Origin: a bacterium | GTDB lineage: Bacteria > Arandabacterota > Arandabacteria > Arandabacterales > Arandabacteraceae | Assembly (NCBI GenBank): GCA_029933125.1 | Contig: JAOZOU010000003.1 | Span: forward strand, 248,001 to 312,000 | DNA: 64,000 nt | Reading direction: 5' to 3' | In this document: one piece after another, positions 1 to 64,000 of the stretch | Layout: each line of letters starts with the position of its first letter | Position numbering within the stretch: the first letter of the stretch is position 1 | Translations under genes and position numbers: made by a program | The notes under the pieces: generated by a model | What the model was told of the DNA's origin: nothing | The model's input: only the letters and a program-made list of their open reading frames with translations | Database searches by the model: none

Positions 1-2190
1 GAGATAAGATTGATAAGATCCGATGCCAAAATAGACTTCTCAATCAAAACCAAGAAGATCCTGCTTGATGATTCCACACTCGACTATCTTGCAAATGAAG
101 CCTATCCGCAGGTTATTGCAACCGATAGCGGGAAGGATTCTCTGTTCCTGCTCCCTGACTCAGCCACAGCCTTTCAGAGAATAGATTCAGAGTGTGATGA
201 GATGCTCAAGAAGGTGATCATGCGGGAGGCTAAGAGCGAGGCAGGCGATCTTGATCCTGATGAGGTTGAGACATTCATCGAATCGTGGCTTGAGGCCAAC
301 CCTGACTTGGTGGGTGCGATTCAGACTCGTCTCAGGAACATCTTTGAAAGTGACTTCGGAGAGCGCAGTGAGCGCCTCCACAACATAGCCCAACTTCTCA
401 AAGCTTATTCACTCTTCGAACGTGATGTGGATTATGTGGTCAAGGATGGGAAGGTGATCATAGTTGACGAGTTTACAGGAAGATTGATGCCTGGGAGGCG
501 CTTCAGTGATGGCTTGCATCAGGCTCTCGAAGCCAAGGAAGGCGTAAAGGTGGAGAGTGAGACTCAGACCTTTGCTACCATAACCATTCAGAACTACTTT
601 CGGCTTTATGAGAAGCTTGCTGGAATGACGGGTACAGCTGAGACTGAAGCAGGTGAGTTCTGGGAAATATACAAACTCGATGTTGTTGTTATACCCACCA
701 ATGAACCTGTAAGACGTGTGGACTATGAGGACGTTATCTTTCTGACCAAGCGGGAGAAGTATAACGCAATCATTGATGAGATTGTGAGAATGCATGAGAA
801 GGGTCGCCCGGTTCTGGTTGGTACTGTCAGTGTCGAGGTTTCTGAGATTTTGAGTCGGCTGCTCAAGCGCCGCAAGATTGAGCATGCAGTCCTCAATGCA
901 AAATACCATGAGCAGGAAGCTCGCATTGTTGCTAAAGCTGGTGAGAGGGGTGCAGTTACAATTGCAACCAATATGGCTGGTCGCGGAACAGACATAAAGC
1001 TCGGCGAAGGCGTGGTTGCATGTGAGATGTGTTGCTACAAATGCGAATATGGGGACTGTGAGGCGTGTGCCAAGGAAAGCAACATTGCTGACGAGTGCGT
1101 CAAAGATATGCCCTGCGGTCTTCACATCATAGGAACTGAGAGGCACGAAAGCCGCAGAATCGATCGTCAGCTTCGTGGTCGAAGTGGGCGCCAAGGCGAT
1201 CCGGGTTCATCCAGATTCTATCTTTCTCTTGAAGACGATCTCATGAGACTCTTTGGCAGTGATAGGCTTTCGGGTGTGATCTCGAGGCTCGGTATAAAGG
1301 AAGGTGAAGCAATTCAGCACAGGCTCATAACGAGACAGATCGAAAGAGCCCAGAAGCGCGTGGAGGCAAACAACTTCGCTATAAGAAAGCATCTCCTCGA
1401 ATACGATGACGTCATGAACAAGCAGCGTGAGGTGATATATGCTAAGCGCTTGCTTGCTCTCGAGAGTGAGAACATAAGCGATGAGATAAGATCCACGATA
1501 GAGGCGGTTGTCGAAAGGAAGGTTGAGACATTCGCTCCGAAGGATACGCATCCAGATGACTGGGATATCGAGGGTTTGAAACGCGAACTTGAGAGTCTCT
1601 TCATCTGGAGGTTCGATCTTAAACCCGAAGAGATGTTTGACCATGAAGGCCTTCTTGAGACAGTAAAGAACATCGCCATGGAAGCCTATGATGCAAGGAG
1701 CAGCCTGATAGGTCATGAGACTCTATCTGAGATCGAACGCAGTATCTTACTCTACGTGATAGACAAGCACTGGCGAGATCATCTCTATGATCTGGACGGG
1801 ATCAAGGCTGGAATGGGGCTTCGGGCTTATGGTCAGAAGGATCCACTCATAGAGTATAAGGCAGAAGCATTCGATCTCTTCGTCAAGATGCTTGATGCAA
1901 TTGATGAAGAGGTTGTTTCTCTCATCTTTCATGGTCGCTTTGTGCGAAGGGAGGAGGAGCCACTCCCAGTTGCAGCAATAAAGCCTGAGATAACTTCTTC
2001 ATCTTCAGGAGCTCGGAGAGACGAAGATTCAAGACCGATTGAAATAGCTCCGTCGCGTGCAAAAGCCCCACCGCGCGGGCACAGGCGATCAAAGCGTCAG
2101 CCCATAGTTGCCGGTCCAAAGATTGGCAGAAATGACCCATGTCCATGCGGAAGCGGCAAGAAATACAAGAAGTGCTGCGGCCGAAGCTAA
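1..2190 (+). CDS. secA: Preprotein translocase ATPase SecA (5' end outside window)
   Basis: SecA is the ATP-driven motor that pushes unfolded preproteins through SecYEG. The frame is open to the left edge, so the N-terminal Walker A region lies outside; about 729 residues are visible. Seen in order: the preprotein-crosslinking region with VDEFTGR and FSDGLHQALEAKEG, MTGTAETE, the second helicase half with NMAGRGTDIKLG and ERHESRRIDRQLRGR, the helical scaffold, a basic linker, and a C-terminal zinc-binding SEC-C tail (CPCGSGKKYKKCC). The wording of the helicase region is closer to PVC-type SecA (Chlamydia-like) than to E. coli. A Cys-rich insertion at about residues 341-372 (1021-1116) carries eight cysteines between the GRGTDIKLG and GLHIIGTERHE motifs. 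Family assignment is certain; the role of the insertion is unknown. Confidence 0.98.
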   Translation, partial: EIRLIRSDAKIDFSIKTKKILLDDSTLDYLANEAYPQVIATDSGKDSLFLLPDSATAFQRIDSECDEMLKKVIMREAKSEAGDLDPDEVETFIESWLEANPDLVGAIQTRLRNIFESDFGERSERLHNIAQLLKAYSLFERDVDYVVKDGKVIIVDEFTGRLMPGRRFSDGLHQALEAKEGVKVESETQTFATITIQNYFRLYEKLAGMTGTAETEAGEFWEIYKLDVVVIPTNEPVRRVDYEDVIFLTKREKYNAIIDEIVRMHEKGRPVLVGTVSVEVSEILSRLLKRRKIEHAVLNAKYHEQEARIVAKAGERGAVTIATNMAGRGTDIKLGEGVVACEMCCYKCEYGDCEACAKESNIADECVKDMPCGLHIIGTERHESRRIDRQLRGRSGRQGDPGSSRFYLSLEDDLMRLFGSDRLSGVISRLGIKEGEAIQHRLITRQIERAQKRVEANNFAIRKHLLEYDDVMNKQREVIYAKRLLALESENISDEIRSTIEAVVERKVETFAPKDTHPDDWDIEGLKRELESLFIWRFDLKPEEMFDHEGLLETVKNIAMEAYDARSSLIGHETLSEIERSILLYVIDKHWRDHLYDLDGIKAGMGLRAYGQKDPLIEYKAEAFDLFVKMLDAIDEEVVSLIFHGRFVRREEEPLPVAAIKPEITSSSSGARRDEDSRPIEIAPSRAKAPPRGHRRSKRQPIVAGPKIGRNDPCPCGSGKKYKKCCGRS

Positions 2191-2193
2191 AGC

Positions 2194-2222
2194 TTGCCTT
2201 TTGTCTCACTTTGTGCTATGCT
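2194..2222 (+). promoter_or_regulatory. Candidate sigma-70 promoter for the Smg-family gene
   Basis: TTGCCT (2194-2199), a 17-nt spacer and TATGCT (2217-2222). Transcription would start near 2229, downstream of the in-frame ATG at 2225. This supports the GTG at 2258 as the true start of the next gene. Confidence 0.5.
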
Positions 2223-2257
2223 AAATGGTGCCATCGGAGTGGGGGGCAGTTTTCACA

Positions 2258-2740
2258 GTGAATGATCGGCTCGTAGAGATACTGGTGTCAATTGTCGATA
2301 GACTGCTCAATCTTCCTGAGCAAGCCCGAACGGTTGAGAACCTCACCGACGACCTCATGGCGGAAGGCTACAGCCTTGGCGAGATCAACAATGCCTTGGC
2401 TTGGCTTTGTCACTCAGTTGATGAGAAGTTCTTTGAGGAAGGCAGGATTGTCTTCGACAAGCGTGCCAAAGCTAGCCTGAGGATGCTTAATGATTTCGAG
2501 AAGTCGATGATTACACCTCAAGCCTATGGATACATCCTGGAGTTGAGCCAGCTCGGATTGCTTGATGATTTGCAAATCGAAGAGCTTATTGAAAGAGCCA
2601 TCTACACTTCTGTGGATCCAGTGGAGGTCAACGATCTCAAGAGGATGGTACCCTCAATCATCCTCGAAAGCACACCTGGGTCAAGATCTGGGCTTATCTC
2701 CTGGCAGCCTGGTGGCCAGGACGGGTCCCTTGCTCACTAA
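2258..2740 (+). CDS. smg: Smg-family protein (DUF494)
   Basis: Small protein of unknown biochemical function, 160 residues from GTG 2258, matching the usual Smg length. The typical family layout is visible: an N-terminal helix region (VNDRLVEILVSIVDRL), a segment like EGYSLGEINNALAWL, and a C-terminal half with MITPQAYGYILELSQLGLLDD and DLKRMVPSIIL. Smg genes commonly sit next to topA, as here. GTG 2258 is chosen over ATG 2225 because GGAGTGGGGGG lies about 9 nt upstream and a promoter covers the earlier ATG. The last 20 residues are low-conservation tail. The family call rests on recognised pattern plus context. Confidence 0.8.
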   Translation: MNDRLVEILVSIVDRLLNLPEQARTVENLTDDLMAEGYSLGEINNALAWLCHSVDEKFFEEGRIVFDKRAKASLRMLNDFEKSMITPQAYGYILELSQLGLLDDLQIEELIERAIYTSVDPVEVNDLKRMVPSIILESTPGSRSGLISWQPGGQDGSLAH

Positions 2741-2746
2741 CGCCAC

Positions 2747-2775
2747 TTGCATTTGAAACACGCTCGACTTATTCT
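2747..2775 (+). promoter_or_regulatory. Candidate sigma-70 promoter for topA
   Basis: TTGCAT (2747-2752), 17-nt spacer, TATTCT (2770-2775). The -10 region lies in the 13-mer GACTTATTCTCAA, which recurs exactly at 19126-19138 as the -10 region of the cupin gene. Confidence 0.5.
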
Positions 2776-2799
2776 CAAGAGGTAGCTGAGGAGAAGCAA

Positions 2800-4998
2800 A
2801 TGGTATCACGTCCGAAATCACTCGTAATTGTGGAGTCACCGGCAAAGGCTAAGACGATAAACCGTTTCCTCGGCTCCGGCTATGTTGTTAAAGCCTCTAT
2901 GGGACATGTCAGAGATCTACCGGAGACCAAGCTCGGTGTAGACATCGAGAAGAATTTCAAGCCAAACTATGTGATTATCAAAGGCAAGAGGAAAACTGTA
3001 AAGGCCCTTAAAGAGGCTGCTTCCAAAGCTGATGCAATCTACCTTGCGCCCGATATGGATCGCGAAGGTGAAGCCATTGCATGGCATCTCGCAAATCTGA
3101 TCGACAGGGGTGGAAAGAAGATAAGGCGAGTGATTTTCAATGAAATAACTGAAGAAGCCATCAAGGAAGCCTTTGCCCATCCCACTCAGATCGATATGCG
3201 TAAGGTTGATGCGCAGCAGGCAAGACGCATCCTTGACCGCCTCGTTGGTTATCTTGTCAGCCCCTTACTCTGGCGAGTTGTCTACAGGAGAACCAGTGCA
3301 GGAAGGGTTCAATCGGTTGCTCTGCGGCTGATATGTGAGCGCGAGGATGAGATAGCCAGTTTCGTCCCCAAGGAATACTGGACAATAGATGGTCTTTTCA
3401 GGGCAGCTGACGGGAAAGAGTTCGGAGCCACCCTCGAAAAGCATAATGGCAAGAAGATTGAGATCGATGATGCTGAGACTGCCCGGAAAGTGCTCGAAGA
3501 GGTGAGGCGCCAGTGCTACATCATTTCTCGCGTTGAGAAGAAACGCAAGAAAAGAAATCCCAAGCCCCCCTACATAACCAGCACACTCCAGCAAGATGCA
3601 GCAAGACGACTTGGCTTCAGCGCAAGGAAGACAATGCTGATCGCTCAGGAGCTCTATGAAGGTGTTGATCTTGGCGAGAAAGAGCGGGTTGGGCTGATAA
3701 CTTATATGAGAACCGATTCCGTCAGAATTGCTGATACCGCGCTTCAGGCTGCTGCCTCTTTCATAAAAGAGAATTTTGGAGATCAATATACTCCACCAAA
3801 GCCGCGCCGCTATGCCAGATCGAAAGCGTCTCAGGATGCTCATGAAGCTATTCGCCCTACAGATGTGGCTCGCAAGCCACAGGATGTTGAGCACTATTTG
3901 ACACCTGATCAGGCGAAACTTTATCGTCTTATCTGGGAGAGATTCGTAGCGAGTCAGATGGCGCCTGCTCAATTCGATGTTACGACTATTGAGATCGAGG
4001 GCGGTCCGTATCTTTTCAAGACAACGGGTTCCGTAAGGGTTTTCGATGGCTACCAACGCATCTATCCCGACAAGGAGGAGAAGGAGGTTACCCTGCCAGC
4101 GGTTGAGGCAAAGCAGCCGGTTGATCTCCTCGATGCACAATCCAAAAGGCATGAGACCCAGCCTCCACCTCGCTATACGGAGGCCAGTCTCATCAAGGTG
4201 CTTGAAGACAAAGGCATAGGGCGTCCGAGTACTTATGCCACTATCGTTTCAACAGTCTTGGAGCGCAAGTATGTGGATAGGGTGCGAGGCTCACTGGTCC
4301 CAACAGAACTGGGAAGAACAGTGCTGAGAATTCTTCTAACGGCTTTTCCTGATATCTTCGATGTCGGCTTTACGGCGAGAATGGAAGAAGAGCTTGACAG
4401 AGTGGAATCGGGTGAAGACGACTGGGTGAGCGTCGTCAGGGAATTCTATGAACCGTTTCGTGAAAGCCTCGAGAAGGCCCAAGCCATGAAGGCTGAATTG
4501 CGTCGCAGCGTTGAAGAGCCCACGGACATCAAGTGTGAAGTCTGCGGTAGCCCAATGGTCAAAAAATGGGGCAGGCACGGCCAATTCCTTGCATGTTCAG
4601 CATTTCCGACATGCAAAAATACCAAACCCCTTGAGGAGGAAAGTCCTGTAGATGCGAAGTGCCCTGAATGCGGCGGCGAGATGATCGTAAGGACTGGTAA
4701 GTTTGGAAAGTTCCTTGCCTGCCGACGCTATCCTGAGTGCAAAGGGACGCGTCCGTACACTTTAGGCATAAAGTGCCCACGTGAAGGCTGTAACGGTGAG
4801 ATAACTGAACGCAGAACAAAGAAGGGGCGAGTCTTCTATGGATGTCAGAATTATCCAAAATGCGATTTCGCTACATGGGATAGACCTGTCGCGGAACCGT
4901 GCCCTGAGTGCTCCTATCCTATCATGGTAGTGAAAACGTCGAGGGATAAGGGCAGCTATCTAAAATGCCCTTCCTGTGGCAGCGAAGCAAAGTCATGA
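2800..4998 (+). CDS. topA: DNA topoisomerase I (type IA)
   Basis: Relaxes negatively supercoiled DNA through a 5'-phosphotyrosine intermediate. The 732-residue protein starts at ATG 2800 behind GAGGAG. It has an N-terminal Toprim domain (SLVIVESPAKAKTI near residue 5 and the acidic PDMDREGEAIAWHL near residue 85) and the active-site tyrosine in GLITYMRTDS near residue 305. The C-terminus carries four zinc-ribbon modules: three with clear Cys pairs (CEVCG..C..C, CPECGG..C..C, CPREGC..C..C) and a final CPECS..CPSC. The stop overlaps the trmFO start (ATGA), indicating translational coupling. The topA-trmFO-xerC-hslVU order is also found in Firmicutes. Confidence 0.98.
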   Translation: MVSRPKSLVIVESPAKAKTINRFLGSGYVVKASMGHVRDLPETKLGVDIEKNFKPNYVIIKGKRKTVKALKEAASKADAIYLAPDMDREGEAIAWHLANLIDRGGKKIRRVIFNEITEEAIKEAFAHPTQIDMRKVDAQQARRILDRLVGYLVSPLLWRVVYRRTSAGRVQSVALRLICEREDEIASFVPKEYWTIDGLFRAADGKEFGATLEKHNGKKIEIDDAETARKVLEEVRRQCYIISRVEKKRKKRNPKPPYITSTLQQDAARRLGFSARKTMLIAQELYEGVDLGEKERVGLITYMRTDSVRIADTALQAAASFIKENFGDQYTPPKPRRYARSKASQDAHEAIRPTDVARKPQDVEHYLTPDQAKLYRLIWERFVASQMAPAQFDVTTIEIEGGPYLFKTTGSVRVFDGYQRIYPDKEEKEVTLPAVEAKQPVDLLDAQSKRHETQPPPRYTEASLIKVLEDKGIGRPSTYATIVSTVLERKYVDRVRGSLVPTELGRTVLRILLTAFPDIFDVGFTARMEEELDRVESGEDDWVSVVREFYEPFRESLEKAQAMKAELRRSVEEPTDIKCEVCGSPMVKKWGRHGQFLACSAFPTCKNTKPLEEESPVDAKCPECGGEMIVRTGKFGKFLACRRYPECKGTRPYTLGIKCPREGCNGEITERRTKKGRVFYGCQNYPKCDFATWDRPVAEPCPECSYPIMVVKTSRDKGSYLKCPSCGSEAKS

Positions 4999-6338
4999 AA
5001 AATTCTCAAGAGAGGGTTGTCATCATAGGGGGTGGTCTGGCCGGGTGTGAGGCAGCCTGGCAGGCAGCACGATTTGGGCTTGAAGTTGATCTCTACGAGA
5101 TGCGTCCCCACGTTATGACAGAAGCCCACACAACGGGCCTGCTTGCTGAGCTTGTATGTTCGAATTCATTCAAGTCTGAGAGTATAACCAATGCTACAGG
5201 ATTGCTCAAAGTCGAATTGAGGATGCTGGGCTCACTTCTCTTGAAGATTGCCAGGGAGGCAAGAGTTCCAGCAGGTGGAGCTCTCTGTGTCGATAGAAAA
5301 ATCTTTGCTGAGAAGGTGACAGAGGCTGTTGAAGGGAATCCTTTGATAAGGGTGAGAAGAGAGGAAATTAGTCAGATAAGATCTGACATGGTGAACATTG
5401 TTGCTGCAGGTCCCCTCGCTTCCAGAGGACTTACCGAAAGCCTGGAAAGAATTGTTGGCGCACGCAATCTTTACTTCTACGATGCCATATCACCCATAAT
5501 TGAAGCTGAGTCAATTGACATGAGTGCTGTGTTTAGGTCTTCACGCTATTCAAAGGGAGATTCAACCTATCTCAATATACCCCTTGACCGCGAGCGATAC
5601 ATGAGGTTCGTAGAGGCTCTCCGGGACGCCGAGGTTGCTCCCAAGCATCCATTTGAGGATGATCGTTTCTTCTCAGCCTGCATGCCTATCGAAGAGCTTG
5701 CTAAGATGGGTGACGATACCCTTGCTCACGGATGTATGAAACCTGTCGGTCTGCCCGACCCACGGACTGGTAAGCTTCCCTATGCGGTTGTTCAGCTTCG
5801 TCCGGAAAACCTTGAGGGCACACTCTATGGTATGGTAGGATTCCAAACAAGACTCAGGCACAGCGAGCAGAAGCGTATCTTTCGAATGCTACCAGGACTT
5901 GAGAATGCAACTTTTGCCAGACTGGGGAGTATCCATCGTAACACTTATCTCAACTCTCCGGCTGCTTTGCTGCCAACACTTGAGCATAAGGAGCTGAAGA
6001 ACATCCTCTTTGCGGGTCAGATAACAGGTGCCGAAGGCTACGTAGCAGCAATTGCTACAGGCTTGCTGGCAGGCATAAACGCAGCTCGCAAGGCCTTTGG
6101 GCTTGAGGCAGTTGTACCCCCATCCGAGACGATTCTAGGCGGGCTTACCAGATACATAGCAACGGGTTCACCGGCTGGTTTCAGTCCAATGAATCCTAAT
6201 TTCGGACTTGTTCCGCCATTGCCGGTGCATATCCGCAATCGCTTGCGGAGAAATCTCATGCTTGCTCAACGGGCACTTGGCGCTATGAGATCATGGATTA
6301 GAAGTTTCGAGCTTGAAGCTTCACCATCTGGAAGGTGA
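4995..6338 (+). CDS. trmFO: Folate/FAD-dependent tRNA (uracil-54-C5)-methyltransferase TrmFO
   Basis: Makes ribothymidine at position 54 of the tRNA T-loop using methylenetetrahydrofolate and FADH2. From ATG 4995 the product has 447 residues. It begins with the Rossmann FAD motif VVIIGGGLAGCEAAWQ and continues with YEMRPHVMTEAHTTGLLAELVCSNSF, typical of TrmFO (Gid). Near the C-terminus are LFAGQITGAEGYVAAIATG and the FSPMNPNFGL segment. The start is set by the 4-nt ATGA overlap with topA; an in-frame upstream ATG at 4965 lies inside topA and is less likely. TrmFO is typical of lineages lacking SAM-dependent TrmA. Confidence 0.96.
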   Translation: MKNSQERVVIIGGGLAGCEAAWQAARFGLEVDLYEMRPHVMTEAHTTGLLAELVCSNSFKSESITNATGLLKVELRMLGSLLLKIAREARVPAGGALCVDRKIFAEKVTEAVEGNPLIRVRREEISQIRSDMVNIVAAGPLASRGLTESLERIVGARNLYFYDAISPIIEAESIDMSAVFRSSRYSKGDSTYLNIPLDRERYMRFVEALRDAEVAPKHPFEDDRFFSACMPIEELAKMGDDTLAHGCMKPVGLPDPRTGKLPYAVVQLRPENLEGTLYGMVGFQTRLRHSEQKRIFRMLPGLENATFARLGSIHRNTYLNSPAALLPTLEHKELKNILFAGQITGAEGYVAAIATGLLAGINAARKAFGLEAVVPPSETILGGLTRYIATGSPAGFSPMNPNFGLVPPLPVHIRNRLRRNLMLAQRALGAMRSWIRSFELEASPSGR

Positions 6339-6342
6339 TCAC

Positions 6343-7245
6343 ATGAAAGATTGCGTGAGAAAGTTCATTCTCCATATTGAGCTCGAAAGGAATCTATCTC
6401 CGAACACTATAAAGAATTACGAGCGTGACTTAAACCAATTTATTGAGTTTCTGAAGTTTCAGCTCGGACGTAAGCAGCCACGCATAGGAGATGTTACGCG
6501 GCTTGCGATAAGGCATTTCCTGAGCGTTCTTAGGGATGAGGGTGCCAAGGTCAGTACAGTTAGGCGCAAGCTTGCCACCATCAAGTCCTTCATGAAGTAC
6601 ATGTGTAGTCGTGAAAACCTCAAGAGCAATCCTGCAGCTTCGATAAAGATGCCAGCTGCAGAGAGGCGTCTGCCTTGCTTTCTCGAGGAGCAGGATGCCA
6701 GGAAGCTTATGGACAGCGCCCAGAAGGACGGTTTCACAGGGCTAAGGGATCTGGCCATACTTGAGATTCTCTATGGAACTGGCATGAGATTGAGCGAGCT
6801 GCATGCGCTTGATGTTGATGACATTGATCTATTCAGTGAGACAACAAGGGTCAAGGGAAAAGGGCGAAAGGAAAGACTTCTTCCCCTCGGAAGGATGGCA
6901 CTTGTGGCAGTAAGGGAATATCTTGAGAGGCGAGCTGGGTTTGTGGCTCGAAAAGGTAGACCTGAGGAGAGAGCCTTTCTCGTTAACCGTTTTGGCAGAC
7001 GGCTTTCGAGGCGAGGTATTCAGAGGGTAATTCAGCGTAGTCTTGAACGCGTTTGCAAGCTCAAGCAGATGAGTCCGCACGTTTTACGGCATACATTTGC
7101 TACACATCTGCTTGAGAAAGGAGCTGATTTACGGGCTGTGCAAGAATTGCTTGGGCATGCCAGTCTTAGCAGCACTCAAATCTATACCCATGTAACAAGC
7201 GAGAGATTAAGGCAGGTCTATGATCAGGCACATCCCCGTGCATGA
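6343..7245 (+). CDS. xerC: Tyrosine recombinase XerC/XerD family
   Basis: Site-specific recombinase expected to resolve chromosome dimers at dif. From ATG 6343 (GGAAGG 7 nt upstream, 4 nt after the trmFO stop) it has 300 residues, the normal Xer length. The N-terminal core-binding domain is followed by catalytic residues: Arg in GTGMRLSEL, Lys in [13 protein letters not shown], HxxR in [17 protein letters not shown], His in [11 protein letters not shown], and the nucleophilic Tyr in IYTHV. The position between trmFO and hslV matches codV of Bacillus, so XerC is more likely than a phage integrase. No dif site was recognised in the window. Confidence 0.93.
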
Positions 7246-7255
7246 GGTGGTGAAG

Positions 7256-7801
7256 ATGACGAACAGATCCAAATTTTCCGGGACAACCATAATCGGAGTT
7301 CGCAAGGATGGTAAGGTTGCTATGGCGGGTGACGGGCAGGTAAGCCTTGGTGAGACAGTTATGAAACAGCGGGCAAAGAAGATAAGGAAGATCTATGGCG
7401 ACAGGATTGTGACAGGTTTTGCCGGGGCTTCTGCAGATGCCCTCACGCTTTTTGAGAAATTCGAATCTAAGTGCGAGCAGTATAAGGGAAATCTGACAAG
7501 GGCAGTGGTCGAGCTTGCTAAAGAGTGGCGAACTGATAAGATTCTGCGCAGGCTTGAGGCTTTGCTTGTTGTGATGGATAAGGATCATTCTTTCGTTGTA
7601 TCTGGAACAGGAGAGATAATCGAACCTGATGATGGAATAGTGGCTATAGGCTCCGGTGGCGGATTTGCTCTGGCTGCTGCCCGTGCACTTGTGAAGTACT
7701 CAGATCTTGATGCCAGAGCTATCGCAGAGGAATCCTTGAGAATAGCATCGCAAATATGTATTTATACCAATGATCAGATTTCAGTTGAGGTGCTTGAGTA
7801 G
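7256..7801 (+). CDS. hslV: ATP-dependent protease subunit HslV (ClpQ)
   Basis: Proteolytic subunit of the HslUV proteasome-like complex. The 181-residue product starts at ATG 7256 behind GAGGTGG; the earlier ATG at 7220 is inside xerC. The mature enzyme should begin at the threonine of [24 protein letters not shown] after removal of a short propeptide, giving the N-terminal threonine nucleophile. [19 protein letters not shown] near residue 130 is family-typical. The stop codon is immediately followed by the hslU ATG, so the subunits are co-translated. Confidence 0.97.
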
Positions 7802-9157
7802 ATGGAAAGATACGAGCTTACGCCAAAGCAAATAGTCAAGGAGCTTGACAAGTATGTGATTGGCCAACAGGAAGCCAAGAAATGTGTTGCAATTGCACTT
7901 CGTAATCGCTGGCGCAGGCAGCAGGTTAAGGGGAGCCTCCGTGAGGAGATCATGCCAAACAACATAATCATGATCGGACCGACCGGCGTGGGAAAGACGG
8001 AAATAGCCAGAAGGCTTGCAAAGCTTGCTCGTGCTCCCTTCATGAAGGTTGAGGCTTCTAAGTTTACTGAGGTTGGATATGTTGGTAGAGATGTGGAATC
8101 CATGATAAGGGAGCTCACTGAGCTTGCAGTTAATATGGTAAGGGCTGAGAAGCTTGAGGAGATTGCTGACAAGGCTGCCCATAGTGCCGAGGAGAGGCTG
8201 CTCGACCTTCTTTTACCGCCACTCAAGGGGCGCAGCGCTGTTTCGCCTGAGGAAAGGGCTTCAGAGGAGGAAAGGCGAAATGCCACTCGGGAGAAGCTCA
8301 GGGATAGACTCCGCAAGGGAAGTCTCGAGAACCGGACGGTTGAGCTTGAGGTGGCTTCGCGGGCATTACCCATGATAGAGATTTTCACTCCCGCCGGGAT
8401 TGAGGAGATGGATATAAATATACAGGAGATGTTCGGTGGCTTACTTCCGCCCCGGAGAAAGCGCCGCAAGGTTAGCGTCGGTGAAGCCCGTGAGATTCTC
8501 AAAGAGGAGGAAGCCCAGAAGCTTGTTGACATGGACAAGGTGGTGAGCGAAGCCATCCAGCGTGTCGAGAACTCCGGTATAATATTCATAGATGAGATAG
8601 ACAAGATAGCTGGCGAGCGCTCTCCACATGGTCCTGACGTCTCGAGGGAAGGTGTACAACGTGATCTGCTGCCAATTGTTGAAGGTTCGAGTGTCCCAAC
8701 CAAGTATGGTATGGTCAGAACTGATCACATACTCTTCATCGCAGCGGGGGCTTTCCATTCATGCAAACCCTCGGATCTGATTCCCGAGCTTCAGGGCCGC
8801 TTCCCGATAAGGGTGGAGCTCGCAAGTCTGACTGAAGAGGATTTCGTCAGGATCCTGACCGAACCCGAGAATGCACTTATAAAGCAGTACAAGGCACTTC
8901 TTCAGACTGAGGGAGTAGATGTCTCATTTACACGCGAAGCAATAAGAGAAATAGCATCGATTGCTGCTAGGGTAAATGACACTACTGAGAATATAGGAGC
9001 AAGACGTCTTCATACGGTCATGACCCGCTTGCTTGAAGATGTGCTTTTTGAAGTTCCCGATAGGAAGCGAAAGAGAGTCCGCATAACACCTCAGGTTGTT
9101 AGATCGAAACTTAAGGACATAGTTGAAGATGTTGATCTCACAAGGTACATACTTTGA
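7802..9157 (+). CDS. hslU: ATP-dependent protease ATPase subunit HslU (ClpY)
   Basis: AAA+ unfoldase partner of HslV, 451 residues. Start: [36 protein letters not shown] split across the N-terminal domain. Walker A is GPTGVGKTE near residue 60, Walker B is [10 protein letters not shown] near residue 262, and the family-specific I-domain lies between. Sensor and C-terminal motifs include [12 protein letters not shown] and IGARRLHTV near residue 395. The C-terminus LTRYIL fits the tail that docks into HslV. It begins directly at the hslV stop. Confidence 0.98.
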
Positions 9158-9171
9158 GCAAAGGAGCTTCT

Positions 9172-10089
9172 ATGTGGAATCGTGAGGATTTTCTAACACT
9201 CGCTGATCTCGACAGGAGTGATGTTGAACGTCTCATCAAGAGAGGTCTTGATCTCAAGCGCAAGCATCATGATGGAAGGCTTGAGCCTTTGCTTCAAGGC
9301 AAAGCCATGGCAATGATTTTCAGGAAGCCAAGTCTGAGAACAAGGATGAGCTTTGAGATGGGGATGATTGGCCTGGGAGGGTATGCCTTCTATGTTAGCG
9401 ATGAAGAGATCAAGATTGGTCAGCGTGAGGCAACGTGTGATATTGCAAGGGTTGTTTCGCGTTATGTTGACGTCATAATGATTCGTACCTATGCTCAGGA
9501 GGAGGTCGAGGAGCTGGCGAAGTTCGCATCAGTTCCTGTAATCAATGCTCTCACCGATCTTTATCATCCCTGTCAGGTGCTTGGTGATTTGATGACAATT
9601 GTTGAGAAGAAGGGCAAAATAGACGGGCTTAAAGTCGCTTTTCTCGGAGATGGTAATAACGTGGCAAATTCTTGGATAAATGCAGCTTCGAAGCTTGACT
9701 TTGAGCTTGTTCTCGGTATGGCCAAGGGATTTGAACCACCTGATGAGATTGTCTCCCGTGCGAGGTCTGAGGGCGGTAGAATCAAGATAGTCTATGATGG
9801 TTTTGAGGCCGCCCGAGACGCTGATGTCATCTACACCGATGTCTGGGTCAGCATGGGAGTCAGGAGCGATGTTGAGAGGCGCAAGGAGGTGATGAAGAAT
9901 CTTCAAGTTAATAGCGAGATCCTTAAGGTAGCCAGGTCTGATGTTATAGTTATGCATTGCCTGCCAGCGCACAGGGGTGAAGAAATAACAGACGATGTAA
10001 TTGATGGTGAGCATTCGGTTGTCTATGATGAGGCAGAGAATCGTATGCACATACAAAGAGCAATCATACTCGAATTGCTGGGGAAATGA
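9172..10089 (+). CDS. argF: Ornithine carbamoyltransferase
   Basis: Joins carbamoyl phosphate and ornithine to citrulline in arginine synthesis. From ATG 9172 (AAAGGAG 6 nt upstream) it has 305 residues, the usual length. Carbamoyl-phosphate motif FRKPSLRTRMSFE near residue 47, HPCQVLGD near residue 128, ornithine-loop signature MHCLPAHRGEE near residue 262. The SLRTR form is a common OTCase variant. The TTG at 9154 overlaps hslU and is less likely. No other arginine gene is nearby, so it appears to ride in the hslU operon. The stop overlaps the next ATG (ATGA). Confidence 0.95.
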   Translation: MWNREDFLTLADLDRSDVERLIKRGLDLKRKHHDGRLEPLLQGKAMAMIFRKPSLRTRMSFEMGMIGLGGYAFYVSDEEIKIGQREATCDIARVVSRYVDVIMIRTYAQEEVEELAKFASVPVINALTDLYHPCQVLGDLMTIVEKKGKIDGLKVAFLGDGNNVANSWINAASKLDFELVLGMAKGFEPPDEIVSRARSEGGRIKIVYDGFEAARDADVIYTDVWVSMGVRSDVERRKEVMKNLQVNSEILKVARSDVIVMHCLPAHRGEEITDDVIDGEHSVVYDEAENRMHIQRAIILELLGK

Positions 10090-11087
10090 GAAGAGGCGGC
10101 TTCTTAGCTTTTGCGCTTTGCTTGGTCGCGCTCCTGGCTTGTGCCAAGCGGGCTTTCCCACCTGGAGGACCTGAGGACAAAACGCCTCCATTTGTTGTAA
10201 GCATCTCACCAGCAAGTGGTGAGGTTAATGTTCCTCTCGATAGCGAAATCGCGGTTGAATTCAGTGAGCGTATGAAGAAGCGGACTGTTGAAACTGGGAT
10301 TGTCGTGAGCCCCTATCTCGAGTGGAAAAGACGCTACTGGCGCGGCAAAAGCTATGTTATGGTTCCAATGGATAGTCTATCACCCAATACAACTTACCTC
10401 GTCAGCGTATGGGGAAAGGCAAAAGATGCTCATGGGGTAGCCATGGGCGATGCCTTTGTTGGTGGATTCTCAACGGGCCCAAGCCTCGGAAGAGGCAAGA
10501 TAGAGGGCGAGGTTCGCTGGCGCAACATCAAAGTCGGGGCTGCTGTAGTTGAGCTTTACATGGCTGAGACGGACTTTGAAAACTATCCAGACGTTGAACC
10601 TCTCTACGTTGGCTTTACGAGTTCAAGTGGTCATTATGAGTTTGCTTTCCTCGATACTTTGGGCGCCTATAAGGCTGTTGCTTTTGTAGATGAGGATGGC
10701 AATCTTGCCTATGATGAGCCAGAAAAGATTGGGTGCTATCCTGATGTTCTGGAATCGAAGGATAAGGTCAACCTTGAAAGCATAGATATAGTCCTTTGCC
10801 CTGAGGGATTAAGCGGAGTGCTGTCAGGTAAGATCGATAGTACTTATGGAATTACAGCAAGAGCAACTGGGGATTCATCGATTCTTTACTTTAGTCTTGG
10901 TGACGAGCAAGGTCATTTCGAGATAACTTGTATCAAACCAGGCACTTACATTGGTGAGATTTTCGTCGATTCCAATTCCAATTACAAGTTCGATGCAGCC
11001 GACAGCATCGTTGCCTCACTTCCTGACACTCTAAGAATTGAAGCATGCAAACGCACTTCCCTGGGTGAGGTGAAGCCATGGAAATAG
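10086..11087 (+). CDS. Lipoprotein with Big_5-type Ig-like domain
   Basis: Predicted outer-membrane or periplasmic lipoprotein of 333 residues with unknown function. A signal peptide ends in the lipobox LLAC (Cys19), followed by the GGPEDKTPP linker that precedes SbsA-like Ig (Big_5) domains in Bacteroidetes-type genomes. The Ig-like part includes VVSISPASGEVNVPLDSEIAVEF and SPNTTYLVSV (residues about 38-140). A later region (about 150-330) has beta-rich segments with YEFAFLDTLGAYKAVAFVD, like carboxypeptidase-regulatory or prealbumin folds. It overlaps argF by 4 nt and dapF by 10 nt, so it is in the operon despite no metabolic link. Confidence 0.8.
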   Translation: MRRGGFLAFALCLVALLACAKRAFPPGGPEDKTPPFVVSISPASGEVNVPLDSEIAVEFSERMKKRTVETGIVVSPYLEWKRRYWRGKSYVMVPMDSLSPNTTYLVSVWGKAKDAHGVAMGDAFVGGFSTGPSLGRGKIEGEVRWRNIKVGAAVVELYMAETDFENYPDVEPLYVGFTSSSGHYEFAFLDTLGAYKAVAFVDEDGNLAYDEPEKIGCYPDVLESKDKVNLESIDIVLCPEGLSGVLSGKIDSTYGITARATGDSSILYFSLGDEQGHFEITCIKPGTYIGEIFVDSNSNYKFDAADSIVASLPDTLRIEACKRTSLGEVKPWK

Positions 11088-11884
11088 AGTTCACGAAGAT
11101 GTCAGGCGCCGGCAACGATTTCATTTTTCTCGGACCTCGCTACATGGATCTTCTTGATGCTGGCAGCCTAGTTGCAAGGAGGCTGTGCGAGCGAAAACGA
11201 AGCATTGGAGCCGACGGTCTTATCTTTGTTGAGAAAGGCAGTCGCCTTAGAATGCATTACTATAACAGCGATGGTTCACGAGCCTCCTTCTGCGGTAATG
11301 GTGCAAGATGCTTTGTCGTCTATTGCATTACCAATGGGATCGCTGACAACCCTTTCGAGTTTCAATCTGATGCCGGAGCTCATCTTGGAAAGCTTATGGG
11401 TTCGATCCCATCTGTCAGCGTTCCGTTGCCAAGAATCTTGCGTGAGGTTACACTTTCAATAGATGGAAATACCTTCAAAACGACCCTTGTTGAAGCAGGA
11501 GTGCCGCACGCCGTTGTCAGTGTTGCGAGAGTTGCTGAAATCGATGTCGTTACTCTGGGCAGAAAGATAAGATCTCACGACAAGTTTGGAAAGCAGGGTG
11601 CCAATGTCGATTTCGTTGAGATCATAGACAATAGGCAGGCTAAGGTGCGCACCTATGAGAGGGGTGTCGAAGATGAGACACTTGCCTGTGGCAGCGGATG
11701 TGTTGCGGTTGGCTATCTTCTGTGGGAGCTCGGCATGATGCAGGCAAGCAGTAGATTGCATGTTGCTTCCGGGGATACCCTTACAGTTGAAATAGATGAG
11801 GCGAGGAGGGAGGTTTTCCTCGGGGGACCAGCCCGGATTGTCTATGAAGGCAGAATAGACGCTAAGGAGTTGCAAAATGTTTGA
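11078..11884 (+). CDS. dapF: Diaminopimelate epimerase
   Basis: Interconverts LL- and meso-diaminopimelate for lysine and peptidoglycan. 268 residues. N-terminal FTKMSGAGNDFIFL, first catalytic cysteine in FCGNGARCF near residue 75, second in LACGSGCVAV near residue 210. Both are present, so the enzyme should be active. The start overlaps the preceding lipoprotein by 10 nt, and the end overlaps dapA by 8 nt. The dapF-dapA-dapB run forms a compact lysine/DAP block. Confidence 0.97.
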   Translation: MEIEFTKMSGAGNDFIFLGPRYMDLLDAGSLVARRLCERKRSIGADGLIFVEKGSRLRMHYYNSDGSRASFCGNGARCFVVYCITNGIADNPFEFQSDAGAHLGKLMGSIPSVSVPLPRILREVTLSIDGNTFKTTLVEAGVPHAVVSVARVAEIDVVTLGRKIRSHDKFGKQGANVDFVEIIDNRQAKVRTYERGVEDETLACGSGCVAVGYLLWELGMMQASSRLHVASGDTLTVEIDEARREVFLGGPARIVYEGRIDAKELQNV

Positions 11885-12746
11885 AGGAACCTATGTAGCG
11901 ATGATCACTGATTTCAAGAATGGGAATGTTGATTATAGTGCAGCAGCTTCGCTCGCCGCACGCCTTATCCAGGCTGGCGTTGATGGCATCGTGCCAGCGG
12001 GCTGCACCGGTGAAGCAGCTACCCTCAGTTCTGAAGAGCGGCGTAAGTTGATAGAGACTATGATTAAGGTACGCGGTGGATCAGATGTTAAGATAGTGCC
12101 AGGAACGGGATCCAATTCAACGTCTCAGACGATTGAATTGACGAAGATGGCTCAGGACCTGGGTGTCGATGCGGCGATGCTTATCACTCCTTACTATAAT
12201 AAGCCAACCCAGGCAGGGCTGATAAAACATTATGAAGCTGTTGCATCAAAAGTCAGATTGCCTCTGGTTCTTTACAATGTGCCTGGTCGAACGGGTGTGA
12301 ATATGCTTCCTGAGACTGTTGCGAAGCTTTCTCAGGTGGATAACATTGTTGCCATAAAGGAGGCAAGTGGATCAGTAGACCAGGTTGCACGCATAGCAAG
12401 CATGTGTGATATCACTATCCTTTCAGGAGATGACGCCTTGACAGTACCCATGCTTGCTGTTGGGGCAAAAGGTGTTGTCTCTGTTGCTGCGAACGTTGTT
12501 CCTGAGCAGATAGCGAGGATGGTTTCTTCATTCCTTGATGGCAGAATAGAAGATGCAAGAGAGATTCATCTGAGGCTTCTTGATCTCATGCATGTGCTTT
12601 TCATCGAAACCAATCCGGGTCCTGTCAAAGCTGCTTTAAGGATGATGGGACATGGCACGGGTGAGCTCAGACTTCCGCTTGTAGAAGTTTCGGAATCGAG
12701 CAAGGCGCAAATAGAGAAGGTCCTGAGAGATCTGGCGCTTATCTGA
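11877..12746 (+). CDS. dapA: 4-hydroxy-tetrahydrodipicolinate synthase
   Basis: Condenses pyruvate with aspartate semialdehyde, the first committed step of the DAP pathway. 289 residues, (beta/alpha)8 barrel. Motifs: GCTGEAATLSSEER near residue 42, tyrosine in TPYYNKPTQAG near residue 105, Schiff-base lysine in VAIKEASGS near residue 161, and SGDDALTVPML near residue 187. Start ATG 11877 overlaps the dapF end; AAGGAG lies 7 nt upstream. Followed 9 nt later by dapB. Confidence 0.98.
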   Translation: MFEGTYVAMITDFKNGNVDYSAAASLAARLIQAGVDGIVPAGCTGEAATLSSEERRKLIETMIKVRGGSDVKIVPGTGSNSTSQTIELTKMAQDLGVDAAMLITPYYNKPTQAGLIKHYEAVASKVRLPLVLYNVPGRTGVNMLPETVAKLSQVDNIVAIKEASGSVDQVARIASMCDITILSGDDALTVPMLAVGAKGVVSVAANVVPEQIARMVSSFLDGRIEDAREIHLRLLDLMHVLFIETNPGPVKAALRMMGHGTGELRLPLVEVSESSKAQIEKVLRDLALI

Positions 12747-12755
12747 GAGGTAATT

Positions 12756-13547
12756 ATGCTCAAGCTCTGTCTTGTTGGTGGACTCGGCCGAATGGGAAAG
12801 ACCATTGCAGGTGCTGTCCAGCAGACTGAGGATGCCATGATTAGCTCAGTCTGGGAGCATCCTGAGATCGCTGCTGAGAAACCTAATTATAAACTTGAAA
12901 CTGGCTATTCCAAGAATGAGGTGGTCGTTACTGCCCAAGGTGTGGATGCTGCAAGCCTTGCCGATGTAATCGTCGATTTCTCGACTTCTGAGATCTTCGA
13001 TCAGATTGTCGAAGTTGCAGCTAACCTTGAGAAACCCTTGGTGACAGGTACAACGGGTATCGAGGCAAAGGCGCAGAAGCTGGAAGCTCTGGCCAGTAAG
13101 GTGGCAGTTGTTGATGCGCCCAATATGGCACTTGGTGTTAACCTGCTTTTTGCCATCACCGAGATGATCGGTAGGTCACTTCCTGCCGCCTGTGACATCG
13201 AAATTGTTGAGGCGCATCACCGTACCAAACGTGATGCCCCAAGTGGCACAGCACTCAGGATAGCCAACATACTTTCAGACATCATGGGGCGCGATGTGAG
13301 TATGGAGCCACACAGGCTAAGTCGTAGCGATGGGATAAGAATACATTCGCTAAGAATGGGAGCAGTGCCCGGTATCCATTCTGTTTATTTTGCTCTTGAA
13401 GGTGAAGTTCTTGAAATCAAACATACTGCGCTTTCGAGATCATGTTTTGCAGCCGGGGCAGTTAGAGCTGCATTTTTTGTTTCTGAAGCTCCACCGGGCA
13501 TCTATGATATGAAAGCAGTACTGGGTATTAAGAGAAGGAGGGATTGA
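12756..13547 (+). CDS. dapB: 4-hydroxy-tetrahydrodipicolinate reductase
   Basis: NAD(P)H-dependent reductase acting directly after DapA. 263 residues. N-terminal nucleotide-binding LVGGLGRMGKTIAG, TGTTGI near residue 95, catalytic histidine region IVEAHHRTKRDAPSGTAL near residue 152. Start ATG 12756 is preceded by GAGAGG. The window has no lysC or asd, so the upstream aspartate pathway must be encoded elsewhere. Confidence 0.97.
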   Translation: MLKLCLVGGLGRMGKTIAGAVQQTEDAMISSVWEHPEIAAEKPNYKLETGYSKNEVVVTAQGVDAASLADVIVDFSTSEIFDQIVEVAANLEKPLVTGTTGIEAKAQKLEALASKVAVVDAPNMALGVNLLFAITEMIGRSLPAACDIEIVEAHHRTKRDAPSGTALRIANILSDIMGRDVSMEPHRLSRSDGIRIHSLRMGAVPGIHSVYFALEGEVLEIKHTALSRSCFAAGAVRAAFFVSEAPPGIYDMKAVLGIKRRRD

Positions 13548-13548
13548 A

Positions 13549-14427
13549 TTGCTTGGAAGATCCTGGATTATGCTCTTCGTCATAGCAATATGTGTAGCAG
13601 TCGGCATCGCATTCATGCTCTATCTTGTGATAGGTGGATTGATTGGAGGTGGACCTAATCTAGGTTTTGGCAAGGGTGTTGGACTTGTTGAGGTGAAGGG
13701 GACCCTTATAAACCCTGATCCTGTCGTTGAGCAAATCGACGAGCTTTCCAAGAACAGTGGCGTGGGTGCAATTGTCGTACGCATTGAGAGTCCTGGTGGT
13801 ATTGTCGCTGCCGCTCAGGAGATTTACTCCGAACTGAGAAAGGTGAGTGAAAGTGGCAAACCTGTAGTTGCCTCTATGGGTGGGGTGGCAGCAAGTGGAG
13901 GCTATTATGTTGCCTGTGGAGCCGATTCCATCGTTGCCAATCCAGGAACACTCACGGGCAGCATTGGAGTGATCATGAGTTTCGCAAATACTCAGGAGCT
14001 CATGCGTAAAATAGGTGTGGGTTTCGAGGTTGTGAAGACAGGGGAGTACAAGGATCTTGGTTCGATGACGCGTCCGCTGACGCCATCAGAGCGTAAGCTG
14101 GTCGGTGAGCTCCTTGAAGATGTTTATGACCAATTTGTCGAGGTCATCTCAAATGAGCGGGGCATAGATGCAGCCGATGTGCGCAAGTTTGCTGATGGAC
14201 GCCTGCTCACGGGACGCCAGGCTTATGAGTTAGGCCTCGTTGATAGACTTGGGGACTTGCGTGATGCCGTGGCCCTGGCTGGCAGGCTAGCAGGTATAGA
14301 GGGTGAGCCTACAATCGTCAAACCAAGAAGGAGACCTATCGCGCTTTGGAGTGTGATTGAGGATCTCCTTAGCAAGACCTCCTCCGCTCTTCCCAGCGGG
14401 GTCAGGCTGGAATACTGCCTCAGATAA
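13549..14427 (+). CDS. sppA: Signal peptide peptidase SppA (short, 36K-type)
   Basis: Membrane-bound serine protease that degrades cleaved signal peptides, facing the periplasm. 292 residues. One N-terminal membrane segment (about residues 6-32) is followed by a ClpP-like fold. The catalytic serine is in VAASGGYYVACGAD, and the lysine base is in TGEYKDLGSMTRPLTPSER. IESPGGIVAAAQEIY is also typical. TTG 13549 is the start: AAGGAGG lies 6 nt upstream and the dapB stop is just before it. Length fits the single-domain form, not the 67-kDa E. coli enzyme. Confidence 0.93.
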   Translation: MLGRSWIMLFVIAICVAVGIAFMLYLVIGGLIGGGPNLGFGKGVGLVEVKGTLINPDPVVEQIDELSKNSGVGAIVVRIESPGGIVAAAQEIYSELRKVSESGKPVVASMGGVAASGGYYVACGADSIVANPGTLTGSIGVIMSFANTQELMRKIGVGFEVVKTGEYKDLGSMTRPLTPSERKLVGELLEDVYDQFVEVISNERGIDAADVRKFADGRLLTGRQAYELGLVDRLGDLRDAVALAGRLAGIEGEPTIVKPRRRPIALWSVIEDLLSKTSSALPSGVRLEYCLR

Positions 14428-14434
14428 AATTAGT

Positions 14435-14463
14435 TTGACAATACCCCGATAGGTTGCTAACTT
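14435..14463 (+). promoter_or_regulatory. Candidate sigma-70 promoter for the FmdB/HU/COX24-like group
   Basis: Perfect -35 TTGACA (14435-14440), 17-nt spacer, TAACTT (14458-14463). It lies in the gap after sppA and begins a new transcription unit. Confidence 0.6.
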
Positions 14464-14493
14464 ATTGCAGGCTAAGCCAGAGGAGGGATTGCT

Positions 14494-14715
14494 TTGCCCA
14501 TCTTCGAATATGAATGCTCTAATTGCAAACGTAGCTTTGAGGTTCTCGTCTCAAGGTCGCAAATCCCTCAGACTAAGTGCCCATTTTGCAAGTCAAAAAG
14601 GGTTACAAAGCTTTTCTCAAGCTTTGGGATTGGAGGGTCATCTAAGGTTGGCTCTTCCCGTGCATCCTCGTCCTGTGCCACATGTTCATCGCGCAATTGT
14701 GCAACATGCGGATAG
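14494..14715 (+). CDS. FmdB-family zinc-ribbon protein
   Basis: Small putative regulatory protein of 73 residues. The N-terminal zinc ribbon MPIFEYECSNC plus CPFCKS fits the FmdB/CxxC_CxxC_SSSS family. A Ser/Gly-rich linker follows, then a second Cys cluster (SSCATCSSRNCATCG) at the extreme C-terminus. TTG 14494 is the start, with GAGGAGGG 6 nt upstream. The family often sits beside translation or DNA-binding genes, but its molecular role is not established. Confidence 0.85.
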   Translation: MPIFEYECSNCKRSFEVLVSRSQIPQTKCPFCKSKRVTKLFSSFGIGGSSKVGSSRASSSCATCSSRNCATCG

Positions 14716-14730
14716 TGAAAGGGGGCAACC

Positions 14731-15015
14731 ATGACAAAAGCTGACATAGTCGAACAAATCGCTAATGCAACAGGACTTACTAAGCGTGATGTTGCGGTGG
14801 TTGTCGACCTTTTGTTGGAGACCATATCCAAAGCACTTGCTGAGCGTGAGCATATTGAGATCAGAGGTTTTGGTAGCTTCAAGGTCAAGACGAGGCGAGC
14901 TCGTGTCGCTCGTAATCCGAGGACTGGAGAGCGGGTTGATGTTCCCGAGAAGATTGTTCCCTACTTCAAAGCCTCAAGAGATTTAGTAAAACTCGTAGAT
15001 TCTGTCCAGGCCTAA
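14731..15015 (+). CDS. hup: HU/IHF-family DNA-binding protein
   Basis: Nucleoid protein that bends DNA as a dimer. 94 residues, normal HU length. The N-terminal helices (MTKADIVEQIANATGLTKRDVAVVVD) precede the beta-arm motif RGFGSFKVKTRRARVARNPRTGE. The canonical arm proline is replaced by RNPRTGE followed by VPEKIVPYFKAS, which is typical of HU. ATG 14731 is preceded by GAAAGGGGG. It lies 15 nt after the zinc-ribbon gene. Confidence 0.95.
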   Translation: MTKADIVEQIANATGLTKRDVAVVVDLLLETISKALAEREHIEIRGFGSFKVKTRRARVARNPRTGERVDVPEKIVPYFKASRDLVKLVDSVQA

Positions 15016-15036
15016 CGCTTACCGGGGGTGAATGAG

Positions 15037-15132
15037 GTGCCTTGTGGAAGAAAGCGTAAAAAGCACAAGATAAAGACGCATAAGCGTAAGAAGCGGTTGA
15101 GAAGAGACAGGCACAAGAAAAAGAAGAGATAA
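15037..15132 (+). CDS. 31-residue basic protein, AURKAIP1/COX24 (mS38-like) family
   Basis: Reads VPCGRKRKKHKIKTHKRKK then RLRRDRHKKKKR, almost entirely Lys, Arg and His. It matches the short bacterial AURKAIP1/COX24-domain proteins, relatives of mitochondrial ribosomal protein mS38, known mainly from Bacteroidetes-type genomes and thought to associate with the ribosome. GTG 15037 follows GGGGGTG with 6-nt spacing. It begins 21 nt after the HU stop and ends 9 nt before rnr. Overlooking it is easy because of its length. The ribosomal role is inference from the family. Confidence 0.8.
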   Translation: MPCGRKRKKHKIKTHKRKKRLRRDRHKKKKR

Positions 15133-15141
15133 GTTAACTAG

Positions 15142-17391
15142 GTGACTATCGATAAAAGATCGGTTCTGTCCGCTCTCAAGGAAGCAGGATCCAGAGGTCT
15201 TAAAAGCAAAGATATTGCCAAGTATCTTGGTGTAAAATCACGCCAATACAGAGCACTCAAATCCCTCCTTGATGAACTTGAGCAGACGGGCGCTATCGTG
15301 CGTGGAAGGCGAAGGAGATATCTGCTTCCTGAGTACGCAGGCTACCTAACAGGCCGTTTTATAGGCTATGGTAGAAGCGTGGGGCTTCTCGTGTCACTTG
15401 ATGGTAGCGAGGTTTTGCGAGTCTCCGGGGAATCCCTCGAAAGTGTTAGCAGCGGCGATCTCGTAGTCGCAAGGGTTGCAAAGGGTAGATCAGGTGAGAA
15501 AGAGGCACGCATCCTGCGAATTGTTGAAAGAGGTTCAACAAGTCTAATTGGACAGATGGCTGGCGATCGCAGGAAAAAGGTTGCATATGTGAGCCGCAAC
15601 AGACGCTACAGAAGTGTTGCTATAAGTGACCCAACAGGTGCCAAAGCAGGTGACTATGTTGTTGTGCGCGTTGGTCAAGGGGGTGAGCCCTATGAGCGCA
15701 CTTCTGGAAGGATTATAGAGGTACTTGGCGGTCACTTTAGCCCTGGTGAGGACTTTGCAAGTATTGTCAGGGAATTCAATTTGCCTGTTGGATTTCCGCA
15801 GGAAGTGGAAAATGAAGTAGAAGCCATACGTGATGAAATCCCAGAGGAAGAAAAAGTACGTCGAAGAGATCTCACCGACCTTCTCACTTTTACAATTGAT
15901 CCGGCTGATGCCAAGGATTTTGACGATGCTATATCGGTTGAATCTATAGACAACGGTACAACTGAAATCGGAGTTCACATTGCTGATGTGAGTCATTATG
16001 TGAGGCAGGACTCATGGTTGGATCGTGATGCGATGGCAAGGGGCAGGAGTGTCTATCTTGTTGATCGGGTAATTCCCATGCTACCACACAAGCTTTCGAG
16101 CGAGGTAGCAGCGCTTCAGCCCAATAAGCCGCGTCTTGCTCTCAGCGTTGTTATGCGTCTGAACCGGGACGGTGATGTAAAGGATTATGAGATTTTCGAA
16201 AGCATAATCCAGAGTAAGGCAAGGCTTAACTATGAGGAGGCGCAAAGCCTTATTGAAAGAGGAGCCGGGTGGAGAGCACCAAGGCTCACCAAGAAAATTG
16301 CAAATGCTCTCAAACTGGCTGATGAGCTTGCCCATCGCCTAAAAGAGAAAAGGATCGAGCGCGGAGCCATCGAGCTTGAAACGCCCGAGCTTGATATCGT
16401 CATAGATGATTCGGGAAAGGTCGTTGATCTTAAACCTGCTGCAAGACTTGCCTCGCATGATCTCATCGAAGAGCTGATGGTCCTTGCTAACGAGACGGTT
16501 GCCAATCATATGGCATACCTTGGGAGATCCTTCATATATAGGGTGCATGAGGTGCCAGCGGAGAAGGACATGCGTGAGCTTTCGCAATTCGCTAGCGCAA
16601 TGGGTTATCGCTTCCGGTGGTCAAGAGGGACATCGCCTCGAGCCCTTCAGGCTCTAATAGAAAAGGTTAAGGGCAAGGCCGAGCAATACATCGTTTCGAT
16701 GTTCTTGCTCAGAAGCCTCAAGAAGGCTCGTTATTCGGAACGCAATGTTGGACACTTTGGCCTTGCAAGCAAATGCTATACCCATTTCACATCTCCCATA
16801 AGGCGCTATCCTGATCTCATTGTTCATAGGTTATTGAAGATCTATGGCTTGACAAAAGCTTCGCCTCGCGATCCAAAAAGGCTTACGAGGTTCCTCAGGC
16901 AGGTTGCTGAGATAGCGTCAACTAAGGAGGTTGAGGGAGATGAGGCTGAGCGTGCATCAATAAAGGCAAGGGTTGCGGAGTACATGTCGAGGCATGTCGG
17001 TGAGGAATACTGGGGTGTGATCTCAGGTGTGCAGGACTTTGGATTCTTCGTTATGCTTGAGGATACTCTTGTGGAAGGGCTTGTTCATGTTGCAACCCTG
17101 GATGATGACTATTATTCACTCGATGCGACAGGGACGATGCTTGTGGGTTCACGAAGTGGCCGTTGTTACAGGATCGGCGACAGGGTGCTTGTGAGAGTCG
17201 ATAAGGTGAGTCGAGCCGACCGTGAAGTTGATTTTAGTGTGATTGCCACTGAAAGCGATAGAAGAGTCGAAAGGAGAGTTGCACGTTCGAGATCTTCTGG
17301 AGTAGTATCGGAGAGGGTGAAAACTTCACATGTACCCCACAGGCTCAAGGCAAAGTCCAAGCCAAGGCGAGGCAAATCGAAAAGGCGGTGA
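15142..17391 (+). CDS. rnr: Ribonuclease R
   Basis: Processive 3'-5' exoribonuclease that degrades structured RNA. 749 residues. An N-terminal winged-helix region (SVLSALKEAGSRGLKSKDIAKYLG) is followed by cold-shock domains, then the RNB catalytic domain with DPADAKDFDDAISV near residue 254 carrying the metal-binding aspartates. The TSPIRRYPDLIVHR signature lies near residue 552, an S1 domain near 610-690, and a highly basic C-terminal tail. Start is GTG 15142 with only a weak purine-rich upstream stretch. It ends 7 nt before the chosen gltX start. Confidence 0.96.
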   Translation: MTIDKRSVLSALKEAGSRGLKSKDIAKYLGVKSRQYRALKSLLDELEQTGAIVRGRRRRYLLPEYAGYLTGRFIGYGRSVGLLVSLDGSEVLRVSGESLESVSSGDLVVARVAKGRSGEKEARILRIVERGSTSLIGQMAGDRRKKVAYVSRNRRYRSVAISDPTGAKAGDYVVVRVGQGGEPYERTSGRIIEVLGGHFSPGEDFASIVREFNLPVGFPQEVENEVEAIRDEIPEEEKVRRRDLTDLLTFTIDPADAKDFDDAISVESIDNGTTEIGVHIADVSHYVRQDSWLDRDAMARGRSVYLVDRVIPMLPHKLSSEVAALQPNKPRLALSVVMRLNRDGDVKDYEIFESIIQSKARLNYEEAQSLIERGAGWRAPRLTKKIANALKLADELAHRLKEKRIERGAIELETPELDIVIDDSGKVVDLKPAARLASHDLIEELMVLANETVANHMAYLGRSFIYRVHEVPAEKDMRELSQFASAMGYRFRWSRGTSPRALQALIEKVKGKAEQYIVSMFLLRSLKKARYSERNVGHFGLASKCYTHFTSPIRRYPDLIVHRLLKIYGLTKASPRDPKRLTRFLRQVAEIASTKEVEGDEAERASIKARVAEYMSRHVGEEYWGVISGVQDFGFFVMLEDTLVEGLVHVATLDDDYYSLDATGTMLVGSRSGRCYRIGDRVLVRVDKVSRADREVDFSVIATESDRRVERRVARSRSSGVVSERVKTSHVPHRLKAKSKPRRGKSKRR

Positions 17392-17397
17392 TTGGAT

Positions 17398-18867
17398 TTG
17401 AGCTCACAGGTGAGAGTGCGTTTTGCGCCCAGCCCAACAGGCTATCTCCATGTTGGTGGAGCAAGGACAGCACTTTTCAACTGGCTGTTCGCACGCAACA
17501 AGGGTGGTCAATTTGTCCTCAGGATAGAGGATACTGACATGGAACGCTCAAGTGAGGAATCGTATCGTGCGATTGTGGAGGACATGCGCTGGCTTGGATT
17601 GGACTGGGATGAAGGTCCTAAGGTTGGCGGTGACTATGGACCCTACTTCCAGTCAGAGCGCAGGCCCATCTATTCAGAGTGGTGTCAGCGTCTTCTCAAT
17701 GAGGGTAAGGCTTACCGTTGCTTCTGCTCGCAGGATGACTTGAAAAGGATGCGTGAGGAGTTACGTAGGCTGGGTAAGGACATAAAGTATGACAGAAGAT
17801 GTCGTGATCTCTCATCTGATGAGGTAAGCCAAAGACTTGATGCTGGCAAGCCATTTGTCGTGAGGTTCAAGGCTCCGCTTTCAGGTCAAACAATTGTTGA
17901 GGATATTGTAAAGGGCAATATTACCTTCGAGAATTCCACCCTTGATGATTTCATCCTCCTCAAGTCAGACGGCTATCCAACGTATAATTTTGCATGTGTC
18001 ATCGATGATATGTTGATGAAGATTTCCCATGTCATAAGAGGGGATGACCATCTCTCTAACACTCCCAAGCAAATCCTTATCTACAGAGCCTTTGGTGCAA
18101 CACCACCGAGGTTTGCTCATGTTCCCATGATTATGGGTCCTGATAGAACACGCCTAAGCAAACGGCATGGGGCTACATCAGTTGGCCAATTCAGGGAGGA
18201 TGGCTATCTGCCTGAAGCCATGGTCAACTACCTTGCTCTTCTTGGATGGTCATACGATGACGCAACGACGCTTTTTGCGCGCGAAGATCTCATTGCGAAA
18301 TTCTCACTTGAGAAGGTGAGTTCAACTCCAGCTGTCTTTGACTATGCTAAGCTCCAGTGGCTTAATGGGGAATACATGAAGCGCAGGCCTATCTCTGACA
18401 GAGCGCATCTTGTGGTACCTCATCTCATAAGAGCAGGACTTGTACACGAACCTCTGAGTGCCGAGTTAAAGGCCTACATTGGGCGCGTTGTCGATGTTGT
18501 TGGTGAGAGGCTCAAGGTCGGAAATCAAATTGTTGAGCTTGCCGATTTCTTCTTCAAGGATGAAATCTCCTATGATGAGGATGTTGCTGGGATCCTTAAG
18601 CAGCATCATGTGCCGGCTGTGTTGAAATTGCTCGAAGATCGACTTGAGAAGCTGGATGGTTTCGCTGCGGCATCGATTGAGAAAGTCATGCGTGGCCTTG
18701 TCTCAGAGATGGGTCTCAAGACGGGACAGCTCTTCCAACCGGTCAGAATAGCTCTAACAGGTAAGAAGCACAGCCCAGATCTCCTGAGGATAATGGAGGT
18801 TTTGGGAAAAGAGCGTGTGATAGCGAGGTTAAAGCTTGCCCGCAAGAAGGCCCTGGAGATGCAATAG
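17398..18867 (+). CDS. gltX: Glutamyl-tRNA synthetase
   Basis: Charges tRNA-Glu with glutamate. About 489 residues. Class I signatures: HIGH-type PSPTGYLHVGGARTALFNWL at the N-terminus and KMSKS-type RTRLSKRHGATSV near residue 258. The C-terminal anticodon-binding helices include KLQWLNGEYM. TTG 17398 fits AAGGCGG with about 9-nt spacing better than TTG 17392. A separate GlnRS is encoded downstream, so this enzyme need not be the non-discriminating type. Confidence 0.96.
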   Translation: MSSQVRVRFAPSPTGYLHVGGARTALFNWLFARNKGGQFVLRIEDTDMERSSEESYRAIVEDMRWLGLDWDEGPKVGGDYGPYFQSERRPIYSEWCQRLLNEGKAYRCFCSQDDLKRMREELRRLGKDIKYDRRCRDLSSDEVSQRLDAGKPFVVRFKAPLSGQTIVEDIVKGNITFENSTLDDFILLKSDGYPTYNFACVIDDMLMKISHVIRGDDHLSNTPKQILIYRAFGATPPRFAHVPMIMGPDRTRLSKRHGATSVGQFREDGYLPEAMVNYLALLGWSYDDATTLFAREDLIAKFSLEKVSSTPAVFDYAKLQWLNGEYMKRRPISDRAHLVVPHLIRAGLVHEPLSAELKAYIGRVVDVVGERLKVGNQIVELADFFFKDEISYDEDVAGILKQHHVPAVLKLLEDRLEKLDGFAAASIEKVMRGLVSEMGLKTGQLFQPVRIALTGKKHSPDLLRIMEVLGKERVIARLKLARKKALEMQ

Positions 18868-18916
18868 CGGCGGCTTGGGCTGTCTCGCATACTGCCCTGT
18901 AGCAAGGCCTTAGCGC

Positions 18917-18946
18917 TTGACAGTCTCTCACTTCTGGCGCTATATT
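18917..18946 (+). promoter_or_regulatory. Sigma-70 promoter for tRNA-Gln
   Basis: TTGACA (18917-18922), 18-nt spacer, TATATT (18941-18946), 19 nt before the tRNA. Strong -35 and -10 boxes as expected for a stable RNA. Confidence 0.75.
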
Positions 18947-18965
18947 TGAAATGCTTGGTAATGTT

Positions 18966-19039
18966 TGGGGTGTCGTCTAATGGCAGGACAGCAGACTCTG
19001 GATCTGCGTGTGGGGGTTCGAATCCTCCCACCCCAGCCA
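18966..19039 (+). tRNA. tRNA-Gln (anticodon CTG)
   Basis: The acceptor strands TGGGGTG and CACCCCA pair perfectly. The anticodon arm GCAGA/TCTGC closes the 7-base loop CTCTGGA, with CTG at positions 34-36 and T33 in front. The T-arm GGGGG-TTCGAAT-CCTCC has one G-T pair. The 3' CCA is encoded. It decodes CAG. It lies between gltX and glnS, and has its own promoter. Confidence 0.97.
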
Positions 19040-19107
19040 AATGCTCGCCGAGGTGACTATCAGTAGACCTCTCCATAGCATATGGTGTGCGCTCTCCAAC
19101 GGTGCTC

Positions 19108-19135
19108 TTGTATCAGCCTGTCCCGGACTTATTCT
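19108..19135 (+). promoter_or_regulatory. Candidate promoter for the cupin gene
   Basis: TTGTAT (19108-19113), 16-nt spacer, TATTCT (19130-19135). The -10 region shares the 13-mer GACTTATTCTCAA with the topA promoter. Confidence 0.4.
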
Positions 19136-19150
19136 CAAAGAAGGATTACT

Positions 19151-19633
19151 TTGATAGGTGCGCATGATGTGATAAAGCTTCTCGGTCTAAAGCCTCTTAA
19201 GCGCGAGGGAGGCTATTATAGAGAAACCTATCGTTCAAGTGTCAAACTTGGTAAGCGATCGCTCGCCACTGCGATTTTCTATCTCTTAACTCCTGAGGTG
19301 TGCTCTAACCTCCATCGCCTTAACTCGGATGAAATCTATCATTTCTACCTTGGTGACCCTATCGAACTTCTCATGCTCTTTCCAGATACTTCAAGTAGAA
19401 TAGTAAGAATGGGAAGTAACATCTTGGAAGGACATCAATTACAGTTTATCGTTCCCGCTGGAACATGGCAGGGTGCCTACCTTGTCGGGGGAGGAAGGTG
19501 GGCACTTCTCGGCACAACCATGGCTCCAGGATTTGACTGGGATGACTATGAGCAGGGCTCAAGGGCTTGGCTTGTGAGCATCTACCCTGAAAGGAGGCAA
19601 CTCATAGAAAAGCTTACAGATCTTGAGGGATGA
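19151..19633 (+). CDS. Cupin-domain protein (DUF985, Cupin_5)
   Basis: A 160-residue single-domain beta-barrel protein of unknown substrate. The DUF985 pattern is clear: GLKPLKREGGYYRETYRS, then a SNLHRLNSDEIYHFYLGDPIEL block with the histidines expected to bind metal, followed by VPAGTWQGAYL and TTMAPGFDWDDYEQG. The start is set at TTG 19151 because AAGAAGG lies just upstream and homology begins there. The in-frame ATG at 19082 would place the start ahead of the promoter. Confidence 0.85.
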   Translation: MIGAHDVIKLLGLKPLKREGGYYRETYRSSVKLGKRSLATAIFYLLTPEVCSNLHRLNSDEIYHFYLGDPIELLMLFPDTSSRIVRMGSNILEGHQLQFIVPAGTWQGAYLVGGGRWALLGTTMAPGFDWDDYEQGSRAWLVSIYPERRQLIEKLTDLEG

Positions 19634-19651
19634 GTCGAAATAATCTAACGG

Positions 19652-19680
19652 TTGACTCTGAGATGGCAAGAATCTATTTG
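19652..19680 (+). promoter_or_regulatory. Candidate promoter for glnS
   Basis: TTGACT (19652-19657), 17-nt spacer, TATTTG (19675-19680). The -10 is a moderate match. Confidence 0.4.
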
Positions 19681-19734
19681 TTACGATAAGGTTGAGAGCA
19701 AGATACAATCCGTTCATGGAGGCGATGACTGAGG

Positions 19735-21441
19735 ATGAGTGAAAAGCCAGAGGCAGGATCAAAAGATTTCATCAGAGAAATCATTGATGAGGACATAAGG
19801 ATCAACAGATACGGCGGTCGAGTTCATACGAGGTTTCCCCCTGAGCCCAATGGCTACCTTCACATTGGACATGCTAAGGCTATTTGCATCGACTTCGGGA
19901 TAGCGGAGGAATATGGCGGACTCTGCAACCTGCGTTTCGATGATACCAATCCGTGCAAGGAAGGACCTGAATATGTTGAGGCAATAAAGGAGGATGTGCG
20001 CTGGCTTGGATATGATTGGGATGGGAGAGAGTTTTACGCATCGGACTATTTTGAGAAGCTCTACGAATATGCCGTTGAGCTCATAAAGATGGGCAAAGCC
20101 TACGTATGTGATCTAAGCCCTGAGCAGATGAGAGAATATAGAGGGACACTCACCGAGCCAGGTAAGGAAAGCCCATACCGCAACAGATCGGTTGAGGAAA
20201 ACGTTGATCTTTTCAGAAGGATGAGGGCGGGTGAATTCCCTGATGGCTCGCGCACACTTAGAGCGAAGATAGATATGGCTTCTCCCAATATCAACATGCG
20301 TGATCCGGTTATCTATCGCATTCTCCATGTAAGGCATCATCGTACGGGTGATAAGTGGTGCATCTATCCCATGTATGACTTCACGCATTGCCTTTCGGAT
20401 TCGATCGAGGGCATAACCCATTCGCTTTGTAGCATCGAGTTTGAAGATCATCGTCCACTCTATGATTGGTTTCTTGATCAACTTGGAGTGCACCACCCCC
20501 GACAGATCGAATTTGCGCGCCTCAACATGACCTATACTGTGCTCAGCAAGCGACTTCTTATTCAACTTGTAGAAGAGCGTTATGTTGACGGCTGGGATGA
20601 CCCGCGTATGCCAACTCTCCGCGGTATGCGAAGGCGGGGATTTACACCTCAGGCCATCCGGAATTTCATGGCGAGAATAGGGGTTGCCAAGGCTGAAAGT
20701 GTTGTGGACTATGCCCTGCTTGAGCACTGTGTCCGAGAGCACCTTAATAAAGTCGCTCCACGCGTGATGGCAGTTCTGAGACCCCTTAAGCTTGTCATAG
20801 ACAATTATCCTGATGATAAGGTTGAAATGCTCGATGCCATAAATAACCCTGAAGATCCGAGCATGGGTAAGCGCAAAGTGCCCTTCTCAAAAGTGCTCTA
20901 CATCGAGCAGGATGATTTCATGGAAAATCCGCCGAAGAAGTTTTACAGGTTAGCACCTGGGCGTGAGGTAAGACTTCGCTATGGTTACTTTGTAAGATGC
21001 ACGGACGTTGTGAAGGATGAAAATGGCAAGATCGTGGAGGTGCACTGCACGTATGATCCCGAAACCCGTGGAGGTGATGCGCCCTATGGTCGCAAAGTGA
21101 AAGCAACACTCCACTGGGTCTCAGCATCTCATGCGCTTCCCGCGGAGGTGCGCCTTTATGACCATCTCTTTACAAAGCCCAATCCCCTCGATGTTGAGGA
21201 AGGCAAGACATTTAAGGATTACATAAATCCTAATTCACGCGAGATCCTTACGGATTGCATGGTGGAGCCGAGCCTGGCTAATGCTAAGGGCGGGGAGCAC
21301 TATCAATTCGAGAGGCTTGGCTACTTCTGTGTTGACAGTGTCGATTCAAAGCCAGGAAGGCTCGTCTTCAACAGGACTGTTACCCTCAGGGACACATGGG
21401 CAAAGATAAAGAAAAAAATTGGAGGGGCGACCGAGAAGTGA
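19735..21441 (+). CDS. glnS: Glutaminyl-tRNA synthetase
   Basis: Charges tRNA-Gln directly with glutamine. 568 residues, similar to E. coli GlnRS. HIGH motif: [16 protein letters not shown] near residue 35. Also [19 protein letters not shown] and the KMSKS-type TVLSKRLL near residue 268. The C-terminal beta-barrel anticodon-binding region includes [16 protein letters not shown] and [13 protein letters not shown]. GlnRS is patchily distributed in bacteria, most of which use GatCAB; tRNA-Gln lies about 700 nt upstream. Confidence 0.97.
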
Positions 21442-21451
21442 TCGCCCCTTT
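21423..21451. terminator. Bidirectional intrinsic terminator between glnS and the HYR gene
   Basis: Perfect 8-bp stem AGGGGCGA (21423-21430) / TCGCCCCT (21442-21449) with an 11-nt loop that contains the glnS stop codon. The + strand has only TTT behind it; the - strand transcript runs into an A-rich + stretch (21409-21420), which gives a good U-tract. It therefore probably serves mainly the minus-strand gene. Confidence 0.7.
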
Positions 21452-21472
21452 AGACACCTTTCTTAGATCCCT

Positions 21473-23491
21473 CTACAGCTTGATCAGCTTCTCAAGAGTC
21501 CCATGACCTGTTTCGAAGTGGAGTCTGCAGAAGTAAACCCCAGGTGAAACTTTCTTGCCGGTATCGTCATTGCCGTACCAGATGACGGAATGAATACCTG
21601 ACTCGAGTCTGGCGCTGCTCAATGTCCTGATCTTCCTTCCCTGTATGTCATAGATCTCGACAAGAGCTCTGCCTGAGGTTGGCAAATTGAAAGTGATGAC
21701 CGTCTTGCCCGCAACAGGGTTAGGATTTGCATCGAGACTGAGCTCGTCCGAAGAGGTATTTGCTAGCACGTCGTTCTCAGGAAGCGAAGGCTCAGAGCCA
21801 TTGTCATCATGAGAGACGTCGTTGAGATGGCATTCATGGTAAAGCTCATTAAGGCACGTTGCAGTCTCATTTACATCACTGAGGCTTGCACCATACGGCT
21901 CAAGTACTTCAAGCTTACCCCCAACCGCAAAGTCAGCTATCGCAAGGAATTCATCGACTGTAAGACCGGCGAACTTACCGCAGTCGTCCGGGATGACGAA
22001 TTCACCGTAGCAGCTTGTGGTTGGCGACATGCCAATAGTTTGGAATACACCACTGCATGAGAACTCACGATTGAGCCTCAGGCCAAGCACCTGACTTGCC
22101 AATACTCCAGCTGGGGTTGTTGTGGGATTGATGAGATCAGAGCCAAGCTCGCCCGGCTTTCCGCCATCAGGCAGGAAATCCTCAACAGCCTCAGCGGATG
22201 TCCATTTTGCAAAATGAGCATCAGGGTCGCCCACCACGCCAATGGTCACACCCTGAGGGAAGACCTCATCAAAGTAGTGATCTCTTATGCAACCAGGTTG
22301 CGTAGAATATGGATCTTCAACCTGCGGAGCAGGGCATCGCGAGCCCCAGCCTCCAATTGTGAAGGAGCAGAAGCCGCCGCAGAAAGGCCGGTAGATATGC
22401 TGGCAGCCCGTATCCGATTCATTGCCGCAGTTGTCAGTACCTATCCAGCACCTTCTGAATATCTGGCCACCACCTGTTGGATCCATTAGGGTATCGTTGA
22501 GAACCACACTCAGCTCAGGCGCATCCGTACAGTTATCCGAGATGCTAGGATCTGTAAATACGGGTTGAGCCTGACATTCGATGGTATCATCAGGTGCACA
22601 TCTCAAAACTGGCGGAATCGTATCCTTAACAGTTACAACCTGCTGGCATGAGCTTATGTTGCAGCACCCATCATGGAACTGCCAGAGCCTTACGATCTTA
22701 TACTCGCACGGCGTACCACCCGGCTTACGAATCACCTCATATGAGTATTCGAATGGTATCTGGTCAAGCTCAGGATTGCAGTTATCGACAGCGGTTGCGT
22801 TCGGTAAGGAGGCAACTTCATCAATACATGCAACTGTTTGATTGGGTGGACAGAACGTGATGCGGGGAGCTTCGCTGTCCTCTATAACTATACGCTGGAT
22901 ACAAGATGAAGAATTGCCAGCATCGTCAGTTGCCGTCCACTTCCTGAGGAGCACATATTCATAGGGGCAGATCTCTGGGTCATGGAAATAGATTGTACTA
23001 TCCTCATATGTTACATCTGGGCGACGATCGCAATTGTCCTCGACTTGAGGTTCACCAAAGTCGCCTACGTTGTCACATGAGAATTCAAGATCGGGTGGGC
23101 AAGTTATAACAGGTGGAGTAGTATCCACAACCGAGATCGCCTGAGAGCACATTGCGACGGATCCCTGCACATCGGTTACCATCCAGGTGCGAGCTATGAC
23201 ACAAATTACTTGTCCAGATCCCGGGCATCTCTCGTCAACATAGAGAGTGTCATAGGGAGGCATGCCACCCTCAATTGTTGGAAAACCTGTTAATGTTGGA
23301 TCTGGAGTCTGGGAGCAGTCAATAGTTATATCCGGTGGGCATGTTATTTTAAGCTGGAGCTTTCCCGCCTGTTCGTCTCCCAGAGATCGCCTATAGGTTG
23401 CAGCTGAAGCATCATTAGGCATCACCATACCGAAAAGAGTAATCGCCAGGATTGCACACGCCGTGGCGTTAAACACAGTAGCATACTTCAT
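21473..23491 (-). CDS. Exported HYR-repeat protein with FlgD-type Ig C-terminal domain
   Basis: Large secreted or surface protein of about 672 residues. From ATG 23491 (AGGTAGG upstream; the GTG at 23500 is less likely) a signal peptide ends near NDASAA. Four Cys-rich HYR-like repeats follow, each starting with a form of ITCPPD / FCPPNQTVAC / RCAPDDTIEC, about 90 residues apart. A DPDAHFAKWTSAEAVEDFLP region of choice-of-anchor type comes next, and then the C-terminal FlgD/sorting-type domain NPNPVAGKTVITFNLP...GVYFCRLHFETG. The domain set is typical of FCB-group candidate phyla. Ligand and secretion route are unknown. Confidence 0.85.
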   Translation of the reverse strand: MKYATVFNATACAILAITLFGMVMPNDASAATYRRSLGDEQAGKLQLKITCPPDITIDCSQTPDPTLTGFPTIEGGMPPYDTLYVDERCPGSGQVICVIARTWMVTDVQGSVAMCSQAISVVDTTPPVITCPPDLEFSCDNVGDFGEPQVEDNCDRRPDVTYEDSTIYFHDPEICPYEYVLLRKWTATDDAGNSSSCIQRIVIEDSEAPRITFCPPNQTVACIDEVASLPNATAVDNCNPELDQIPFEYSYEVIRKPGGTPCEYKIVRLWQFHDGCCNISSCQQVVTVKDTIPPVLRCAPDDTIECQAQPVFTDPSISDNCTDAPELSVVLNDTLMDPTGGGQIFRRCWIGTDNCGNESDTGCQHIYRPFCGGFCSFTIGGWGSRCPAPQVEDPYSTQPGCIRDHYFDEVFPQGVTIGVVGDPDAHFAKWTSAEAVEDFLPDGGKPGELGSDLINPTTTPAGVLASQVLGLRLNREFSCSGVFQTIGMSPTTSCYGEFVIPDDCGKFAGLTVDEFLAIADFAVGGKLEVLEPYGASLSDVNETATCLNELYHECHLNDVSHDDNGSEPSLPENDVLANTSSDELSLDANPNPVAGKTVITFNLPTSGRALVEIYDIQGRKIRTLSSARLESGIHSVIWYGNDDTGKKVSPGVYFCRLHFETGHGTLEKLIKL

Positions 23492-23612
23492 ACAAAACAC
23501 CTACCTTCCTTTGCCATGTAGGAATCCATGACAAACATGCAATGCCCCCCGTCCGTGGAAACGTGCGCCCTCCGTGGCTACGAAGGACAGCATCTGCAGC
23601 CCTCGTTCTTAT

Positions 23613-23642
23613 AGTTTACCCCTTGAGCCTGCTAGAAGTCAA
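23613..23642 (-). promoter_or_regulatory. Candidate promoter for the HYR-repeat gene
   Basis: On the minus strand: TTGACT (23642-23637), 18-nt spacer, TAAACT (23618-23613), leaving a leader of about 110 nt before the ATG at 23491. Confidence 0.5.
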
Positions 23643-23752
23643 GCCAAAATATGTGAATGTTTACAAGTGCGAACAAAAGCGCAAACGTCGTACCGTGGCT
23701 CTCCTACGCGGAAACTCTGGAGTGTGAAAATTCCTTGGGAGTCAGTCTCACC

Positions 23753-24490
23753 TTATGTCCATGTGCCGTGTCCTGTTTCCTCACCGTGCTCGTAGGTCCA
23801 CCACTCACCGGAGCCCTCACTTGTCCATTCAGCATGGAAGGTCAGCTCATACGTGCCCTCGGCGTAGGCGTAGAAGCTCAGCTCACCTGAGCCGTCGGGA
23901 TGAGCTACGACTTCAATCCTGCCCTGGGTTTCATCACCGTAGAAGGTGAAGACGAAGTTGTAGGTGCCGTCCTCATCGATGGTCCACTCCCAGCGCATTG
24001 CCACATCTGTGGTAATCGGCTTGTACATGACGATAACGCCATTGGTTCCATCCTTGGCTTGTTCGGCATGAATGAAGAGCCAGTCGTCGTAGGAATGGAT
24101 GCCATCGGTGTCAGTGAGCACAACATCCCACGTATAGGCTTCGTCACCCTCAACGACCGTGAGGGTTATAGTGAGGCTGTCCGTAGTCCATGTATATGTC
24201 CAGGTTGGGGAACTGCCGAGAAGCGGGCTCTCGAGCTGCTGGCTGTTGGGCGGTGGGGAAAAGTATGAGGAATAGCCTGTAAGAGCATTGACCATGTTGA
24301 TGTAAGTCACAACCAGGCGCGCCATGGGATCTTCTGACTCAGCCAGACTTTCGGGAACTGTTATTAATGTGAGTGAAGGTTCGGGCGGCTGGGTCTCTTC
24401 AGGTGCGGTTGATGACTCGTTCTTCGAGCATCCCGAGCCAATTGCTATGCAGAAAGCCACCATTAGCCAGATGATCGATTTCGAGGTCAT
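23753..24490 (-). CDS. Exported lipoprotein, unknown function
   Basis: Lipoprotein of 245 residues with the lipobox GSGC (Cys21) and a low-complexity linker (STAPEETQPPEPS). The remainder is rich in Thr, Trp and Tyr with alternating beta-strand character (TWTYTWTTDSLTITLTV, GTYNFVFTFYGDETQGRIEV), suggesting a beta-sandwich or barrel. ATG 24490 is chosen because GGAGG lies 8 nt upstream; ATG 24505 has no such site. I do not recognise a family. It is in the same direction as, but separated by about 260 nt from, the HYR gene. Confidence 0.75.
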   Translation of the reverse strand: MTSKSIIWLMVAFCIAIGSGCSKNESSTAPEETQPPEPSLTLITVPESLAESEDPMARLVVTYINMVNALTGYSSYFSPPPNSQQLESPLLGSSPTWTYTWTTDSLTITLTVVEGDEAYTWDVVLTDTDGIHSYDDWLFIHAEQAKDGTNGVIVMYKPITTDVAMRWEWTIDEDGTYNFVFTFYGDETQGRIEVVAHPDGSGELSFYAYAEGTYELTFHAEWTSEGSGEWWTYEHGEETGHGTWT

Positions 24491-24669
24491 CTTACTTACC
24501 TCCATTTTCCTTGCTTATGAGCTCGCTCTTGCTCCAGACGCGCCGCGATTGGCTCATCCGGACAGCCTTGGCTTGCTTTTCACATCCAAAACACTAAGAA
24601 CCTATGGCTTCCAGGCGCCAGAGTCAAGGCGGGGTGTGCCGGGGAGCCTTGCAGGAAGCTGCACATAAA

Positions 24670-24698
24670 TTGTCCTCGCAGGCTCAATTCGTTATATT
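24670..24698 (+). promoter_or_regulatory. Candidate sigma-70 promoter for msrA
   Basis: TTGTCC (24670-24675), 17-nt spacer, TATATT (24693-24698). It sits about 30 nt before the proposed CTG start at 24728. Confidence 0.55.
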
Positions 24699-24727
24699 GA
24701 AGTGACAACATAACAGGAGGGAGCGAG

Positions 24728-25322
24728 CTGAGAACTAGGATACTGGCACTGGTAACAGTGCCACTTGTGCTACTGGGATGGATAGGCATGGACACGGGGA
24801 ATCAGTCCGTCTTCAGGGATACGGCAGAGAGGCAAGGTATGAAGAAAGCGACTTTTGCTGCTGGGTGCTTTTGGGGTGTCGAAGCTGCTTTCCGGCAGGT
24901 CAAAGGGGTGCTTGATACTCAGGTTGGCTATACCGGTGGCAGTCTCGAGAATCCGAGTTACAGCGATGTGTGTACAGGAAAGACCGGGCACGTCGAGGCG
25001 CTTGAGGTGACTTACGATTCCCAGGTTGTCTCCTATGAAGACCTGCTTGATGTCTTCTGGTCAATTCACGATCCAACCCAGATCGATCGGCAGGGGCCGG
25101 ATGTTGGTTGGCAATATCGCTCGGTCATCGTTCTTTCATGATGCCGAGCAGGAGTCACTCGCCAGAGCTTCGCTCGAACGAATTGCGAAATCGGGGAAGT
25201 TCAAATCAAGAATCGCAACACGCATCCTGCCTGCGACTACCTTCTATCGAGCAGAGGACTACCATCAGCACTATTATGAGAGGCGGGGTGGAACAGGCTG
25301 CTCACTCGAAGACACCAGGTAG
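24728..25322 (+). pseudogene. msrA: Peptide methionine-S-sulfoxide reductase MsrA, exported form, frameshifted
   Basis: MsrA reduces methionine-S-sulfoxide in proteins. The first frame carries a signal-like segment ([19 protein letters not shown]) and the catalytic motif AAGCFWGVE, continues to [14 protein letters not shown], and then stops at 25140. The rest of the enzyme ([34 protein letters not shown]) continues in the next frame to 25322. Removing one base in ATCGTTCTTT near 25130 would join VI to FFHDAEQE exactly as in the family. This is a recent inactivation, a sequencing error or, less likely, programmed slippage. The likely start is CTG 24728: AGGAGG is 7 nt upstream and it restores the whole signal peptide, whereas GTG 24758 would cut it. 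Confidence 0.8.
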
Positions 25323-25343
25323 ATGGCTATCTTGAGAATAGGC

Positions 25344-25373
25344 TTTACACTCCCGGCGACTGTGCTCTAATAT
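25344..25373 (+). promoter_or_regulatory. Candidate promoter for the DUF6588-like gene
   Basis: TTTACA (25344-25349), 18-nt spacer, TAATAT (25368-25373). Confidence 0.4.
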
Positions 25374-25410
25374 GCCTGACACAACATTCTTGAAAGGAAG
25401 GAGGTAGGCA

Positions 25411-26316
25411 GTGAAAGCAATGCTCAGAGTAGCAGGCTTCTTGATCCTTGCATTTGCATCGGTTGCTTCAGCAGGTGACATTGAGGATCAGGTATCGCCT
25501 TATGGCAGTGCTAACGCGATCGGTTACCTGAACCCACTCATTCAAGCTATTGGTGCTGATCTCAACGGCGGGCTCTACAGTTCAGCCAGGATACCTATGG
25601 TTAGCTTCTATGCCTCACTTGAGGTCGAGGTCATTGGTGTGACGTTTGGTTCAGATGATCGGACTTTCAAGGCGACGACCGAGGGCGGTTTCACACCTCA
25701 GCAGACTGTCGATGCACCGACAGTCGTTGGACCCGGAACAGCAGTGGTTGTTGAGGGCGATGGCGGGACAGCCTACGTCTTCCCGGGTGGTTTCAATCTC
25801 AACTCCTTTGCGCTTGCCGTCCCCCAGGTTCGGTTTGGCTCCGTCCTCGGCACTGAAGCCCTTGTAAGATACTTTGCGGTTGACGTCGGTGACAACGAGC
25901 TTGGTGACTTTCGCCTCTTCGGTTTTGGGCTGCGCCACAGCATCTCCCAATATCTGGAGCTGCCTGTGGATGTGGCAGGAGGTTTCTTCTGGCAAAGCTT
26001 TCGGCTTGGCCAGAGCACATCCGGGGATGACCTGATTTCAGGATCGACCTTTACAGTCGGCATTCAGGCAAGCCGGCGGTTTGGCTCCTGGCTTGTCTAT
26101 GTTGAACCCTACGGTGGACTCTCAATCGACCGCTTCTCGATGGAAGCATCCTATGTCGGGGAGGAAGATCTAAACATAAGTCTTGATTTCGGGACGACCA
26201 CTACGGCTAAGGTGACGCTTGGGCTTACCGGAAGATTGGGTCCTCTCCGAGGTCATATTGACTATAGCATAGCCAAACAGAATACGATTGCAATCGGACT
26301 TGGATTGGGAATGTAG
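25411..26316 (+). CDS. Outer-membrane beta-barrel-like protein (DUF6588-like)
   Basis: 301 residues with a clear signal peptide ending near ASA (residue 21). The beginning of the mature part, NAIGYLNPLIQAIGADLNGGLYSSARIP, resembles DUF6588 proteins of Bacteroidetes-type genomes. The second half alternates hydrophobic residues in about ten-residue beta-strands (LFGFGLRHSISQYLELPVDVAGGF) and ends in GLGLGM. Start GTG 25411 with AAGGAGG 8 nt upstream. The preceding promoter and the next lipoprotein gene 15 nt downstream suggest a two-gene unit. The function is unknown. Confidence 0.7.
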   Translation: MKAMLRVAGFLILAFASVASAGDIEDQVSPYGSANAIGYLNPLIQAIGADLNGGLYSSARIPMVSFYASLEVEVIGVTFGSDDRTFKATTEGGFTPQQTVDAPTVVGPGTAVVVEGDGGTAYVFPGGFNLNSFALAVPQVRFGSVLGTEALVRYFAVDVGDNELGDFRLFGFGLRHSISQYLELPVDVAGGFFWQSFRLGQSTSGDDLISGSTFTVGIQASRRFGSWLVYVEPYGGLSIDRFSMEASYVGEEDLNISLDFGTTTTAKVTLGLTGRLGPLRGHIDYSIAKQNTIAIGLGLGM

Positions 26317-26331
26317 CCGGGAGGCATGGTT

Positions 26332-26931
26332 ATGAAAAGGCTGCTTGTGATTCTTGCACTTCTGCTCGTCTTTAGCACAGGATGCATTATGGATGAGAAG
26401 GTGATTGAGATTGTGGTTTCAGGTGAGACCTGTGTTGAGTTCGCCGAGAACGAGGATTCTGAGGATTTCTCAACTGTGACTGTCGTTGACTACGCCGATG
26501 AGATCGATGGGATCCTTGAAGAACATGGGCTTGACCGATCTCGTATCAAAGAGGCTTATGTGGTCGAGGCTTCCTATGAGGTGACTAGTTTTTCCCACGA
26601 CCACGACTGGCACATCTCGGGACAGATTGAAGTTGCGCGGACCGATGTACCTGCTGGACCGTTTGTGCTCATCAACTACACTGACCAATCGGTTGAGGAT
26701 GCTCTTGGTACAGCGATTGCCGCGAGTCTCAACAGCGATGGAGTTGAGCTCCTCAATGACACACTTGAGGACTATGTGAATGGTGGCTCACCTGTCATCT
26801 CGTTTGAGGTTGTAAACGGCAATGTCGACCCAGATCCTTCGGGCTCGGACAGGCTTGTCTTCACCTGGCAAGCGTGTGTCAAGGTTCATATCGTTGTGGT
26901 CGAAAACATAGAGGTGCCAGATCCGTTCTAA
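26332..26931 (+). CDS. Lipoprotein, unknown function
   Basis: 199 residues. Signal peptide with lipobox FSTGC (Cys18). The rest is acidic and beta-rich, with no recognised domain. ATG 26332 is preferred over ATG 26326 because GGGAGG is 7 nt from it and only 1 nt from the earlier ATG. It starts 15 nt after the DUF6588-like gene, so the lipoprotein may assist or bind that barrel. The ending VKVHIVVVENIEVPDPF is a regular strand pattern. Confidence 0.75.
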   Translation: MKRLLVILALLLVFSTGCIMDEKVIEIVVSGETCVEFAENEDSEDFSTVTVVDYADEIDGILEEHGLDRSRIKEAYVVEASYEVTSFSHDHDWHISGQIEVARTDVPAGPFVLINYTDQSVEDALGTAIAASLNSDGVELLNDTLEDYVNGGSPVISFEVVNGNVDPDPSGSDRLVFTWQACVKVHIVVVENIEVPDPF

Positions 26932-26981
26932 CCTTGAGGATCGAGTAGGAGGGAAGTTGCTGCTTCGGGAGCACTTCGATA

Positions 26982-27011
26982 TTGACAATTGGTAACCCTG
27001 GCAATTATGAT
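26982..27011 (+). promoter_or_regulatory. Sigma-70 promoter for tRNA-Glu
   Basis: TTGACA (26982-26987), 18-nt spacer, TATGAT (27006-27011), 32 nt before the tRNA. Confidence 0.7.
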
Positions 27012-27043
27012 TAACTGACAACTATCCCCAAGATCGTAATGGT

Positions 27044-27118
27044 GGCGCCATCGTCTAGGGGTTAGGATAGGTGATTCTCAGTCATCAGACCGGGGTTCGA
27101 ATCCCCGTGGCGCTACCA
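27044..27118 (+). tRNA. tRNA-Glu (anticodon CTC)
   Basis: Acceptor GGCGCCA pairs with TGGCGCT with one G-T at the end. Anticodon stem GGTGA/TCATC encloses loop TTCTCAG, with CTC at 34-36. T-arm CGGGG-TTCGAAT-CCCCG is perfect, and CCA is encoded. It decodes GAG. It is the left neighbour of an accessory block with an AT-rich gene and a restriction-modification pair. Confidence 0.97.
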
Positions 27119-27227
27119 TTCTTCCCTTAGTGGAACCTAAGGACCTGCGACGAGTTAGCTGGATTCCAACTTGCTTCGGGTCGGTAATGTGGTCCAGGCA
27201 TGATGTCGTGGGTGGCAGCTTTTTAGC

Positions 27228-27242
27228 TCCGACCCCGGTGGA
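27228..27242 (+). repeat. Left copy of an imperfect 15-nt direct repeat
   Basis: TCCGACCCCGGTGGA. A second copy with two changes (TCCGACCCCAGTAGA) lies at 28432-28446. The pair flanks the AT-rich exported-protein gene. It might mark the insertion edges; two short imperfect copies are weak evidence. Confidence 0.4.
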
Positions 27243-27244
27243 TG

Positions 27245-28261
27245 TCAGTTGGTGTATTCTACATCCTTAATATCATTCTCTCCTTGTATGTACCTGTTTT
27301 TTAAATCATAACTAACCACTACTACATCAATATCTTTTGGTTGAATATAATCAGGGTCAAGTCTAAAATTTGAAGGGTCCCAAGTAGTGACATGACATCC
27401 TCCATTGTCAGTTAATGCTCTATATCCTAATTCATGATTAATAATATCATGATCTGTTGTATTTATGTCAACAAAAGCTTGTTGAAGCCATTCACCTTCT
27501 CTATATGTGTTAGTACTTGGTAATCCCTCTCTTACTGCTATCCACATTCCATTATCAGGATACCCTTCTGGTATGTAACCATAAACTTGGGGGTTGTAGA
27601 AGTTAATTCCAGTCATTTGCTCCCACTTGTTCATTGTCTCAACACAAGCATTCCAAACATCCCTAAAAGCATATGGATCTTCAGCACTTTCATAATCACA
27701 AAATGTTATTATTGGCAAATCATTAGGATGCCAAGAATAAAACTGAGGATAACCTATGCCATTAGGATAAATATCCCAAGCATCTTTGAAATCATCAGGA
27801 CTAACATAAACATCCACTGGACCACTCAAATCAGGACCATTAGGAATAGTTATAATATAAGAAGGCAAAGCACCATTAAACACAAAATCACCACTAACCT
27901 CCCTAACACACTTAGCACTCCAATAATCTGGATTCCTACAAGAACCACAATTAATCTTTAAAGTATCAACACAAGTTTGAGTTAATGACCTATCTAACCC
28001 ACCAGAATTATCCATCTTCTCTTCCAAGTTTTCATCCTTATACATTGCCTTGATACCACCCCAAGTACTAGGCTTTGTTGAAGTAACACCATTAATAAAA
28101 AAAGTACCATCCTCAGTAGTAAGGTCTTCCACACCTTGAAAACTCACTGGAATCCCAACAATAGGATTACCCTTATGATCAACAATCCTTCCAGAGATGG
28201 TGGCAGCCCCGGCAATTGAGGCTAGACATACAACAACCATTGCAGCGACAATGAGTCTCAT
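27245..28261 (-). CDS. Exported protein with degenerate metzincin-like motif; AT-rich body
   Basis: 338 residues. ATG 28261 has GGAGG 7 nt upstream. A signal peptide (residues 1-19) leads into a carboxypeptidase-regulatory-like start (TISGRIVDHKGNPIVGIPVSF). Further on, YSWHPNDLPIITFC, INFYNPQ and the sequence INHELGYRAL (His276-Glu277) resemble the zinc site HExxH of metzincins, but the second histidine is Tyr, so activity is doubtful. The signal-peptide part has host-like base use; from about residue 25 onward the gene is strongly AT-rich with T- or A-ending codons, unlike any neighbour. This suggests recent acquisition or a fusion. It shares a STWGGIKAMYK stretch with the C-terminus of the exported protein at 31078. 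Confidence 0.75.
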   Translation of the reverse strand: MRLIVAAMVVVCLASIAGAATISGRIVDHKGNPIVGIPVSFQGVEDLTTEDGTFFINGVTSTKPSTWGGIKAMYKDENLEEKMDNSGGLDRSLTQTCVDTLKINCGSCRNPDYWSAKCVREVSGDFVFNGALPSYIITIPNGPDLSGPVDVYVSPDDFKDAWDIYPNGIGYPQFYSWHPNDLPIITFCDYESAEDPYAFRDVWNACVETMNKWEQMTGINFYNPQVYGYIPEGYPDNGMWIAVREGLPSTNTYREGEWLQQAFVDINTTDHDIINHELGYRALTDNGGCHVTTWDPSNFRLDPDYIQPKDIDVVVVSYDLKNRYIQGENDIKDVEYTN

Positions 28262-28431
28262 TGCTCTACCTCCTTCCAGGTGCTATTATGGCACATCCAG
28301 TTGAGTTAATCGAGCCTCCAGTGGATTTAGTCGGGCTAATGGTGGAATTGTTCCGGGTGCGAGGGTGTTCTTGAGATATTTAGTTTGCCAGAGATCAATA
28401 AGGCTCGCTAAGAGGGATTCAAAACTCAAGA

Positions 28432-28446
28432 TCCGACCCCAGTAGA
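28432..28446 (+). repeat. Right copy of the imperfect 15-nt direct repeat
   Basis: TCCGACCCCAGTAGA. See the left copy at 27228-27242, 1.2 kb away. It lies at the junction between the AT-rich gene's upstream region and the restriction genes. Apart from this, the 28262-28514 gap holds no gene I can support. Confidence 0.4.
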
Positions 28447-28514
28447 GATTGACACAGGGCGGACGTTCAACTTATACTGGCTCGTGTGGAGTGACGGCTA
28501 CAACGGGGAATAAG

Positions 28515-29156
28515 GTGCCAAGCAGACTTGTAGAGCTCTTTACAGATCCTTTGCTGGCTGAGAGGATAGGAAGGCGCTTGCCTCGCCTCTTTCAGCTTGC
28601 AGAGGTTGAGAGTTCAAGGGCTGGTAGGGTGGGCATGGAGGTAGGGTCACTAAGGGAGCGGATTGTCGTTGCGCTATTGATGTATAAGTTTGGTAAGGCT
28701 GATGTTGACACGGAGGTGCCAATCACGAAGCCTGAGATCGATGTCATGGTCTTTGGTGTTCCTGTATCGATTAAGACAATTACAGGCAGGGGATTGAGTG
28801 GGGTAAAGCTTGCCTGGACTGTTGACTCTGCAAAAGCATCTGAGTTTCGGAACAGGTACTATCCAGGGTCGGAGATGCTGCTCGTACAGATTGTCTGGGG
28901 AGGGACCGGGAGTTTTTGGTACATTCCGCTGGAGGTCCAGGAGCGTGTTTTCGAAAGGCTTGGACGAGAGGCATATATCAAGCTTCCGAAGCCCGGGACA
29001 AATCCGAGGGGGGTGGAGATAAGCCGGCTAGCATTGGAGACATTGGTATCTGAAGGGGGTGTGATGAGGCTACAGATTGAGTGGAAGCGGGAGAAGGTAG
29101 CGTATGATCCGTACAAGAGGTGGGTAGACTACTGGAGGGAGGAGTGGGATGAGTAG
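28515..29156 (+). CDS. Type II restriction endonuclease, ThaI-like
   Basis: 213 residues from GTG 28515 (the frame is open to 28449, so an upstream start is possible). The pattern SSRAGRVGMEVGSLRERIVVALL, then PEIDVMVFGVPVSIKTITG, resembles the ThaI family, whose founding member cuts CGCG. PEID (residue 71) through SIK (residue 84) reads as a PD-(D/E)XK-type active site. Further support: LPKPGTNPRGVEISR and a C-terminal YDPYKRWVDYWREEW. The stop overlaps the methyltransferase start by 8 nt. Codon use (AGG, AGG-rich, GGGG) differs from nearby genes. Specificity for CGCG is inference only. Confidence 0.7.
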   Translation: MPSRLVELFTDPLLAERIGRRLPRLFQLAEVESSRAGRVGMEVGSLRERIVVALLMYKFGKADVDTEVPITKPEIDVMVFGVPVSIKTITGRGLSGVKLAWTVDSAKASEFRNRYYPGSEMLLVQIVWGGTGSFWYIPLEVQERVFERLGREAYIKLPKPGTNPRGVEISRLALETLVSEGGVMRLQIEWKREKVAYDPYKRWVDYWREEWDE

Positions 29157-30081
29157 GAGGAAGGGTACTCAAACGAGTTCGTTTGGCTCGCCTGGGCGGG
29201 TAAGTCATGACTCTACGTCTTACTATTCGAGCCGATTATATCATGGTCTGCCGAAGGAGCAGAAGCTCAAGTACGTGGAGAACGCAATAGATGAGGGGAC
29301 TCTTGATTCGATTATTTGCAAGTCGTCTGAGAAGATGGAGGAGCTGCCTGACAACAGTGTGCACCTAATGGTGACTTCTCCGCCGTACAATGTTGGGAAG
29401 GATTACGATAGGGACTTGACGCTTGATGAATACCTTTCGTTCCTGAAGCGGGTGTGGAGTGAGGTCTACCGTGTCTTAGTTCCAGGTGGGCGGGCTTGTG
29501 TCAATGTAGCAAATCTTGGTAGGAAGCCATACATACCACTACATGCATATATAGTAAGGGACATGATTGAACTTGGTTTCTTGATGCGGGGTGAGATTAT
29601 TTGGAACAAGGGCTCGAGTGCGGGTTCATCGACTGCTTGGGGTAGTTGGCTTTCGGCGGCGAATCCGACTTTGCGTGATGTGCATGAGTATATCCTTGTT
29701 TTTTCTAAGGGGAGTTTCACGCGTAAGAATCCGAGGAGGAGGAAGAGCACGATAACGAGGGAGGAGTTCTTGGAGTATACGAAGAGTGTGTGGACATTTG
29801 CTGCAGAGTCTGCGCAGAGGGTGGGTCATCCTGCACCATTTCCGGTTGAGCTACCACTTCGGCTGATAAAGCTTTATACGTTTGAGGGAGAGGTGGTGTT
29901 GGACCCATTCATGGGTAGTGGACAGACTGCAATAGCTGCAATAGCTGCAGGTAGGCATTATGTTGGATATGACGTAAATGCTCAGTATGTGAAGCTTGCC
30001 AGAAGAAGGATAGAGGAGTTCTTGACTGAGTCAGGTGCTCTTGAGTTGTTTGATTTGCCGCAAACTAAGAAGGCTCCTTAG
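29149..30081 (+). CDS. DNA methyltransferase of a type II restriction-modification system
   Basis: 310 residues. Protects host DNA from the adjacent nuclease. The catalytic motif TSPPYNVG (near residue 75) precedes the SAM-binding motif DPFMGSGQTAIAA (near residue 250), i.e. the beta-class order. SPPY suggests N4-cytosine methylation, though N6-adenine cannot be excluded. HAPAPFP-type loop (HPAPFPVELPLRLI) and VGYDVNAQYVKLA are also standard. ATG 29149 lies inside the end of the nuclease gene with GGGAGGAG upstream. Base use matches the nuclease, so the pair was probably acquired together. Confidence 0.9.
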   Translation: MSRRKGTQTSSFGSPGRVSHDSTSYYSSRLYHGLPKEQKLKYVENAIDEGTLDSIICKSSEKMEELPDNSVHLMVTSPPYNVGKDYDRDLTLDEYLSFLKRVWSEVYRVLVPGGRACVNVANLGRKPYIPLHAYIVRDMIELGFLMRGEIIWNKGSSAGSSTAWGSWLSAANPTLRDVHEYILVFSKGSFTRKNPRRRKSTITREEFLEYTKSVWTFAAESAQRVGHPAPFPVELPLRLIKLYTFEGEVVLDPFMGSGQTAIAAIAAGRHYVGYDVNAQYVKLARRRIEEFLTESGALELFDLPQTKKAP

Positions 30082-30112
30082 GGGAATTCGCGATTCGGGT
30101 TCCGGACCCTGG

Positions 30113-30982
30113 TTAGTAGCGGATGGTGAGGGAGTGGGGGAGGATACAGAAGGTGAAGTTTTTCGCTCGCCACTGGAGGTTCCCATCTATCTGAAGATAA
30201 ACAGGCTTTTCAGTTCTGATCACAACCTCTTTACAAGTGAAGTACTGGCCGATGCGATTGCCCCCGAGGAGGGAGGTGACAACAGCTGATATTGCCGTTG
30301 GCGTCTCTCCAGATACAAGCAGAACATGCAGGAGTCCATCACTAAGCTTCGCCCCTGGGACGACCCGAAAGCCGTAGCCATAGAAAGGCGTCTTTGTGAC
30401 AACGAGTGAAAGTGTGTTCTCCACCTCAAAGGTCTTCCCATCAATTGTCACCTCGGCTCTGCCAATATTGTAACCTTTAAGAAGTGACTTTGTCGTTGCT
30501 CTGAAGTAGGCATCAAAGCCGGTAACACCTCGTTGGAGATATTTCTCCCTTTCACTCAGCGCATAACCCTCAATCCCGACGCTGGCAAGAATCCCTTTGC
30601 GTTTGTTCTCGCAAAGAACAAGGTCAACAAGATGCTCAGTTCCTTCTCTTACACATACGGCTGCCTTCTCAGGCGATCTTGGAAGCCCAAGTGTGTTGCG
30701 CCAAGCATTGCCAGAGCCGAGCGGGAGGTAGCCGAAGACTCTTGAATCATCAACAGCATTTATGACATCGCAAAATGTGCCATCCCCTCCAGCAACAACT
30801 AGCACATCTACCTTGGCTGCCATCTCACGGGCACATGTGGCAAGCTCGGCTGGGGAGCGCGTATGGAAGCCATCAATGAGGGTATCCTCTCCAAGAATCC
30901 TTGCACATCTTTCGATGACAGATCGCTTCTTCTCCTTAGAGGTTCTTCCCGCTGCTGGATTGACTATTATACCGTATCGCAT
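30113..30982 (-). CDS. Diacylglycerol/lipid kinase (DagK/YegS-like)
   Basis: Phosphorylates a lipid such as diacylglycerol. 289 residues. N-terminal IIVNPAAGR, ATP-binding VVAGGDGTFCDVINAV near residue 65, LPLGSGNAWRNTLGLP near residue 92, and the C-terminal beta domain with PGAKLSDGLLHVLLV and the acidic PVYLQIDGN. The physiological substrate cannot be read from sequence. It lies last in a minus-strand series with thyX and two exported proteins, 95 nt after the previous gene. Confidence 0.9.
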   Translation of the reverse strand: MRYGIIVNPAAGRTSKEKKRSVIERCARILGEDTLIDGFHTRSPAELATCAREMAAKVDVLVVAGGDGTFCDVINAVDDSRVFGYLPLGSGNAWRNTLGLPRSPEKAAVCVREGTEHLVDLVLCENKRKGILASVGIEGYALSEREKYLQRGVTGFDAYFRATTKSLLKGYNIGRAEVTIDGKTFEVENTLSLVVTKTPFYGYGFRVVPGAKLSDGLLHVLLVSGETPTAISAVVTSLLGGNRIGQYFTCKEVVIRTEKPVYLQIDGNLQWRAKNFTFCILPHSLTIRY

Positions 30983-31077
30983 AGAAAGACTTACTTTTCC
31001 TATGGATTTTGAAATTGAACGCTCTCTTGCCAGGTCACGCTCTTCTCTTCAGGTCTCAGGAGCCTTGTTTCAAAGTC

Positions 31078-31932
31078 CTATCTATAGAGAGCCTTCAGGT
31101 TTCCCCAGGTTGTGGCTTCTACAGCATCGGGCTGACATGCAAGTTCGATGCGCCAGGCTAGCTCGACAAAACCATAGACGCTCCCGTCCCAGGTGGTGTC
31201 ACCCCCGTCCTCAAATAGCTGGGGCGGACAGTAGGCAAAGTCAACACCGTAAAAGCCTGAATGCATGACGGGATAGTGACTATTGTGAGGTCTCGGGTAT
31301 AGAGCGGGCAGGCATCCAACAATATGGAGCTCACAGCCTTCATCAAGGAGATTGCTAATGTTGTCCAATCCCCACTCAGGAAATGTACAGTCTGTTCCAA
31401 TATGAGTTGCTGTTACAAGAAATCTTGCATGTGAGCCCGGCGGTCCTGCATCAATGAAACAACTCGAAACATCAACAGGAGGATCAATAGGAAGGACGTT
31501 CCAATCCCTGGCCGTCTCGATTGGACCACTATCCCAGAGTGAAGGACCTACGGGGCAACCGTTCTCATCAGCACAATAGATGTCGAATTGCACTGTGAAG
31601 AGTCCGGGATAGGTTGTACCATAGCCGGCAAAATCCAGAAAGCGCAAGCCAACTATCTGATAACAATTGCTTGAGTCACAAACATCGAATCCACCAGTTG
31701 AGACATCTCCGACAGTGAAGAAGGTTCCAATTACTTCACCCGGGCTCCATCCCGAGAAGCCCCAGAACCAAGAATAAGTTGGGCAGGGAACATAGTAATA
31801 GTACTGAAGGCTGCATTCGTCAAGCAGCGCTGTTCCGAAGTCCTCCTTGATCATATAGGGACGCTTCTCTATCCCGTAGCAATCCGAGATGGCTATGGCT
31901 ATTGCGAGTGAAGCCAATAGGACTGTTTTCAT
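31078..31932 (-). CDS. Exported protein, unknown function, WGxxKALYR C-terminus
   Basis: 284 residues with a signal peptide (MKTVLLASLAIAIAISDCYG). It is rich in Cys, Trp, Tyr and Gly and aromatic beta-type segments. The protein ends TTWGNLKALYR exactly at the stop codon, and a near-copy of that ending occurs inside the protein at 27245. No known domain is recognised; comparable proteins occur in FCB-type candidate phyla in my recollection. The ATG overlaps the thyX stop (ATGA) with GGAGG 7 nt upstream, so it is translationally coupled to thyX. Confidence 0.7.
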   Translation of the reverse strand: MKTVLLASLAIAIAISDCYGIEKRPYMIKEDFGTALLDECSLQYYYYVPCPTYSWFWGFSGWSPGEVIGTFFTVGDVSTGGFDVCDSSNCYQIVGLRFLDFAGYGTTYPGLFTVQFDIYCADENGCPVGPSLWDSGPIETARDWNVLPIDPPVDVSSCFIDAGPPGSHARFLVTATHIGTDCTFPEWGLDNISNLLDEGCELHIVGCLPALYPRPHNSHYPVMHSGFYGVDFAYCPPQLFEDGGDTTWDGSVYGFVELAWRIELACQPDAVEATTWGNLKALYR

Positions 31933-32582
31933 GAGCGGACCTCCGTCTTTGTTTCTTGCCTGTCTTGATCGGTGCGGACAACAACACCTTCTTCATTGAT
32001 GGTGAGATCGGCAAAAACATTAGGGGCATGTAGCTTCATTATTCTTAGAAGCTCGGTTGCAAGCTTTCTGACTTCCCACTGAGCGTCGCGACTTCCCCTT
32101 ATCTCAATTATGTGTCTTAGTTCACGGAAGTTGGCCGTAAGGACAATCTCTGTCTCAAGAGCTCCTGGCAGGACAAAGCGTGCATCTTCCTTGGCTATTC
32201 CCAGCTTGACAAGTTCCGTATAGGCCTGCCTTGAAGCCTTGAGAATATCGTCAAAGATCTTTCTTGCCTGCTCGCTAGCTGATATTCGGGGTGGAACAAC
32301 GGCATCGACATCTTCCTGCAGAACGTAACGCTGCGACATTTGCGAGAAGGAGCAAAGACGATGCCTGACAAGTTGATGACTTGCAATCCTCGATATGCCC
32401 CTTATCCTGAAAGTAGCTTTGGCATGTTCAAGGACAGAGGTGTGCCCTCGGGACACGAGCATTCTCACAAATCCGGCTGAGCTAGCTTCACTGGCACGCT
32501 TGTGCGATTGATAGCATGTCCTTCCTGCTTCTTCAATCAGCCTCTCGGCATCTGGTGTTATGCTTATAAGGTCAACCTGCAT
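31929..32582 (-). CDS. thyX: Flavin-dependent thymidylate synthase ThyX
   Basis: Makes dTMP from dUMP with methylenetetrahydrofolate, FAD and NADPH. 217 residues. The ThyX signature RHRxxSxxxxSxR is present as RHRLCSFSQMSQRY near residue 75. GHTSVLEHAKATF, and LPGALETEIVLTANFRELRHI near residue 150, are also diagnostic. No thyA is visible. It overlaps its upstream neighbour by 11 nt and the downstream one by 4 nt. Confidence 0.97.
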   Translation of the reverse strand: MQVDLISITPDAERLIEEAGRTCYQSHKRASEASSAGFVRMLVSRGHTSVLEHAKATFRIRGISRIASHQLVRHRLCSFSQMSQRYVLQEDVDAVVPPRISASEQARKIFDDILKASRQAYTELVKLGIAKEDARFVLPGALETEIVLTANFRELRHIIEIRGSRDAQWEVRKLATELLRIMKLHAPNVFADLTINEEGVVVRTDQDRQETKTEVRS

Positions 32583-33441
32583 TGCCTTTCTCCGATGTCA
32601 GGCTTTCCAGATTTGCCTCAACAAATCGACCATACCTGCCATGTGGATACATGTCGAGATAGTTGCGATATATCTTCTTCGCAAGCTTCTTATAGCCTGC
32701 TTTCTCATAACACAAGCCTGCAAGCAAGAGAGCCATTTCAGATCTTGCATCTTGAGGATATTCTGTAGCAAAAAGCCTGAACCGACGTCCCGCTTCCTTA
32801 TACTCTCCAGATAGCATATAGGTCTCGGCAAGCGAATAAAGAGCTTCCTCAAGTACCCCAAGCTTTCCATCTTTGTCCATCCCAGCTGCACGATCGAATC
32901 TTATGAGAGCACCTTCGTACATTCCGACCTCGGCGAGAAACCTGCCAAAGGATAGAAGGAAGGTGGGGTCATCTCCACGCCTTTCTTCCTCCTTGAACAT
33001 CTCAGCGAGAACATCACGATGATGCTTTATATCACTCAGGCGTTTGACAAAGTCCTGTGGCCTCTCATAGCCAGTGATACGTCCGATCTCCCTACCTGTT
33101 GCATCGGTTACAACGATCGTTGGATAGACCATGATACCGAACTCACCGGCAATGTCTGATTGCTTGTCAACATCGATCCTTGTGCAGACGAAGCTAGCAA
33201 GCGAATCGATGACCATCTCATCGAGGTAAAGACTCTCACGTGCAAGCCTCGACCACGGACACCATGACGCTTCAAAACTCAGCAATATGTCGCTGCCATT
33301 GGCCTGAGCAAGGCTTTCGGCTTGCGCTATCGAGGATAGCCAAGAAATGCGCGGATGCTCCTCTTGAGGCTCACCTCGTTGTGAGTGACACCCAACGACG
33401 AGAATCGTGCACAAAATGCCCAGAGCCAGCCATCTCGTCAC
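32572..33441 (-). CDS. Thioredoxin-fold lipoprotein with TPR repeats
   Basis: 289 residues, GTG start with GGAGG 8 nt upstream. Signal peptide with lipobox VVGC (Cys18). A thioredoxin-like domain has the active site CPWS (Cys61, Ser64), so the resolving cysteine is replaced by serine. FGIMVYPTIVV gives the cis-proline. The C-terminal half (about 150-285) holds TPR-like helices (ALYSLAETYMLSGEYKEAGRRF, ALLLAGLCYEKAGYKKLAKKIYRNYLDMYP). A CxxS site points to a mixed-disulfide binding or isomerase role rather than full redox cycling. First gene of the minus-strand unit that includes thyX. Confidence 0.85.
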   Translation of the reverse strand: MTRWLALGILCTILVVGCHSQRGEPQEEHPRISWLSSIAQAESLAQANGSDILLSFEASWCPWSRLARESLYLDEMVIDSLASFVCTRIDVDKQSDIAGEFGIMVYPTIVVTDATGREIGRITGYERPQDFVKRLSDIKHHRDVLAEMFKEEERRGDDPTFLLSFGRFLAEVGMYEGALIRFDRAAGMDKDGKLGVLEEALYSLAETYMLSGEYKEAGRRFRLFATEYPQDARSEMALLLAGLCYEKAGYKKLAKKIYRNYLDMYPHGRYGRFVEANLESLTSEKGNAG

Positions 33442-33466
33442 CCTTCAACCTCCGAGTTTCGGTTAA

Positions 33467-33494
33467 ATCATACCGTGATTTTTGCCGAAGTCAA
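33467..33494 (-). promoter_or_regulatory. Candidate promoter for the thioredoxin-like/thyX unit
   Basis: Minus strand: TTGACT (33494-33489), 16-nt spacer, TATGAT (33472-33467). It lies 20 bp from the PilZ promoter's -35, so the two units diverge from a shared 75-bp control region. Confidence 0.6.
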
Positions 33495-33513
33495 ATGTAA
33501 AGAGGAAAAACAC

Positions 33514-33542
33514 TTGTAGCCTATTGGTGCCCTTGCTATGAT
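33514..33542 (+). promoter_or_regulatory. Candidate promoter for the PilZ gene
   Basis: TTGTAG (33514-33519), 17-nt spacer, TATGAT (33537-33542). Confidence 0.55.
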
Positions 33543-33569
33543 GGGCTCGACGCTGAAGGAGGTTTGACC

Positions 33570-33932
33570 GTGAAGGAAAGACGCAAGCATCGTAGGGCTT
33601 CCTTAGAGCTACCGCTTGATGTTACCGATAGCGATAAGAAGACAAAGGGATTTACTGCCAAGACCGTGAACTTAAGTGCAGGTGGTTTCTATTGCAAGGT
33701 TCCTTTCTATATCCCGGTCTATACCAAACTCAAGATTTCTATGAGCATCCCAGTTTCTGAAGATGAGCGAGAGCAGCATCGCATAACCTGTGAGGGAATG
33801 GTAGTGAGAACTGTTCCAGAGAAACCAGAGCCTGGTATAGATGCATATGAGATAGGTTGCTTCTTTACTGATATCGACGACTTCGACCGCCTCATCATTG
33901 AACAATACTTGGCGGAAAAAGCGTTTAGGTAA
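33570..33932 (+). CDS. PilZ-domain protein
   Basis: Single PilZ domain, 120 residues, expected to bind c-di-GMP. The two ligand motifs are visible: RRKHRR (RxxxR) near residue 4 and NLSAGGFYC (D/NxSxxG) near residue 33. The D of the second motif is replaced by N, which is tolerated in many receptors. GTG 33570 is the start: AAGGAGG lies 7 nt upstream, better than TTG 33564. It begins the signalling locus that runs to about 45.7 kb, and a possible c-di-GMP riboswitch lies at its far end. Confidence 0.88.
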   Translation: MKERRKHRRASLELPLDVTDSDKKTKGFTAKTVNLSAGGFYCKVPFYIPVYTKLKISMSIPVSEDEREQHRITCEGMVVRTVPEKPEPGIDAYEIGCFFTDIDDFDRLIIEQYLAEKAFR

Positions 33933-33942
33933 ATCTCCACTT

Positions 33943-33970
33943 CAAGCTTCTCACCTGCTTTGCCGATTGA
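33943..33970 (+). promoter_or_regulatory. Candidate sigma-28 (FliA/SigD) promoter before cheA
   Basis: TCAAGCTT (33943-33950), 12-nt spacer, GCCGATTG (33963-33970). Consensus TAAAGTTT and GCCGATAA. Matches 6/8 in each half. The spacing is the same as at the methyl-accepting gene (36474). Confidence 0.4.
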
Positions 33971-34028
33971 CCCCTTAGAAGGAGTGTATCCAGGTGTCTA
34001 GACTTTGGCTTGTCCTTAGGAGCTCTTT

Positions 34029-36443
34029 ATGAAGGATCAGGCTCTTGAACGCATGAAGCTCGACTTCATAGCGGATGCGACAGAGAGGATTGAAAAAATG
34101 GCTGAGAGCCTCTATGGCCTCAATCCTCTTGATGGTTACTCATCGCTCGACGTGGATTCACTCTTCCGCACAGCTCACTCACTCAAGGGAACAGCAGGTA
34201 TGTTCGAGCTCGGAGATGTCTCTACATTAAGTGGCGCCATTGAGAATCTACTCGGACACGTTCGCTCAGGCTCGATTGCGGTTGATGCTGATGTCGTTGA
34301 CATGCTTGTTGAGGCTTTTGATGAGATACTGACTTTGTTCGCAAAGGCAGCGGGTAAGCATATAACCACAAGAGCACATGAGGTTCTTGAAAAGCTGGAA
34401 AATTTCGTCAGCCAGCATGGACTGACACCTTCAGAGGGAACAACTCCAAAGTCTCTTTTGGGTATGGATCTTAATCGAGACGAACTCGAATCTCTTCGTT
34501 CACAGGTAAGGCAGGGAAAAGAGATTATCGTCGCAAGCTTTAGTTCTCTCGAAGATGACCTCTCTCAGGATGTCCTTCTCAGGCAGCTGCACGAGGCTGG
34601 TGAGATCATAGCCATAAGGTACGGTGATAGCCAGCCTGCTTCGATGACTATAGTAATGGCATCTCACACTCACTATGACGCCCTTGAAAGGGTTGTAAAG
34701 CAGAGCGGGGGAGATCTTCGCAGAGTTACATCTGATATTGTTGGAAAACCTTCGTGCAGCAGCTGTAGAGATAGCACAGGTGCTGGGCCTTCTCAGCAAG
34801 TTGAGGTTCCTGAGCTTCGGGTGAAGGTCAATATTAGCACTCTCGACAGGATGATGAATTCCATATCTGAATTGCGTTCGGTTCAGCTCAGCATGATGGG
34901 TATGGTAAACCGAATTCCAGCAAACAATCAAACGCGGAGGTTGCGAGATGATCTCCTCAAGCTTAGCATCGAGGTCAGCAAAAGAATAACTTCGCTTGAG
35001 ACAACGCTCGCAAACATAAGACTTGTTCCGGTCTCAACAATCCTCGAGCGGTTTCGCCGCGAGATAAGGAGGCTAAGCAGGAAGCTATCCAAGCGAGTAG
35101 AACTCGTTGTTGAGGGTGAGGCCACGCTTGTTGATAAGGCTTTGCTGGAGCGTATCTACGATCCTATCCTTCACATCATAAGAAATGCAGTAAGCCATGG
35201 GATAGAGAATCCCGAGGAGCGCCTCTCGTGCGGAAAGCCTCAGGAGGGAAAGATTCTGATAAGGGCCTCTCAAGTTGCCAATCAGCTCCAAATTGAGATC
35301 GTTGATGATGGCCGTGGCATCGATACAGATCGCATCCTTGAGATTGCCCGGGCGAAGGGTATAGATACTCGTGACGCAAATCCCCTTGATCTACTTTTCC
35401 TACCGGGTTTCAGCACGAAAAGCGATGTTGATGATGTCTCTGGAAGAGGCGTTGGTCTCGATGCAGTCAAGTGTGAAATTGAGAAATTGCGTGGTTCAGT
35501 CTCCCTTTCTAGCATACCGAGGCGGGGAACAAGTGTATCAATTCTCGTGCCTTTGACGCTGACTCTCTCAAGAGGTGTGCTTGTGGGGCAGAAGACGATT
35601 CCATGCGTCTTGCCCTTAAGTGAGATTGGCGAGGTCATGCGAATGTCACCTGCCAAGAAGATCAGCTCAGGTGAGAAGATCTTTCTAAAACACAGGGGAA
35701 TGGAGGTCGAGGTTTTCAATCTTTCAAGGCTCTTTGGCATAGCAGACTCTCAGGAGAAATATGCTGTCTTGACGCAAACTGAGAAGGTTTCCTGGGCACT
35801 TGCGATCTCTGACATTGGCGGGGAAGTTGATATAGTCAGCCGATCCTTACCCCACACGCTCAGCCTCCCACAATTTGTATCAGGAGCAACAGAGCTCGTC
35901 GATGGTCGTGCTGCTCTGATCATACACCCTGAGCAGATAAACCATGCGCCAGTGGGTGTTGGAGGCAATGCGGGTAAGATCCAAGATGCGTCGGAGGTTT
36001 CTTGGGATGATCTTGTGAAAGCCAAGACCATCGAGGTAATGGTCTTTAGTGCCGCTAACACCCTCCTTGGGCTTCCAACCTCCTTCGTAAAGGAAGTGAC
36101 GCAAGCCAAACCCATAACCCATCTACCCCTTCTTCATCCCCTCTGGGATGGCATATGTTTTGTGCGCGGCACATGTCACGGTGTAGTATGCTTAAGCGGC
36201 GATGGTGCCGCGTCGCTTGATCCCTCAAGGCTTATTGTGCTCCATCAACCCCAGAGGACTGTGATAGCCGCCGACGAGATTGAGAGCGTAATGGAGATCT
36301 CGACCGAGAAAATAAGCGTCAAAGGCACCACTCACAGAGGCAGGATCGTTGCCCACTTCGCCACATTCACCTCGAAAAGGGGAGAGATCTTACTTCTTTA
36401 CCCCATGAGCCAGCTACAGCCCGCAGCCACGCATAATCGGTGA
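34029..36443 (+). CDS. cheA: Chemotaxis histidine kinase CheA with two C-terminal CheW domains
   Basis: 804 residues. Phosphoryl transfer kinase for a chemosensory system. Order: Hpt with HSLKGTAG (His50), a regulatory region at about 150-240, dimerisation helices, HATPase with IIRNAVSHGIENPEER and VDDGRGID and GRGVGLDAVK, then a first CheW-like domain (about 515-630) and a second one (about 660-795, VMVFSAANTLLGLPTSFVKEV). Two CheW-type units in one CheA are unusual, and no free cheW is in the window, so the second may replace the adaptor. ATG 34029 follows TAGGAG. It probably signals for the nearby methyl-accepting protein; no cheY, cheB or cheR is present here. Confidence 0.92.
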   Translation: MKDQALERMKLDFIADATERIEKMAESLYGLNPLDGYSSLDVDSLFRTAHSLKGTAGMFELGDVSTLSGAIENLLGHVRSGSIAVDADVVDMLVEAFDEILTLFAKAAGKHITTRAHEVLEKLENFVSQHGLTPSEGTTPKSLLGMDLNRDELESLRSQVRQGKEIIVASFSSLEDDLSQDVLLRQLHEAGEIIAIRYGDSQPASMTIVMASHTHYDALERVVKQSGGDLRRVTSDIVGKPSCSSCRDSTGAGPSQQVEVPELRVKVNISTLDRMMNSISELRSVQLSMMGMVNRIPANNQTRRLRDDLLKLSIEVSKRITSLETTLANIRLVPVSTILERFRREIRRLSRKLSKRVELVVEGEATLVDKALLERIYDPILHIIRNAVSHGIENPEERLSCGKPQEGKILIRASQVANQLQIEIVDDGRGIDTDRILEIARAKGIDTRDANPLDLLFLPGFSTKSDVDDVSGRGVGLDAVKCEIEKLRGSVSLSSIPRRGTSVSILVPLTLTLSRGVLVGQKTIPCVLPLSEIGEVMRMSPAKKISSGEKIFLKHRGMEVEVFNLSRLFGIADSQEKYAVLTQTEKVSWALAISDIGGEVDIVSRSLPHTLSLPQFVSGATELVDGRAALIIHPEQINHAPVGVGGNAGKIQDASEVSWDDLVKAKTIEVMVFSAANTLLGLPTSFVKEVTQAKPITHLPLLHPLWDGICFVRGTCHGVVCLSGDGAASLDPSRLIVLHQPQRTVIAADEIESVMEISTEKISVKGTTHRGRIVAHFATFTSKRGEILLLYPMSQLQPAATHNR

Positions 36444-36473
36444 GATACCGAGATGGGCAGTGCTGATAAGAAC

Positions 36474-36501
36474 TAAGGAATAGTGGCCGAGGTGCCGATA
36501 A
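36474..36501 (+). promoter_or_regulatory. Candidate sigma-28 (FliA/SigD) promoter before the methyl-accepting gene
   Basis: TAAG (36474-36477) and a perfect GCCGATAA (36494-36501), 16 nt apart; the SigD consensus of Bacillus allows TAAA-N14-16-GCCGATAT. fliA and a flgM-like gene are encoded in the same locus. Confidence 0.55.
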
Positions 36502-36531
36502 GTAGCTTGGCTGATATCGTGGAGTGACTTT

Positions 36532-38178
36532 ATGAATCATACATGGATGCGACTCTTCACATGGGCGACTATCGGATTGGCAGGGATTGCCTTCATTGTG
36601 CTTTTTGTGATGCCCTGGTATACACCTGCAAGATCTCCGCTTGGGATTCTCATTCTGGCAACCGCAGGCCTAAGCGCCTTGAGATTTTTTCTCCTGGAAA
36701 GGCGCCTTTGCACCGAATCTCGAAGCAATGCCAATCGAATTCGCATTCTTTATGAAATAGTCGCCAGGCTAAAAAGTCTAGAGCTTAGGGCACGTGAGGT
36801 GCGGAGGAGAGTCTTGACCCACCTTGAGATTGCCGAGGACCGAGGACACACTTCGGATGGTTTCCAAACCAAACTCGGTCTGAACCGAGAAAGTGAAACA
36901 TCCTTACGAAAAGCCATGGTTGAGATAAGCCAGACGCTACGCTCTATAACCGATGCATTGATCAAGGCTGATGCCGAGACAAAGGAGCTAGCAACCTCGG
37001 CTGAGGAGACAGCTTATTCGATCTCGCGCCTTGATAGGTTTCTCCAGGATATGGCTGACAGAGGGAGAGAGCTTGAGGCATCGACCGATGCAGCCAACCG
37101 TGTTGCTCTTGAAGGTGCAAAGGTGGTTGAAGAGATGGCGAGGGAAAATGAGGCAATCATAGCAGCTGTCAAAGAAGCAGCAAATTCTGTTGAGGGCCTC
37201 GGTCGATGGTCAAGAGAAGTTGGTAAGATTCTTGAAGTAATAAGAGACATTGCAGATGAGACCAATCTCCTCTCACTCAATGCTGCAATAATCGCTGCTC
37301 AAGCTGGTGAGCATGGTAAGGCATTCGGGGTGGTTGCGGAGGAAATAAGAGGACTTGCCGAGCGAACAAGCTCTTCCACACAGGAAATAAGCGATCTCGT
37401 CAAAACACTTCAGAAGAATGTTTCTGATGTTACTCGGAGTATGAAGAAGAGCCTGCAGCGGGTTGAAAGGGGAGAGATACTCACGCGTAATGCTGGCTCT
37501 GTTCTTGAGAAGGTCTTCGAATCCTTCGAATCCTCACGCAACCTCGCAAAAGAGATTGCTGTAACGACACTCGAGCACAAGATGGAAAGCAGTCATGTCG
37601 TTAGATCCATTCAGAGAGTATCAGAGATTGCGAAGCAGCTTGAATCAGAGAAATTCTCAAAATGGTCAAGGACGGAGGAGTCGGCTGCCGTCGCCACGGC
37701 AGTTGCCATGGTTGCTAGAAGGTCTGGGAGAGCTTCTCACAGCGCCAATGTGAACAGTCACGATCTCGGTACTATTCAGCGTTCGGAGAACTCAGAGAGT
37801 ATTGCCTCTGCAATCTTATCACACGTTGAAACTTCACGAGACCAATCTGTTGGAACTAACATCCTCAAGGAAATTTCCCTGGATGTACTTGAAAGAATAA
37901 CCAATCTTGCCAACTTTGCGATGAAAGCATGCAGGCAACTTGATTTTAAGCCCGAAGGCTTAAGACGTTGTTGGGAGGTTACAGATTGCTCCCCAGAATG
38001 CAGGCAAAAATGCAAGGCATACAGGGCTTCTGAGCCACGATGCTTCCTGCTCGAGCATACTCGTTGTTCACTTGGTGAGGATGGTGCAGGCCACGCCAAA
38101 GGGGAGTGTCACACCTGTCCAGCATTTGAAGAGATTCTTAGAAGCGTTGGCGAAACAACCTGCGAAGTCACGAAATGA
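36532..38178 (+). CDS. Methyl-accepting chemotaxis protein with C-terminal Cys-rich domain
   Basis: 548 residues. Two closely spaced membrane segments at the N-terminus (about residues 10-29 and 37-52) leave almost no periplasmic domain. A long coiled coil leads to the conserved signalling hairpin (IRDIADETNLLSLNAAIIAAQAGE near residue 239, GVVAEEIRGLAERTSSS). The last 80 residues carry ten cysteines (pattern CWEVTDC...C...C...RC..EHTRC...C..CP), like the two-CW Cys domains attached to some deltaproteobacterial receptors. This would place a metal or redox site in the cytoplasm. Its stop overlaps the pilB start (ATGA). Confidence 0.9.
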   Translation: MNHTWMRLFTWATIGLAGIAFIVLFVMPWYTPARSPLGILILATAGLSALRFFLLERRLCTESRSNANRIRILYEIVARLKSLELRAREVRRRVLTHLEIAEDRGHTSDGFQTKLGLNRESETSLRKAMVEISQTLRSITDALIKADAETKELATSAEETAYSISRLDRFLQDMADRGRELEASTDAANRVALEGAKVVEEMARENEAIIAAVKEAANSVEGLGRWSREVGKILEVIRDIADETNLLSLNAAIIAAQAGEHGKAFGVVAEEIRGLAERTSSSTQEISDLVKTLQKNVSDVTRSMKKSLQRVERGEILTRNAGSVLEKVFESFESSRNLAKEIAVTTLEHKMESSHVVRSIQRVSEIAKQLESEKFSKWSRTEESAAVATAVAMVARRSGRASHSANVNSHDLGTIQRSENSESIASAILSHVETSRDQSVGTNILKEISLDVLERITNLANFAMKACRQLDFKPEGLRRCWEVTDCSPECRQKCKAYRASEPRCFLLEHTRCSLGEDGAGHAKGECHTCPAFEEILRSVGETTCEVTK

Positions 38179-39914
38179 GTAAATCAAGCCTCGTAAAGAA
38201 CAAGCTAGGCACCATACTTGTTGAAGAGGGTATCATCACACCCGAGCAGCTAGATTATCTCCTCAAGAAGCAGCGCGAGACCAGGCGAAGGCTTGGGGAG
38301 ATAGCTATTGAGGAGGGACTCGCTAGCGAAGACGAAATCGTCAAAGCCCTTGCGAAGCAGCTCAAAATACCATTCATAAGCCTGGAAAACATAGTCATCG
38401 ATCCTGAGGTTGTGAAGCTCATACCCGAGACGATGGCAAAGAATCTCAAAGCCATACCTATTGTCAAAGTTGAAAAGAGCATAACGGTTGCGATGGCTGA
38501 TCCCACAGATTCGGAGGCTCTCAAGGAGATAAGATTTGTCACAGGCTGTCAGGTTGAACCTGTTGTTGCGAGGGCAGAGGAGATAGTCCAGGCGATTGCA
38601 AACTACTATGGCACTCAAAATAAGCTCATAGATGCAATTGAGGGTCTTACAACAAATGGTCTGGATGCAGTTGATGAGGCGGAAGAGCAGGAGATCATTG
38701 AGTCACAAAAGCTCAGCCAGGAAGCTCCCGTTGTCAAGCTTGTCAATCTTATAATCGAAAGAGCGATTGCAAAGAAGGCGAGCGATATACATGTTGAGCC
38801 CCGCGAGAGTTCTCTCAGCATCCGCTACAGGATAGATGGAGTGCTTAGGGAAGAGATAGTCATTCCACGTATGCTCAAGGCAGCAGTGGTATCCCGTCTC
38901 AAGATACTGGCAAAGATAAATATCGCTGAGCGGCGCATCCCTCAGGATGGACGATTCACAGTGAAACGAAACGGCAAGAAAATAGATCTGCGTGTTTCAA
39001 CATTTCCTACAGTTCACGGTGAGAAGGTTGTGATGAGGATACTCGAGCGCTCGGGTACAACGATTGCCCTCGAAGAGCTCGGCATGAATCCTGAGATCCT
39101 CCACAAGTTCAGTCAGGTACTGGGCTTGTCTCATGGCATCATTCTGGTTACAGGCCCTACCGGGAGTGGCAAAACCACAACCCTTTACGCAGCACTCAAT
39201 CGCATAAATGATGCAGAGAAGAATATCGTCACTCTTGAAGATCCTGTTGAGAGCCAGATACCAGGCATAAATCAGGGCCATACAAATCCTGTTGCGGGAT
39301 TCACTTTTGCAAGTGGCTTAAGAGCAATTCTGAGGCAGGATCCTGATATCATCATGGTGGGTGAGACCCGAGATGTTGAAACGGCGGAAATAGCAATTCA
39401 GGCTGCTCTTACGGGTCACCTCGTCTTCACAACGCTCCATACCAATGATGCCCTCTCAAGCGTCGTACGCTTGATCGACATGGGGATAGAACCCTTTCTT
39501 GTTGCTTCCTCCGTCTCAGCCATTGTTGCGCAGCGCCTTGTTCGCAAGCTCTGTCCCAAGTGTGCACACAAGGCTGACCCGACAGAGGTCTACGTTCCGG
39601 AGACGGGTGAGGCGAGGAGGCTTGAGCATGTGCTCAAACCTGTAGGATGTGACAAATGCAGCAATACTGGCTATCGTGGAAGGATAGGGCTCTTTGAGCT
39701 TGTTGTCCTCAATGACGAGATGAGGCGTCTCATTGTAAAAGGCGGAAGCTATCAGGAACTTGTGGCTGAAGCTCGCAGGATTGGATATCGGACAATGTTT
39801 GAGGATGGTCTCGATAAGGTTGAGGCTGGAATAACCTCACTTGAAGAGGTTATGCGTGTGACAAGGACTGTGCTTGAAGATGACATCTTCATGGTTGAGA
39901 AGATCAAGAGCTAG
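38175..39914 (+). CDS. pilB: Type IV pilus assembly / type II secretion ATPase PilB/GspE
   Basis: Hexameric AAA-like ATPase that drives pilus extension. 579 residues. N-terminal MshEN domain (NKLGTILVEEGIITPEQLDYLLKK; in some relatives it binds c-di-GMP), Walker A GPTGSGKTTTLYAAL near residue 326, Asp box and Walker B VGETRDVETAEIAIQAALTGH, and the tetracysteine zinc site CPKC...CDKC. No other pil or gsp gene is in the window, so partners are elsewhere. The 4-nt overlap with the receptor gene couples the two. Confidence 0.95.
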   Translation: MSKSSLVKNKLGTILVEEGIITPEQLDYLLKKQRETRRRLGEIAIEEGLASEDEIVKALAKQLKIPFISLENIVIDPEVVKLIPETMAKNLKAIPIVKVEKSITVAMADPTDSEALKEIRFVTGCQVEPVVARAEEIVQAIANYYGTQNKLIDAIEGLTTNGLDAVDEAEEQEIIESQKLSQEAPVVKLVNLIIERAIAKKASDIHVEPRESSLSIRYRIDGVLREEIVIPRMLKAAVVSRLKILAKINIAERRIPQDGRFTVKRNGKKIDLRVSTFPTVHGEKVVMRILERSGTTIALEELGMNPEILHKFSQVLGLSHGIILVTGPTGSGKTTTLYAALNRINDAEKNIVTLEDPVESQIPGINQGHTNPVAGFTFASGLRAILRQDPDIIMVGETRDVETAEIAIQAALTGHLVFTTLHTNDALSSVVRLIDMGIEPFLVASSVSAIVAQRLVRKLCPKCAHKADPTEVYVPETGEARRLEHVLKPVGCDKCSNTGYRGRIGLFELVVLNDEMRRLIVKGGSYQELVAEARRIGYRTMFEDGLDKVEAGITSLEEVMRVTRTVLEDDIFMVEKIKS

Positions 39915-39989
39915 TAAAAGTTGGTTCAGTCGCCCGTGGCGGATGTCGATATAAGAATAGGCGTTCTTGAAAGGAAGGGGTGAGGATTC

Positions 39990-40352
39990 CTGAAGATTAG
40001 AAAGCGGCATATGGAAAACGCAGCTGTCGTGAAGATAGAGGGTGCTGTTGACGTCTATTCAGTGAGCGCCTTGGGTGAAGCTATTCAATCCCTGATTGCT
40101 GAAGGCTTCCGTCAGGTTGTTGTTGACCTTGAAGAGGTTCCCGCTGTCGATAGCTCCGGTATCGGCACGCTTGTTGGGAATTCAAAGTCCATAGGTGCCC
40201 TTGATGGAAAGATATGGCTTGTTGCTCCTAACGATCGCATAAGGAGGATGCTCGAGATAACAGGGCTTTCGAAGTATTTCGAGATTCGCTCGAATAGCGA
40301 TGAGGCGCTCAGCGAGATTGGCATAGCTCAAACCTGTGAGACTGTCGTATGA
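39990..40352 (+). CDS. STAS-domain anti-sigma-factor antagonist
   Basis: About 120 residues. The start is probably CTG 39990: with it the protein begins (M)[24 protein letters not shown], the normal N-terminus of STAS proteins; ATG 40011 would cut the first strand and lacks a good ribosome site. AAGGAAGGGG is about 9 nt upstream of the CTG. The phosphorylatable Ser is in [16 protein letters not shown] likely partner is the SpoIIE-type phosphatase at 47.9-50.5 kb; no RsbW-like kinase is seen. Downstream is csrA. Confidence 0.88.
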
Positions 40353-40368
40353 TCTGGAGGAAGTCACT

Positions 40369-40623
40369 TTGCTCATCCTAACAAGAAAGCGTAACGAGCG
40401 AATAATGATTGGTGACGAGATCGAAATCGTCATCGTCGACATCAGAGGAGAGCAAGTTCAGATTGGTATAAATGCCCCAAAGGATGTTCCTGTCCACAGG
40501 CGGGAAGTTTATGAGGCAATTGTCAGGGAAAACGGGCGTGTACTCCCGAAGCGACCCCGTCATGAGAGAATGAAACCAGGTCAAGATAGTGGCAATTCGG
40601 GGAGTGAGCACAATAGTGACTAG
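40369..40623 (+). CDS. csrA: Carbon storage regulator CsrA
   Basis: RNA-binding translational regulator. TTG 40369 with GGAGG 8 nt upstream. 84 residues: [25 protein letters not shown] then [26 protein letters not shown], standard CsrA, plus a hydrophilic tail of about 25 residues. It overlaps the flgM-like gene by 8 nt. In flagellated bacteria csrA often sits with flagellar regulators, as here with flgM and fliA. Confidence 0.95.
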
Positions 40624-40849
40624 CGTTGATAAAGAGCATATCCTCAGTGACCTGCCAAGTGAAATAAGATCTGAGTGCAGGCGGATTGCCCAGGACATAA
40701 AATCCCAGCGCGACGATTTGCGGGAGGATAAGATAATAGCTGCAAGGATGCGAATGTGCAGTGGGTACTATGACTCAGATCTTGTGATCCGTGCCATATC
40801 CAATGCCCTTATTACAACCATTGCCCCTATCAAGAACGATTATTGGTAG
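40616..40849 (+). CDS. flgM: FlgM-like anti-sigma-28 factor
   Basis: 77 residues, start GTG 40616 overlapping the csrA stop (GTGACTAG) with GGGGAG 9 nt upstream. The C-terminal part [32 protein letters not shown] matches the FlgM pattern (charged helix, R..I..G.Y, helix ending in IA..LL). It should hold FliA (encoded 1.8 kb downstream) inactive. The family match is fair, not certain; the spacing fits. Confidence 0.7.
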
Positions 40850-40918
40850 TTGACTTCGGTCTGCTTTCCTCATACTATGAGCCCAAGTAAAGCATGTCTC
40901 CCGCAGAGGGTTGAAACC

Positions 40919-42310
40919 GTGTCTAAGCGTAGTGACTGGGCATTCAAGATCGGGCTGGTGATGGCGAGATCCGAGATCTCTGAGGAGGTCGCTTTCAAGC
41001 TCTCCAATCTTGGCTCAGAGGTGACTCCAACACAGACTGCAGAAGCGGGGATCAATCTTCTAAGTGATCCTGGAATAGATGTGCTTGTTGCCGACATTGA
41101 CGCTATTGAGCTCGATTGTCTTGACTTTCTCAAGTCATGCAAACGCACAAAACCGGATACTGCAGTTATTCTACTCGGTAGTGCATTTGATGCCGAAGTC
41201 GCTTTTGAAGCGGCGAGGCTGGGAGCATATCAGTGCCTGTCAAAGCCGATTGAACCCGATCGCATGGTGGATGTCATTGATCATGCACTTGACGGTGCCC
41301 GGCTTAAGCGGGAGGCGAGCACTGTGAGGCAAATGGTTGTGGGATACCGTCGCTCGGATCGCTTTATCGTGGGCAAGAGCGAGGTGATGCAGAAGATTGC
41401 TGAGGTTATCGAAAAGGTTGCCCGCAGCAGGGCTTCCACTGTGCTTATACAGGGTGAGAGTGGAACAGGTAAGGAATTGATTGCCAAAGCAATCCATTTT
41501 CGAGGTGCTCCTGAGGCGCCCTTCATGGAGATAACATGTTCCTCACTTCCAGAGAACTTGCTCGAGAGTGAGCTATTTGGCTATGAGAAAGGCGCTTTTA
41601 CAGATGCCAAATCGAGCAAAGCTGGGCTTGTTGAGCTTGCCGAGGGTGGTACCCTTTTCCTCGATGAGATAGGCGAACTTCCCCTCAATCTTCAAGCAAA
41701 ACTCTTACGCCTGATAGAGATGAAGCGCTTTAGAAGGATTGGAGGGGTTAAGGACATAGAGGTGAGTACGAGGATAATTGCGGCAACAAACAGAGATCTT
41801 AAGGCTGCAATGGATCACGGCAAGTTCCGTGAAGACCTTTATTTCAGGTTGATGGTCATTCCCATATACGTACCTGCTCTGCGTGAGCGCAAGGACGATA
41901 TTCCCATACTGGCAAGTTACTTCATTGACTATTTCAACGCTGAGCTCAACAAATCGGTGCGAGGTCTTTCGCGTGAAGCGCAGGAGGTAATGCTAAACTA
42001 CCACTGGCCTGGTAACGTTAGAGAGTTACGTAATACAATAGAGAGAGCCATTCTTCTTGAGAGCACAGATCTCATCCTGCCAGAGCATCTGCCGCATGAG
42101 ATGCTCGAGGCATCGCATTCACCATCGCGGTCTTTAAGCTCAAGCATATCACCTTCAGTGCCGATAAGCCTTAAGGAGGCTGAGCGCAGGGCAATCGTAG
42201 CTGCCCTGGCTTGGTCCGGAGGCAATAAGAGTAAAGCAGCTCGTCTCCTGGGAATATCGAGGCAGACGCTGAGGCAGAAGATTAAGGCTCTTGGCCTGGC
42301 TAAAAATTAG
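40919..42310 (+). CDS. Sigma-54-dependent activator with eroded receiver domain
   Basis: 463 residues from GTG 40919 (AGAGGG 8 nt upstream; TTG 40850 is less likely). The N-terminal receiver keeps the acceptor Asp (VLVADID) and the Lys (SKPIE) but has GLVMARSEIS in place of the usual DD acidic pair, so Mg binding is doubtful. The AAA+ domain has Walker A GESGTGKE (about residue 178), GAFTDA in place of GAFTGA, and GGTLFLDEIGE. A Fis-type helix-turn-helix ends the protein (NKSKAARLLGISRQTLRQKI). No sigma-54 promoter was found here. It lies between flgM and fliA, so it may be a flagellar- or pilus-type enhancer-binding protein. Confidence 0.9.
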   Translation: MSKRSDWAFKIGLVMARSEISEEVAFKLSNLGSEVTPTQTAEAGINLLSDPGIDVLVADIDAIELDCLDFLKSCKRTKPDTAVILLGSAFDAEVAFEAARLGAYQCLSKPIEPDRMVDVIDHALDGARLKREASTVRQMVVGYRRSDRFIVGKSEVMQKIAEVIEKVARSRASTVLIQGESGTGKELIAKAIHFRGAPEAPFMEITCSSLPENLLESELFGYEKGAFTDAKSSKAGLVELAEGGTLFLDEIGELPLNLQAKLLRLIEMKRFRRIGGVKDIEVSTRIIAATNRDLKAAMDHGKFREDLYFRLMVIPIYVPALRERKDDIPILASYFIDYFNAELNKSVRGLSREAQEVMLNYHWPGNVRELRNTIERAILLESTDLILPEHLPHEMLEASHSPSRSLSSSISPSVPISLKEAERRAIVAALAWSGGNKSKAARLLGISRQTLRQKIKALGLAKN

Positions 42311-42318
42311 CCACATGG

Positions 42319-42501
42319 TCAGATCTTATCCACCTCCCCAAGGATGATTGGCTTCAATCGCACGAGTCCAGTAGTTTTGCGTACTTCAGCATCAATATAA
42401 GCCCCGCGAGAGTACTCTCGAGCACTGAAGTCTTCGCAAATTGAAATCCACCTGGCAAAAAACTTACCAAAGCTCAGTCTCTCCTTTTTTGCATCGAACA
42501 T
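42319..42501 (-). CDS. Hypothetical protein, opposite strand, between the activator gene and fliA
   Basis: ATG 42501 with AAGGAG only 4 nt upstream gives 60 residues; the frame is open to a TTG at 42600 (93 residues) without a ribosome site. Codon use looks natural. EDFSAREYSRGAYIDAEV faintly recalls DUF4416 but is too short to assign. It fills most of the 42311-42620 gap, which otherwise shows nothing. It may be spurious. Confidence 0.3.
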   Translation of the reverse strand: MFDAKKERLSFGKFFARWISICEDFSAREYSRGAYIDAEVRKTTGLVRLKPIILGEVDKI

Positions 42502-42620
42502 GTAACTCCTTGCAATTACAGCAATTAGAGTATCAAGCCTCGGTGGGCACAAGGGTTGCAATGTATCAGGGATCGGTTTCGGCAACTTTGGCTTAGGCAA
42601 CTAACAAGGATGGTGAAGCT

Positions 42621-43499
42621 ATGAGCAAAACCAGGACAGATCCTGATACACTTGAGCAGATTTGGTCTGAGTATTGTCGCACGAGATCACCTCAGTTGCG
42701 TGACCGCCTCATAGAGAACTATCTCTACCTTGTGCGATATGTGGCCGGCAAGATGGCTATGTCAGTGCCACCATCTGTCGAGATCGATGATCTCGTGAGT
42801 GCAGGTGTTGTTGGTCTCATCGACGCTATCGGGAAGTATGATCCAGGAAGAGATACAAAGTTTGAGACCTATGCTGTCTCGCGAATAAGAGGGGCAATAG
42901 TTGATGATCTGCGCTCCCTCGATTGGGTGCCAAGATCGGTTAGGCGCAAGGCAAGGATGATAGAAGATGCCTATGGGCAACTGGAAACTGAGCTTGGCAG
43001 AGCAGCTACCGATGAGGAGATTTCGCATCGTCTTAATATGTCTGTCGATGAATTCAGGGCAACCGTCGAGGAGATCGTCTCAGCCGGCTTACTCTCACTT
43101 GATGATTTCGTTGGAAATCCCGATGGTGAGCGCACAACCAGGATAATCGATCTTGTCTGCTCCAAGGATACTGACAGCCCATCTACTCCTATTGAACAGG
43201 AGGAGATGAGGCAGATATTAGCCGAAGCCATCATGAACCTTCCTGAGAAGGAACGCACAGTGGTTGCTCTTTACTATTACGAGGATATGACACTTAAGGA
43301 AATCGGAAGAACTCTTGGTGTTTCTGAGTCGAGAGTAAGTCAGGTACACACCAAGGCTATGCTCAGGCTGCGGGGACGCCTAAGGGCGGTGCGCGATGCT
43401 TTGCTATCGGCGATAAATGAACCTGCCGGCTCAAGCCTGGAGACGCCAGCCAGTGTTTCAGATGATTCAATAACTCGTGAGCTTGTAACAGCGCACTGA
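42621..43499 (+). CDS. fliA: Sigma factor 28 (FliA/WhiG family)
   Basis: Directs transcription of late flagellar and chemotaxis genes. 292 residues. Region 2 is seen in YLYLVRYVAGKMAMSVPPSVEIDDLVSAGVVGLIDAI and FETYAVSRIRGAIVDDLR. Region 4 is seen in LPEKERTVVALYYYEDMTLKEIGRTLGVSESRVSQVH. A 45-residue C-terminal tail is extra. The LDWVPRSVRRKAR motif is typical of FliA/WhiG. ATG 42621 is preceded by AAGGATGG. Candidate targets with GCCGAT boxes lie before cheA and the methyl-accepting gene. Confidence 0.95.
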   Translation: MSKTRTDPDTLEQIWSEYCRTRSPQLRDRLIENYLYLVRYVAGKMAMSVPPSVEIDDLVSAGVVGLIDAIGKYDPGRDTKFETYAVSRIRGAIVDDLRSLDWVPRSVRRKARMIEDAYGQLETELGRAATDEEISHRLNMSVDEFRATVEEIVSAGLLSLDDFVGNPDGERTTRIIDLVCSKDTDSPSTPIEQEEMRQILAEAIMNLPEKERTVVALYYYEDMTLKEIGRTLGVSESRVSQVHTKAMLRLRGRLRAVRDALLSAINEPAGSSLETPASVSDDSITRELVTAH

Positions 43500-43518
43500 C
43501 CAACCTGGAGGACAAGGA

Positions 43519-44745
43519 GTGGAAACCAAGAATCACGATGACGATGGAAGAACTGCAGTCCTGCCTCAAGAGTTACCCTTTGCCGAGCCAGTAGCTGTTG
43601 ACTCAGAACCAATTCTCGTCATTGATGATGAGAAGGATGTTGCTGAAGCTGTTGCTGAATTTCTCGGCACACGCGGTTTCGAGGTTGAAGTTGCTCTCAA
43701 CAGCCGCCAGGCACTTGGGCTGATTCATGATAGCAATTTCAGTGTGGTGATTAGTGACCTGCGTCTGCCTGACCTGAGCGGTGTTGAGCTCCTCGATCAT
43801 GTCCTCGAAGCTGATCCCGACACTGTCTTCATTATGATGACAGGCTATGCAAGTGTGCAGTCTGCAGTTAGTGCTCTTAAGAAAGGTGCCTACGACTATA
43901 TCGTAAAACCCTTCTCCATGTTCGAACTTGAGAAGACAGTTAGACTTGGCCTCGAGCGTCGCAAGCTTGCCAAGCAAAATGTCGAGCTTTCCCATCTCAT
44001 GAGGAAGCTCATAGAGCTCGATCAGATAAAGTCGAACATAATAAGTGCTGTCTCGCATGAATTTCGAACTCCCCTGACTTCTCTCAAGGGCTATCTCACA
44101 ATGTTCGCTGAGCATCTAAGCAAGGCTTCTCCAAGCAAGCATCCTGAAGCAACATGGCTTAGAGCAATGCGTGAGAATCTCAATCGGCTCGAAACCCTGA
44201 TCCTGAATCTTCTCTTTATGACAGAGACAAACTCGGGTGGCGTATGTCTGAGTGATGAGGATGTTGAGCTCGGAGGGCTTGTCTCCGAGGCAATCTCACG
44301 GGTTGAACCTGTAACACGCGTGAAAAATGTAAGAATCGATTTCAAGCATGATAAAGGGGAGCACCTTGTTGGAGATTCAGAGAAGCTCCTTGTGGCTCTC
44401 GTCAATCTTCTCGAAAACGCTGTTAAGTTTAACCTCGACGATGGCAGGGTGGAGGTTTCAATCTCCAATGAGGATGATCACAGGGGAGTCGTTATCGAGA
44501 TAGAGGATACAGGTATTGGCATACCACCTGATAAGTTGAGTTCGGTTTTCGATTGCTTCATGCAGGCAGATATGACGCACACCCGGCAATTCTCAGGCGC
44601 AGGATTGGGTTTGCCGGTTGCCAAGGCAATAATCGAAGCCCATGGTGGAAAGATTGATGTATCCAGTCGCCCTGGGATAGGAACAAGGTTTCGAATTTGG
44701 TTGCCAAAGCGAAGTGGGGTGCAATATGGGGAACCAGGAAAATGA
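43519..44745 (+). CDS. Receiver-histidine kinase (single-chain two-component protein)
   Basis: 408 residues, GTG start. A receiver (about 30-150; PILVIDDEKD, acceptor in VVISDLRLPD, K in IVKPFS) comes first, followed by a short coiled coil, the DHp helix with AVSHEFRTPLTSLKGYL (His about 179), and an HATPase with ENAVKF, EIEDTGIGIPPDK and GAGLGLPVAKAIIEAHGG. No membrane segment, so it is cytoplasmic. Followed in overlap distance by a second receiver protein. Confidence 0.93.
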   Translation: METKNHDDDGRTAVLPQELPFAEPVAVDSEPILVIDDEKDVAEAVAEFLGTRGFEVEVALNSRQALGLIHDSNFSVVISDLRLPDLSGVELLDHVLEADPDTVFIMMTGYASVQSAVSALKKGAYDYIVKPFSMFELEKTVRLGLERRKLAKQNVELSHLMRKLIELDQIKSNIISAVSHEFRTPLTSLKGYLTMFAEHLSKASPSKHPEATWLRAMRENLNRLETLILNLLFMTETNSGGVCLSDEDVELGGLVSEAISRVEPVTRVKNVRIDFKHDKGEHLVGDSEKLLVALVNLLENAVKFNLDDGRVEVSISNEDDHRGVVIEIEDTGIGIPPDKLSSVFDCFMQADMTHTRQFSGAGLGLPVAKAIIEAHGGKIDVSSRPGIGTRFRIWLPKRSGVQYGEPGK

Positions 44746-44755
44746 AAGGAGCACT

Positions 44756-45541
44756 GTGAGAAATGATAAGGAGCTCGTTCGTATAGCTATAGTCGACGAC
44801 AACGAAGATATTGTTGGTCTTCTTGGGGAGGTTCTTCAGGCAGCAGACTATGCTCCCGATCTGTTTACCGATGCCAGGGATGCCCTGCTGGCTTCAACGT
44901 CAATGGAGTACGACGTTATCATCACGGATCTTGAGATGCCTGAGGTAACAGGTATAGAGCTCCTCACACGTGTAAAAGAGGTTTTTCCGCTAACTCAATT
45001 TATCATGATAACTGGCTATGCATCTGTAAGGTCTGCTGCTGAGGCAATGCACAGAGGTGCGGTTAGCTATCTCACAAAGCCTTTAACTTCCTCACAGGTT
45101 CTGGCACATGTTGAGAAAGCACTAGAGAACCGTCTGCTCAACCTTGAGAATCAGCGCCTCATCTATGAGCTCACAACAGCCAATAAGGAACTTGAAAGCA
45201 AGATAAATGAGCTAAACCATCTCAATGAGCTGCTCAAAAGAACTCAGGAGAATCTTGTCAGGGCAGAGCGCCAGAGTGCAATCGGTGAGGTAGTTGTTAG
45301 CCTTAACCACAGCATCAACAACAGCATCTCAGGTATCAAGGCAGCTGCGCGCTTCATCCGCAACAATGCTCATCTCAACGAGGAGTGCCTCGAGGCAGCT
45401 ACAAAGATCGATGAAGAATGCAGTGAGATCGAAGCCGTAATGCGCAGGCTTAAGAATTTGCGATCAGTATCGACAGCCGAATATGTTGACGGCATCAAGA
45501 TGATAGATCTCGAGAGGGATGAGGCAGATGTCACGAGTTGA
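44756..45541 (+). CDS. Receiver plus DHp-like protein without ATPase domain
   Basis: 261 residues from GTG 44756 (AAGGAG 4-5 nt upstream; ATG 44726 inside the previous gene is the alternative). The receiver (IAIVDDNED, VIITDLEMPE, LTKPL) is followed by a coiled coil and a HisKA-like helix ERQSAIGEVVVSLNHSINNSISGIKAA with His about 184, but the protein then ends with no HATPase domain. It might be a phosphotransfer or scaffold partner for the kinase encoded just upstream. Its last codons overlap the next small ORF. Confidence 0.85.
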   Translation: MRNDKELVRIAIVDDNEDIVGLLGEVLQAADYAPDLFTDARDALLASTSMEYDVIITDLEMPEVTGIELLTRVKEVFPLTQFIMITGYASVRSAAEAMHRGAVSYLTKPLTSSQVLAHVEKALENRLLNLENQRLIYELTTANKELESKINELNHLNELLKRTQENLVRAERQSAIGEVVVSLNHSINNSISGIKAAARFIRNNAHLNEECLEAATKIDEECSEIEAVMRRLKNLRSVSTAEYVDGIKMIDLERDEADVTS

Positions 45542-45695
45542 CAGCCGGGAGGTTATAGCTTCAGCAACTCGCCTCAGGCGCCTGCGCCTCATAGCCAGGC
45601 TCCTGAGGGAGGAGGGCATCGTCTCTGAGAACTTCGATTTCGTCGTCAGTCTTGCCGATGCACTCCTTGCAAGTCTTGCGATCACTTACCCTTAG
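45528..45695 (+). CDS. 55-residue hypothetical protein at end of signalling operon
   Basis: Starts at ATG 45528, inside the end of the preceding gene, with GAGG 3-4 nt upstream. Product MSRVDSREVIASATRLRRLR plus LIARLLREEGIVSENFDFVV and a hydrophobic SLADALLASLAIT tail. An amphipathic, Arg-rich helix is followed by an acidic then hydrophobic end. No family recognised. Translational overlap and clean codon use make it a plausible real gene. Confidence 0.55.
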   Translation: MSRVDSREVIASATRLRRLRLIARLLREEGIVSENFDFVVSLADALLASLAITYP

Positions 45696-45824
45696 GGTGC
45701 GCCAGGATCAATCCTTCATAGCACCGCATCGCGCATTAAGATCTCTCCAGCCCATGCTTTTTGAGGCTCCTCTAGTGTTTCGCTTTCCAACCCCACCCAT
45801 TCCCTACCCAGCGACGCGTAGATG

Positions 45825-45854
45825 TTGACGTCGGAGGCTAAAACGTGATACAAT
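45825..45854 (+). promoter_or_regulatory. Sigma-70 promoter for the riboswitch-like leader
   Basis: TTGACG (45825-45830), 18-nt spacer, TACAAT (45849-45854). Start of transcription expected near 45861, just ahead of the structured leader. Confidence 0.7.
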
Positions 45855-45876
45855 TAACTTGTGACGGGGTAGAAGG

Positions 45877-45964
45877 GGGCGCCGTAGGGCGACACCGATA
45901 AAGGTGGGATCTCCCTGCAAAGCCCAGGTATTGGAGTTGATAACCGGGCTGCCGAAGGTCGCTC
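45877..45964 (+). promoter_or_regulatory. Structured leader, probable c-di-GMP-I (GEMM)-like riboswitch aptamer
   Basis: Features: AGGGC (886-890 of the 45-kb line) pairing with GCCC at 45922-45925; an inner hairpin CACC-GATAAA-GGTG; the stretch GCAAAGCC (45917-45924), highly conserved in GEMM; a second hairpin GGTAT/ATAACC with one bulge (45927-45945); and the 3' signature ACCGGGCTGCCGAA, as in GEMM tails. A closing stem GGGCGCC (45877-45883) with GG(T)CGCTC (45957-45964) is possible. The segment between hairpin and GCAAAGCC is about 7 nt longer than normal, so the class is not certain. PilZ and MshEN domains in the locus fit a c-di-GMP ligand. Confidence 0.55.
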
Positions 45965-45986
45965 ATGACAATCGGCAGCCCTTTTT
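45946..45986 (+). terminator. Intrinsic terminator overlapping the aptamer 3' end
   Basis: Perfect 10-bp stem GGGCTGCCGA (45946-45955) / TCGGCAGCCC (45972-45981), 16-nt loop, then TTTTT (45982-45986), six bases before the next ATG. Its 5' arm and loop coincide with the aptamer 3' side, so aptamer folding and termination should be mutually exclusive. Confidence 0.9.
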
Positions 45987-45991
45987 GATTT

Positions 45992-46942
45992 ATGGCGAAA
46001 AAGGCGATGCGTTCAGTGAGGTTTGGAGCAGTCATAATTCTTGTTTTGGGCATAGCCTCCGTCTCCGCACAGCCGCTCAGTGTGCCTGGCACACTCGTTA
46101 AGATCTATCCTCCCGAGGAGGTCTTGAAGTACTGTCGCATGGAGGGAGAGCATCTCATACTCGAGTTTCCAGGTGCTCGACCGTGGGTGCTTGACACGAC
46201 TGATTCCCTCTCAGCAATGCCGGCGGATGAGGTTGTGAGAGCAATAGAGCAGATGGAATTTCCCATCGATGGCATTCCAGTGGATGTTGTTATTCTCCCA
46301 TTTGCGAGGAAACTTGTGGCAACTTCCTCTGCTGAGGGGCGTGTGATTTTTCTTTCACCGGGGCGCATTCCTGTGCCACCTGAACACGTGCACTATACCG
46401 TCTGTCACGAGTTTGGACATATTATCCACAAGGCCTTTATGCCCGACTCGAGGGTTGATCTCTGGCAAAGATACGCCGAGATAAGGGGGCTTAGCTCGAC
46501 CAGTTTCGATGCAACAATTCATCACGAGCGCATCCATGAGATCTTTGCTGAGGATTTTAGAGTGCTCTTCGGGAGCCCTCTTGCACGCAATGGGGGTGAA
46601 GTAGAAAACCATGATCTTGCTTCACCGATGGAGGTTCCTGGTTTGAGGGAGTTTATGCTGAGCCTCGCATTGTCAAGGAAAGCAGCGATTATTGCCTATC
46701 CCAATCCTTTTACCTCGCTTGTCGTTTTGAGCCTTGAGGAGCTTGTGGGCGAGGCTCATCTTGAGATCTACAATGTGGAAGGCAAGCTCGTGCGATCCAT
46801 GAGCAGCGGCGCCCAAGGCAGCCAGGTCATCTGGGATGGTAGAAGCCAGTCTGGCGAGAAGGCTGCACCCGGCGTATACCTTGTGATCTGGGCAGGAAAG
46901 AATACTACAAGAGTAATCAAACTAATAAAGACAGGCCTCTGA
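45992..46942 (+). CDS. Exported zinc metallopeptidase with FlgD-type sorting domain
   Basis: 316 residues, signal peptide ending at VSA. Zinc site HEFGHIIH near residue 140, and a downstream Glu in HERIHEIFAEDFRVLFG, a layout like the anthrax-lethal-factor-type gluzincins. The last 90 residues (IAYPNPFTSLVVLSLEELVGEAHLEIYNVEG, GVYLVIWAGKN) are a FlgD-like Ig domain, as in the HYR protein at 21.5 kb. Substrate unknown. The start codon is uncertain: ATG 45992 lies only 5 nt after the terminator U-tract; ATG 46007 and GTG 46016 are alternatives, and no site has a good Shine-Dalgarno. Expression should depend on read-through of the leader. Confidence 0.85.
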   Translation: MAKKAMRSVRFGAVIILVLGIASVSAQPLSVPGTLVKIYPPEEVLKYCRMEGEHLILEFPGARPWVLDTTDSLSAMPADEVVRAIEQMEFPIDGIPVDVVILPFARKLVATSSAEGRVIFLSPGRIPVPPEHVHYTVCHEFGHIIHKAFMPDSRVDLWQRYAEIRGLSSTSFDATIHHERIHEIFAEDFRVLFGSPLARNGGEVENHDLASPMEVPGLREFMLSLALSRKAAIIAYPNPFTSLVVLSLEELVGEAHLEIYNVEGKLVRSMSSGAQGSQVIWDGRSQSGEKAAPGVYLVIWAGKNTTRVIKLIKTGL

Positions 46943-46953
46943 AGAACGCTGGA

Positions 46954-46986
46954 TTGCATCCTGCATTGAATTGTTGCACCCTGCAT
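46954..46986 (+). repeat. Two 13-nt direct repeats spaced 20 bp (TTGCAYCCTGCAT)
   Basis: TTGCATCCTGCAT at 46954-46966 and TTGCACCCTGCAT at 46974-46986, one mismatch, two helical turns apart. They lie between the metallopeptidase and the fibronectin lipoprotein and could be an operator. They are followed by the pair at 46992. Confidence 0.45.
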
Positions 46987-46991
46987 ATGCG

Positions 46992-47011
46992 CTATCCTCT
47001 GACTATCCTCT
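46992..47011 (+). repeat. Two 9-nt direct repeats spaced 11 bp (CTATCCTCT)
   Basis: CTATCCTCT at 46992-47000 and 47003-47011, one helical turn apart. Candidate binding half-sites near the promoter of the next gene. Confidence 0.4.
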
Positions 47012-47177
47012 ATAGGTAGTGAGCGGAGAATTTTCAATGTTATCTCATTGAATCCCAAAAGATTAGAGAACCCTTGTCTTTTCCTCGGATGGTATGCTTC
47101 TTGCACAACTCACAGGATAGCAAATGAGAACTATGTTTTGTCGAGAGACATCTTTTCCGGGGAGGTGAGTGAGTCAC

Positions 47178-47600
47178 ATGCGAGCACGCAACCTTATTTT
47201 CATGCTTGCTGTATCATTCATCCTCATGCAAGGTGCCTGCGGAAACGATAGCAGCCCTGCCTTGCCTGAGGTGGATACAGTACCACCGAATCCTCCAGTA
47301 GGACTGCAGGTGGAAGACGGTAGTGGTGGAGTGCGCATATCGTGGAGTGAGAATGCTGAGCCAGACCTTGCTGGCTACAAGGTCTACAGGTCCTCGAATG
47401 AGGAAGGGCCCTTCTGGCTAATCTCGCCTAGCGTGTTGCTCTGCCCTTGGTGCTATGACACCCCAACTCCTATGGCTACAACCTACTATAGGGTTACTGC
47501 CGTGGATGAGAGTGGCAATGAAAGTGCCTTCTCCCAGGTGATTGGTGTTTACTTTAACACTGGTCGCTCAGAGGCTGTCGATCAGCCAGCACAAAGATAG
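47178..47600 (+). CDS. Lipoprotein with fibronectin type III domain
   Basis: 140 residues. Start ATG 47178 with GGAGGTGA 9 nt upstream, a near-complete anti-SD match. Lipobox QGAC (Cys21). A single FN3 domain: PPNPPVGLQVEDGSGGVRISWSEN, DLAGYKVYRS, TTYYRVTAVDESGNES. Function unknown; surface adhesion or a scaffold domain is possible. Confidence 0.82.
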   Translation: MRARNLIFMLAVSFILMQGACGNDSSPALPEVDTVPPNPPVGLQVEDGSGGVRISWSENAEPDLAGYKVYRSSNEEGPFWLISPSVLLCPWCYDTPTPMATTYYRVTAVDESGNESAFSQVIGVYFNTGRSEAVDQPAQR

Positions 47601-47611
47601 TCTGTTAAGAG

Positions 47612-47650
47612 GCCCCTCTGTCCTTGTTGGGGATAGGGGGGCTATCTCTT
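47612..47650 (+). terminator. Strong hairpin after the fibronectin lipoprotein
   Basis: 12-bp stem GCCCCTCTGTCC (47612-47623) / GGATAGGGGGGC (47631-47642) with two G-T pairs and a 7-nt loop. No T-run behind it, so a terminator is likely but not certain. The remaining 47651-47895 stretch shows no gene I can support. Confidence 0.5.
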
Positions 47651-47895
47651 CGGAATATCCATCTCAGCGGTCGAGGGAAAGACAGGAGTCCTGCGCAAGA
47701 AACTTCAGCCGTCTCGCTTCTCTACCTAAAGTCGTTGAGACTACCTTAGCCACCAGAACAGGTCGATTATCTCACAGATCACACCAACGAGGAGAAGTTC
47801 ACTGACGAGGATCATCGGCTTCGCCCCCTTTCGTAGCGAGCCCAACCCGTTGCCAGGCTTCCTACTAGGGTGATCGACCCGAGGCTGGGTGAGGT

Positions 47896-50466
47896 TTAGG
47901 ATTTTCTCGGATTATGTCCGAGATGGCTAGGAACGAGGGCTTCAAGACGGATTACCAAAGCTGTGAGATCATCCTGAGGCTTGCCCATCGTATGACGCAT
48001 TACTGCTGCATGAATATTGGCAAGAATGGTTTCGGGTTTGAGTTCATAGGCTTGCTTGAGCTCCTGAATCAATCTTCCTTCACCGAACGGCTGATCATAG
48101 GTGTTGAGTTCTTCAGTTATGCCGTCGGTGTAGAGGAAGAGAAGATCTCCTTCTCGAAGTTCAACATCTGTGTCACGATAGGTTGCCTCGCCATCGACAC
48201 CAAGGACGATATCTGTCTCATCAAGCACCTTAACCGCCTTGTCCTTGCTAAGAATGAGGGGTGGAACGTGGCCAGCATTGCAATACGTGAGTTTTGCTCT
48301 TTCGAGATCGATGAGTCCGTAGAAGAGTGTAACAAAGGTTGCTCCATCGGTATGCTCGAAAATCGTCCTGTTGAGGTGTGAGACAACATCACAAGGGCTA
48401 CGCATTGCATCTGCTTCGGCTCTGAGGGCTGATTGAAGGGAGGCCATGAGCAATGCCGCAGGAACACCCTTGCCTGAGACATCAGCAATGACAGCGCATA
48501 TCCTCGTCGGGCTAAGAACGATTATATCATAATAATCCCCGCCTATGTGCTTGCTCGGGAAATTCATGGCTGCTGTCTCAATGCCATGTACCTTGGGAAA
48601 TGCCCTTGGCATGAAACGTCTCTGGATTTCCTTTGCAACCATGAGCTCGTTGTCGATCTTTTGTTTCTCTATTGCCTCCACATAAAGACGTGTGTTTTCT
48701 ATTGCCACCGATACCTGATCACTCAAAGTTTCGAGGAGCTCAATCTCCGTTCCTCCATAGAATTCTTCGTCAGCCTTGCCTCCGACTGTCATGAAGCCAA
48801 GTAATCTTGACTTAAAGATGAAGGGAACGATCAGAGCCGTGTTGCTTTCCATCAAGCATGCAAGTTGAGTGGTGGGGACGGGCAGGGGGCGCCTGGAAGC
48901 AATGTGCCTCTCAATGTTGAAGATTCCCTTGGTACTCTTGAGATACCTAACCAGCGGGGAGTCATCCGCGAAGGATTTAAGCATCTCATGCTTCATCCTC
49001 ACGGCATATGTTGCGGCATAGACACCAAGCCGTTCATCGTGAAGATACATTGCAACCGAGGTGGCATCTATTGCCTCGGCTACCCTTATGCAGATATAAC
49101 TTACGAGGCCTTCAAGGTTCACCATCCCAACGAGTGAGTGGCTGATTTGTTTGACAAGTTTGCGGTAATTGTACTCATCTCTGAAGAATGTCTTGTCCAC
49201 GGCGAGTCTTATTCGTGATCTCAGGGGTGAGATCAGCAAAGTTATCACAAAGATAGAGATGACTGAGAAGAGAAGATCAGCGCTTCCAATGAAGCTTGAT
49301 GCAAGGCGTCCTATGCCATAGACGACGATGAAGTATATTGAGGCGAGGACAGCAACCAGCAGGGTATAGATAATGCTACGCCTGAAGACAACTTCCAGAT
49401 CTAGCAGACCATAGCGCACAATGGCGTGGCCGAAAGCAAGGGGAACGAGAATGAGGGGGAGGAAGATGAACTTCTCACCTGGTATCTCCAGGCTCGGTCT
49501 AATGTTCAATATGATCTGAGTTACCAGAAGGGGGGTTACACCTGCAAGTGTACCCCAGAACACTCCCTTAAGCTTCTGCTTGAACTTGTGATTCTCAACA
49601 CGGCGGTAGCCTCGCACAAAAGCCACAAGCCCTGCACCCAATGCAAGCGCAAAGTAGGTGGCAGTTGTCACTTGAATTCCTGAGAGACTCTGAGGAGCTA
49701 TTCTTATGCCTCTATACATTCCGATTGTGAGTAAGGTTGATGCACCGAAGAGAATTGCAGATGGAGCATAGATAAGAGGCTCAAGGGGGGGAAACCTCTC
49801 GAGCATCCTGCTTCTCAAAGGAAATAGGAGAAAGAAATGAAGAAAAAGAGCAGGAAGCATGAGTTGTAAGAGATCACTTAGAATCGAACGCAGGAGGGAG
49901 TGAGCAGGAGTAAGCTGGAAACTTGCAGCATTTGTAAGCACGAGTCCAAACGACAGACAAAGGAGATAGAAAACAAGTGCGAGCTTATCAGAGCGTCTGA
50001 AGTAAACCACCAATCCAATGGCTACAAACGATAGTCCGACTATGACCATCGAAATCTTGCGAATGAGTTCAGCCTGCGGTAAGCGCTCAAGCCTGACATC
50101 AAAGAGAAGAGGCTTGCCATCACGCAAGACCCCGAATGTCGTCATTTCTCCAGGACGGAGCCTTGCAAGGCAATCCGAAATCGATGCAACATTGGCACAG
50201 CTCACCCCATTTATGCTTACAATAGTATCTCCTTTTCGTAGTCCAGCTTTGGATACGGGGCTCAAGCTGGCAACTCTTACGATTTTGTTGCCCTTAAGTA
50301 TCGCACCGCTGTATGGTTGCTCCACAATATTCATTGCAACCACAAAGGCAAACACGATAGCTGCGGCTGTTACTGCAACAGCGAGCGCTCTGATGAGAGA
50401 ATGGCGACGATAAGACGTCTCAGGGTAGGCGCTCCAGCCCTGCCCGCCACAAGGTCTGTCCTGCAT
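47896..50466 (-). CDS. PDZ, membrane, GAF and SpoIIE phosphatase protein
   Basis: 856 residues. One N-terminal membrane segment, a PDZ domain (about 55-130, PVSKAGLRKGDTIVSINGV), then a block of hydrophobic membrane segments (about 135-420), a GAF domain (about 450-600) and a C-terminal SpoIIE PP2C-type serine phosphatase with GGDYYD, ADVSGKGVPAALLMA, NAGHVPPLIL and LYTDGITE. RsbU/RsbX-like phosphatases dephosphorylate STAS antagonists, so the STAS protein at 40 kb is a possible target. The PDZ in front is unusual for this class. ATG 50466 has GGAGG 8 nt upstream. Confidence 0.9.
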   Translation of the reverse strand: MQDRPCGGQGWSAYPETSYRRHSLIRALAVAVTAAAIVFAFVVAMNIVEQPYSGAILKGNKIVRVASLSPVSKAGLRKGDTIVSINGVSCANVASISDCLARLRPGEMTTFGVLRDGKPLLFDVRLERLPQAELIRKISMVIVGLSFVAIGLVVYFRRSDKLALVFYLLCLSFGLVLTNAASFQLTPAHSLLRSILSDLLQLMLPALFLHFFLLFPLRSRMLERFPPLEPLIYAPSAILFGASTLLTIGMYRGIRIAPQSLSGIQVTTATYFALALGAGLVAFVRGYRRVENHKFKQKLKGVFWGTLAGVTPLLVTQIILNIRPSLEIPGEKFIFLPLILVPLAFGHAIVRYGLLDLEVVFRRSIIYTLLVAVLASIYFIVVYGIGRLASSFIGSADLLFSVISIFVITLLISPLRSRIRLAVDKTFFRDEYNYRKLVKQISHSLVGMVNLEGLVSYICIRVAEAIDATSVAMYLHDERLGVYAATYAVRMKHEMLKSFADDSPLVRYLKSTKGIFNIERHIASRRPLPVPTTQLACLMESNTALIVPFIFKSRLLGFMTVGGKADEEFYGGTEIELLETLSDQVSVAIENTRLYVEAIEKQKIDNELMVAKEIQRRFMPRAFPKVHGIETAAMNFPSKHIGGDYYDIIVLSPTRICAVIADVSGKGVPAALLMASLQSALRAEADAMRSPCDVVSHLNRTIFEHTDGATFVTLFYGLIDLERAKLTYCNAGHVPPLILSKDKAVKVLDETDIVLGVDGEATYRDTDVELREGDLLFLYTDGITEELNTYDQPFGEGRLIQELKQAYELKPETILANIHAAVMRHTMGKPQDDLTALVIRLEALVPSHLGHNPRKS

Positions 50467-50621
50467 GGGCGAGCCTCCGCTGTGGTTACCCCTGGGCAGG
50501 GCAAACGGACTTTGAACAAAAGTCTATGATGCCTGCAAGGAGTGTCAAGCTTTTTTGGCTCAAAATCTACTTGCATAAGGGACTCCGTTCTGATAGGTTT
50601 ACACCCAATGGAGGTGAGAAC

Positions 50622-51311
50622 TTGGCGAGAGGCAAGAAACGGCTGACCCGGCGCGATATCAAAGAGGACGAGCTAGGTGAGTTCTTTGTAGACGCATGGA
50701 AATATGTGCATGAGCACTCAAGACAGGTTGCCGGCATTGTTGCCTTTGCTCTAATTGCTGCTATCATCGTGAGTTTTGCAATTCGTGAAAGGCGTGCAGC
50801 ACAGGAGAATGCTCAGGTTCTGCTTGCTCAGGGTAATGCTCAGCTTGCTCAGGGTAATTTTAGGGCAGCCCTTGACATGTATGGCAATGTGATTGACAAG
50901 TTCAGAGGAACTCAGGGTCACTCGGATGCAATTTTCTTTGCAGCCAATGCTCACTTTCTATCCGGTAACTATGACAGCGCTCTTGTTTTCTTCCAAAGAT
51001 ATCTCAATATAAAGAAGCGCCGAGAGGAGTTCACAATATCGGCTGAAGAGGGTATTGCTCAATGCCTTGAGGAGATTGGTAGGTACAAAGAAGCTGCTGA
51101 CGCCTACCTTAAGGTTCAAAGAGAGCACCCTGACAGCGAGCTTGCTCCTGATGCCCTTATGGGCGCCGGGCGGTGCTATGAACTTGCTGGTGACTTCAAG
51201 CAGGCAGAGAAGGTTTATAAGGAATTACTTGATCTTTATCCAGATTCCAATGAGGCTACTGCGGTAAAGATGCCATTGCTTGAGCTGCAGGCTAGACTCG
51301 AGAATTCCTGA
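50622..51311 (+). CDS. Membrane-anchored TPR protein
   Basis: 229 residues, TTG start at 50622 with GGAGGTGA upstream. A charged N-terminus (GKKRLTRRDIKEDELGEFFVDAWKYV) is followed by one membrane helix (about 40-60), then TPR repeats (LLAQGNAQLAQGNFRAALDMYGNVIDKF, ALVFFQRYLN, EEGIAQCLEEIGRYKEAADAYLKVQREHPD). It looks like the YfgM-type periplasmic chaperone-associated proteins. It shares 1 nt with the next gene. The function is otherwise unknown. Confidence 0.8.
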   Translation: MARGKKRLTRRDIKEDELGEFFVDAWKYVHEHSRQVAGIVAFALIAAIIVSFAIRERRAAQENAQVLLAQGNAQLAQGNFRAALDMYGNVIDKFRGTQGHSDAIFFAANAHFLSGNYDSALVFFQRYLNIKKRREEFTISAEEGIAQCLEEIGRYKEAADAYLKVQREHPDSELAPDALMGAGRCYELAGDFKQAEKVYKELLDLYPDSNEATAVKMPLLELQARLENS

Positions 51312-53500
51312 TGGCGATCCCCCCACTTCGAATTGCATTCCTTTGGCACATGCATCAGCCCGACTATCGGAATCCCCGTACCGGCATCTACAGACTTCCC
51401 TGGGTGAGGTTGCATGGATCTAAGGATTACTATGATATGGCAGCGAGGTTGGATTTCTTTCCCAGAGTAAAGGTCAATTTCAACCTTGTTCCATGTCTTG
51501 TTGAGCAGATTCGTGATTATGCTCAAGGTAAGGCAATTGATAAACATCTCGAGCTCTCGCGAAAGAGCGTTTCCGAGCTTACCCAGGATGATAAGATGTG
51601 GCTAATACAGCACTTCTTTCTGGGCAACTGGGCAACAATGATCGAGCCCTATCCAAGGTTTCAGTCATTGTTTGAGAAGTGCTCCGATCTTGAGGCAGAC
51701 TACAAGATTGAAACAACTTTGAGGAGATTTAAGGATCAGGATTTCATTGATCTTCAGGTCTGGAGCAATCTAACCTGGATGGGTCCGATCGTCTCAAGAG
51801 ATCCCATGATCGCCGAACTTCATGCCCGCCAAAGAAATTTCACGGAAGAGATGAAAGCAGAACTTCTTGACAGACAACTTGCTATAGTTGCCTCAATCAT
51901 CCCCACATACAAGAAGCTGAGCGATACGGGGAGGATAGAGATTTCAACGTCACCATATTTCCATCCTATTCTTCCGCTGCTTTGTGATTCGGATGTGGCA
52001 AAGGTCGCTTGTCCAGACATAAGCTTACCAACCCATGCCATCAGATTCAGAGATGATGCAATTGCTCAGATAACCAAAGCCAAGGAGTTCCATACCCAGG
52101 TTTTTGGGTCCGTTCCGGCTGGCCTTTGGCCCCCTGAGGCAGCGGTAAGCAATGATGTTATGCAATTGGCTAGCGAATGCGGATGCAAGTGGCTTGCGAC
52201 GGATGAAGCCATTCTGGCTGCTACCCTCGGTGAGCAGGTTCGCGATGAGGATGGGAATGTAGTACGCCCCGATCTGCTTTATCAACCTCATAGTTATGAG
52301 AGCGGTGGGAGGGAGGTGGCTGTGCTTTTCAGAGATCGGTTTCTCTCAGATCTCATAAGTTTTGAATATCCTGGCTGGCCAAGCCGTGATGCGGTCGATG
52401 ACTTCATGGCTCGTCTTGAGAAAATCCGTAAAGACCTCGGTAATGAGGCAGCTAAGTCACTTGTTCTCATAGCGCTCGATGGTGAAAACTGCTGGGAATT
52501 CTATGATAAGGGCGGCGATCTGTTCCTCGAGGAACTTTACACTGCCCTTAGTAAGTCACAAACGATTGAGACTGTAAGAATATCAGACTTTCTCGTTGAT
52601 ACTCCACCAAGGCCAAAACTCAGGCACATTTATCCAGCATCATGGATATCGACAAATCTGAGGACGTGGATAGGACAGCGCACGCATAATCTTGCCTGGG
52701 ATATGCTCTATGATGCCAGAAGTGCACTCAAAGATGCATCGGAGAAACTTAGTGCCGATGCTGCCACTTCAGCCTGGCGAAGTATCCATGCCGCTGAGGG
52801 TAGTGATTGGTTCTGGTGGTACGGGGAAAGCCATATAAGCAGGGAGGATCCAGAGTTTGATGCTCTTTTTCGATCTCACATTCGGTATGTCTTCGAATCT
52901 ATAGGTTCACATGTACCTCACAAGGTGCTCCAGCCGATAATGACAGCCAGACGCAGTATCGCAATAACTCTTGAACCAGCTGCTGCCCTTGAGCCCGAGC
53001 TCGATGGTCGCGTAACCACTTTCTACGAGTGGAAGCTGGCTGGTCTCTACGAAAGCTACCGCGATGGGACGAAAGGGCTTGCATCAACAAGCACCATCGA
53101 TGCCATCTACTTTGGCAACGACCGGGCCAATGTCTATCTGCGCATTGACACAACAGTCTCCCCATGTTCAAGGGAATTCACGCACCTCGCCCTTAACATA
53201 GAATTTGAGGAGCCTATCCATAAGGTGATAAAGCTTCGAGCACAAAAGCCTTGCACGCCAGCTGATCCTAAGCTCGAGGTTACCTCAAAGGAGCCAACTG
53301 AGGCAGAGGCGGTAGCTCTCGAGGTCATCGAGATGAGAATTCCTCTGGTAGATCTCAAGGCGGGTCCAGACACCCTCGTAGCCTTGCGCATATCCGTTGA
53401 GAAGCAGGGCAAGGTGATCGAGCGTCGTCCAATCGATGATCTCATTACGTTCTCGATTCCTGGCCCAGAGCAAGAGGCTGAAACCTGGAGCACGCTCTAA
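51311..53500 (+). CDS. Glycoside hydrolase family 57 (amylopullulanase-like)
   Basis: 729 residues, acting on alpha-glucans such as glycogen. The start LRIAFLWHMHQPDY is the N-terminal histidine motif of GH57. Catalytic nucleophile: Glu in LWPPEAAVS near residue 273; acid: Asp in LIALDGENCWEF near residue 390. The C-terminal part (about 560-729) is beta-rich. ATG overlaps the preceding stop (TGATG). No signal peptide, so it acts in the cytoplasm. No other glycogen genes are seen. Confidence 0.92.
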   Translation: MAIPPLRIAFLWHMHQPDYRNPRTGIYRLPWVRLHGSKDYYDMAARLDFFPRVKVNFNLVPCLVEQIRDYAQGKAIDKHLELSRKSVSELTQDDKMWLIQHFFLGNWATMIEPYPRFQSLFEKCSDLEADYKIETTLRRFKDQDFIDLQVWSNLTWMGPIVSRDPMIAELHARQRNFTEEMKAELLDRQLAIVASIIPTYKKLSDTGRIEISTSPYFHPILPLLCDSDVAKVACPDISLPTHAIRFRDDAIAQITKAKEFHTQVFGSVPAGLWPPEAAVSNDVMQLASECGCKWLATDEAILAATLGEQVRDEDGNVVRPDLLYQPHSYESGGREVAVLFRDRFLSDLISFEYPGWPSRDAVDDFMARLEKIRKDLGNEAAKSLVLIALDGENCWEFYDKGGDLFLEELYTALSKSQTIETVRISDFLVDTPPRPKLRHIYPASWISTNLRTWIGQRTHNLAWDMLYDARSALKDASEKLSADAATSAWRSIHAAEGSDWFWWYGESHISREDPEFDALFRSHIRYVFESIGSHVPHKVLQPIMTARRSIAITLEPAAALEPELDGRVTTFYEWKLAGLYESYRDGTKGLASTSTIDAIYFGNDRANVYLRIDTTVSPCSREFTHLALNIEFEEPIHKVIKLRAQKPCTPADPKLEVTSKEPTEAEAVALEVIEMRIPLVDLKAGPDTLVALRISVEKQGKVIERRPIDDLITFSIPGPEQEAETWSTL

Positions 53501-53684
53501 GAAAGTATAACTCGAGGTTGTCTGCGTAACCCATTGGAACAATATCAATTAGTGGCCTTCTCGAATGTCTTTTCCTACGGCGGCTGGTAGCGTGTTAGCG
53601 ATTTTGTGGAGCAATGTCGCATAATAAACATTATGTAAACTTGGCTAAGCTAAGCACGTGAGGGGAGCAGATTGTCGATCCTCC

Positions 53685-54809
53685 TCACTTTGACCCCAGA
53701 AGCTCCTCATAAATGGTTTCAAGCTCCTTTAGTATGCTTGGCGGTGAGTAGCGCTCTACAGCTTTGGCTCTCGCCGAGGCTCCCAGTTTTTGTCTTAAAG
53801 GGGGATCATCCGAGAGCCTGATTACGGCGTCTGCAAGCGATGCCACATCATGTGGGGGGACAAGGATGCCATCCTGGTCGGGCCTGAGTGTATCGGGAAT
53901 GCCTCCAACTGCCGTTGCCACAATAGGTTTTGCAGCCATCATGGCTTCGATGAGACTAAGGGGAAGTCCCTCGCGCCGGGAGGTTATGAGATAGATGTCC
54001 ATGGCAGCCATAAGCTCAGGCACATCATGGCGGCTTCCGAGGAAGGTTACTATGCCCTCGAGGCCAAGCGCAAAGGCTAGATTCTCGAGTTCGGCTCGCA
54101 GAGGTCCATCCCCAACTATGAGGAAATGGATGTCATGACGTTTGTGGCTTACCTGGCGTGCTACTTCAAGCAAGAGGTCAAAGCCTTTGGCTTCCACCAG
54201 CCTGCCAACGCTTCCTACAATGAGGAAATCTTCGAGGCCGAGTTCGTTGCGTTTGCTTGTGCGTGAAGCTTCGCTCCTTCTAAAGATTTCGGGGTCAACT
54301 GCATTATAAACGAGCCTGAGCTTCGATGGCGGTGTACCTTCGAGTTTCATGCGGAGGTTGACGATGTCGCTAGAGACGGCGATTCTGAGATCGGTTCCGT
54401 GGATTGCTAGCCTTTCGAAGGCTCTATGGTACCACTTTTTCCAGAGGGTTTTACCATGTTCATGGGTTATAACAACAGGGGTTCTTGCAAGCCATGCAGC
54501 CAGTCTTCCAACAAAACCTGACTCAAAAAGATGGGTGTGAATTACGCGCACTTTTCTCTTACGCAGGAGCCAGGCAAGACGCAGCACGGTCGGAATCAAT
54601 TTCCTTTGTCTGTAACCAAGTTCGAAGATAGGTATGCCATGGCTTTCGATCTCATCAGCCAGCTCCCCCCTTCTGAAAAGACAGGCTATTCCATAAGCGA
54701 ACCTGCTCTTAGCCATGTAGCGGGTGAGATAGTAAAGATTGCGCTCAGCTCCACCAGGTGACAATAAGCCAATTACATGAAGCACATCGATCCTTTTCAA
54801 GTGTGTCAT
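53685..54809 (-). CDS. Glycosyltransferase, GT4 family
   Basis: 374 residues. N-terminal VLHVIGLLSPGGAERNLYYL (GT4 glycine-rich start), HTHLFESGFVGRLAA, and the C-terminal nucleotide-sugar domain with VGSVGRLVEAKGFDLLLEV, LIVGDGPLRAELE and the EX7E motif SRREGLPLSLIEAM. Likely transfers a sugar in surface polysaccharide synthesis. The gene lies 9 nt after leuS. The 53501-53684 gap holds only a short inverted repeat (53620-53635). Confidence 0.9.
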   Translation of the reverse strand: MTHLKRIDVLHVIGLLSPGGAERNLYYLTRYMAKSRFAYGIACLFRRGELADEIESHGIPIFELGYRQRKLIPTVLRLAWLLRKRKVRVIHTHLFESGFVGRLAAWLARTPVVITHEHGKTLWKKWYHRAFERLAIHGTDLRIAVSSDIVNLRMKLEGTPPSKLRLVYNAVDPEIFRRSEASRTSKRNELGLEDFLIVGSVGRLVEAKGFDLLLEVARQVSHKRHDIHFLIVGDGPLRAELENLAFALGLEGIVTFLGSRHDVPELMAAMDIYLITSRREGLPLSLIEAMMAAKPIVATAVGGIPDTLRPDQDGILVPPHDVASLADAVIRLSDDPPLRQKLGASARAKAVERYSPPSILKELETIYEELLGSK

Positions 54810-54818
54810 GATATCAGC

Positions 54819-57296
54819 TCAGGAGACAACGAAGCTTATGAGTTTATCCTTTACATAGAAGGATTTCTTTATAGCTTTGCCCTCGAGCCATTTCTTAACG
54901 GCTGGGTCCTGTTTGGCAAGATGTGCGATCTCTTCTTGATCTGAGTCTGCTGGCACAACTATCGTAGCACGCACTTTACCGTTTATCTGGACAACGATAT
55001 TGAGTGTGGCTGCCTGAAGCATGTCTTCGTCCCAGTCCGGAAAGCTGCTCAGGAATACGCTCTCTTTGTGTCCGAGGGCCTGCCACATCTCCTCGCAAAT
55101 GTGGGGAGCCATTGGTGCAAGCATATGGATTGCCTTCTCAGCTGCATCCCTTAAGACACCGAGTGTTTGAGGACGTGGAGGATTTGTCACCTCAGGCCAA
55201 ACCCTATACATCTCATTAACCAGCTCCATTATGGCACTTATAGCAGTGTTGAAGTGGAACCTCTTTGCAACATCTTCCTTGACCTTCTTAATCATCCAGT
55301 GGGTCTTACGAAGCAGTGCCATCTCATCATCATTGAGATCCTCGGGAACGATATGTGAGGTTGACTTTACTGAAGCAATTCTTTCAACCATACGCCAGAT
55401 TCGATTTAGGAAACGGTATGCTCCCTCGATTCCTCTGTTGACCCATTCGACGTCCTTCTCAGGCGGACCCATAAAAAGTGTGGATATTCGAACAGTATCG
55501 GTTCCGAAGTTGGCTATGAGGTCATCAGCAGAGACAACATTGCCCTTGCTCTTTGACATCTTTGCTCCATCCTTGCAAATCATTCCCTGGGTGAAAAGCA
55601 CGGGTAGAGGTTCACGGTAGGGTATGAGATCCATGTCAGCCAGGACTTTCCCAACAAATCTCGCATAGAGCAGGTGAGCAATTGCATGCTCGATACCGCC
55701 GATGTACATATCAACAGGTAACCACTCTCTAACCTCCTCCCTTCCGAATGGCTTCTCACTGTCATGAGGATTGAGGTAGCGAAGGTAGTACCAGGTGGAA
55801 TCCACAAAAGTGTCCATTGTATCTGTTTCCCTTCGAGCAGATCCTCGGCACCTGGGACAGGTTGTCTCCACAAATTCCTTCATGTAGACTAAGGGTGATT
55901 CACCCGTCGGCTTGAATTTCTCTACATCAGGCAGAATAACAGGAAGGCTATCCTTCTCAACTGCAAGTGCTCCGCATTTTTCGCAGTAGACTATAGGGAT
56001 GGGGGTTCCCCAATAGCGCTGACGTGATATGAGCCAATCTCTCAGGCGATAGCGTATAGTCCTTTTGCCCAGACCCTTGGCTTCGAGATAGTCGGCGATG
56101 CGTTCCATGGCTTCTCTGTTGGGCAGACCATCAAAATCGCCAGAATTTACCTGGAAGCCATCTCCTTCATAAGCACGCTCAAGGTGGGAGCCTTCACGGA
56201 GCTTGCCATCAGGAGAAATGACTATCCTTATTGGGAGCCCATATTTCTTGGCAAACTCAAAGTCACGCTGGTCATGGGCGGGAACAGCCATGATGGCACC
56301 TGTTCCATATTCACCGACGACATAGTCAGCAATCCAGAGTGGAATCTTTTCATCGTTTATAGGATTGATGAGATATTTACCTGTGAAGATTCCCTCTTTC
56401 TCAGTCTCATCGGGTTTTCGTTGGATGGTTCTTGCGCTTATCTTATTTGCAAACTCTAAGGCCTGGGCTTTGAGGGGGCTACCTTTGAGTATGTCTTCGA
56501 GTTCCGGGTGATCAGCGGATATGACCGCATAGGTTGCACCAAAAAGGGTATCAACACGGGTTGTGAAGCATGGCAGAGTTCTGCCATCGTCAAGCTTGAA
56601 GAAGATGTCCACCCCTTCGCTCCTACCTATCCAGTTGCGCTGCATTGTCTTGACCCTTTCAGGCCAGTCCTCAAGCCTGTCAATGTCATTGAGAAGCTCC
56701 TCTGCATAGGCGGTTATTTTAAAGAACCACTGCTCGAGTCTTTTTGTGGTAACAGGTGTATCGCATCGCTCGCAACAGCCACCTACAACCTGCTCGTTTG
56801 CCAGGACAGTTGCGCACTTCGGACACCAGTTGACCGTAGCCATTTTCCTGTAGGCAAGCCCGCGCTCATACATCCAGACAAAAAGCATCTGCGTCCACTG
56901 GTAATAATCTGGATCGCATGTCTTTATTTCGCGTTTCCAATCGAAGCCAATTCCCCATGCCTTTAGCTGCTGGCGCATGCGATCGATGTTGGCTTCTGTC
57001 CATTGACGGGGATTTATGTTGCGTTCTATTGCTGCATTCTCAGCTGGGAGTCCGAAGGCATCCCATCCAATCGGGAAAAGCACTCTGTAACCTTCCTTGG
57101 TCTTCCAGCGCATAAGGCAATCCCCGAGGATGTAGTTGCGGCCATGTCCAATGTGGAGATCTCCTGAAGGGTAAGGGAACATGACGAGGCAATAGTACTT
57201 GGGACGCTCAGTTCGCCTAGTGGGCTCGAAAATCTCATACGCATCCCAGTACTTCCGCCACTTGCCTTCGATGTTCTTGAAATCATATTCTCTCAT
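54819..57296 (-). CDS. leuS: Leucyl-tRNA synthetase
   Basis: 825 residues. HIGH motif: YPSGDLHIGHGRNY near residue 39. CP1 editing domain in the middle. KMSKS: GAKMSKSKGNVVSADD near residue 590. Zn-type cysteines in CPKCATVLANEQVVGGCCERC near residue 160. The C-terminal end is typical. The start overlaps nothing upstream; a promoter lies 45 nt before. Confidence 0.97.
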   Translation of the reverse strand: MREYDFKNIEGKWRKYWDAYEIFEPTRRTERPKYYCLVMFPYPSGDLHIGHGRNYILGDCLMRWKTKEGYRVLFPIGWDAFGLPAENAAIERNINPRQWTEANIDRMRQQLKAWGIGFDWKREIKTCDPDYYQWTQMLFVWMYERGLAYRKMATVNWCPKCATVLANEQVVGGCCERCDTPVTTKRLEQWFFKITAYAEELLNDIDRLEDWPERVKTMQRNWIGRSEGVDIFFKLDDGRTLPCFTTRVDTLFGATYAVISADHPELEDILKGSPLKAQALEFANKISARTIQRKPDETEKEGIFTGKYLINPINDEKIPLWIADYVVGEYGTGAIMAVPAHDQRDFEFAKKYGLPIRIVISPDGKLREGSHLERAYEGDGFQVNSGDFDGLPNREAMERIADYLEAKGLGKRTIRYRLRDWLISRQRYWGTPIPIVYCEKCGALAVEKDSLPVILPDVEKFKPTGESPLVYMKEFVETTCPRCRGSARRETDTMDTFVDSTWYYLRYLNPHDSEKPFGREEVREWLPVDMYIGGIEHAIAHLLYARFVGKVLADMDLIPYREPLPVLFTQGMICKDGAKMSKSKGNVVSADDLIANFGTDTVRISTLFMGPPEKDVEWVNRGIEGAYRFLNRIWRMVERIASVKSTSHIVPEDLNDDEMALLRKTHWMIKKVKEDVAKRFHFNTAISAIMELVNEMYRVWPEVTNPPRPQTLGVLRDAAEKAIHMLAPMAPHICEEMWQALGHKESVFLSSFPDWDEDMLQAATLNIVVQINGKVRATIVVPADSDQEEIAHLAKQDPAVKKWLEGKAIKKSFYVKDKLISFVVS

Positions 57297-57339
57297 CTCA
57301 AGCCACTCTCCCCGCAGATTTCATTGCTGAATTGGAATC

Positions 57340-57368
57340 AATCTACAAGCTCATTCACTGACTGTCAA
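57340..57368 (-). promoter_or_regulatory. Sigma-70 promoter for leuS
   Basis: Minus strand: TTGACA (57368-57363), 17-nt spacer, TAGATT (57345-57340). The -35 overlaps the trxB stop. Confidence 0.6.
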
Positions 57369-58294
57369 GGTGACTGTTGGAGGCTTTGCAGGTAGGTATA
57401 GACCGCCATCGCAGCCAATGCACCATCACCAGCAGCGGTAACGACCTGCCTTAGCTCTTTAGCACGCACATCACCAGCAGCAAAAACACCTTCCACCGAA
57501 GTTTCAAGATTTGATTTTGTCACTACGAATCCTTCCGGTGTCTTCTCGAATTCATCACCAAGACACGCAACGCTCGGTGAATAGCCCACATAGATGAAGA
57601 CACCATCGGCAGAAATTGTCTCAACTACACCTGTTGCCTTATCCTCCACCCTAACACCGGTAACCTTATCTTCGCCCTCGATTGAGAGGATACGCTTGTT
57701 AAGGTGCAGGATGATCTTGGGATTTCTCCGTATCTCATCCTGAAGCACCTTAGCACCCCTCAGCTGATCTCTTCTGTGAATAATGTGAACAGTCGAGGCA
57801 AGACCTGCAAGATAGATTGCCTCCTGCAAGGCAGAATCCCCTCCCCCTATCACCGTGGTCACCTTGTCCTTGTAAAGAGGACCATCGCAGGTGGCACAGT
57901 AAGAAACACCCTTACCGATATATTCCTCCTCACCGGGTACGCCTATCTTCTTGGGCGTTGACCCTGTTGCAACTATTGCAGCAAGCGCAAGGTGCTTGCC
58001 ACGATCTGTCTCGATAAGGATCTGTCTCCCATTCTTTGCTATCTTCTTGACATCTTCAGTGAGAATGGTGGCACCAAATCTCTCAGCTTGCTGGCGCATC
58101 CTATCGCCAAGTTCCATTCCCGATATGCCTTGAGGGAAGCCGGGGAAATTATCGATCCTATCGGTGATATTTACCAAGCCCCCGGCAAGGGCTTTTTCAA
58201 ATACTAAAGTCTCGAGGCCACTTCTGGCTGCATAAATTCCAGCTGTCAGTCCAGCTGGACCAGCACCGACAATGACGACTTCTTTTAGTTGCAT
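57365..58294 (-). CDS. trxB: Thioredoxin reductase
   Basis: 309 residues. Rossmann FAD motif VVIVGAGPAGLTAGIYAARSG, active-site dithiol CATC in SYCATCDGPL near residue 137, NADPH motif VIGGGDSALQEAIYLAG, and GVFAAGDVRAK. Full length with all motifs. ATG 58294 (GAGGG 8 nt upstream) is chosen over ATG 58303. It starts 2 nt after the preceding stop. Confidence 0.97.
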   Translation of the reverse strand: MQLKEVVIVGAGPAGLTAGIYAARSGLETLVFEKALAGGLVNITDRIDNFPGFPQGISGMELGDRMRQQAERFGATILTEDVKKIAKNGRQILIETDRGKHLALAAIVATGSTPKKIGVPGEEEYIGKGVSYCATCDGPLYKDKVTTVIGGGDSALQEAIYLAGLASTVHIIHRRDQLRGAKVLQDEIRRNPKIILHLNKRILSIEGEDKVTGVRVEDKATGVVETISADGVFIYVGYSPSVACLGDEFEKTPEGFVVTKSNLETSVEGVFAAGDVRAKELRQVVTAAGDGALAAMAVYTYLQSLQQSP

Positions 58295-58296
58295 TT

Positions 58297-58794
58297 TTAC
58301 CATCCCTCTATTGTGCGTGATACTATGTCCCTGGCAAGTGTCGCTATTGCTGCCTTAAGAGCTTCTTCCTCGCCCTCTAAGGGGTCCGTCTCACTGTAGG
58401 ATTCCCAGGCTCTGAGATTGTCATCCCTCCAAAGAATCTTACCCTTTCGCAGATCCTCAAACTCTACGGCTATAGCTATTTCGATTTTGAATTCATTCAC
58501 ACTTTGCGCTCGATCAAATGTCAAGGGTCCTTTCTCATAGTGAGTAATCACTCCACGTAGCATAGCATCAGCTTCAGCCTGAGATACAACCAGCAATCTA
58601 TTGTCGTCTGTGAAAGCCTCTATCACAGCCGTCGTAAGATCCTGTTCTATACCGTACTTCGTGGTATGGTTCTCGAAGGGTGGTACATAGATTTTTCTGA
58701 TGTGCCCAGGGAGAAGTTTTCCAGCCGAGTAGCCGCAGGTCAGGGAAAGCAAGCAAAGAGAGAGGACTGCCCTAAGTGCTTTCCCTTGAACCAA
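58297..58794 (-). CDS. lptE: LptE-like outer-membrane lipoprotein
   Basis: 165 residues from TTG 58794, overlapping the response-regulator gene by 23 nt. Lipobox SLTC (Cys20), then CGYSAGKLLPGHIRKIYVPPFENHT, ILE-type GIEQDLTTAVIEAF, and DDNRLLVV as in LptE (LPS-assembly lipoprotein). It would insert lipopolysaccharide into the outer membrane with LptD. No LptD is in the window. Start uncertain because no Shine-Dalgarno is evident. Confidence 0.8.
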   Translation of the reverse strand: MVQGKALRAVLSLCLLSLTCGYSAGKLLPGHIRKIYVPPFENHTTKYGIEQDLTTAVIEAFTDDNRLLVVSQAEADAMLRGVITHYEKGPLTFDRAQSVNEFKIEIAIAVEFEDLRKGKILWRDDNLRAWESYSETDPLEGEEEALKAAIATLARDIVSRTIEGW

Positions 58795-60184
58795 TTTCCA
58801 ATCCCAATCCTTTTATCTTATAGCGCAGCTTATCCCGCGATATTCGCAGCAGTCTTGCTGCTTGGCTCTGATTGTAATTGGCCCTGGCGAGAGCTGCCAG
58901 TATGAGCTCTTTTTCAATATCACATATGGTGCTATCGAAATCAATACCATTTTCTGGTAGGCCAATGGCGATTATGTCATCAATCGACCTCAATGATTGG
59001 CTAAGGCGTCCGGATCCAAGCTCCCCTAGAGCAAGGTGCTCACGCCTTATCACGCTGTCATCAAAAAGCAAGACAGCCCTTTCCATGACGTTCTTGAGTT
59101 CCCTCACATTGCCAGGCCATCTATACTCCTGCATTGCCTTGAGGGCTTCGGGTGATATTTCCCTAAAGTTCTTTGAGAAGGCAGAATTGAATTGGTTGAG
59201 GAAGTGTTTGGCGAGGAGCTCTATATCCTCAGTGCGCTCACGCAGTGGTGGCACCCGGAGAGGTACAACCTTCAATCTGTAGTAGAGGTCTTCTCTGAAT
59301 CTCCCAGCCCTTACCGCTTCAGGAAGGTCGCGATTGGTAGCTGAGATTACGCGCAGATCAACCTTGATGTCATGGGTCCCTCCCACACGCTTGAAAGTTC
59401 TCCTTTCTATGACTCGCAGGAGTTTTACTTGAATGGTGAGGCTCATCTCACCCACTTCATCAAGAAAGATGGTGCCACCATCCGCCAGTTCAAAAAGACC
59501 TCGCTTCTGAGTTTTAGCGTCGGTGAATGCTCCCCTCTCGTGGCCGAAAAGTTCGCTTTCGAGAAGGTGTTCAGGAAGGGATGCGCAGTTTATCTCCATG
59601 AAAGGCTCGTTCCTTCGTGAGCTCAGCCGATGGATCATGTTGGCAATCAGTTCCTTGCCTGTTCCGCTTTCACCTTCGATGAGCACAGTGGTTGTATTAC
59701 TTCTTGCAAGATTCTCAACGATCTTCATGAGATCCTGCATCGATTTGCTCACACCGACAACAAAATCAAAATCGAAGCGCAGAAGCTCCTTGCGTCTCCA
59801 GTGAGCTATCTCAAGCCACAGCTTCTTACTTTCCAGTCCACGATTGACGCTGAGGATGAGATGTTCGATGTCGATGGGCTTCGTTAGATAGTCGAAGGCT
59901 CCCTTCTTCATAGCCTTGACCGCAGAGGATATCTCGCCGTAGGCTGTTATCATTATTACAATGGTGTCCTTGCTCTTAGCACGGATGTTATCAAGCACGT
60001 CCATGCCACTTATTCCGGGCAGCTTGAGATCGAGAATGACCAGATCAATTGGTTGCCTTTCGAATAGCTCCACAGCCTCTTCACCTGAAGCTGCCACGCT
60101 GACCTCGTGTCCCTCGTCCTCAAGTGCCCTGGCAAGGAAATGCCTGATGGAATCCTGATCATCAACTATGAGAAGCCTTGCCAT
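58772..60184 (-). CDS. NtrC-family sigma-54 response regulator
   Basis: 470 residues. A complete receiver (LLIVDDQDS, acceptor in VILDLKLPG, K in LTKPID), AAA+ domain with Walker A GESGTGKE and GGTIFLDEVGEM, GAFTDA in place of GAFTGA, and a Fis-type HTH (NYNQSQAARLLRISRDKLRYKI). It is paired with the histidine kinase 1 nt away. Its target genes are unknown. Confidence 0.95.
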   Translation of the reverse strand: MARLLIVDDQDSIRHFLARALEDEGHEVSVAASGEEAVELFERQPIDLVILDLKLPGISGMDVLDNIRAKSKDTIVIMITAYGEISSAVKAMKKGAFDYLTKPIDIEHLILSVNRGLESKKLWLEIAHWRRKELLRFDFDFVVGVSKSMQDLMKIVENLARSNTTTVLIEGESGTGKELIANMIHRLSSRRNEPFMEINCASLPEHLLESELFGHERGAFTDAKTQKRGLFELADGGTIFLDEVGEMSLTIQVKLLRVIERRTFKRVGGTHDIKVDLRVISATNRDLPEAVRAGRFREDLYYRLKVVPLRVPPLRERTEDIELLAKHFLNQFNSAFSKNFREISPEALKAMQEYRWPGNVRELKNVMERAVLLFDDSVIRREHLALGELGSGRLSQSLRSIDDIIAIGLPENGIDFDSTICDIEKELILAALARANYNQSQAARLLRISRDKLRYKIKGLGLEIGSREST

Positions 60185-60185
60185 T

Positions 60186-61706
60186 CTAGTCTTCTCCTAT
60201 GGGAAGCCTTATGAGAAAACATGCGCCGCCATCGTCCGGATGCTCTATTACAATATCTCCACCGTGTTGTTCGATGATGCGCTTGCTTATGCATAGTCCA
60301 AGTCCTGTACCACCAGGCTTGGTACTGTAGAAAGGTTCAAAAATCTTTACCTCATCCTCTCTGGCGACTCCAGGCCCGTGGTCTCTGATCCTAATCTCAA
60401 TCCATTTTGGGCTTTGCTCAAGAGTCACCTTGATTTGAGCTTTTTCAGGTGAAACCTCTATGGCATTTTTCAAGAGATTTATTATGACCTGCTGGAGCCT
60501 GTCAGCATCGGCTCTTATCTCGGGTACCTCCTTGAAATCCTGGACTATGCTTAGATGCTTACGCAGGATGGGCTCGCCAAGGCTAAGGAGACTTCGCGTG
60601 ACGATCTCATCAACTTTGACCATTGTGAGGTTGAGCTCGGGTGGGCGGGCTATGCGATAGAGGTCATCCACTATGCGATTGAGTCGATTTATCTCAGCCA
60701 ATATGAATTCGACAGTATCGCCTTCTGGCATTCCTGGTCCGAGCTTGCGTGCAAGGTATTGAACGCCAGCTGCAATTCCAGTAAGCGGGTTTTTGATTTC
60801 ATGGGCGATGCTAGACATGAATCTCATCAGTGCTGACGATGAAGATGCCCCGTGTGAGCAACTCTCGACGGTTTTTTCGAGAACAAGCATGTACTCGTCT
60901 CGCTCAGTCAAGGGATAAGCCCTGGCAACCACGTTAGGTGCCTGCTCACACCTGATTTCAGAAGCCTTCTCCTGTGGAGGCTTTGATAGAATGGCTTGAT
61001 GGAGTCCTGACAATAGATGTGGTGGTGTTTCCTCCCTCAGCCATCCCGTTTTGGAAGAAAAGAGGCCATCGGGCGATGCTATGCATGTTGCCCTTCCGCA
61101 TCTAGCCAGTTCCTCAAGGAGATAGGCTTCTATCTCTGAATGCTCCCCCATTGCGCCTTCGACAATCTTCAGGGCGACCAGGCACCCACAGAGGACAGCT
61201 CTTGCCTCAAGGTTGCTCGGTTCAAGTTGGTTTGAAGTTGCGAGGAGAAAGTATTTGCTCAACTCGAGCTCAATCTCTGGCACCGCGGTCCCTGCGAGCT
61301 TAGCCAAAGGTAAGAAACTGAAATTGACATTGACGTCCATGGGAACAAAGTCACACCAGTCTGCCTCAACAGGAAATATCTCTCCCGTCGTGAATATGTT
61401 TCCTCTTCCCCTTGCGATACTCCCCTTCTCGATGAGCTCAACAAGAGGACCAGGGCTTTCGGGTGAAGGTAAGGTGAAATTGCAGACATGATCGCTTGAC
61501 GCACAAGCGAGATTTGCATAGATGACATCCACGGACCTATCTATGAGAGTGAGAACCTCAATATCAAGCGATTGGGACAGATGCTTGAGAAATGAGTTTA
61601 TGTCTCGATGGGGGTGCTTGAAGATGGCGTCAAGCTTTAAGGAATTCTCAGAGAATATGTGCCTTTCTCGGGCTTTACCCAGTCTTATTCCCGGCAACGT
61701 GAGCAT
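60186..61706 (-). CDS. Sensor histidine kinase (partner of NtrC-type regulator)
   Basis: 506 residues, no clear membrane segment. A long N-terminal region (about 1-270) has no domain I recognise and is probably the sensory part. DHp: SSIAHEIKNPLTGIAAGVQYL, His near residue 307. HATPase: NLLKNAIEVSPEKA, IRDHGPGV, GGTGLGLCISKRIIEQHGG. ATG 61706 is preceded by GAGG. Together with the NtrC-like gene it forms a two-gene unit. Confidence 0.9.
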   Translation of the reverse strand: MLTLPGIRLGKARERHIFSENSLKLDAIFKHPHRDINSFLKHLSQSLDIEVLTLIDRSVDVIYANLACASSDHVCNFTLPSPESPGPLVELIEKGSIARGRGNIFTTGEIFPVEADWCDFVPMDVNVNFSFLPLAKLAGTAVPEIELELSKYFLLATSNQLEPSNLEARAVLCGCLVALKIVEGAMGEHSEIEAYLLEELARCGRATCIASPDGLFSSKTGWLREETPPHLLSGLHQAILSKPPQEKASEIRCEQAPNVVARAYPLTERDEYMLVLEKTVESCSHGASSSSALMRFMSSIAHEIKNPLTGIAAGVQYLARKLGPGMPEGDTVEFILAEINRLNRIVDDLYRIARPPELNLTMVKVDEIVTRSLLSLGEPILRKHLSIVQDFKEVPEIRADADRLQQVIINLLKNAIEVSPEKAQIKVTLEQSPKWIEIRIRDHGPGVAREDEVKIFEPFYSTKPGGTGLGLCISKRIIEQHGGDIVIEHPDDGGACFLIRLPIGED

Positions 61707-61770
61707 ATATACCTCATCGAGGATTTCCTTCTTCTATTTTTCGGCTTTTGAGGCTTAGGGCTTTAGAGGG

Positions 61771-62721
61771 CTATCTTTTGGAGGACGCGAGACGATCGCG
61801 GAACCACGCAACCGTCTTCTGGAGGCCATCCTCGAAGCTCACCCTGGGATTGTAACCCAGGATCTCGGCAGCATATGTTATGTCGCCTTGAGAGTGGAGA
61901 ACATCACCCGGCCTTGGATCCGTGTAAATGGGTTCAAGTCTTGTCTCCGTGAGATCCCAGAGCTTCCGAATGAGATCATTGAGGGTGTATCTTGTCCCGC
62001 AGGCAACATTTATGACTTTGCCTGGAGCAAGAGGTGATGTGATGGCTGCAAGATTGGCTTCTATCGCATTGTCAATATATGTGAAATCTCTCGATTGATT
62101 GCCATCACCATAGACAATTGGTTTCTCCCCCCTAAGAAGGCGCGTAATGAAAATTGGAATAACAGCCGCATATTGAGAGTGAGGATCCTGATAAGGGCCG
62201 AAAATGTTGAAGTATCTCAGGCTAACGGTTTCGAGCCCGAAGACATCGTTGAAAACCTTGCAGTACATCTCACCAACAAGCTTTGAGACACCATAGGGTG
62301 ACATAGGGTCAGGTTTCATGTCCTCCCTTTTGGGCAGAGTCGGGCTGTTGCCATATGCTGAAGATGAGGCGGCATAGACGAAGCGTTTGACACCAGCATC
62401 ACGGGCAGCTACAAGGCAATTCAGCGTACCATCGACATTGACCGCATTTGACCTTATGGGATCCTCAACTGACCTTACAACTGAGACAACCGCTGCGTGA
62501 TGCAAGACGTAGTGACATCCCTTGGTTGCGTCTCTAACCGTCTGCATGCTGCATATGTCACCTTCTATGATTTTCACCCTCGATTGCAAGTCTTCCAAAT
62601 TCTCCCGTTTGCCTGTGGAAAAATCATCGAGAATTACAACCTCCTCACCCATCGAGACAAGTTTTCTTGCAAGATTTGAGCCTATGAAACCTGCACCGCC
62701 CGTGATGAGAAATTTCGCCAT
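61771..62721 (-). CDS. NAD-dependent epimerase (UDP-sugar 4-epimerase-like)
   Basis: 316 residues. SDR-type NAD motif FLITGGAGFIGSNLA, catalytic YGVSK, and SSSAYGNSP, with ASSSAYG typical of UDP-GlcNAc/UDP-glucose 4-epimerases (WbpP/GalE group). RDFTYIDNAIEANL and LGYNPRVSFEDGL are family-typical. It lies 6 nt after the dehydrogenase in the same direction; both likely build precursors for O-antigen or capsule. Confidence 0.93.
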   Translation of the reverse strand: MAKFLITGGAGFIGSNLARKLVSMGEEVVILDDFSTGKRENLEDLQSRVKIIEGDICSMQTVRDATKGCHYVLHHAAVVSVVRSVEDPIRSNAVNVDGTLNCLVAARDAGVKRFVYAASSSAYGNSPTLPKREDMKPDPMSPYGVSKLVGEMYCKVFNDVFGLETVSLRYFNIFGPYQDPHSQYAAVIPIFITRLLRGEKPIVYGDGNQSRDFTYIDNAIEANLAAITSPLAPGKVINVACGTRYTLNDLIRKLWDLTETRLEPIYTDPRPGDVLHSQGDITYAAEILGYNPRVSFEDGLQKTVAWFRDRLASSKR

Positions 62722-62727
62722 GTTCTC

Positions 62728-64000
62728 TTATATTCTCCTTATCTTTGTTAGGCAATAGCCTCTTAGAGCATTTCGCGTGTCGACAATACGTTTGGCATGT
62801 TTAACGATCATGTCATAGTCGAAGGTGCTATGATCGGTGACGATCACAACACAATCAAAGCTCCTTATGACACGCGGATTGAGGCGAACGCGCCTCATCC
62901 TTTCACCATCTACTTCTATGTTGGGAACATGTGGGTCGGCGTAGCTTACCTTTGCACCTTTCTTAAGCAGAATGCGCATTATGTCTATGGCTGGAGATTC
63001 GCGTGTATCACTCACATCGCGCTTGTATGCAGCGCCCAGTATTAGCACTTTCGATGCCTTCATGCTCTTACGGTCATCGTTGAGACTATCGTTTATCTTG
63101 GAAACAACATAGTCGGGCATGCTCGAGTTGATCTGACCAGCGAGTTCGATGAAGCGCGGCTCGAAACCAGCCATCTTGGCTTTCCAAGACAGATAGAAAG
63201 GATCGATTGGTATGCAGTGCCCTCCTAGTCCAGGACCAGGATAGTGTTTTAGGAAACCAAAGGGTTTTGTTGCAGCCGCCTCAATCACTTCCCAGACATC
63301 AATGTTCATTTTGTCACACATCAAGCACATCTCGTTGACAAGGCCGATGTTAACACTCCGAAATGTATTTTCGAGAAGCTTTACCATCTCAGCGACTGTG
63401 CTCGATGATACAGGAACAACGCTGGCTATGCATGTCTTATAAAGCTCGCATGCAATTCTGGTACATTGCTTGGTTACACCCCCCACAACCTTAGGAATTG
63501 TCGCAGTTGTGTAACGCCTGTTGCCAGGGTCCACCCTTTCAGGTGAGAATGCCAGGAAGAAATCCTTTCCTACCTGGAGCCCTCCTTGCTTAAGGCGTGG
63601 CAATATGACCTCTTCGGTTGTCCCAGGATAGGTTGTGCTTTCGAGGATAACAAGATGTCCCCTTCTAAGATGGGTCTTTATATGTTCGACGGCGTCGATG
63701 ATAAAGGAGATATCAGGGTCCTTGGTCTTCCTCAAAGGTGTCGGTACACAGATATCTATCACATCACATTCCTTAAGAATCCCATAATCCGTTGTCGCTG
63801 AAATCCTGCCTTCCTTGACGAGGTCTCTCAGAAGATCTGAGGGAACGTCCTGGACATAGGAGATCCCCCTGTTTATGGATCTTACCTTCCTGGGATCAAC
63901 GTCGATGCCATATACCTTGAGACCGGCCTTTGCCATCTCAACCGCAAGTGGCAAGCCAACGTAGCCAAGACCAATCACACCAAGCTTTGCCTGGCGCTTT
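62728..64000 (-). CDS. Nucleotide-sugar dehydrogenase (N-terminus outside window)
   Basis: UDP-glucose/UDP-GlcNAc-type 6-dehydrogenase, WbpA/TviB-like. 424 residues visible; the N-terminus runs off the right edge (KRQAKLGVIGLGYVGLPLA at the edge). Catalytic Cys in GLGGHCIPIDPFYL. STTYPGTTEEVI and FSPERVDPGN are diagnostic. Paired with the epimerase for surface polysaccharide precursors. Confidence 0.94.
   Translation of the reverse strand, partial: KRQAKLGVIGLGYVGLPLAVEMAKAGLKVYGIDVDPRKVRSINRGISYVQDVPSDLLRDLVKEGRISATTDYGILKECDVIDICVPTPLRKTKDPDISFIIDAVEHIKTHLRRGHLVILESTTYPGTTEEVILPRLKQGGLQVGKDFFLAFSPERVDPGNRRYTTATIPKVVGGVTKQCTRIACELYKTCIASVVPVSSSTVAEMVKLLENTFRSVNIGLVNEMCLMCDKMNIDVWEVIEAAATKPFGFLKHYPGPGLGGHCIPIDPFYLSWKAKMAGFEPRFIELAGQINSSMPDYVVSKINDSLNDDRKSMKASKVLILGAAYKRDVSDTRESPAIDIMRILLKKGAKVSYADPHVPNIEVDGERMRRVRLNPRVIRSFDCVVIVTDHSTFDYDMIVKHAKRIVDTRNALRGYCLTKIRRI

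Follow-up and report, generated by a model that had tools for sequence, protein, structure and literature searches.

A CpG-free, AT-rich tract in the mature coding region of a putative exported-protein gene of an Arandabacterota bacterium

The gene and its surroundings

The analysed window is a 64,000-nt stretch of contig JAOZOU010000003.1 from a bacterium of the phylum Arandabacterota. It contains, at 27245–28261 on the minus strand, an open reading frame (ORF) with an ATG start and no in-frame stop codon, encoding a 338-aa protein predicted to be exported. The first 22 codons (28196–28261, minus strand) are host-like in composition and resemble a signal peptide when read by eye. The rest of the gene (27245–28193, minus strand), which would code for the mature protein, is AT-rich. 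The preliminary description had placed the gene beside tRNA-Glu, and a tRNA-Glu(CTC) gene is indeed found at 27044–27118 on the plus strand. Two further genes, both on the plus strand, were identified as a ThaI-family restriction endonuclease (28449–29156; PF15514, E = 5e-85), whose true start is probably about 60 nt downstream of 28449, and an N4/N6-type DNA methyltransferase (29149–30081; PF01555, E = 9e-49).

Copies of a REP-like repeat are present on the plus strand at 27218–27238 (AGCTTTTTAGCTCCGACCCCG) and, diverged, at 28424–28446 (ACTCAAGATCCGACCCCAGTAGA); a degraded remnant at 30094–30112 (plus strand) was recognized by eye against the single copy of a relative. The imperfect flanking repeats noted earlier thus exist (27225–27242 and 28429–28446, 83% alike), but they are copies of a dispersed repeat, GCTCCGACCCC, which occurs here at 27226, at 28430, and in degraded form near 30100. 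With approximately 60 copies in 1.68 Mb, the repeats are too common to mark one mobile element. Dispersed REP-like repeats (tttttaGCTCCGACCCC) are often arranged as inverted pairs or tandem arrays (e.g., L034, L068, and L075). The palindrome CAATGAG-T-CTCATTG reported across the start codon (28249–28263) is also present; it has no conserved counterpart in the relative, and we estimate that about four palindromes with 7-bp arms would occur by chance in 64 kb.

The window was compared with contig 1 of the same-genus genome G001 (MAG Meg22_1214_Bin_137) using blastn and tblastx, together with the ORFs and tRNA of that contig. A segment of about 3 kb (27122–30104) is missing at the syntenic site, where the tRNA-Glu gene is followed by a spacer of 41 bp that holds one REP copy and then by a diacylglycerol-kinase-like (DGK) gene. 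The segment adjoins tRNA-Glu, is bounded by REP copies, the far one being the degraded remnant, and holds the 338-aa gene, the endonuclease, and the methyltransferase. G001 carries related ThaI genes (contig 405) and a pseudogene copy of the 338-aa gene, both at other places. A ThaI-family endonuclease with an N4/N6 methyltransferase was also found in G007, at a different place. Among the hallmarks of genomic islands at tRNA genes, the shorter syntenic site in a relative was observed; no integrase was found among the ORFs of the segment and no duplicated tRNA end among the repeats in 26900–28700, the right end having been read by eye.

Composition break and absence of CpG

Maximum-likelihood segmentation (gain 101 nats) delimited an AT-rich block that begins near codon 23 and closes with the stop codon; its GC content is 36%, compared with 49% in the window. 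The 3-nat intervals of its edges are 27238–27266 and 28163–28210. The composition breakpoint is stronger than had been claimed, with edges resolved to approximately 30–50 bp, and composition along the gene is far from uniform. The host-like start was recovered as well: the first 22 codons show no AT bias, and the break lies near the end of the signal peptide, at about codon 23. GC content by codon position was 0.47/0.39/0.24 in the 338-aa ORF and 0.50–0.63/0.33–0.47/0.47–0.63 in 11 neighbouring genes.

We scanned approximately 1.7 of the 3.23 Mb of the same genome, on separate stretches. The 500-mer with the lowest GC content in these approximately 1.7 Mb (0.352) lies inside the AT-rich tract; the 500-bp background had a mean of 0.494 and a standard deviation of 0.024 over the first 1.3 Mb; another 0.4 Mb contained nothing lower. 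No second AT-rich or CpG-free tract of this kind was found in the 1.7 Mb. The anomaly is genuine, and nothing else in the half of the genome that we scanned resembles it.

The absence of CpG had been overlooked in the preliminary description: the AT-rich tract contains none. The CpG-free run of 974 bp between successive CpG (27236–28210, a strand-neutral feature) is the longest in 1.7 Mb of the genome, the runner-up measuring 368 bp. Back-translation of the same protein yielded 47 CpG with the codon use of the neighbouring genes and 21.6 with the base weights of the tract itself (minimum nine among 2000 trials). Across codon junctions, 7.0 CpG were expected when the synonymous codons of the tract were permuted, and the observed value of zero was never reached in 2000 trials. 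The lack of CpG thus goes beyond the effect of AT-richness. Bias at all three codon positions, together with the missing CpG across codon junctions, points to a mutational background and not to codon choice. TpG and CpA were moderately raised, C was lost generally, and the first half of the coding strand was T-rich and C-poor at third positions. Two 368-bp CpG-free runs of normal GC content, about 7 kb apart in L027 (7956–8323 and 14978–15345), are apparently repeated or low-complexity sequence. GGCC was strongly depleted in the approximately 1.7 Mb scanned (observed/expected 0.47), which suggests past or present restriction at this site.

Several candidate causes of the CpG loss were rejected. 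Decay of 5-methyl-CpG in the present host would require a C5-cytosine methyltransferase, and no PF00145 match was found in the host genome at E ≤ 0.01 (controls were positive in 10 of 14 genomes). Avoidance of restriction sites could not have cleared all CpG, as CGCG is just mildly low in the genome (0.80). Context-specific editing does not fit C-to-T differences that show no clear context except an excess at CpG, and strand-specific deamination does not suffice as the sole cause, since A/G differences in that first half are biased too (33:12) and the skew is common to the relative. AT-rich, CpG-poor prokaryotic DNA can give such tracts: 12 of 981 overlapping windows of the same length lacked CpG in a Methanocaldococcus plasmid (28% GC, CpG observed/expected 0.33).

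The same-genus copy and the encoded protein

The G001 pseudogene, disrupted by stop codons and frameshifts, is the sole homologue found. Its alignment with the 338-aa gene begins about 53 bp before the start codon and runs as far as the last codon. It has a GC content of 48.4% and 42 CpG in 1026 bp, the contigs of G001 having approximately 52% GC, and the AT bias is therefore not shared by this same-genus homologue. In this comparison of two copies, one of which is broken and may not retain the ancestral composition, 155 differences were AT here and GC there, against 53 in reverse. Within the AT-rich block, 68 sites had T here and C there and 12 the opposite; by codon position, the ratios were 14:2, 16:5, and 37:5. 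The upstream DNA and first codons showed no AT bias relative to the G001 copy. Conserved fourfold sites were AT-rich in 30 of 42 cases. Both copies have a coding strand that is rich in G+T over its first half and in A+C over its second.

The synonymous divergence of the two copies was 0.575, within the range of seven syntenic orthologue pairs (0.56–0.81), which puts their separation at roughly the age of the species pair or later and does not fit a pair joined by a distant donor. The ratio dN/dS was 0.34, and the ORF contains no in-frame stop codon compared with approximately 25 expected from the composition of the tract. The open frame and a dN/dS below one argue for selection on the protein during at least part of its history and suggest that it was, or is, functional and secreted.

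Residues 62–75 (TKPSTWGGIKAMYK; 28037–28078, minus strand) carry, at an internal position, a motif found at the C-terminus of 12 other proteins encoded in this genome. The string WGGIKAMYK, encoded in the AT-rich tract, fits the tail W[GS]xIKxxYR-stop, which every one of the eight genomes examined from the phylum carries. In the scanned parts of the genome, W[GS]x[ILV]K[AS]x[YF][RK] is the exact C-terminus of 12 other ORFs and internal only here. Searched as a DNA pattern, the tail with its stop codon occurred 6–14 times per genome in the eight phylum genomes (reversed control, zero); outside the phylum, one genome from another phylum had nine occurrences and two others had one each. Exported proteins with the tail consensus GPSATExTTWGxIKALYR-stop are encoded at 31078–31932 (minus strand) and by 11 other ORFs (e.g., in L011, L012, L029, and L040). 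We consider the tail a candidate sorting or anchoring signal. One tail-bearing protein matched no NCBIfam model, and the peptide strings tried matched no paper. A 675-aa exported protein at 21473–23500 (minus strand) matches the T9SS type A sorting domain (TIGR04183, E = 2.8e-7), so a second type of C-terminal signal is present in the same genome.

The AT-rich block thus encodes a signature of the lineage. With the synonymous divergence in the orthologue range, this indicates that the protein belongs to the lineage and that the base composition alone is alien. The proposal of foreign coding sequence is accordingly not supported: the tract has the phylum-typical tail motif and matches, over its full length, a homologous gene in the same genus, from which it has diverged at synonymous sites no more than vertical orthologues have. 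Homologue searches returned only the G001 copy, with none in phages, plasmids, or viral contigs. It was the only hit among eight genomes of the host phylum; 80 genomes of the second, tail-sharing phylum gave none, and approximately 85,000 genome contig sets, searched with short peptide patterns only, gave none beyond it. Within the limited sensitivity of these searches, no collection yielded an AT-rich homologue or one closer outside the lineage than inside. Transfer from a distant donor is expected to leave both an atypical composition, which was found, and a closer homologue outside, which was not.

The preliminary description had also read HE..Y as a metzincin HExxH motif with a lost zinc ligand. 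HELGY does occur at residues 276–280 (27422–27436, minus strand), and it had no family match. Searches of Pfam, NCBIfam, and PDB sequences with the 338-aa protein gave nothing significant. A carboxypeptidase-regulatory-like N-terminus was matched weakly, below the cut-off (E = 0.002), and AF2 predictions of the protein, alone and with the pseudogene fragments, had a pLDDT of 31–32 in both runs, too low to be informative about a metzincin fold with a Met-turn. Whatever the origin of the tract, we find it unlikely that the protein is a degenerate metzincin, that is, an inactive HExxH protease. HELG and an upstream helix (WNACVETMNKWEQMTGINFY) similar to the first helix of local M10-type proteins do stand in the expected order, but the residues past HELGY (HELGYRALTDN, residues 276–286) are unlike HExxHxxGxxH/D, the G001 copy has no HExxH, and profile comparison with the local M10-type proteins gave an hhalign probability of 1.3%. 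Nor was there a Pfam or PDB match, and a query fragment in which the Tyr had been changed back to His, used in the family scan only, matched no profile. A lost zinc ligand presumes a metzincin and was not borne out.

Origin of the tract and comparison with known systems

Any account starts from what was observed: the break in composition, the lack of CpG, a homologous pseudogene of host-like composition, and a site that is occupied here but short in G001. We tentatively favour, at somewhat below even chances, the view that the gene is native and genus-restricted and codes for an exported product, and that an allele of the same gene from an AT-rich, CpG-poor background has taken the place of its mature region. 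Such an allele would have acquired its composition in, for example, an AT-rich neighbour or on a mobile element and would have entered by recombination, with junctions near codon 23 and close to the stop codon, leaving the promoter and signal peptide, outside the replaced part, host-type. The recombination, the external AT-rich background, and continued function are what we infer. Replacement is consistent with the sharpness of both edges, the unbiased upstream DNA and signal peptide, the lack of a PF00145 match in the host, the ortholog-like synonymous divergence, the CpG-free windows of the Methanocaldococcus plasmid, and the island-like surroundings. It is weakened by the lack of an AT-rich homologue in all collections searched and by the rarity of recombination between copies approximately 66% identical, as these are. 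It also requires a coincidence of breakpoints with the signal-peptide end and the stop codon, and an AT-rich background acting within the time since the copies separated; moreover, the G001 copy is a pseudogene, and its composition may be non-ancestral.

That the mature region instead shifted toward A+T in place, losing all CpG with no import, through a targeted mutational process or nucleotide-level selection, is the main rival and only a little less probable. The edges match the coding limits of the mature protein, synonymous divergence is not raised, and the shared G+T/A+C pattern of the two halves looks as if AT-ward change overlay a common ancestor. However, we know of no bacterial process that spares a signal peptide and ends at a stop codon, the genome has no C5-methyltransferase match, and the C-to-T differences lack a clear context beyond the CpG excess. 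The absence of a second tract in 1.7 Mb makes a standing local host mechanism unlikely; together with the sharp edges and the effect at all codon positions, it places import of an allele slightly ahead. Gene-specific recoding or hypermutation, a localized process running from the signal peptide to the stop codon and yielding an AT-rich, CpG-free open frame, has a small chance of being correct. Rather improbable is that the gene was already AT-rich on entering the common ancestor, with the copy here keeping the original state and the pseudogene drifting to host composition. The G001 copy is still below its own contigs in GC content and the conserved fourfold sites argue somewhat for this, yet neutral drift from 36% to 52% GC would by our calculation give a flux of about 1.9:1 and not 155:53, the copy here should also have gained CpG, and the upstream DNA is host-like in both copies. 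Fusion of a distant foreign domain to a host signal peptide, as first proposed, would explain the break near the signal-peptide end and the finding of no homologues outside the genus; it is largely refuted, and highly improbable, given the tail motif encoded in the tract and the end-to-end alignment with the G001 gene at unsaturated synonymous divergence.

Foreign composition is routinely taken as foreign descent, and here the two disagree inside one gene. If recombination with an AT-rich allele is the true cause, this would be a clean case of mosaicism within a gene, one that transfer detection based on GC content would misread; if the tract arose in place, it would point to a local mutational process that has not been described. 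As a candidate signal shared across the phylum, the tail W[GS]xIKxxYR merits separate study.

The locus resembles islands of AT-rich lateral genes beside tRNA genes in its low GC content, its tRNA and restriction-modification neighbours, and the absence of the segment in a relative. It differs in that the anomaly is limited to one mature coding region of a protein native to the genus, whereas neighbours, promoter, and signal peptide are host-like, and neither an integrase nor a tRNA-end duplication was seen. The adjacent genes match the endonuclease and the N4/N6 methyltransferase of ThaI-type (PF15514) systems, and their specificity is presumably CGCG; however, the pair is only a neighbour of normal composition, and to our knowledge such systems do not cause CpG loss. 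HELG and one similar helix recall secreted metzincin (M10-like) proteases, from which the protein departs in the Tyr at the third motif residue, the misfit of the remaining motif, and the lack of a profile match. As in CpG-methylated genomes that undergo decay by methylation and deamination, CpG is absent with TpG and CpA moderately raised, but here this is confined to one coding region, accompanies a general loss of C, and occurs in a genome with no C5-methyltransferase match.
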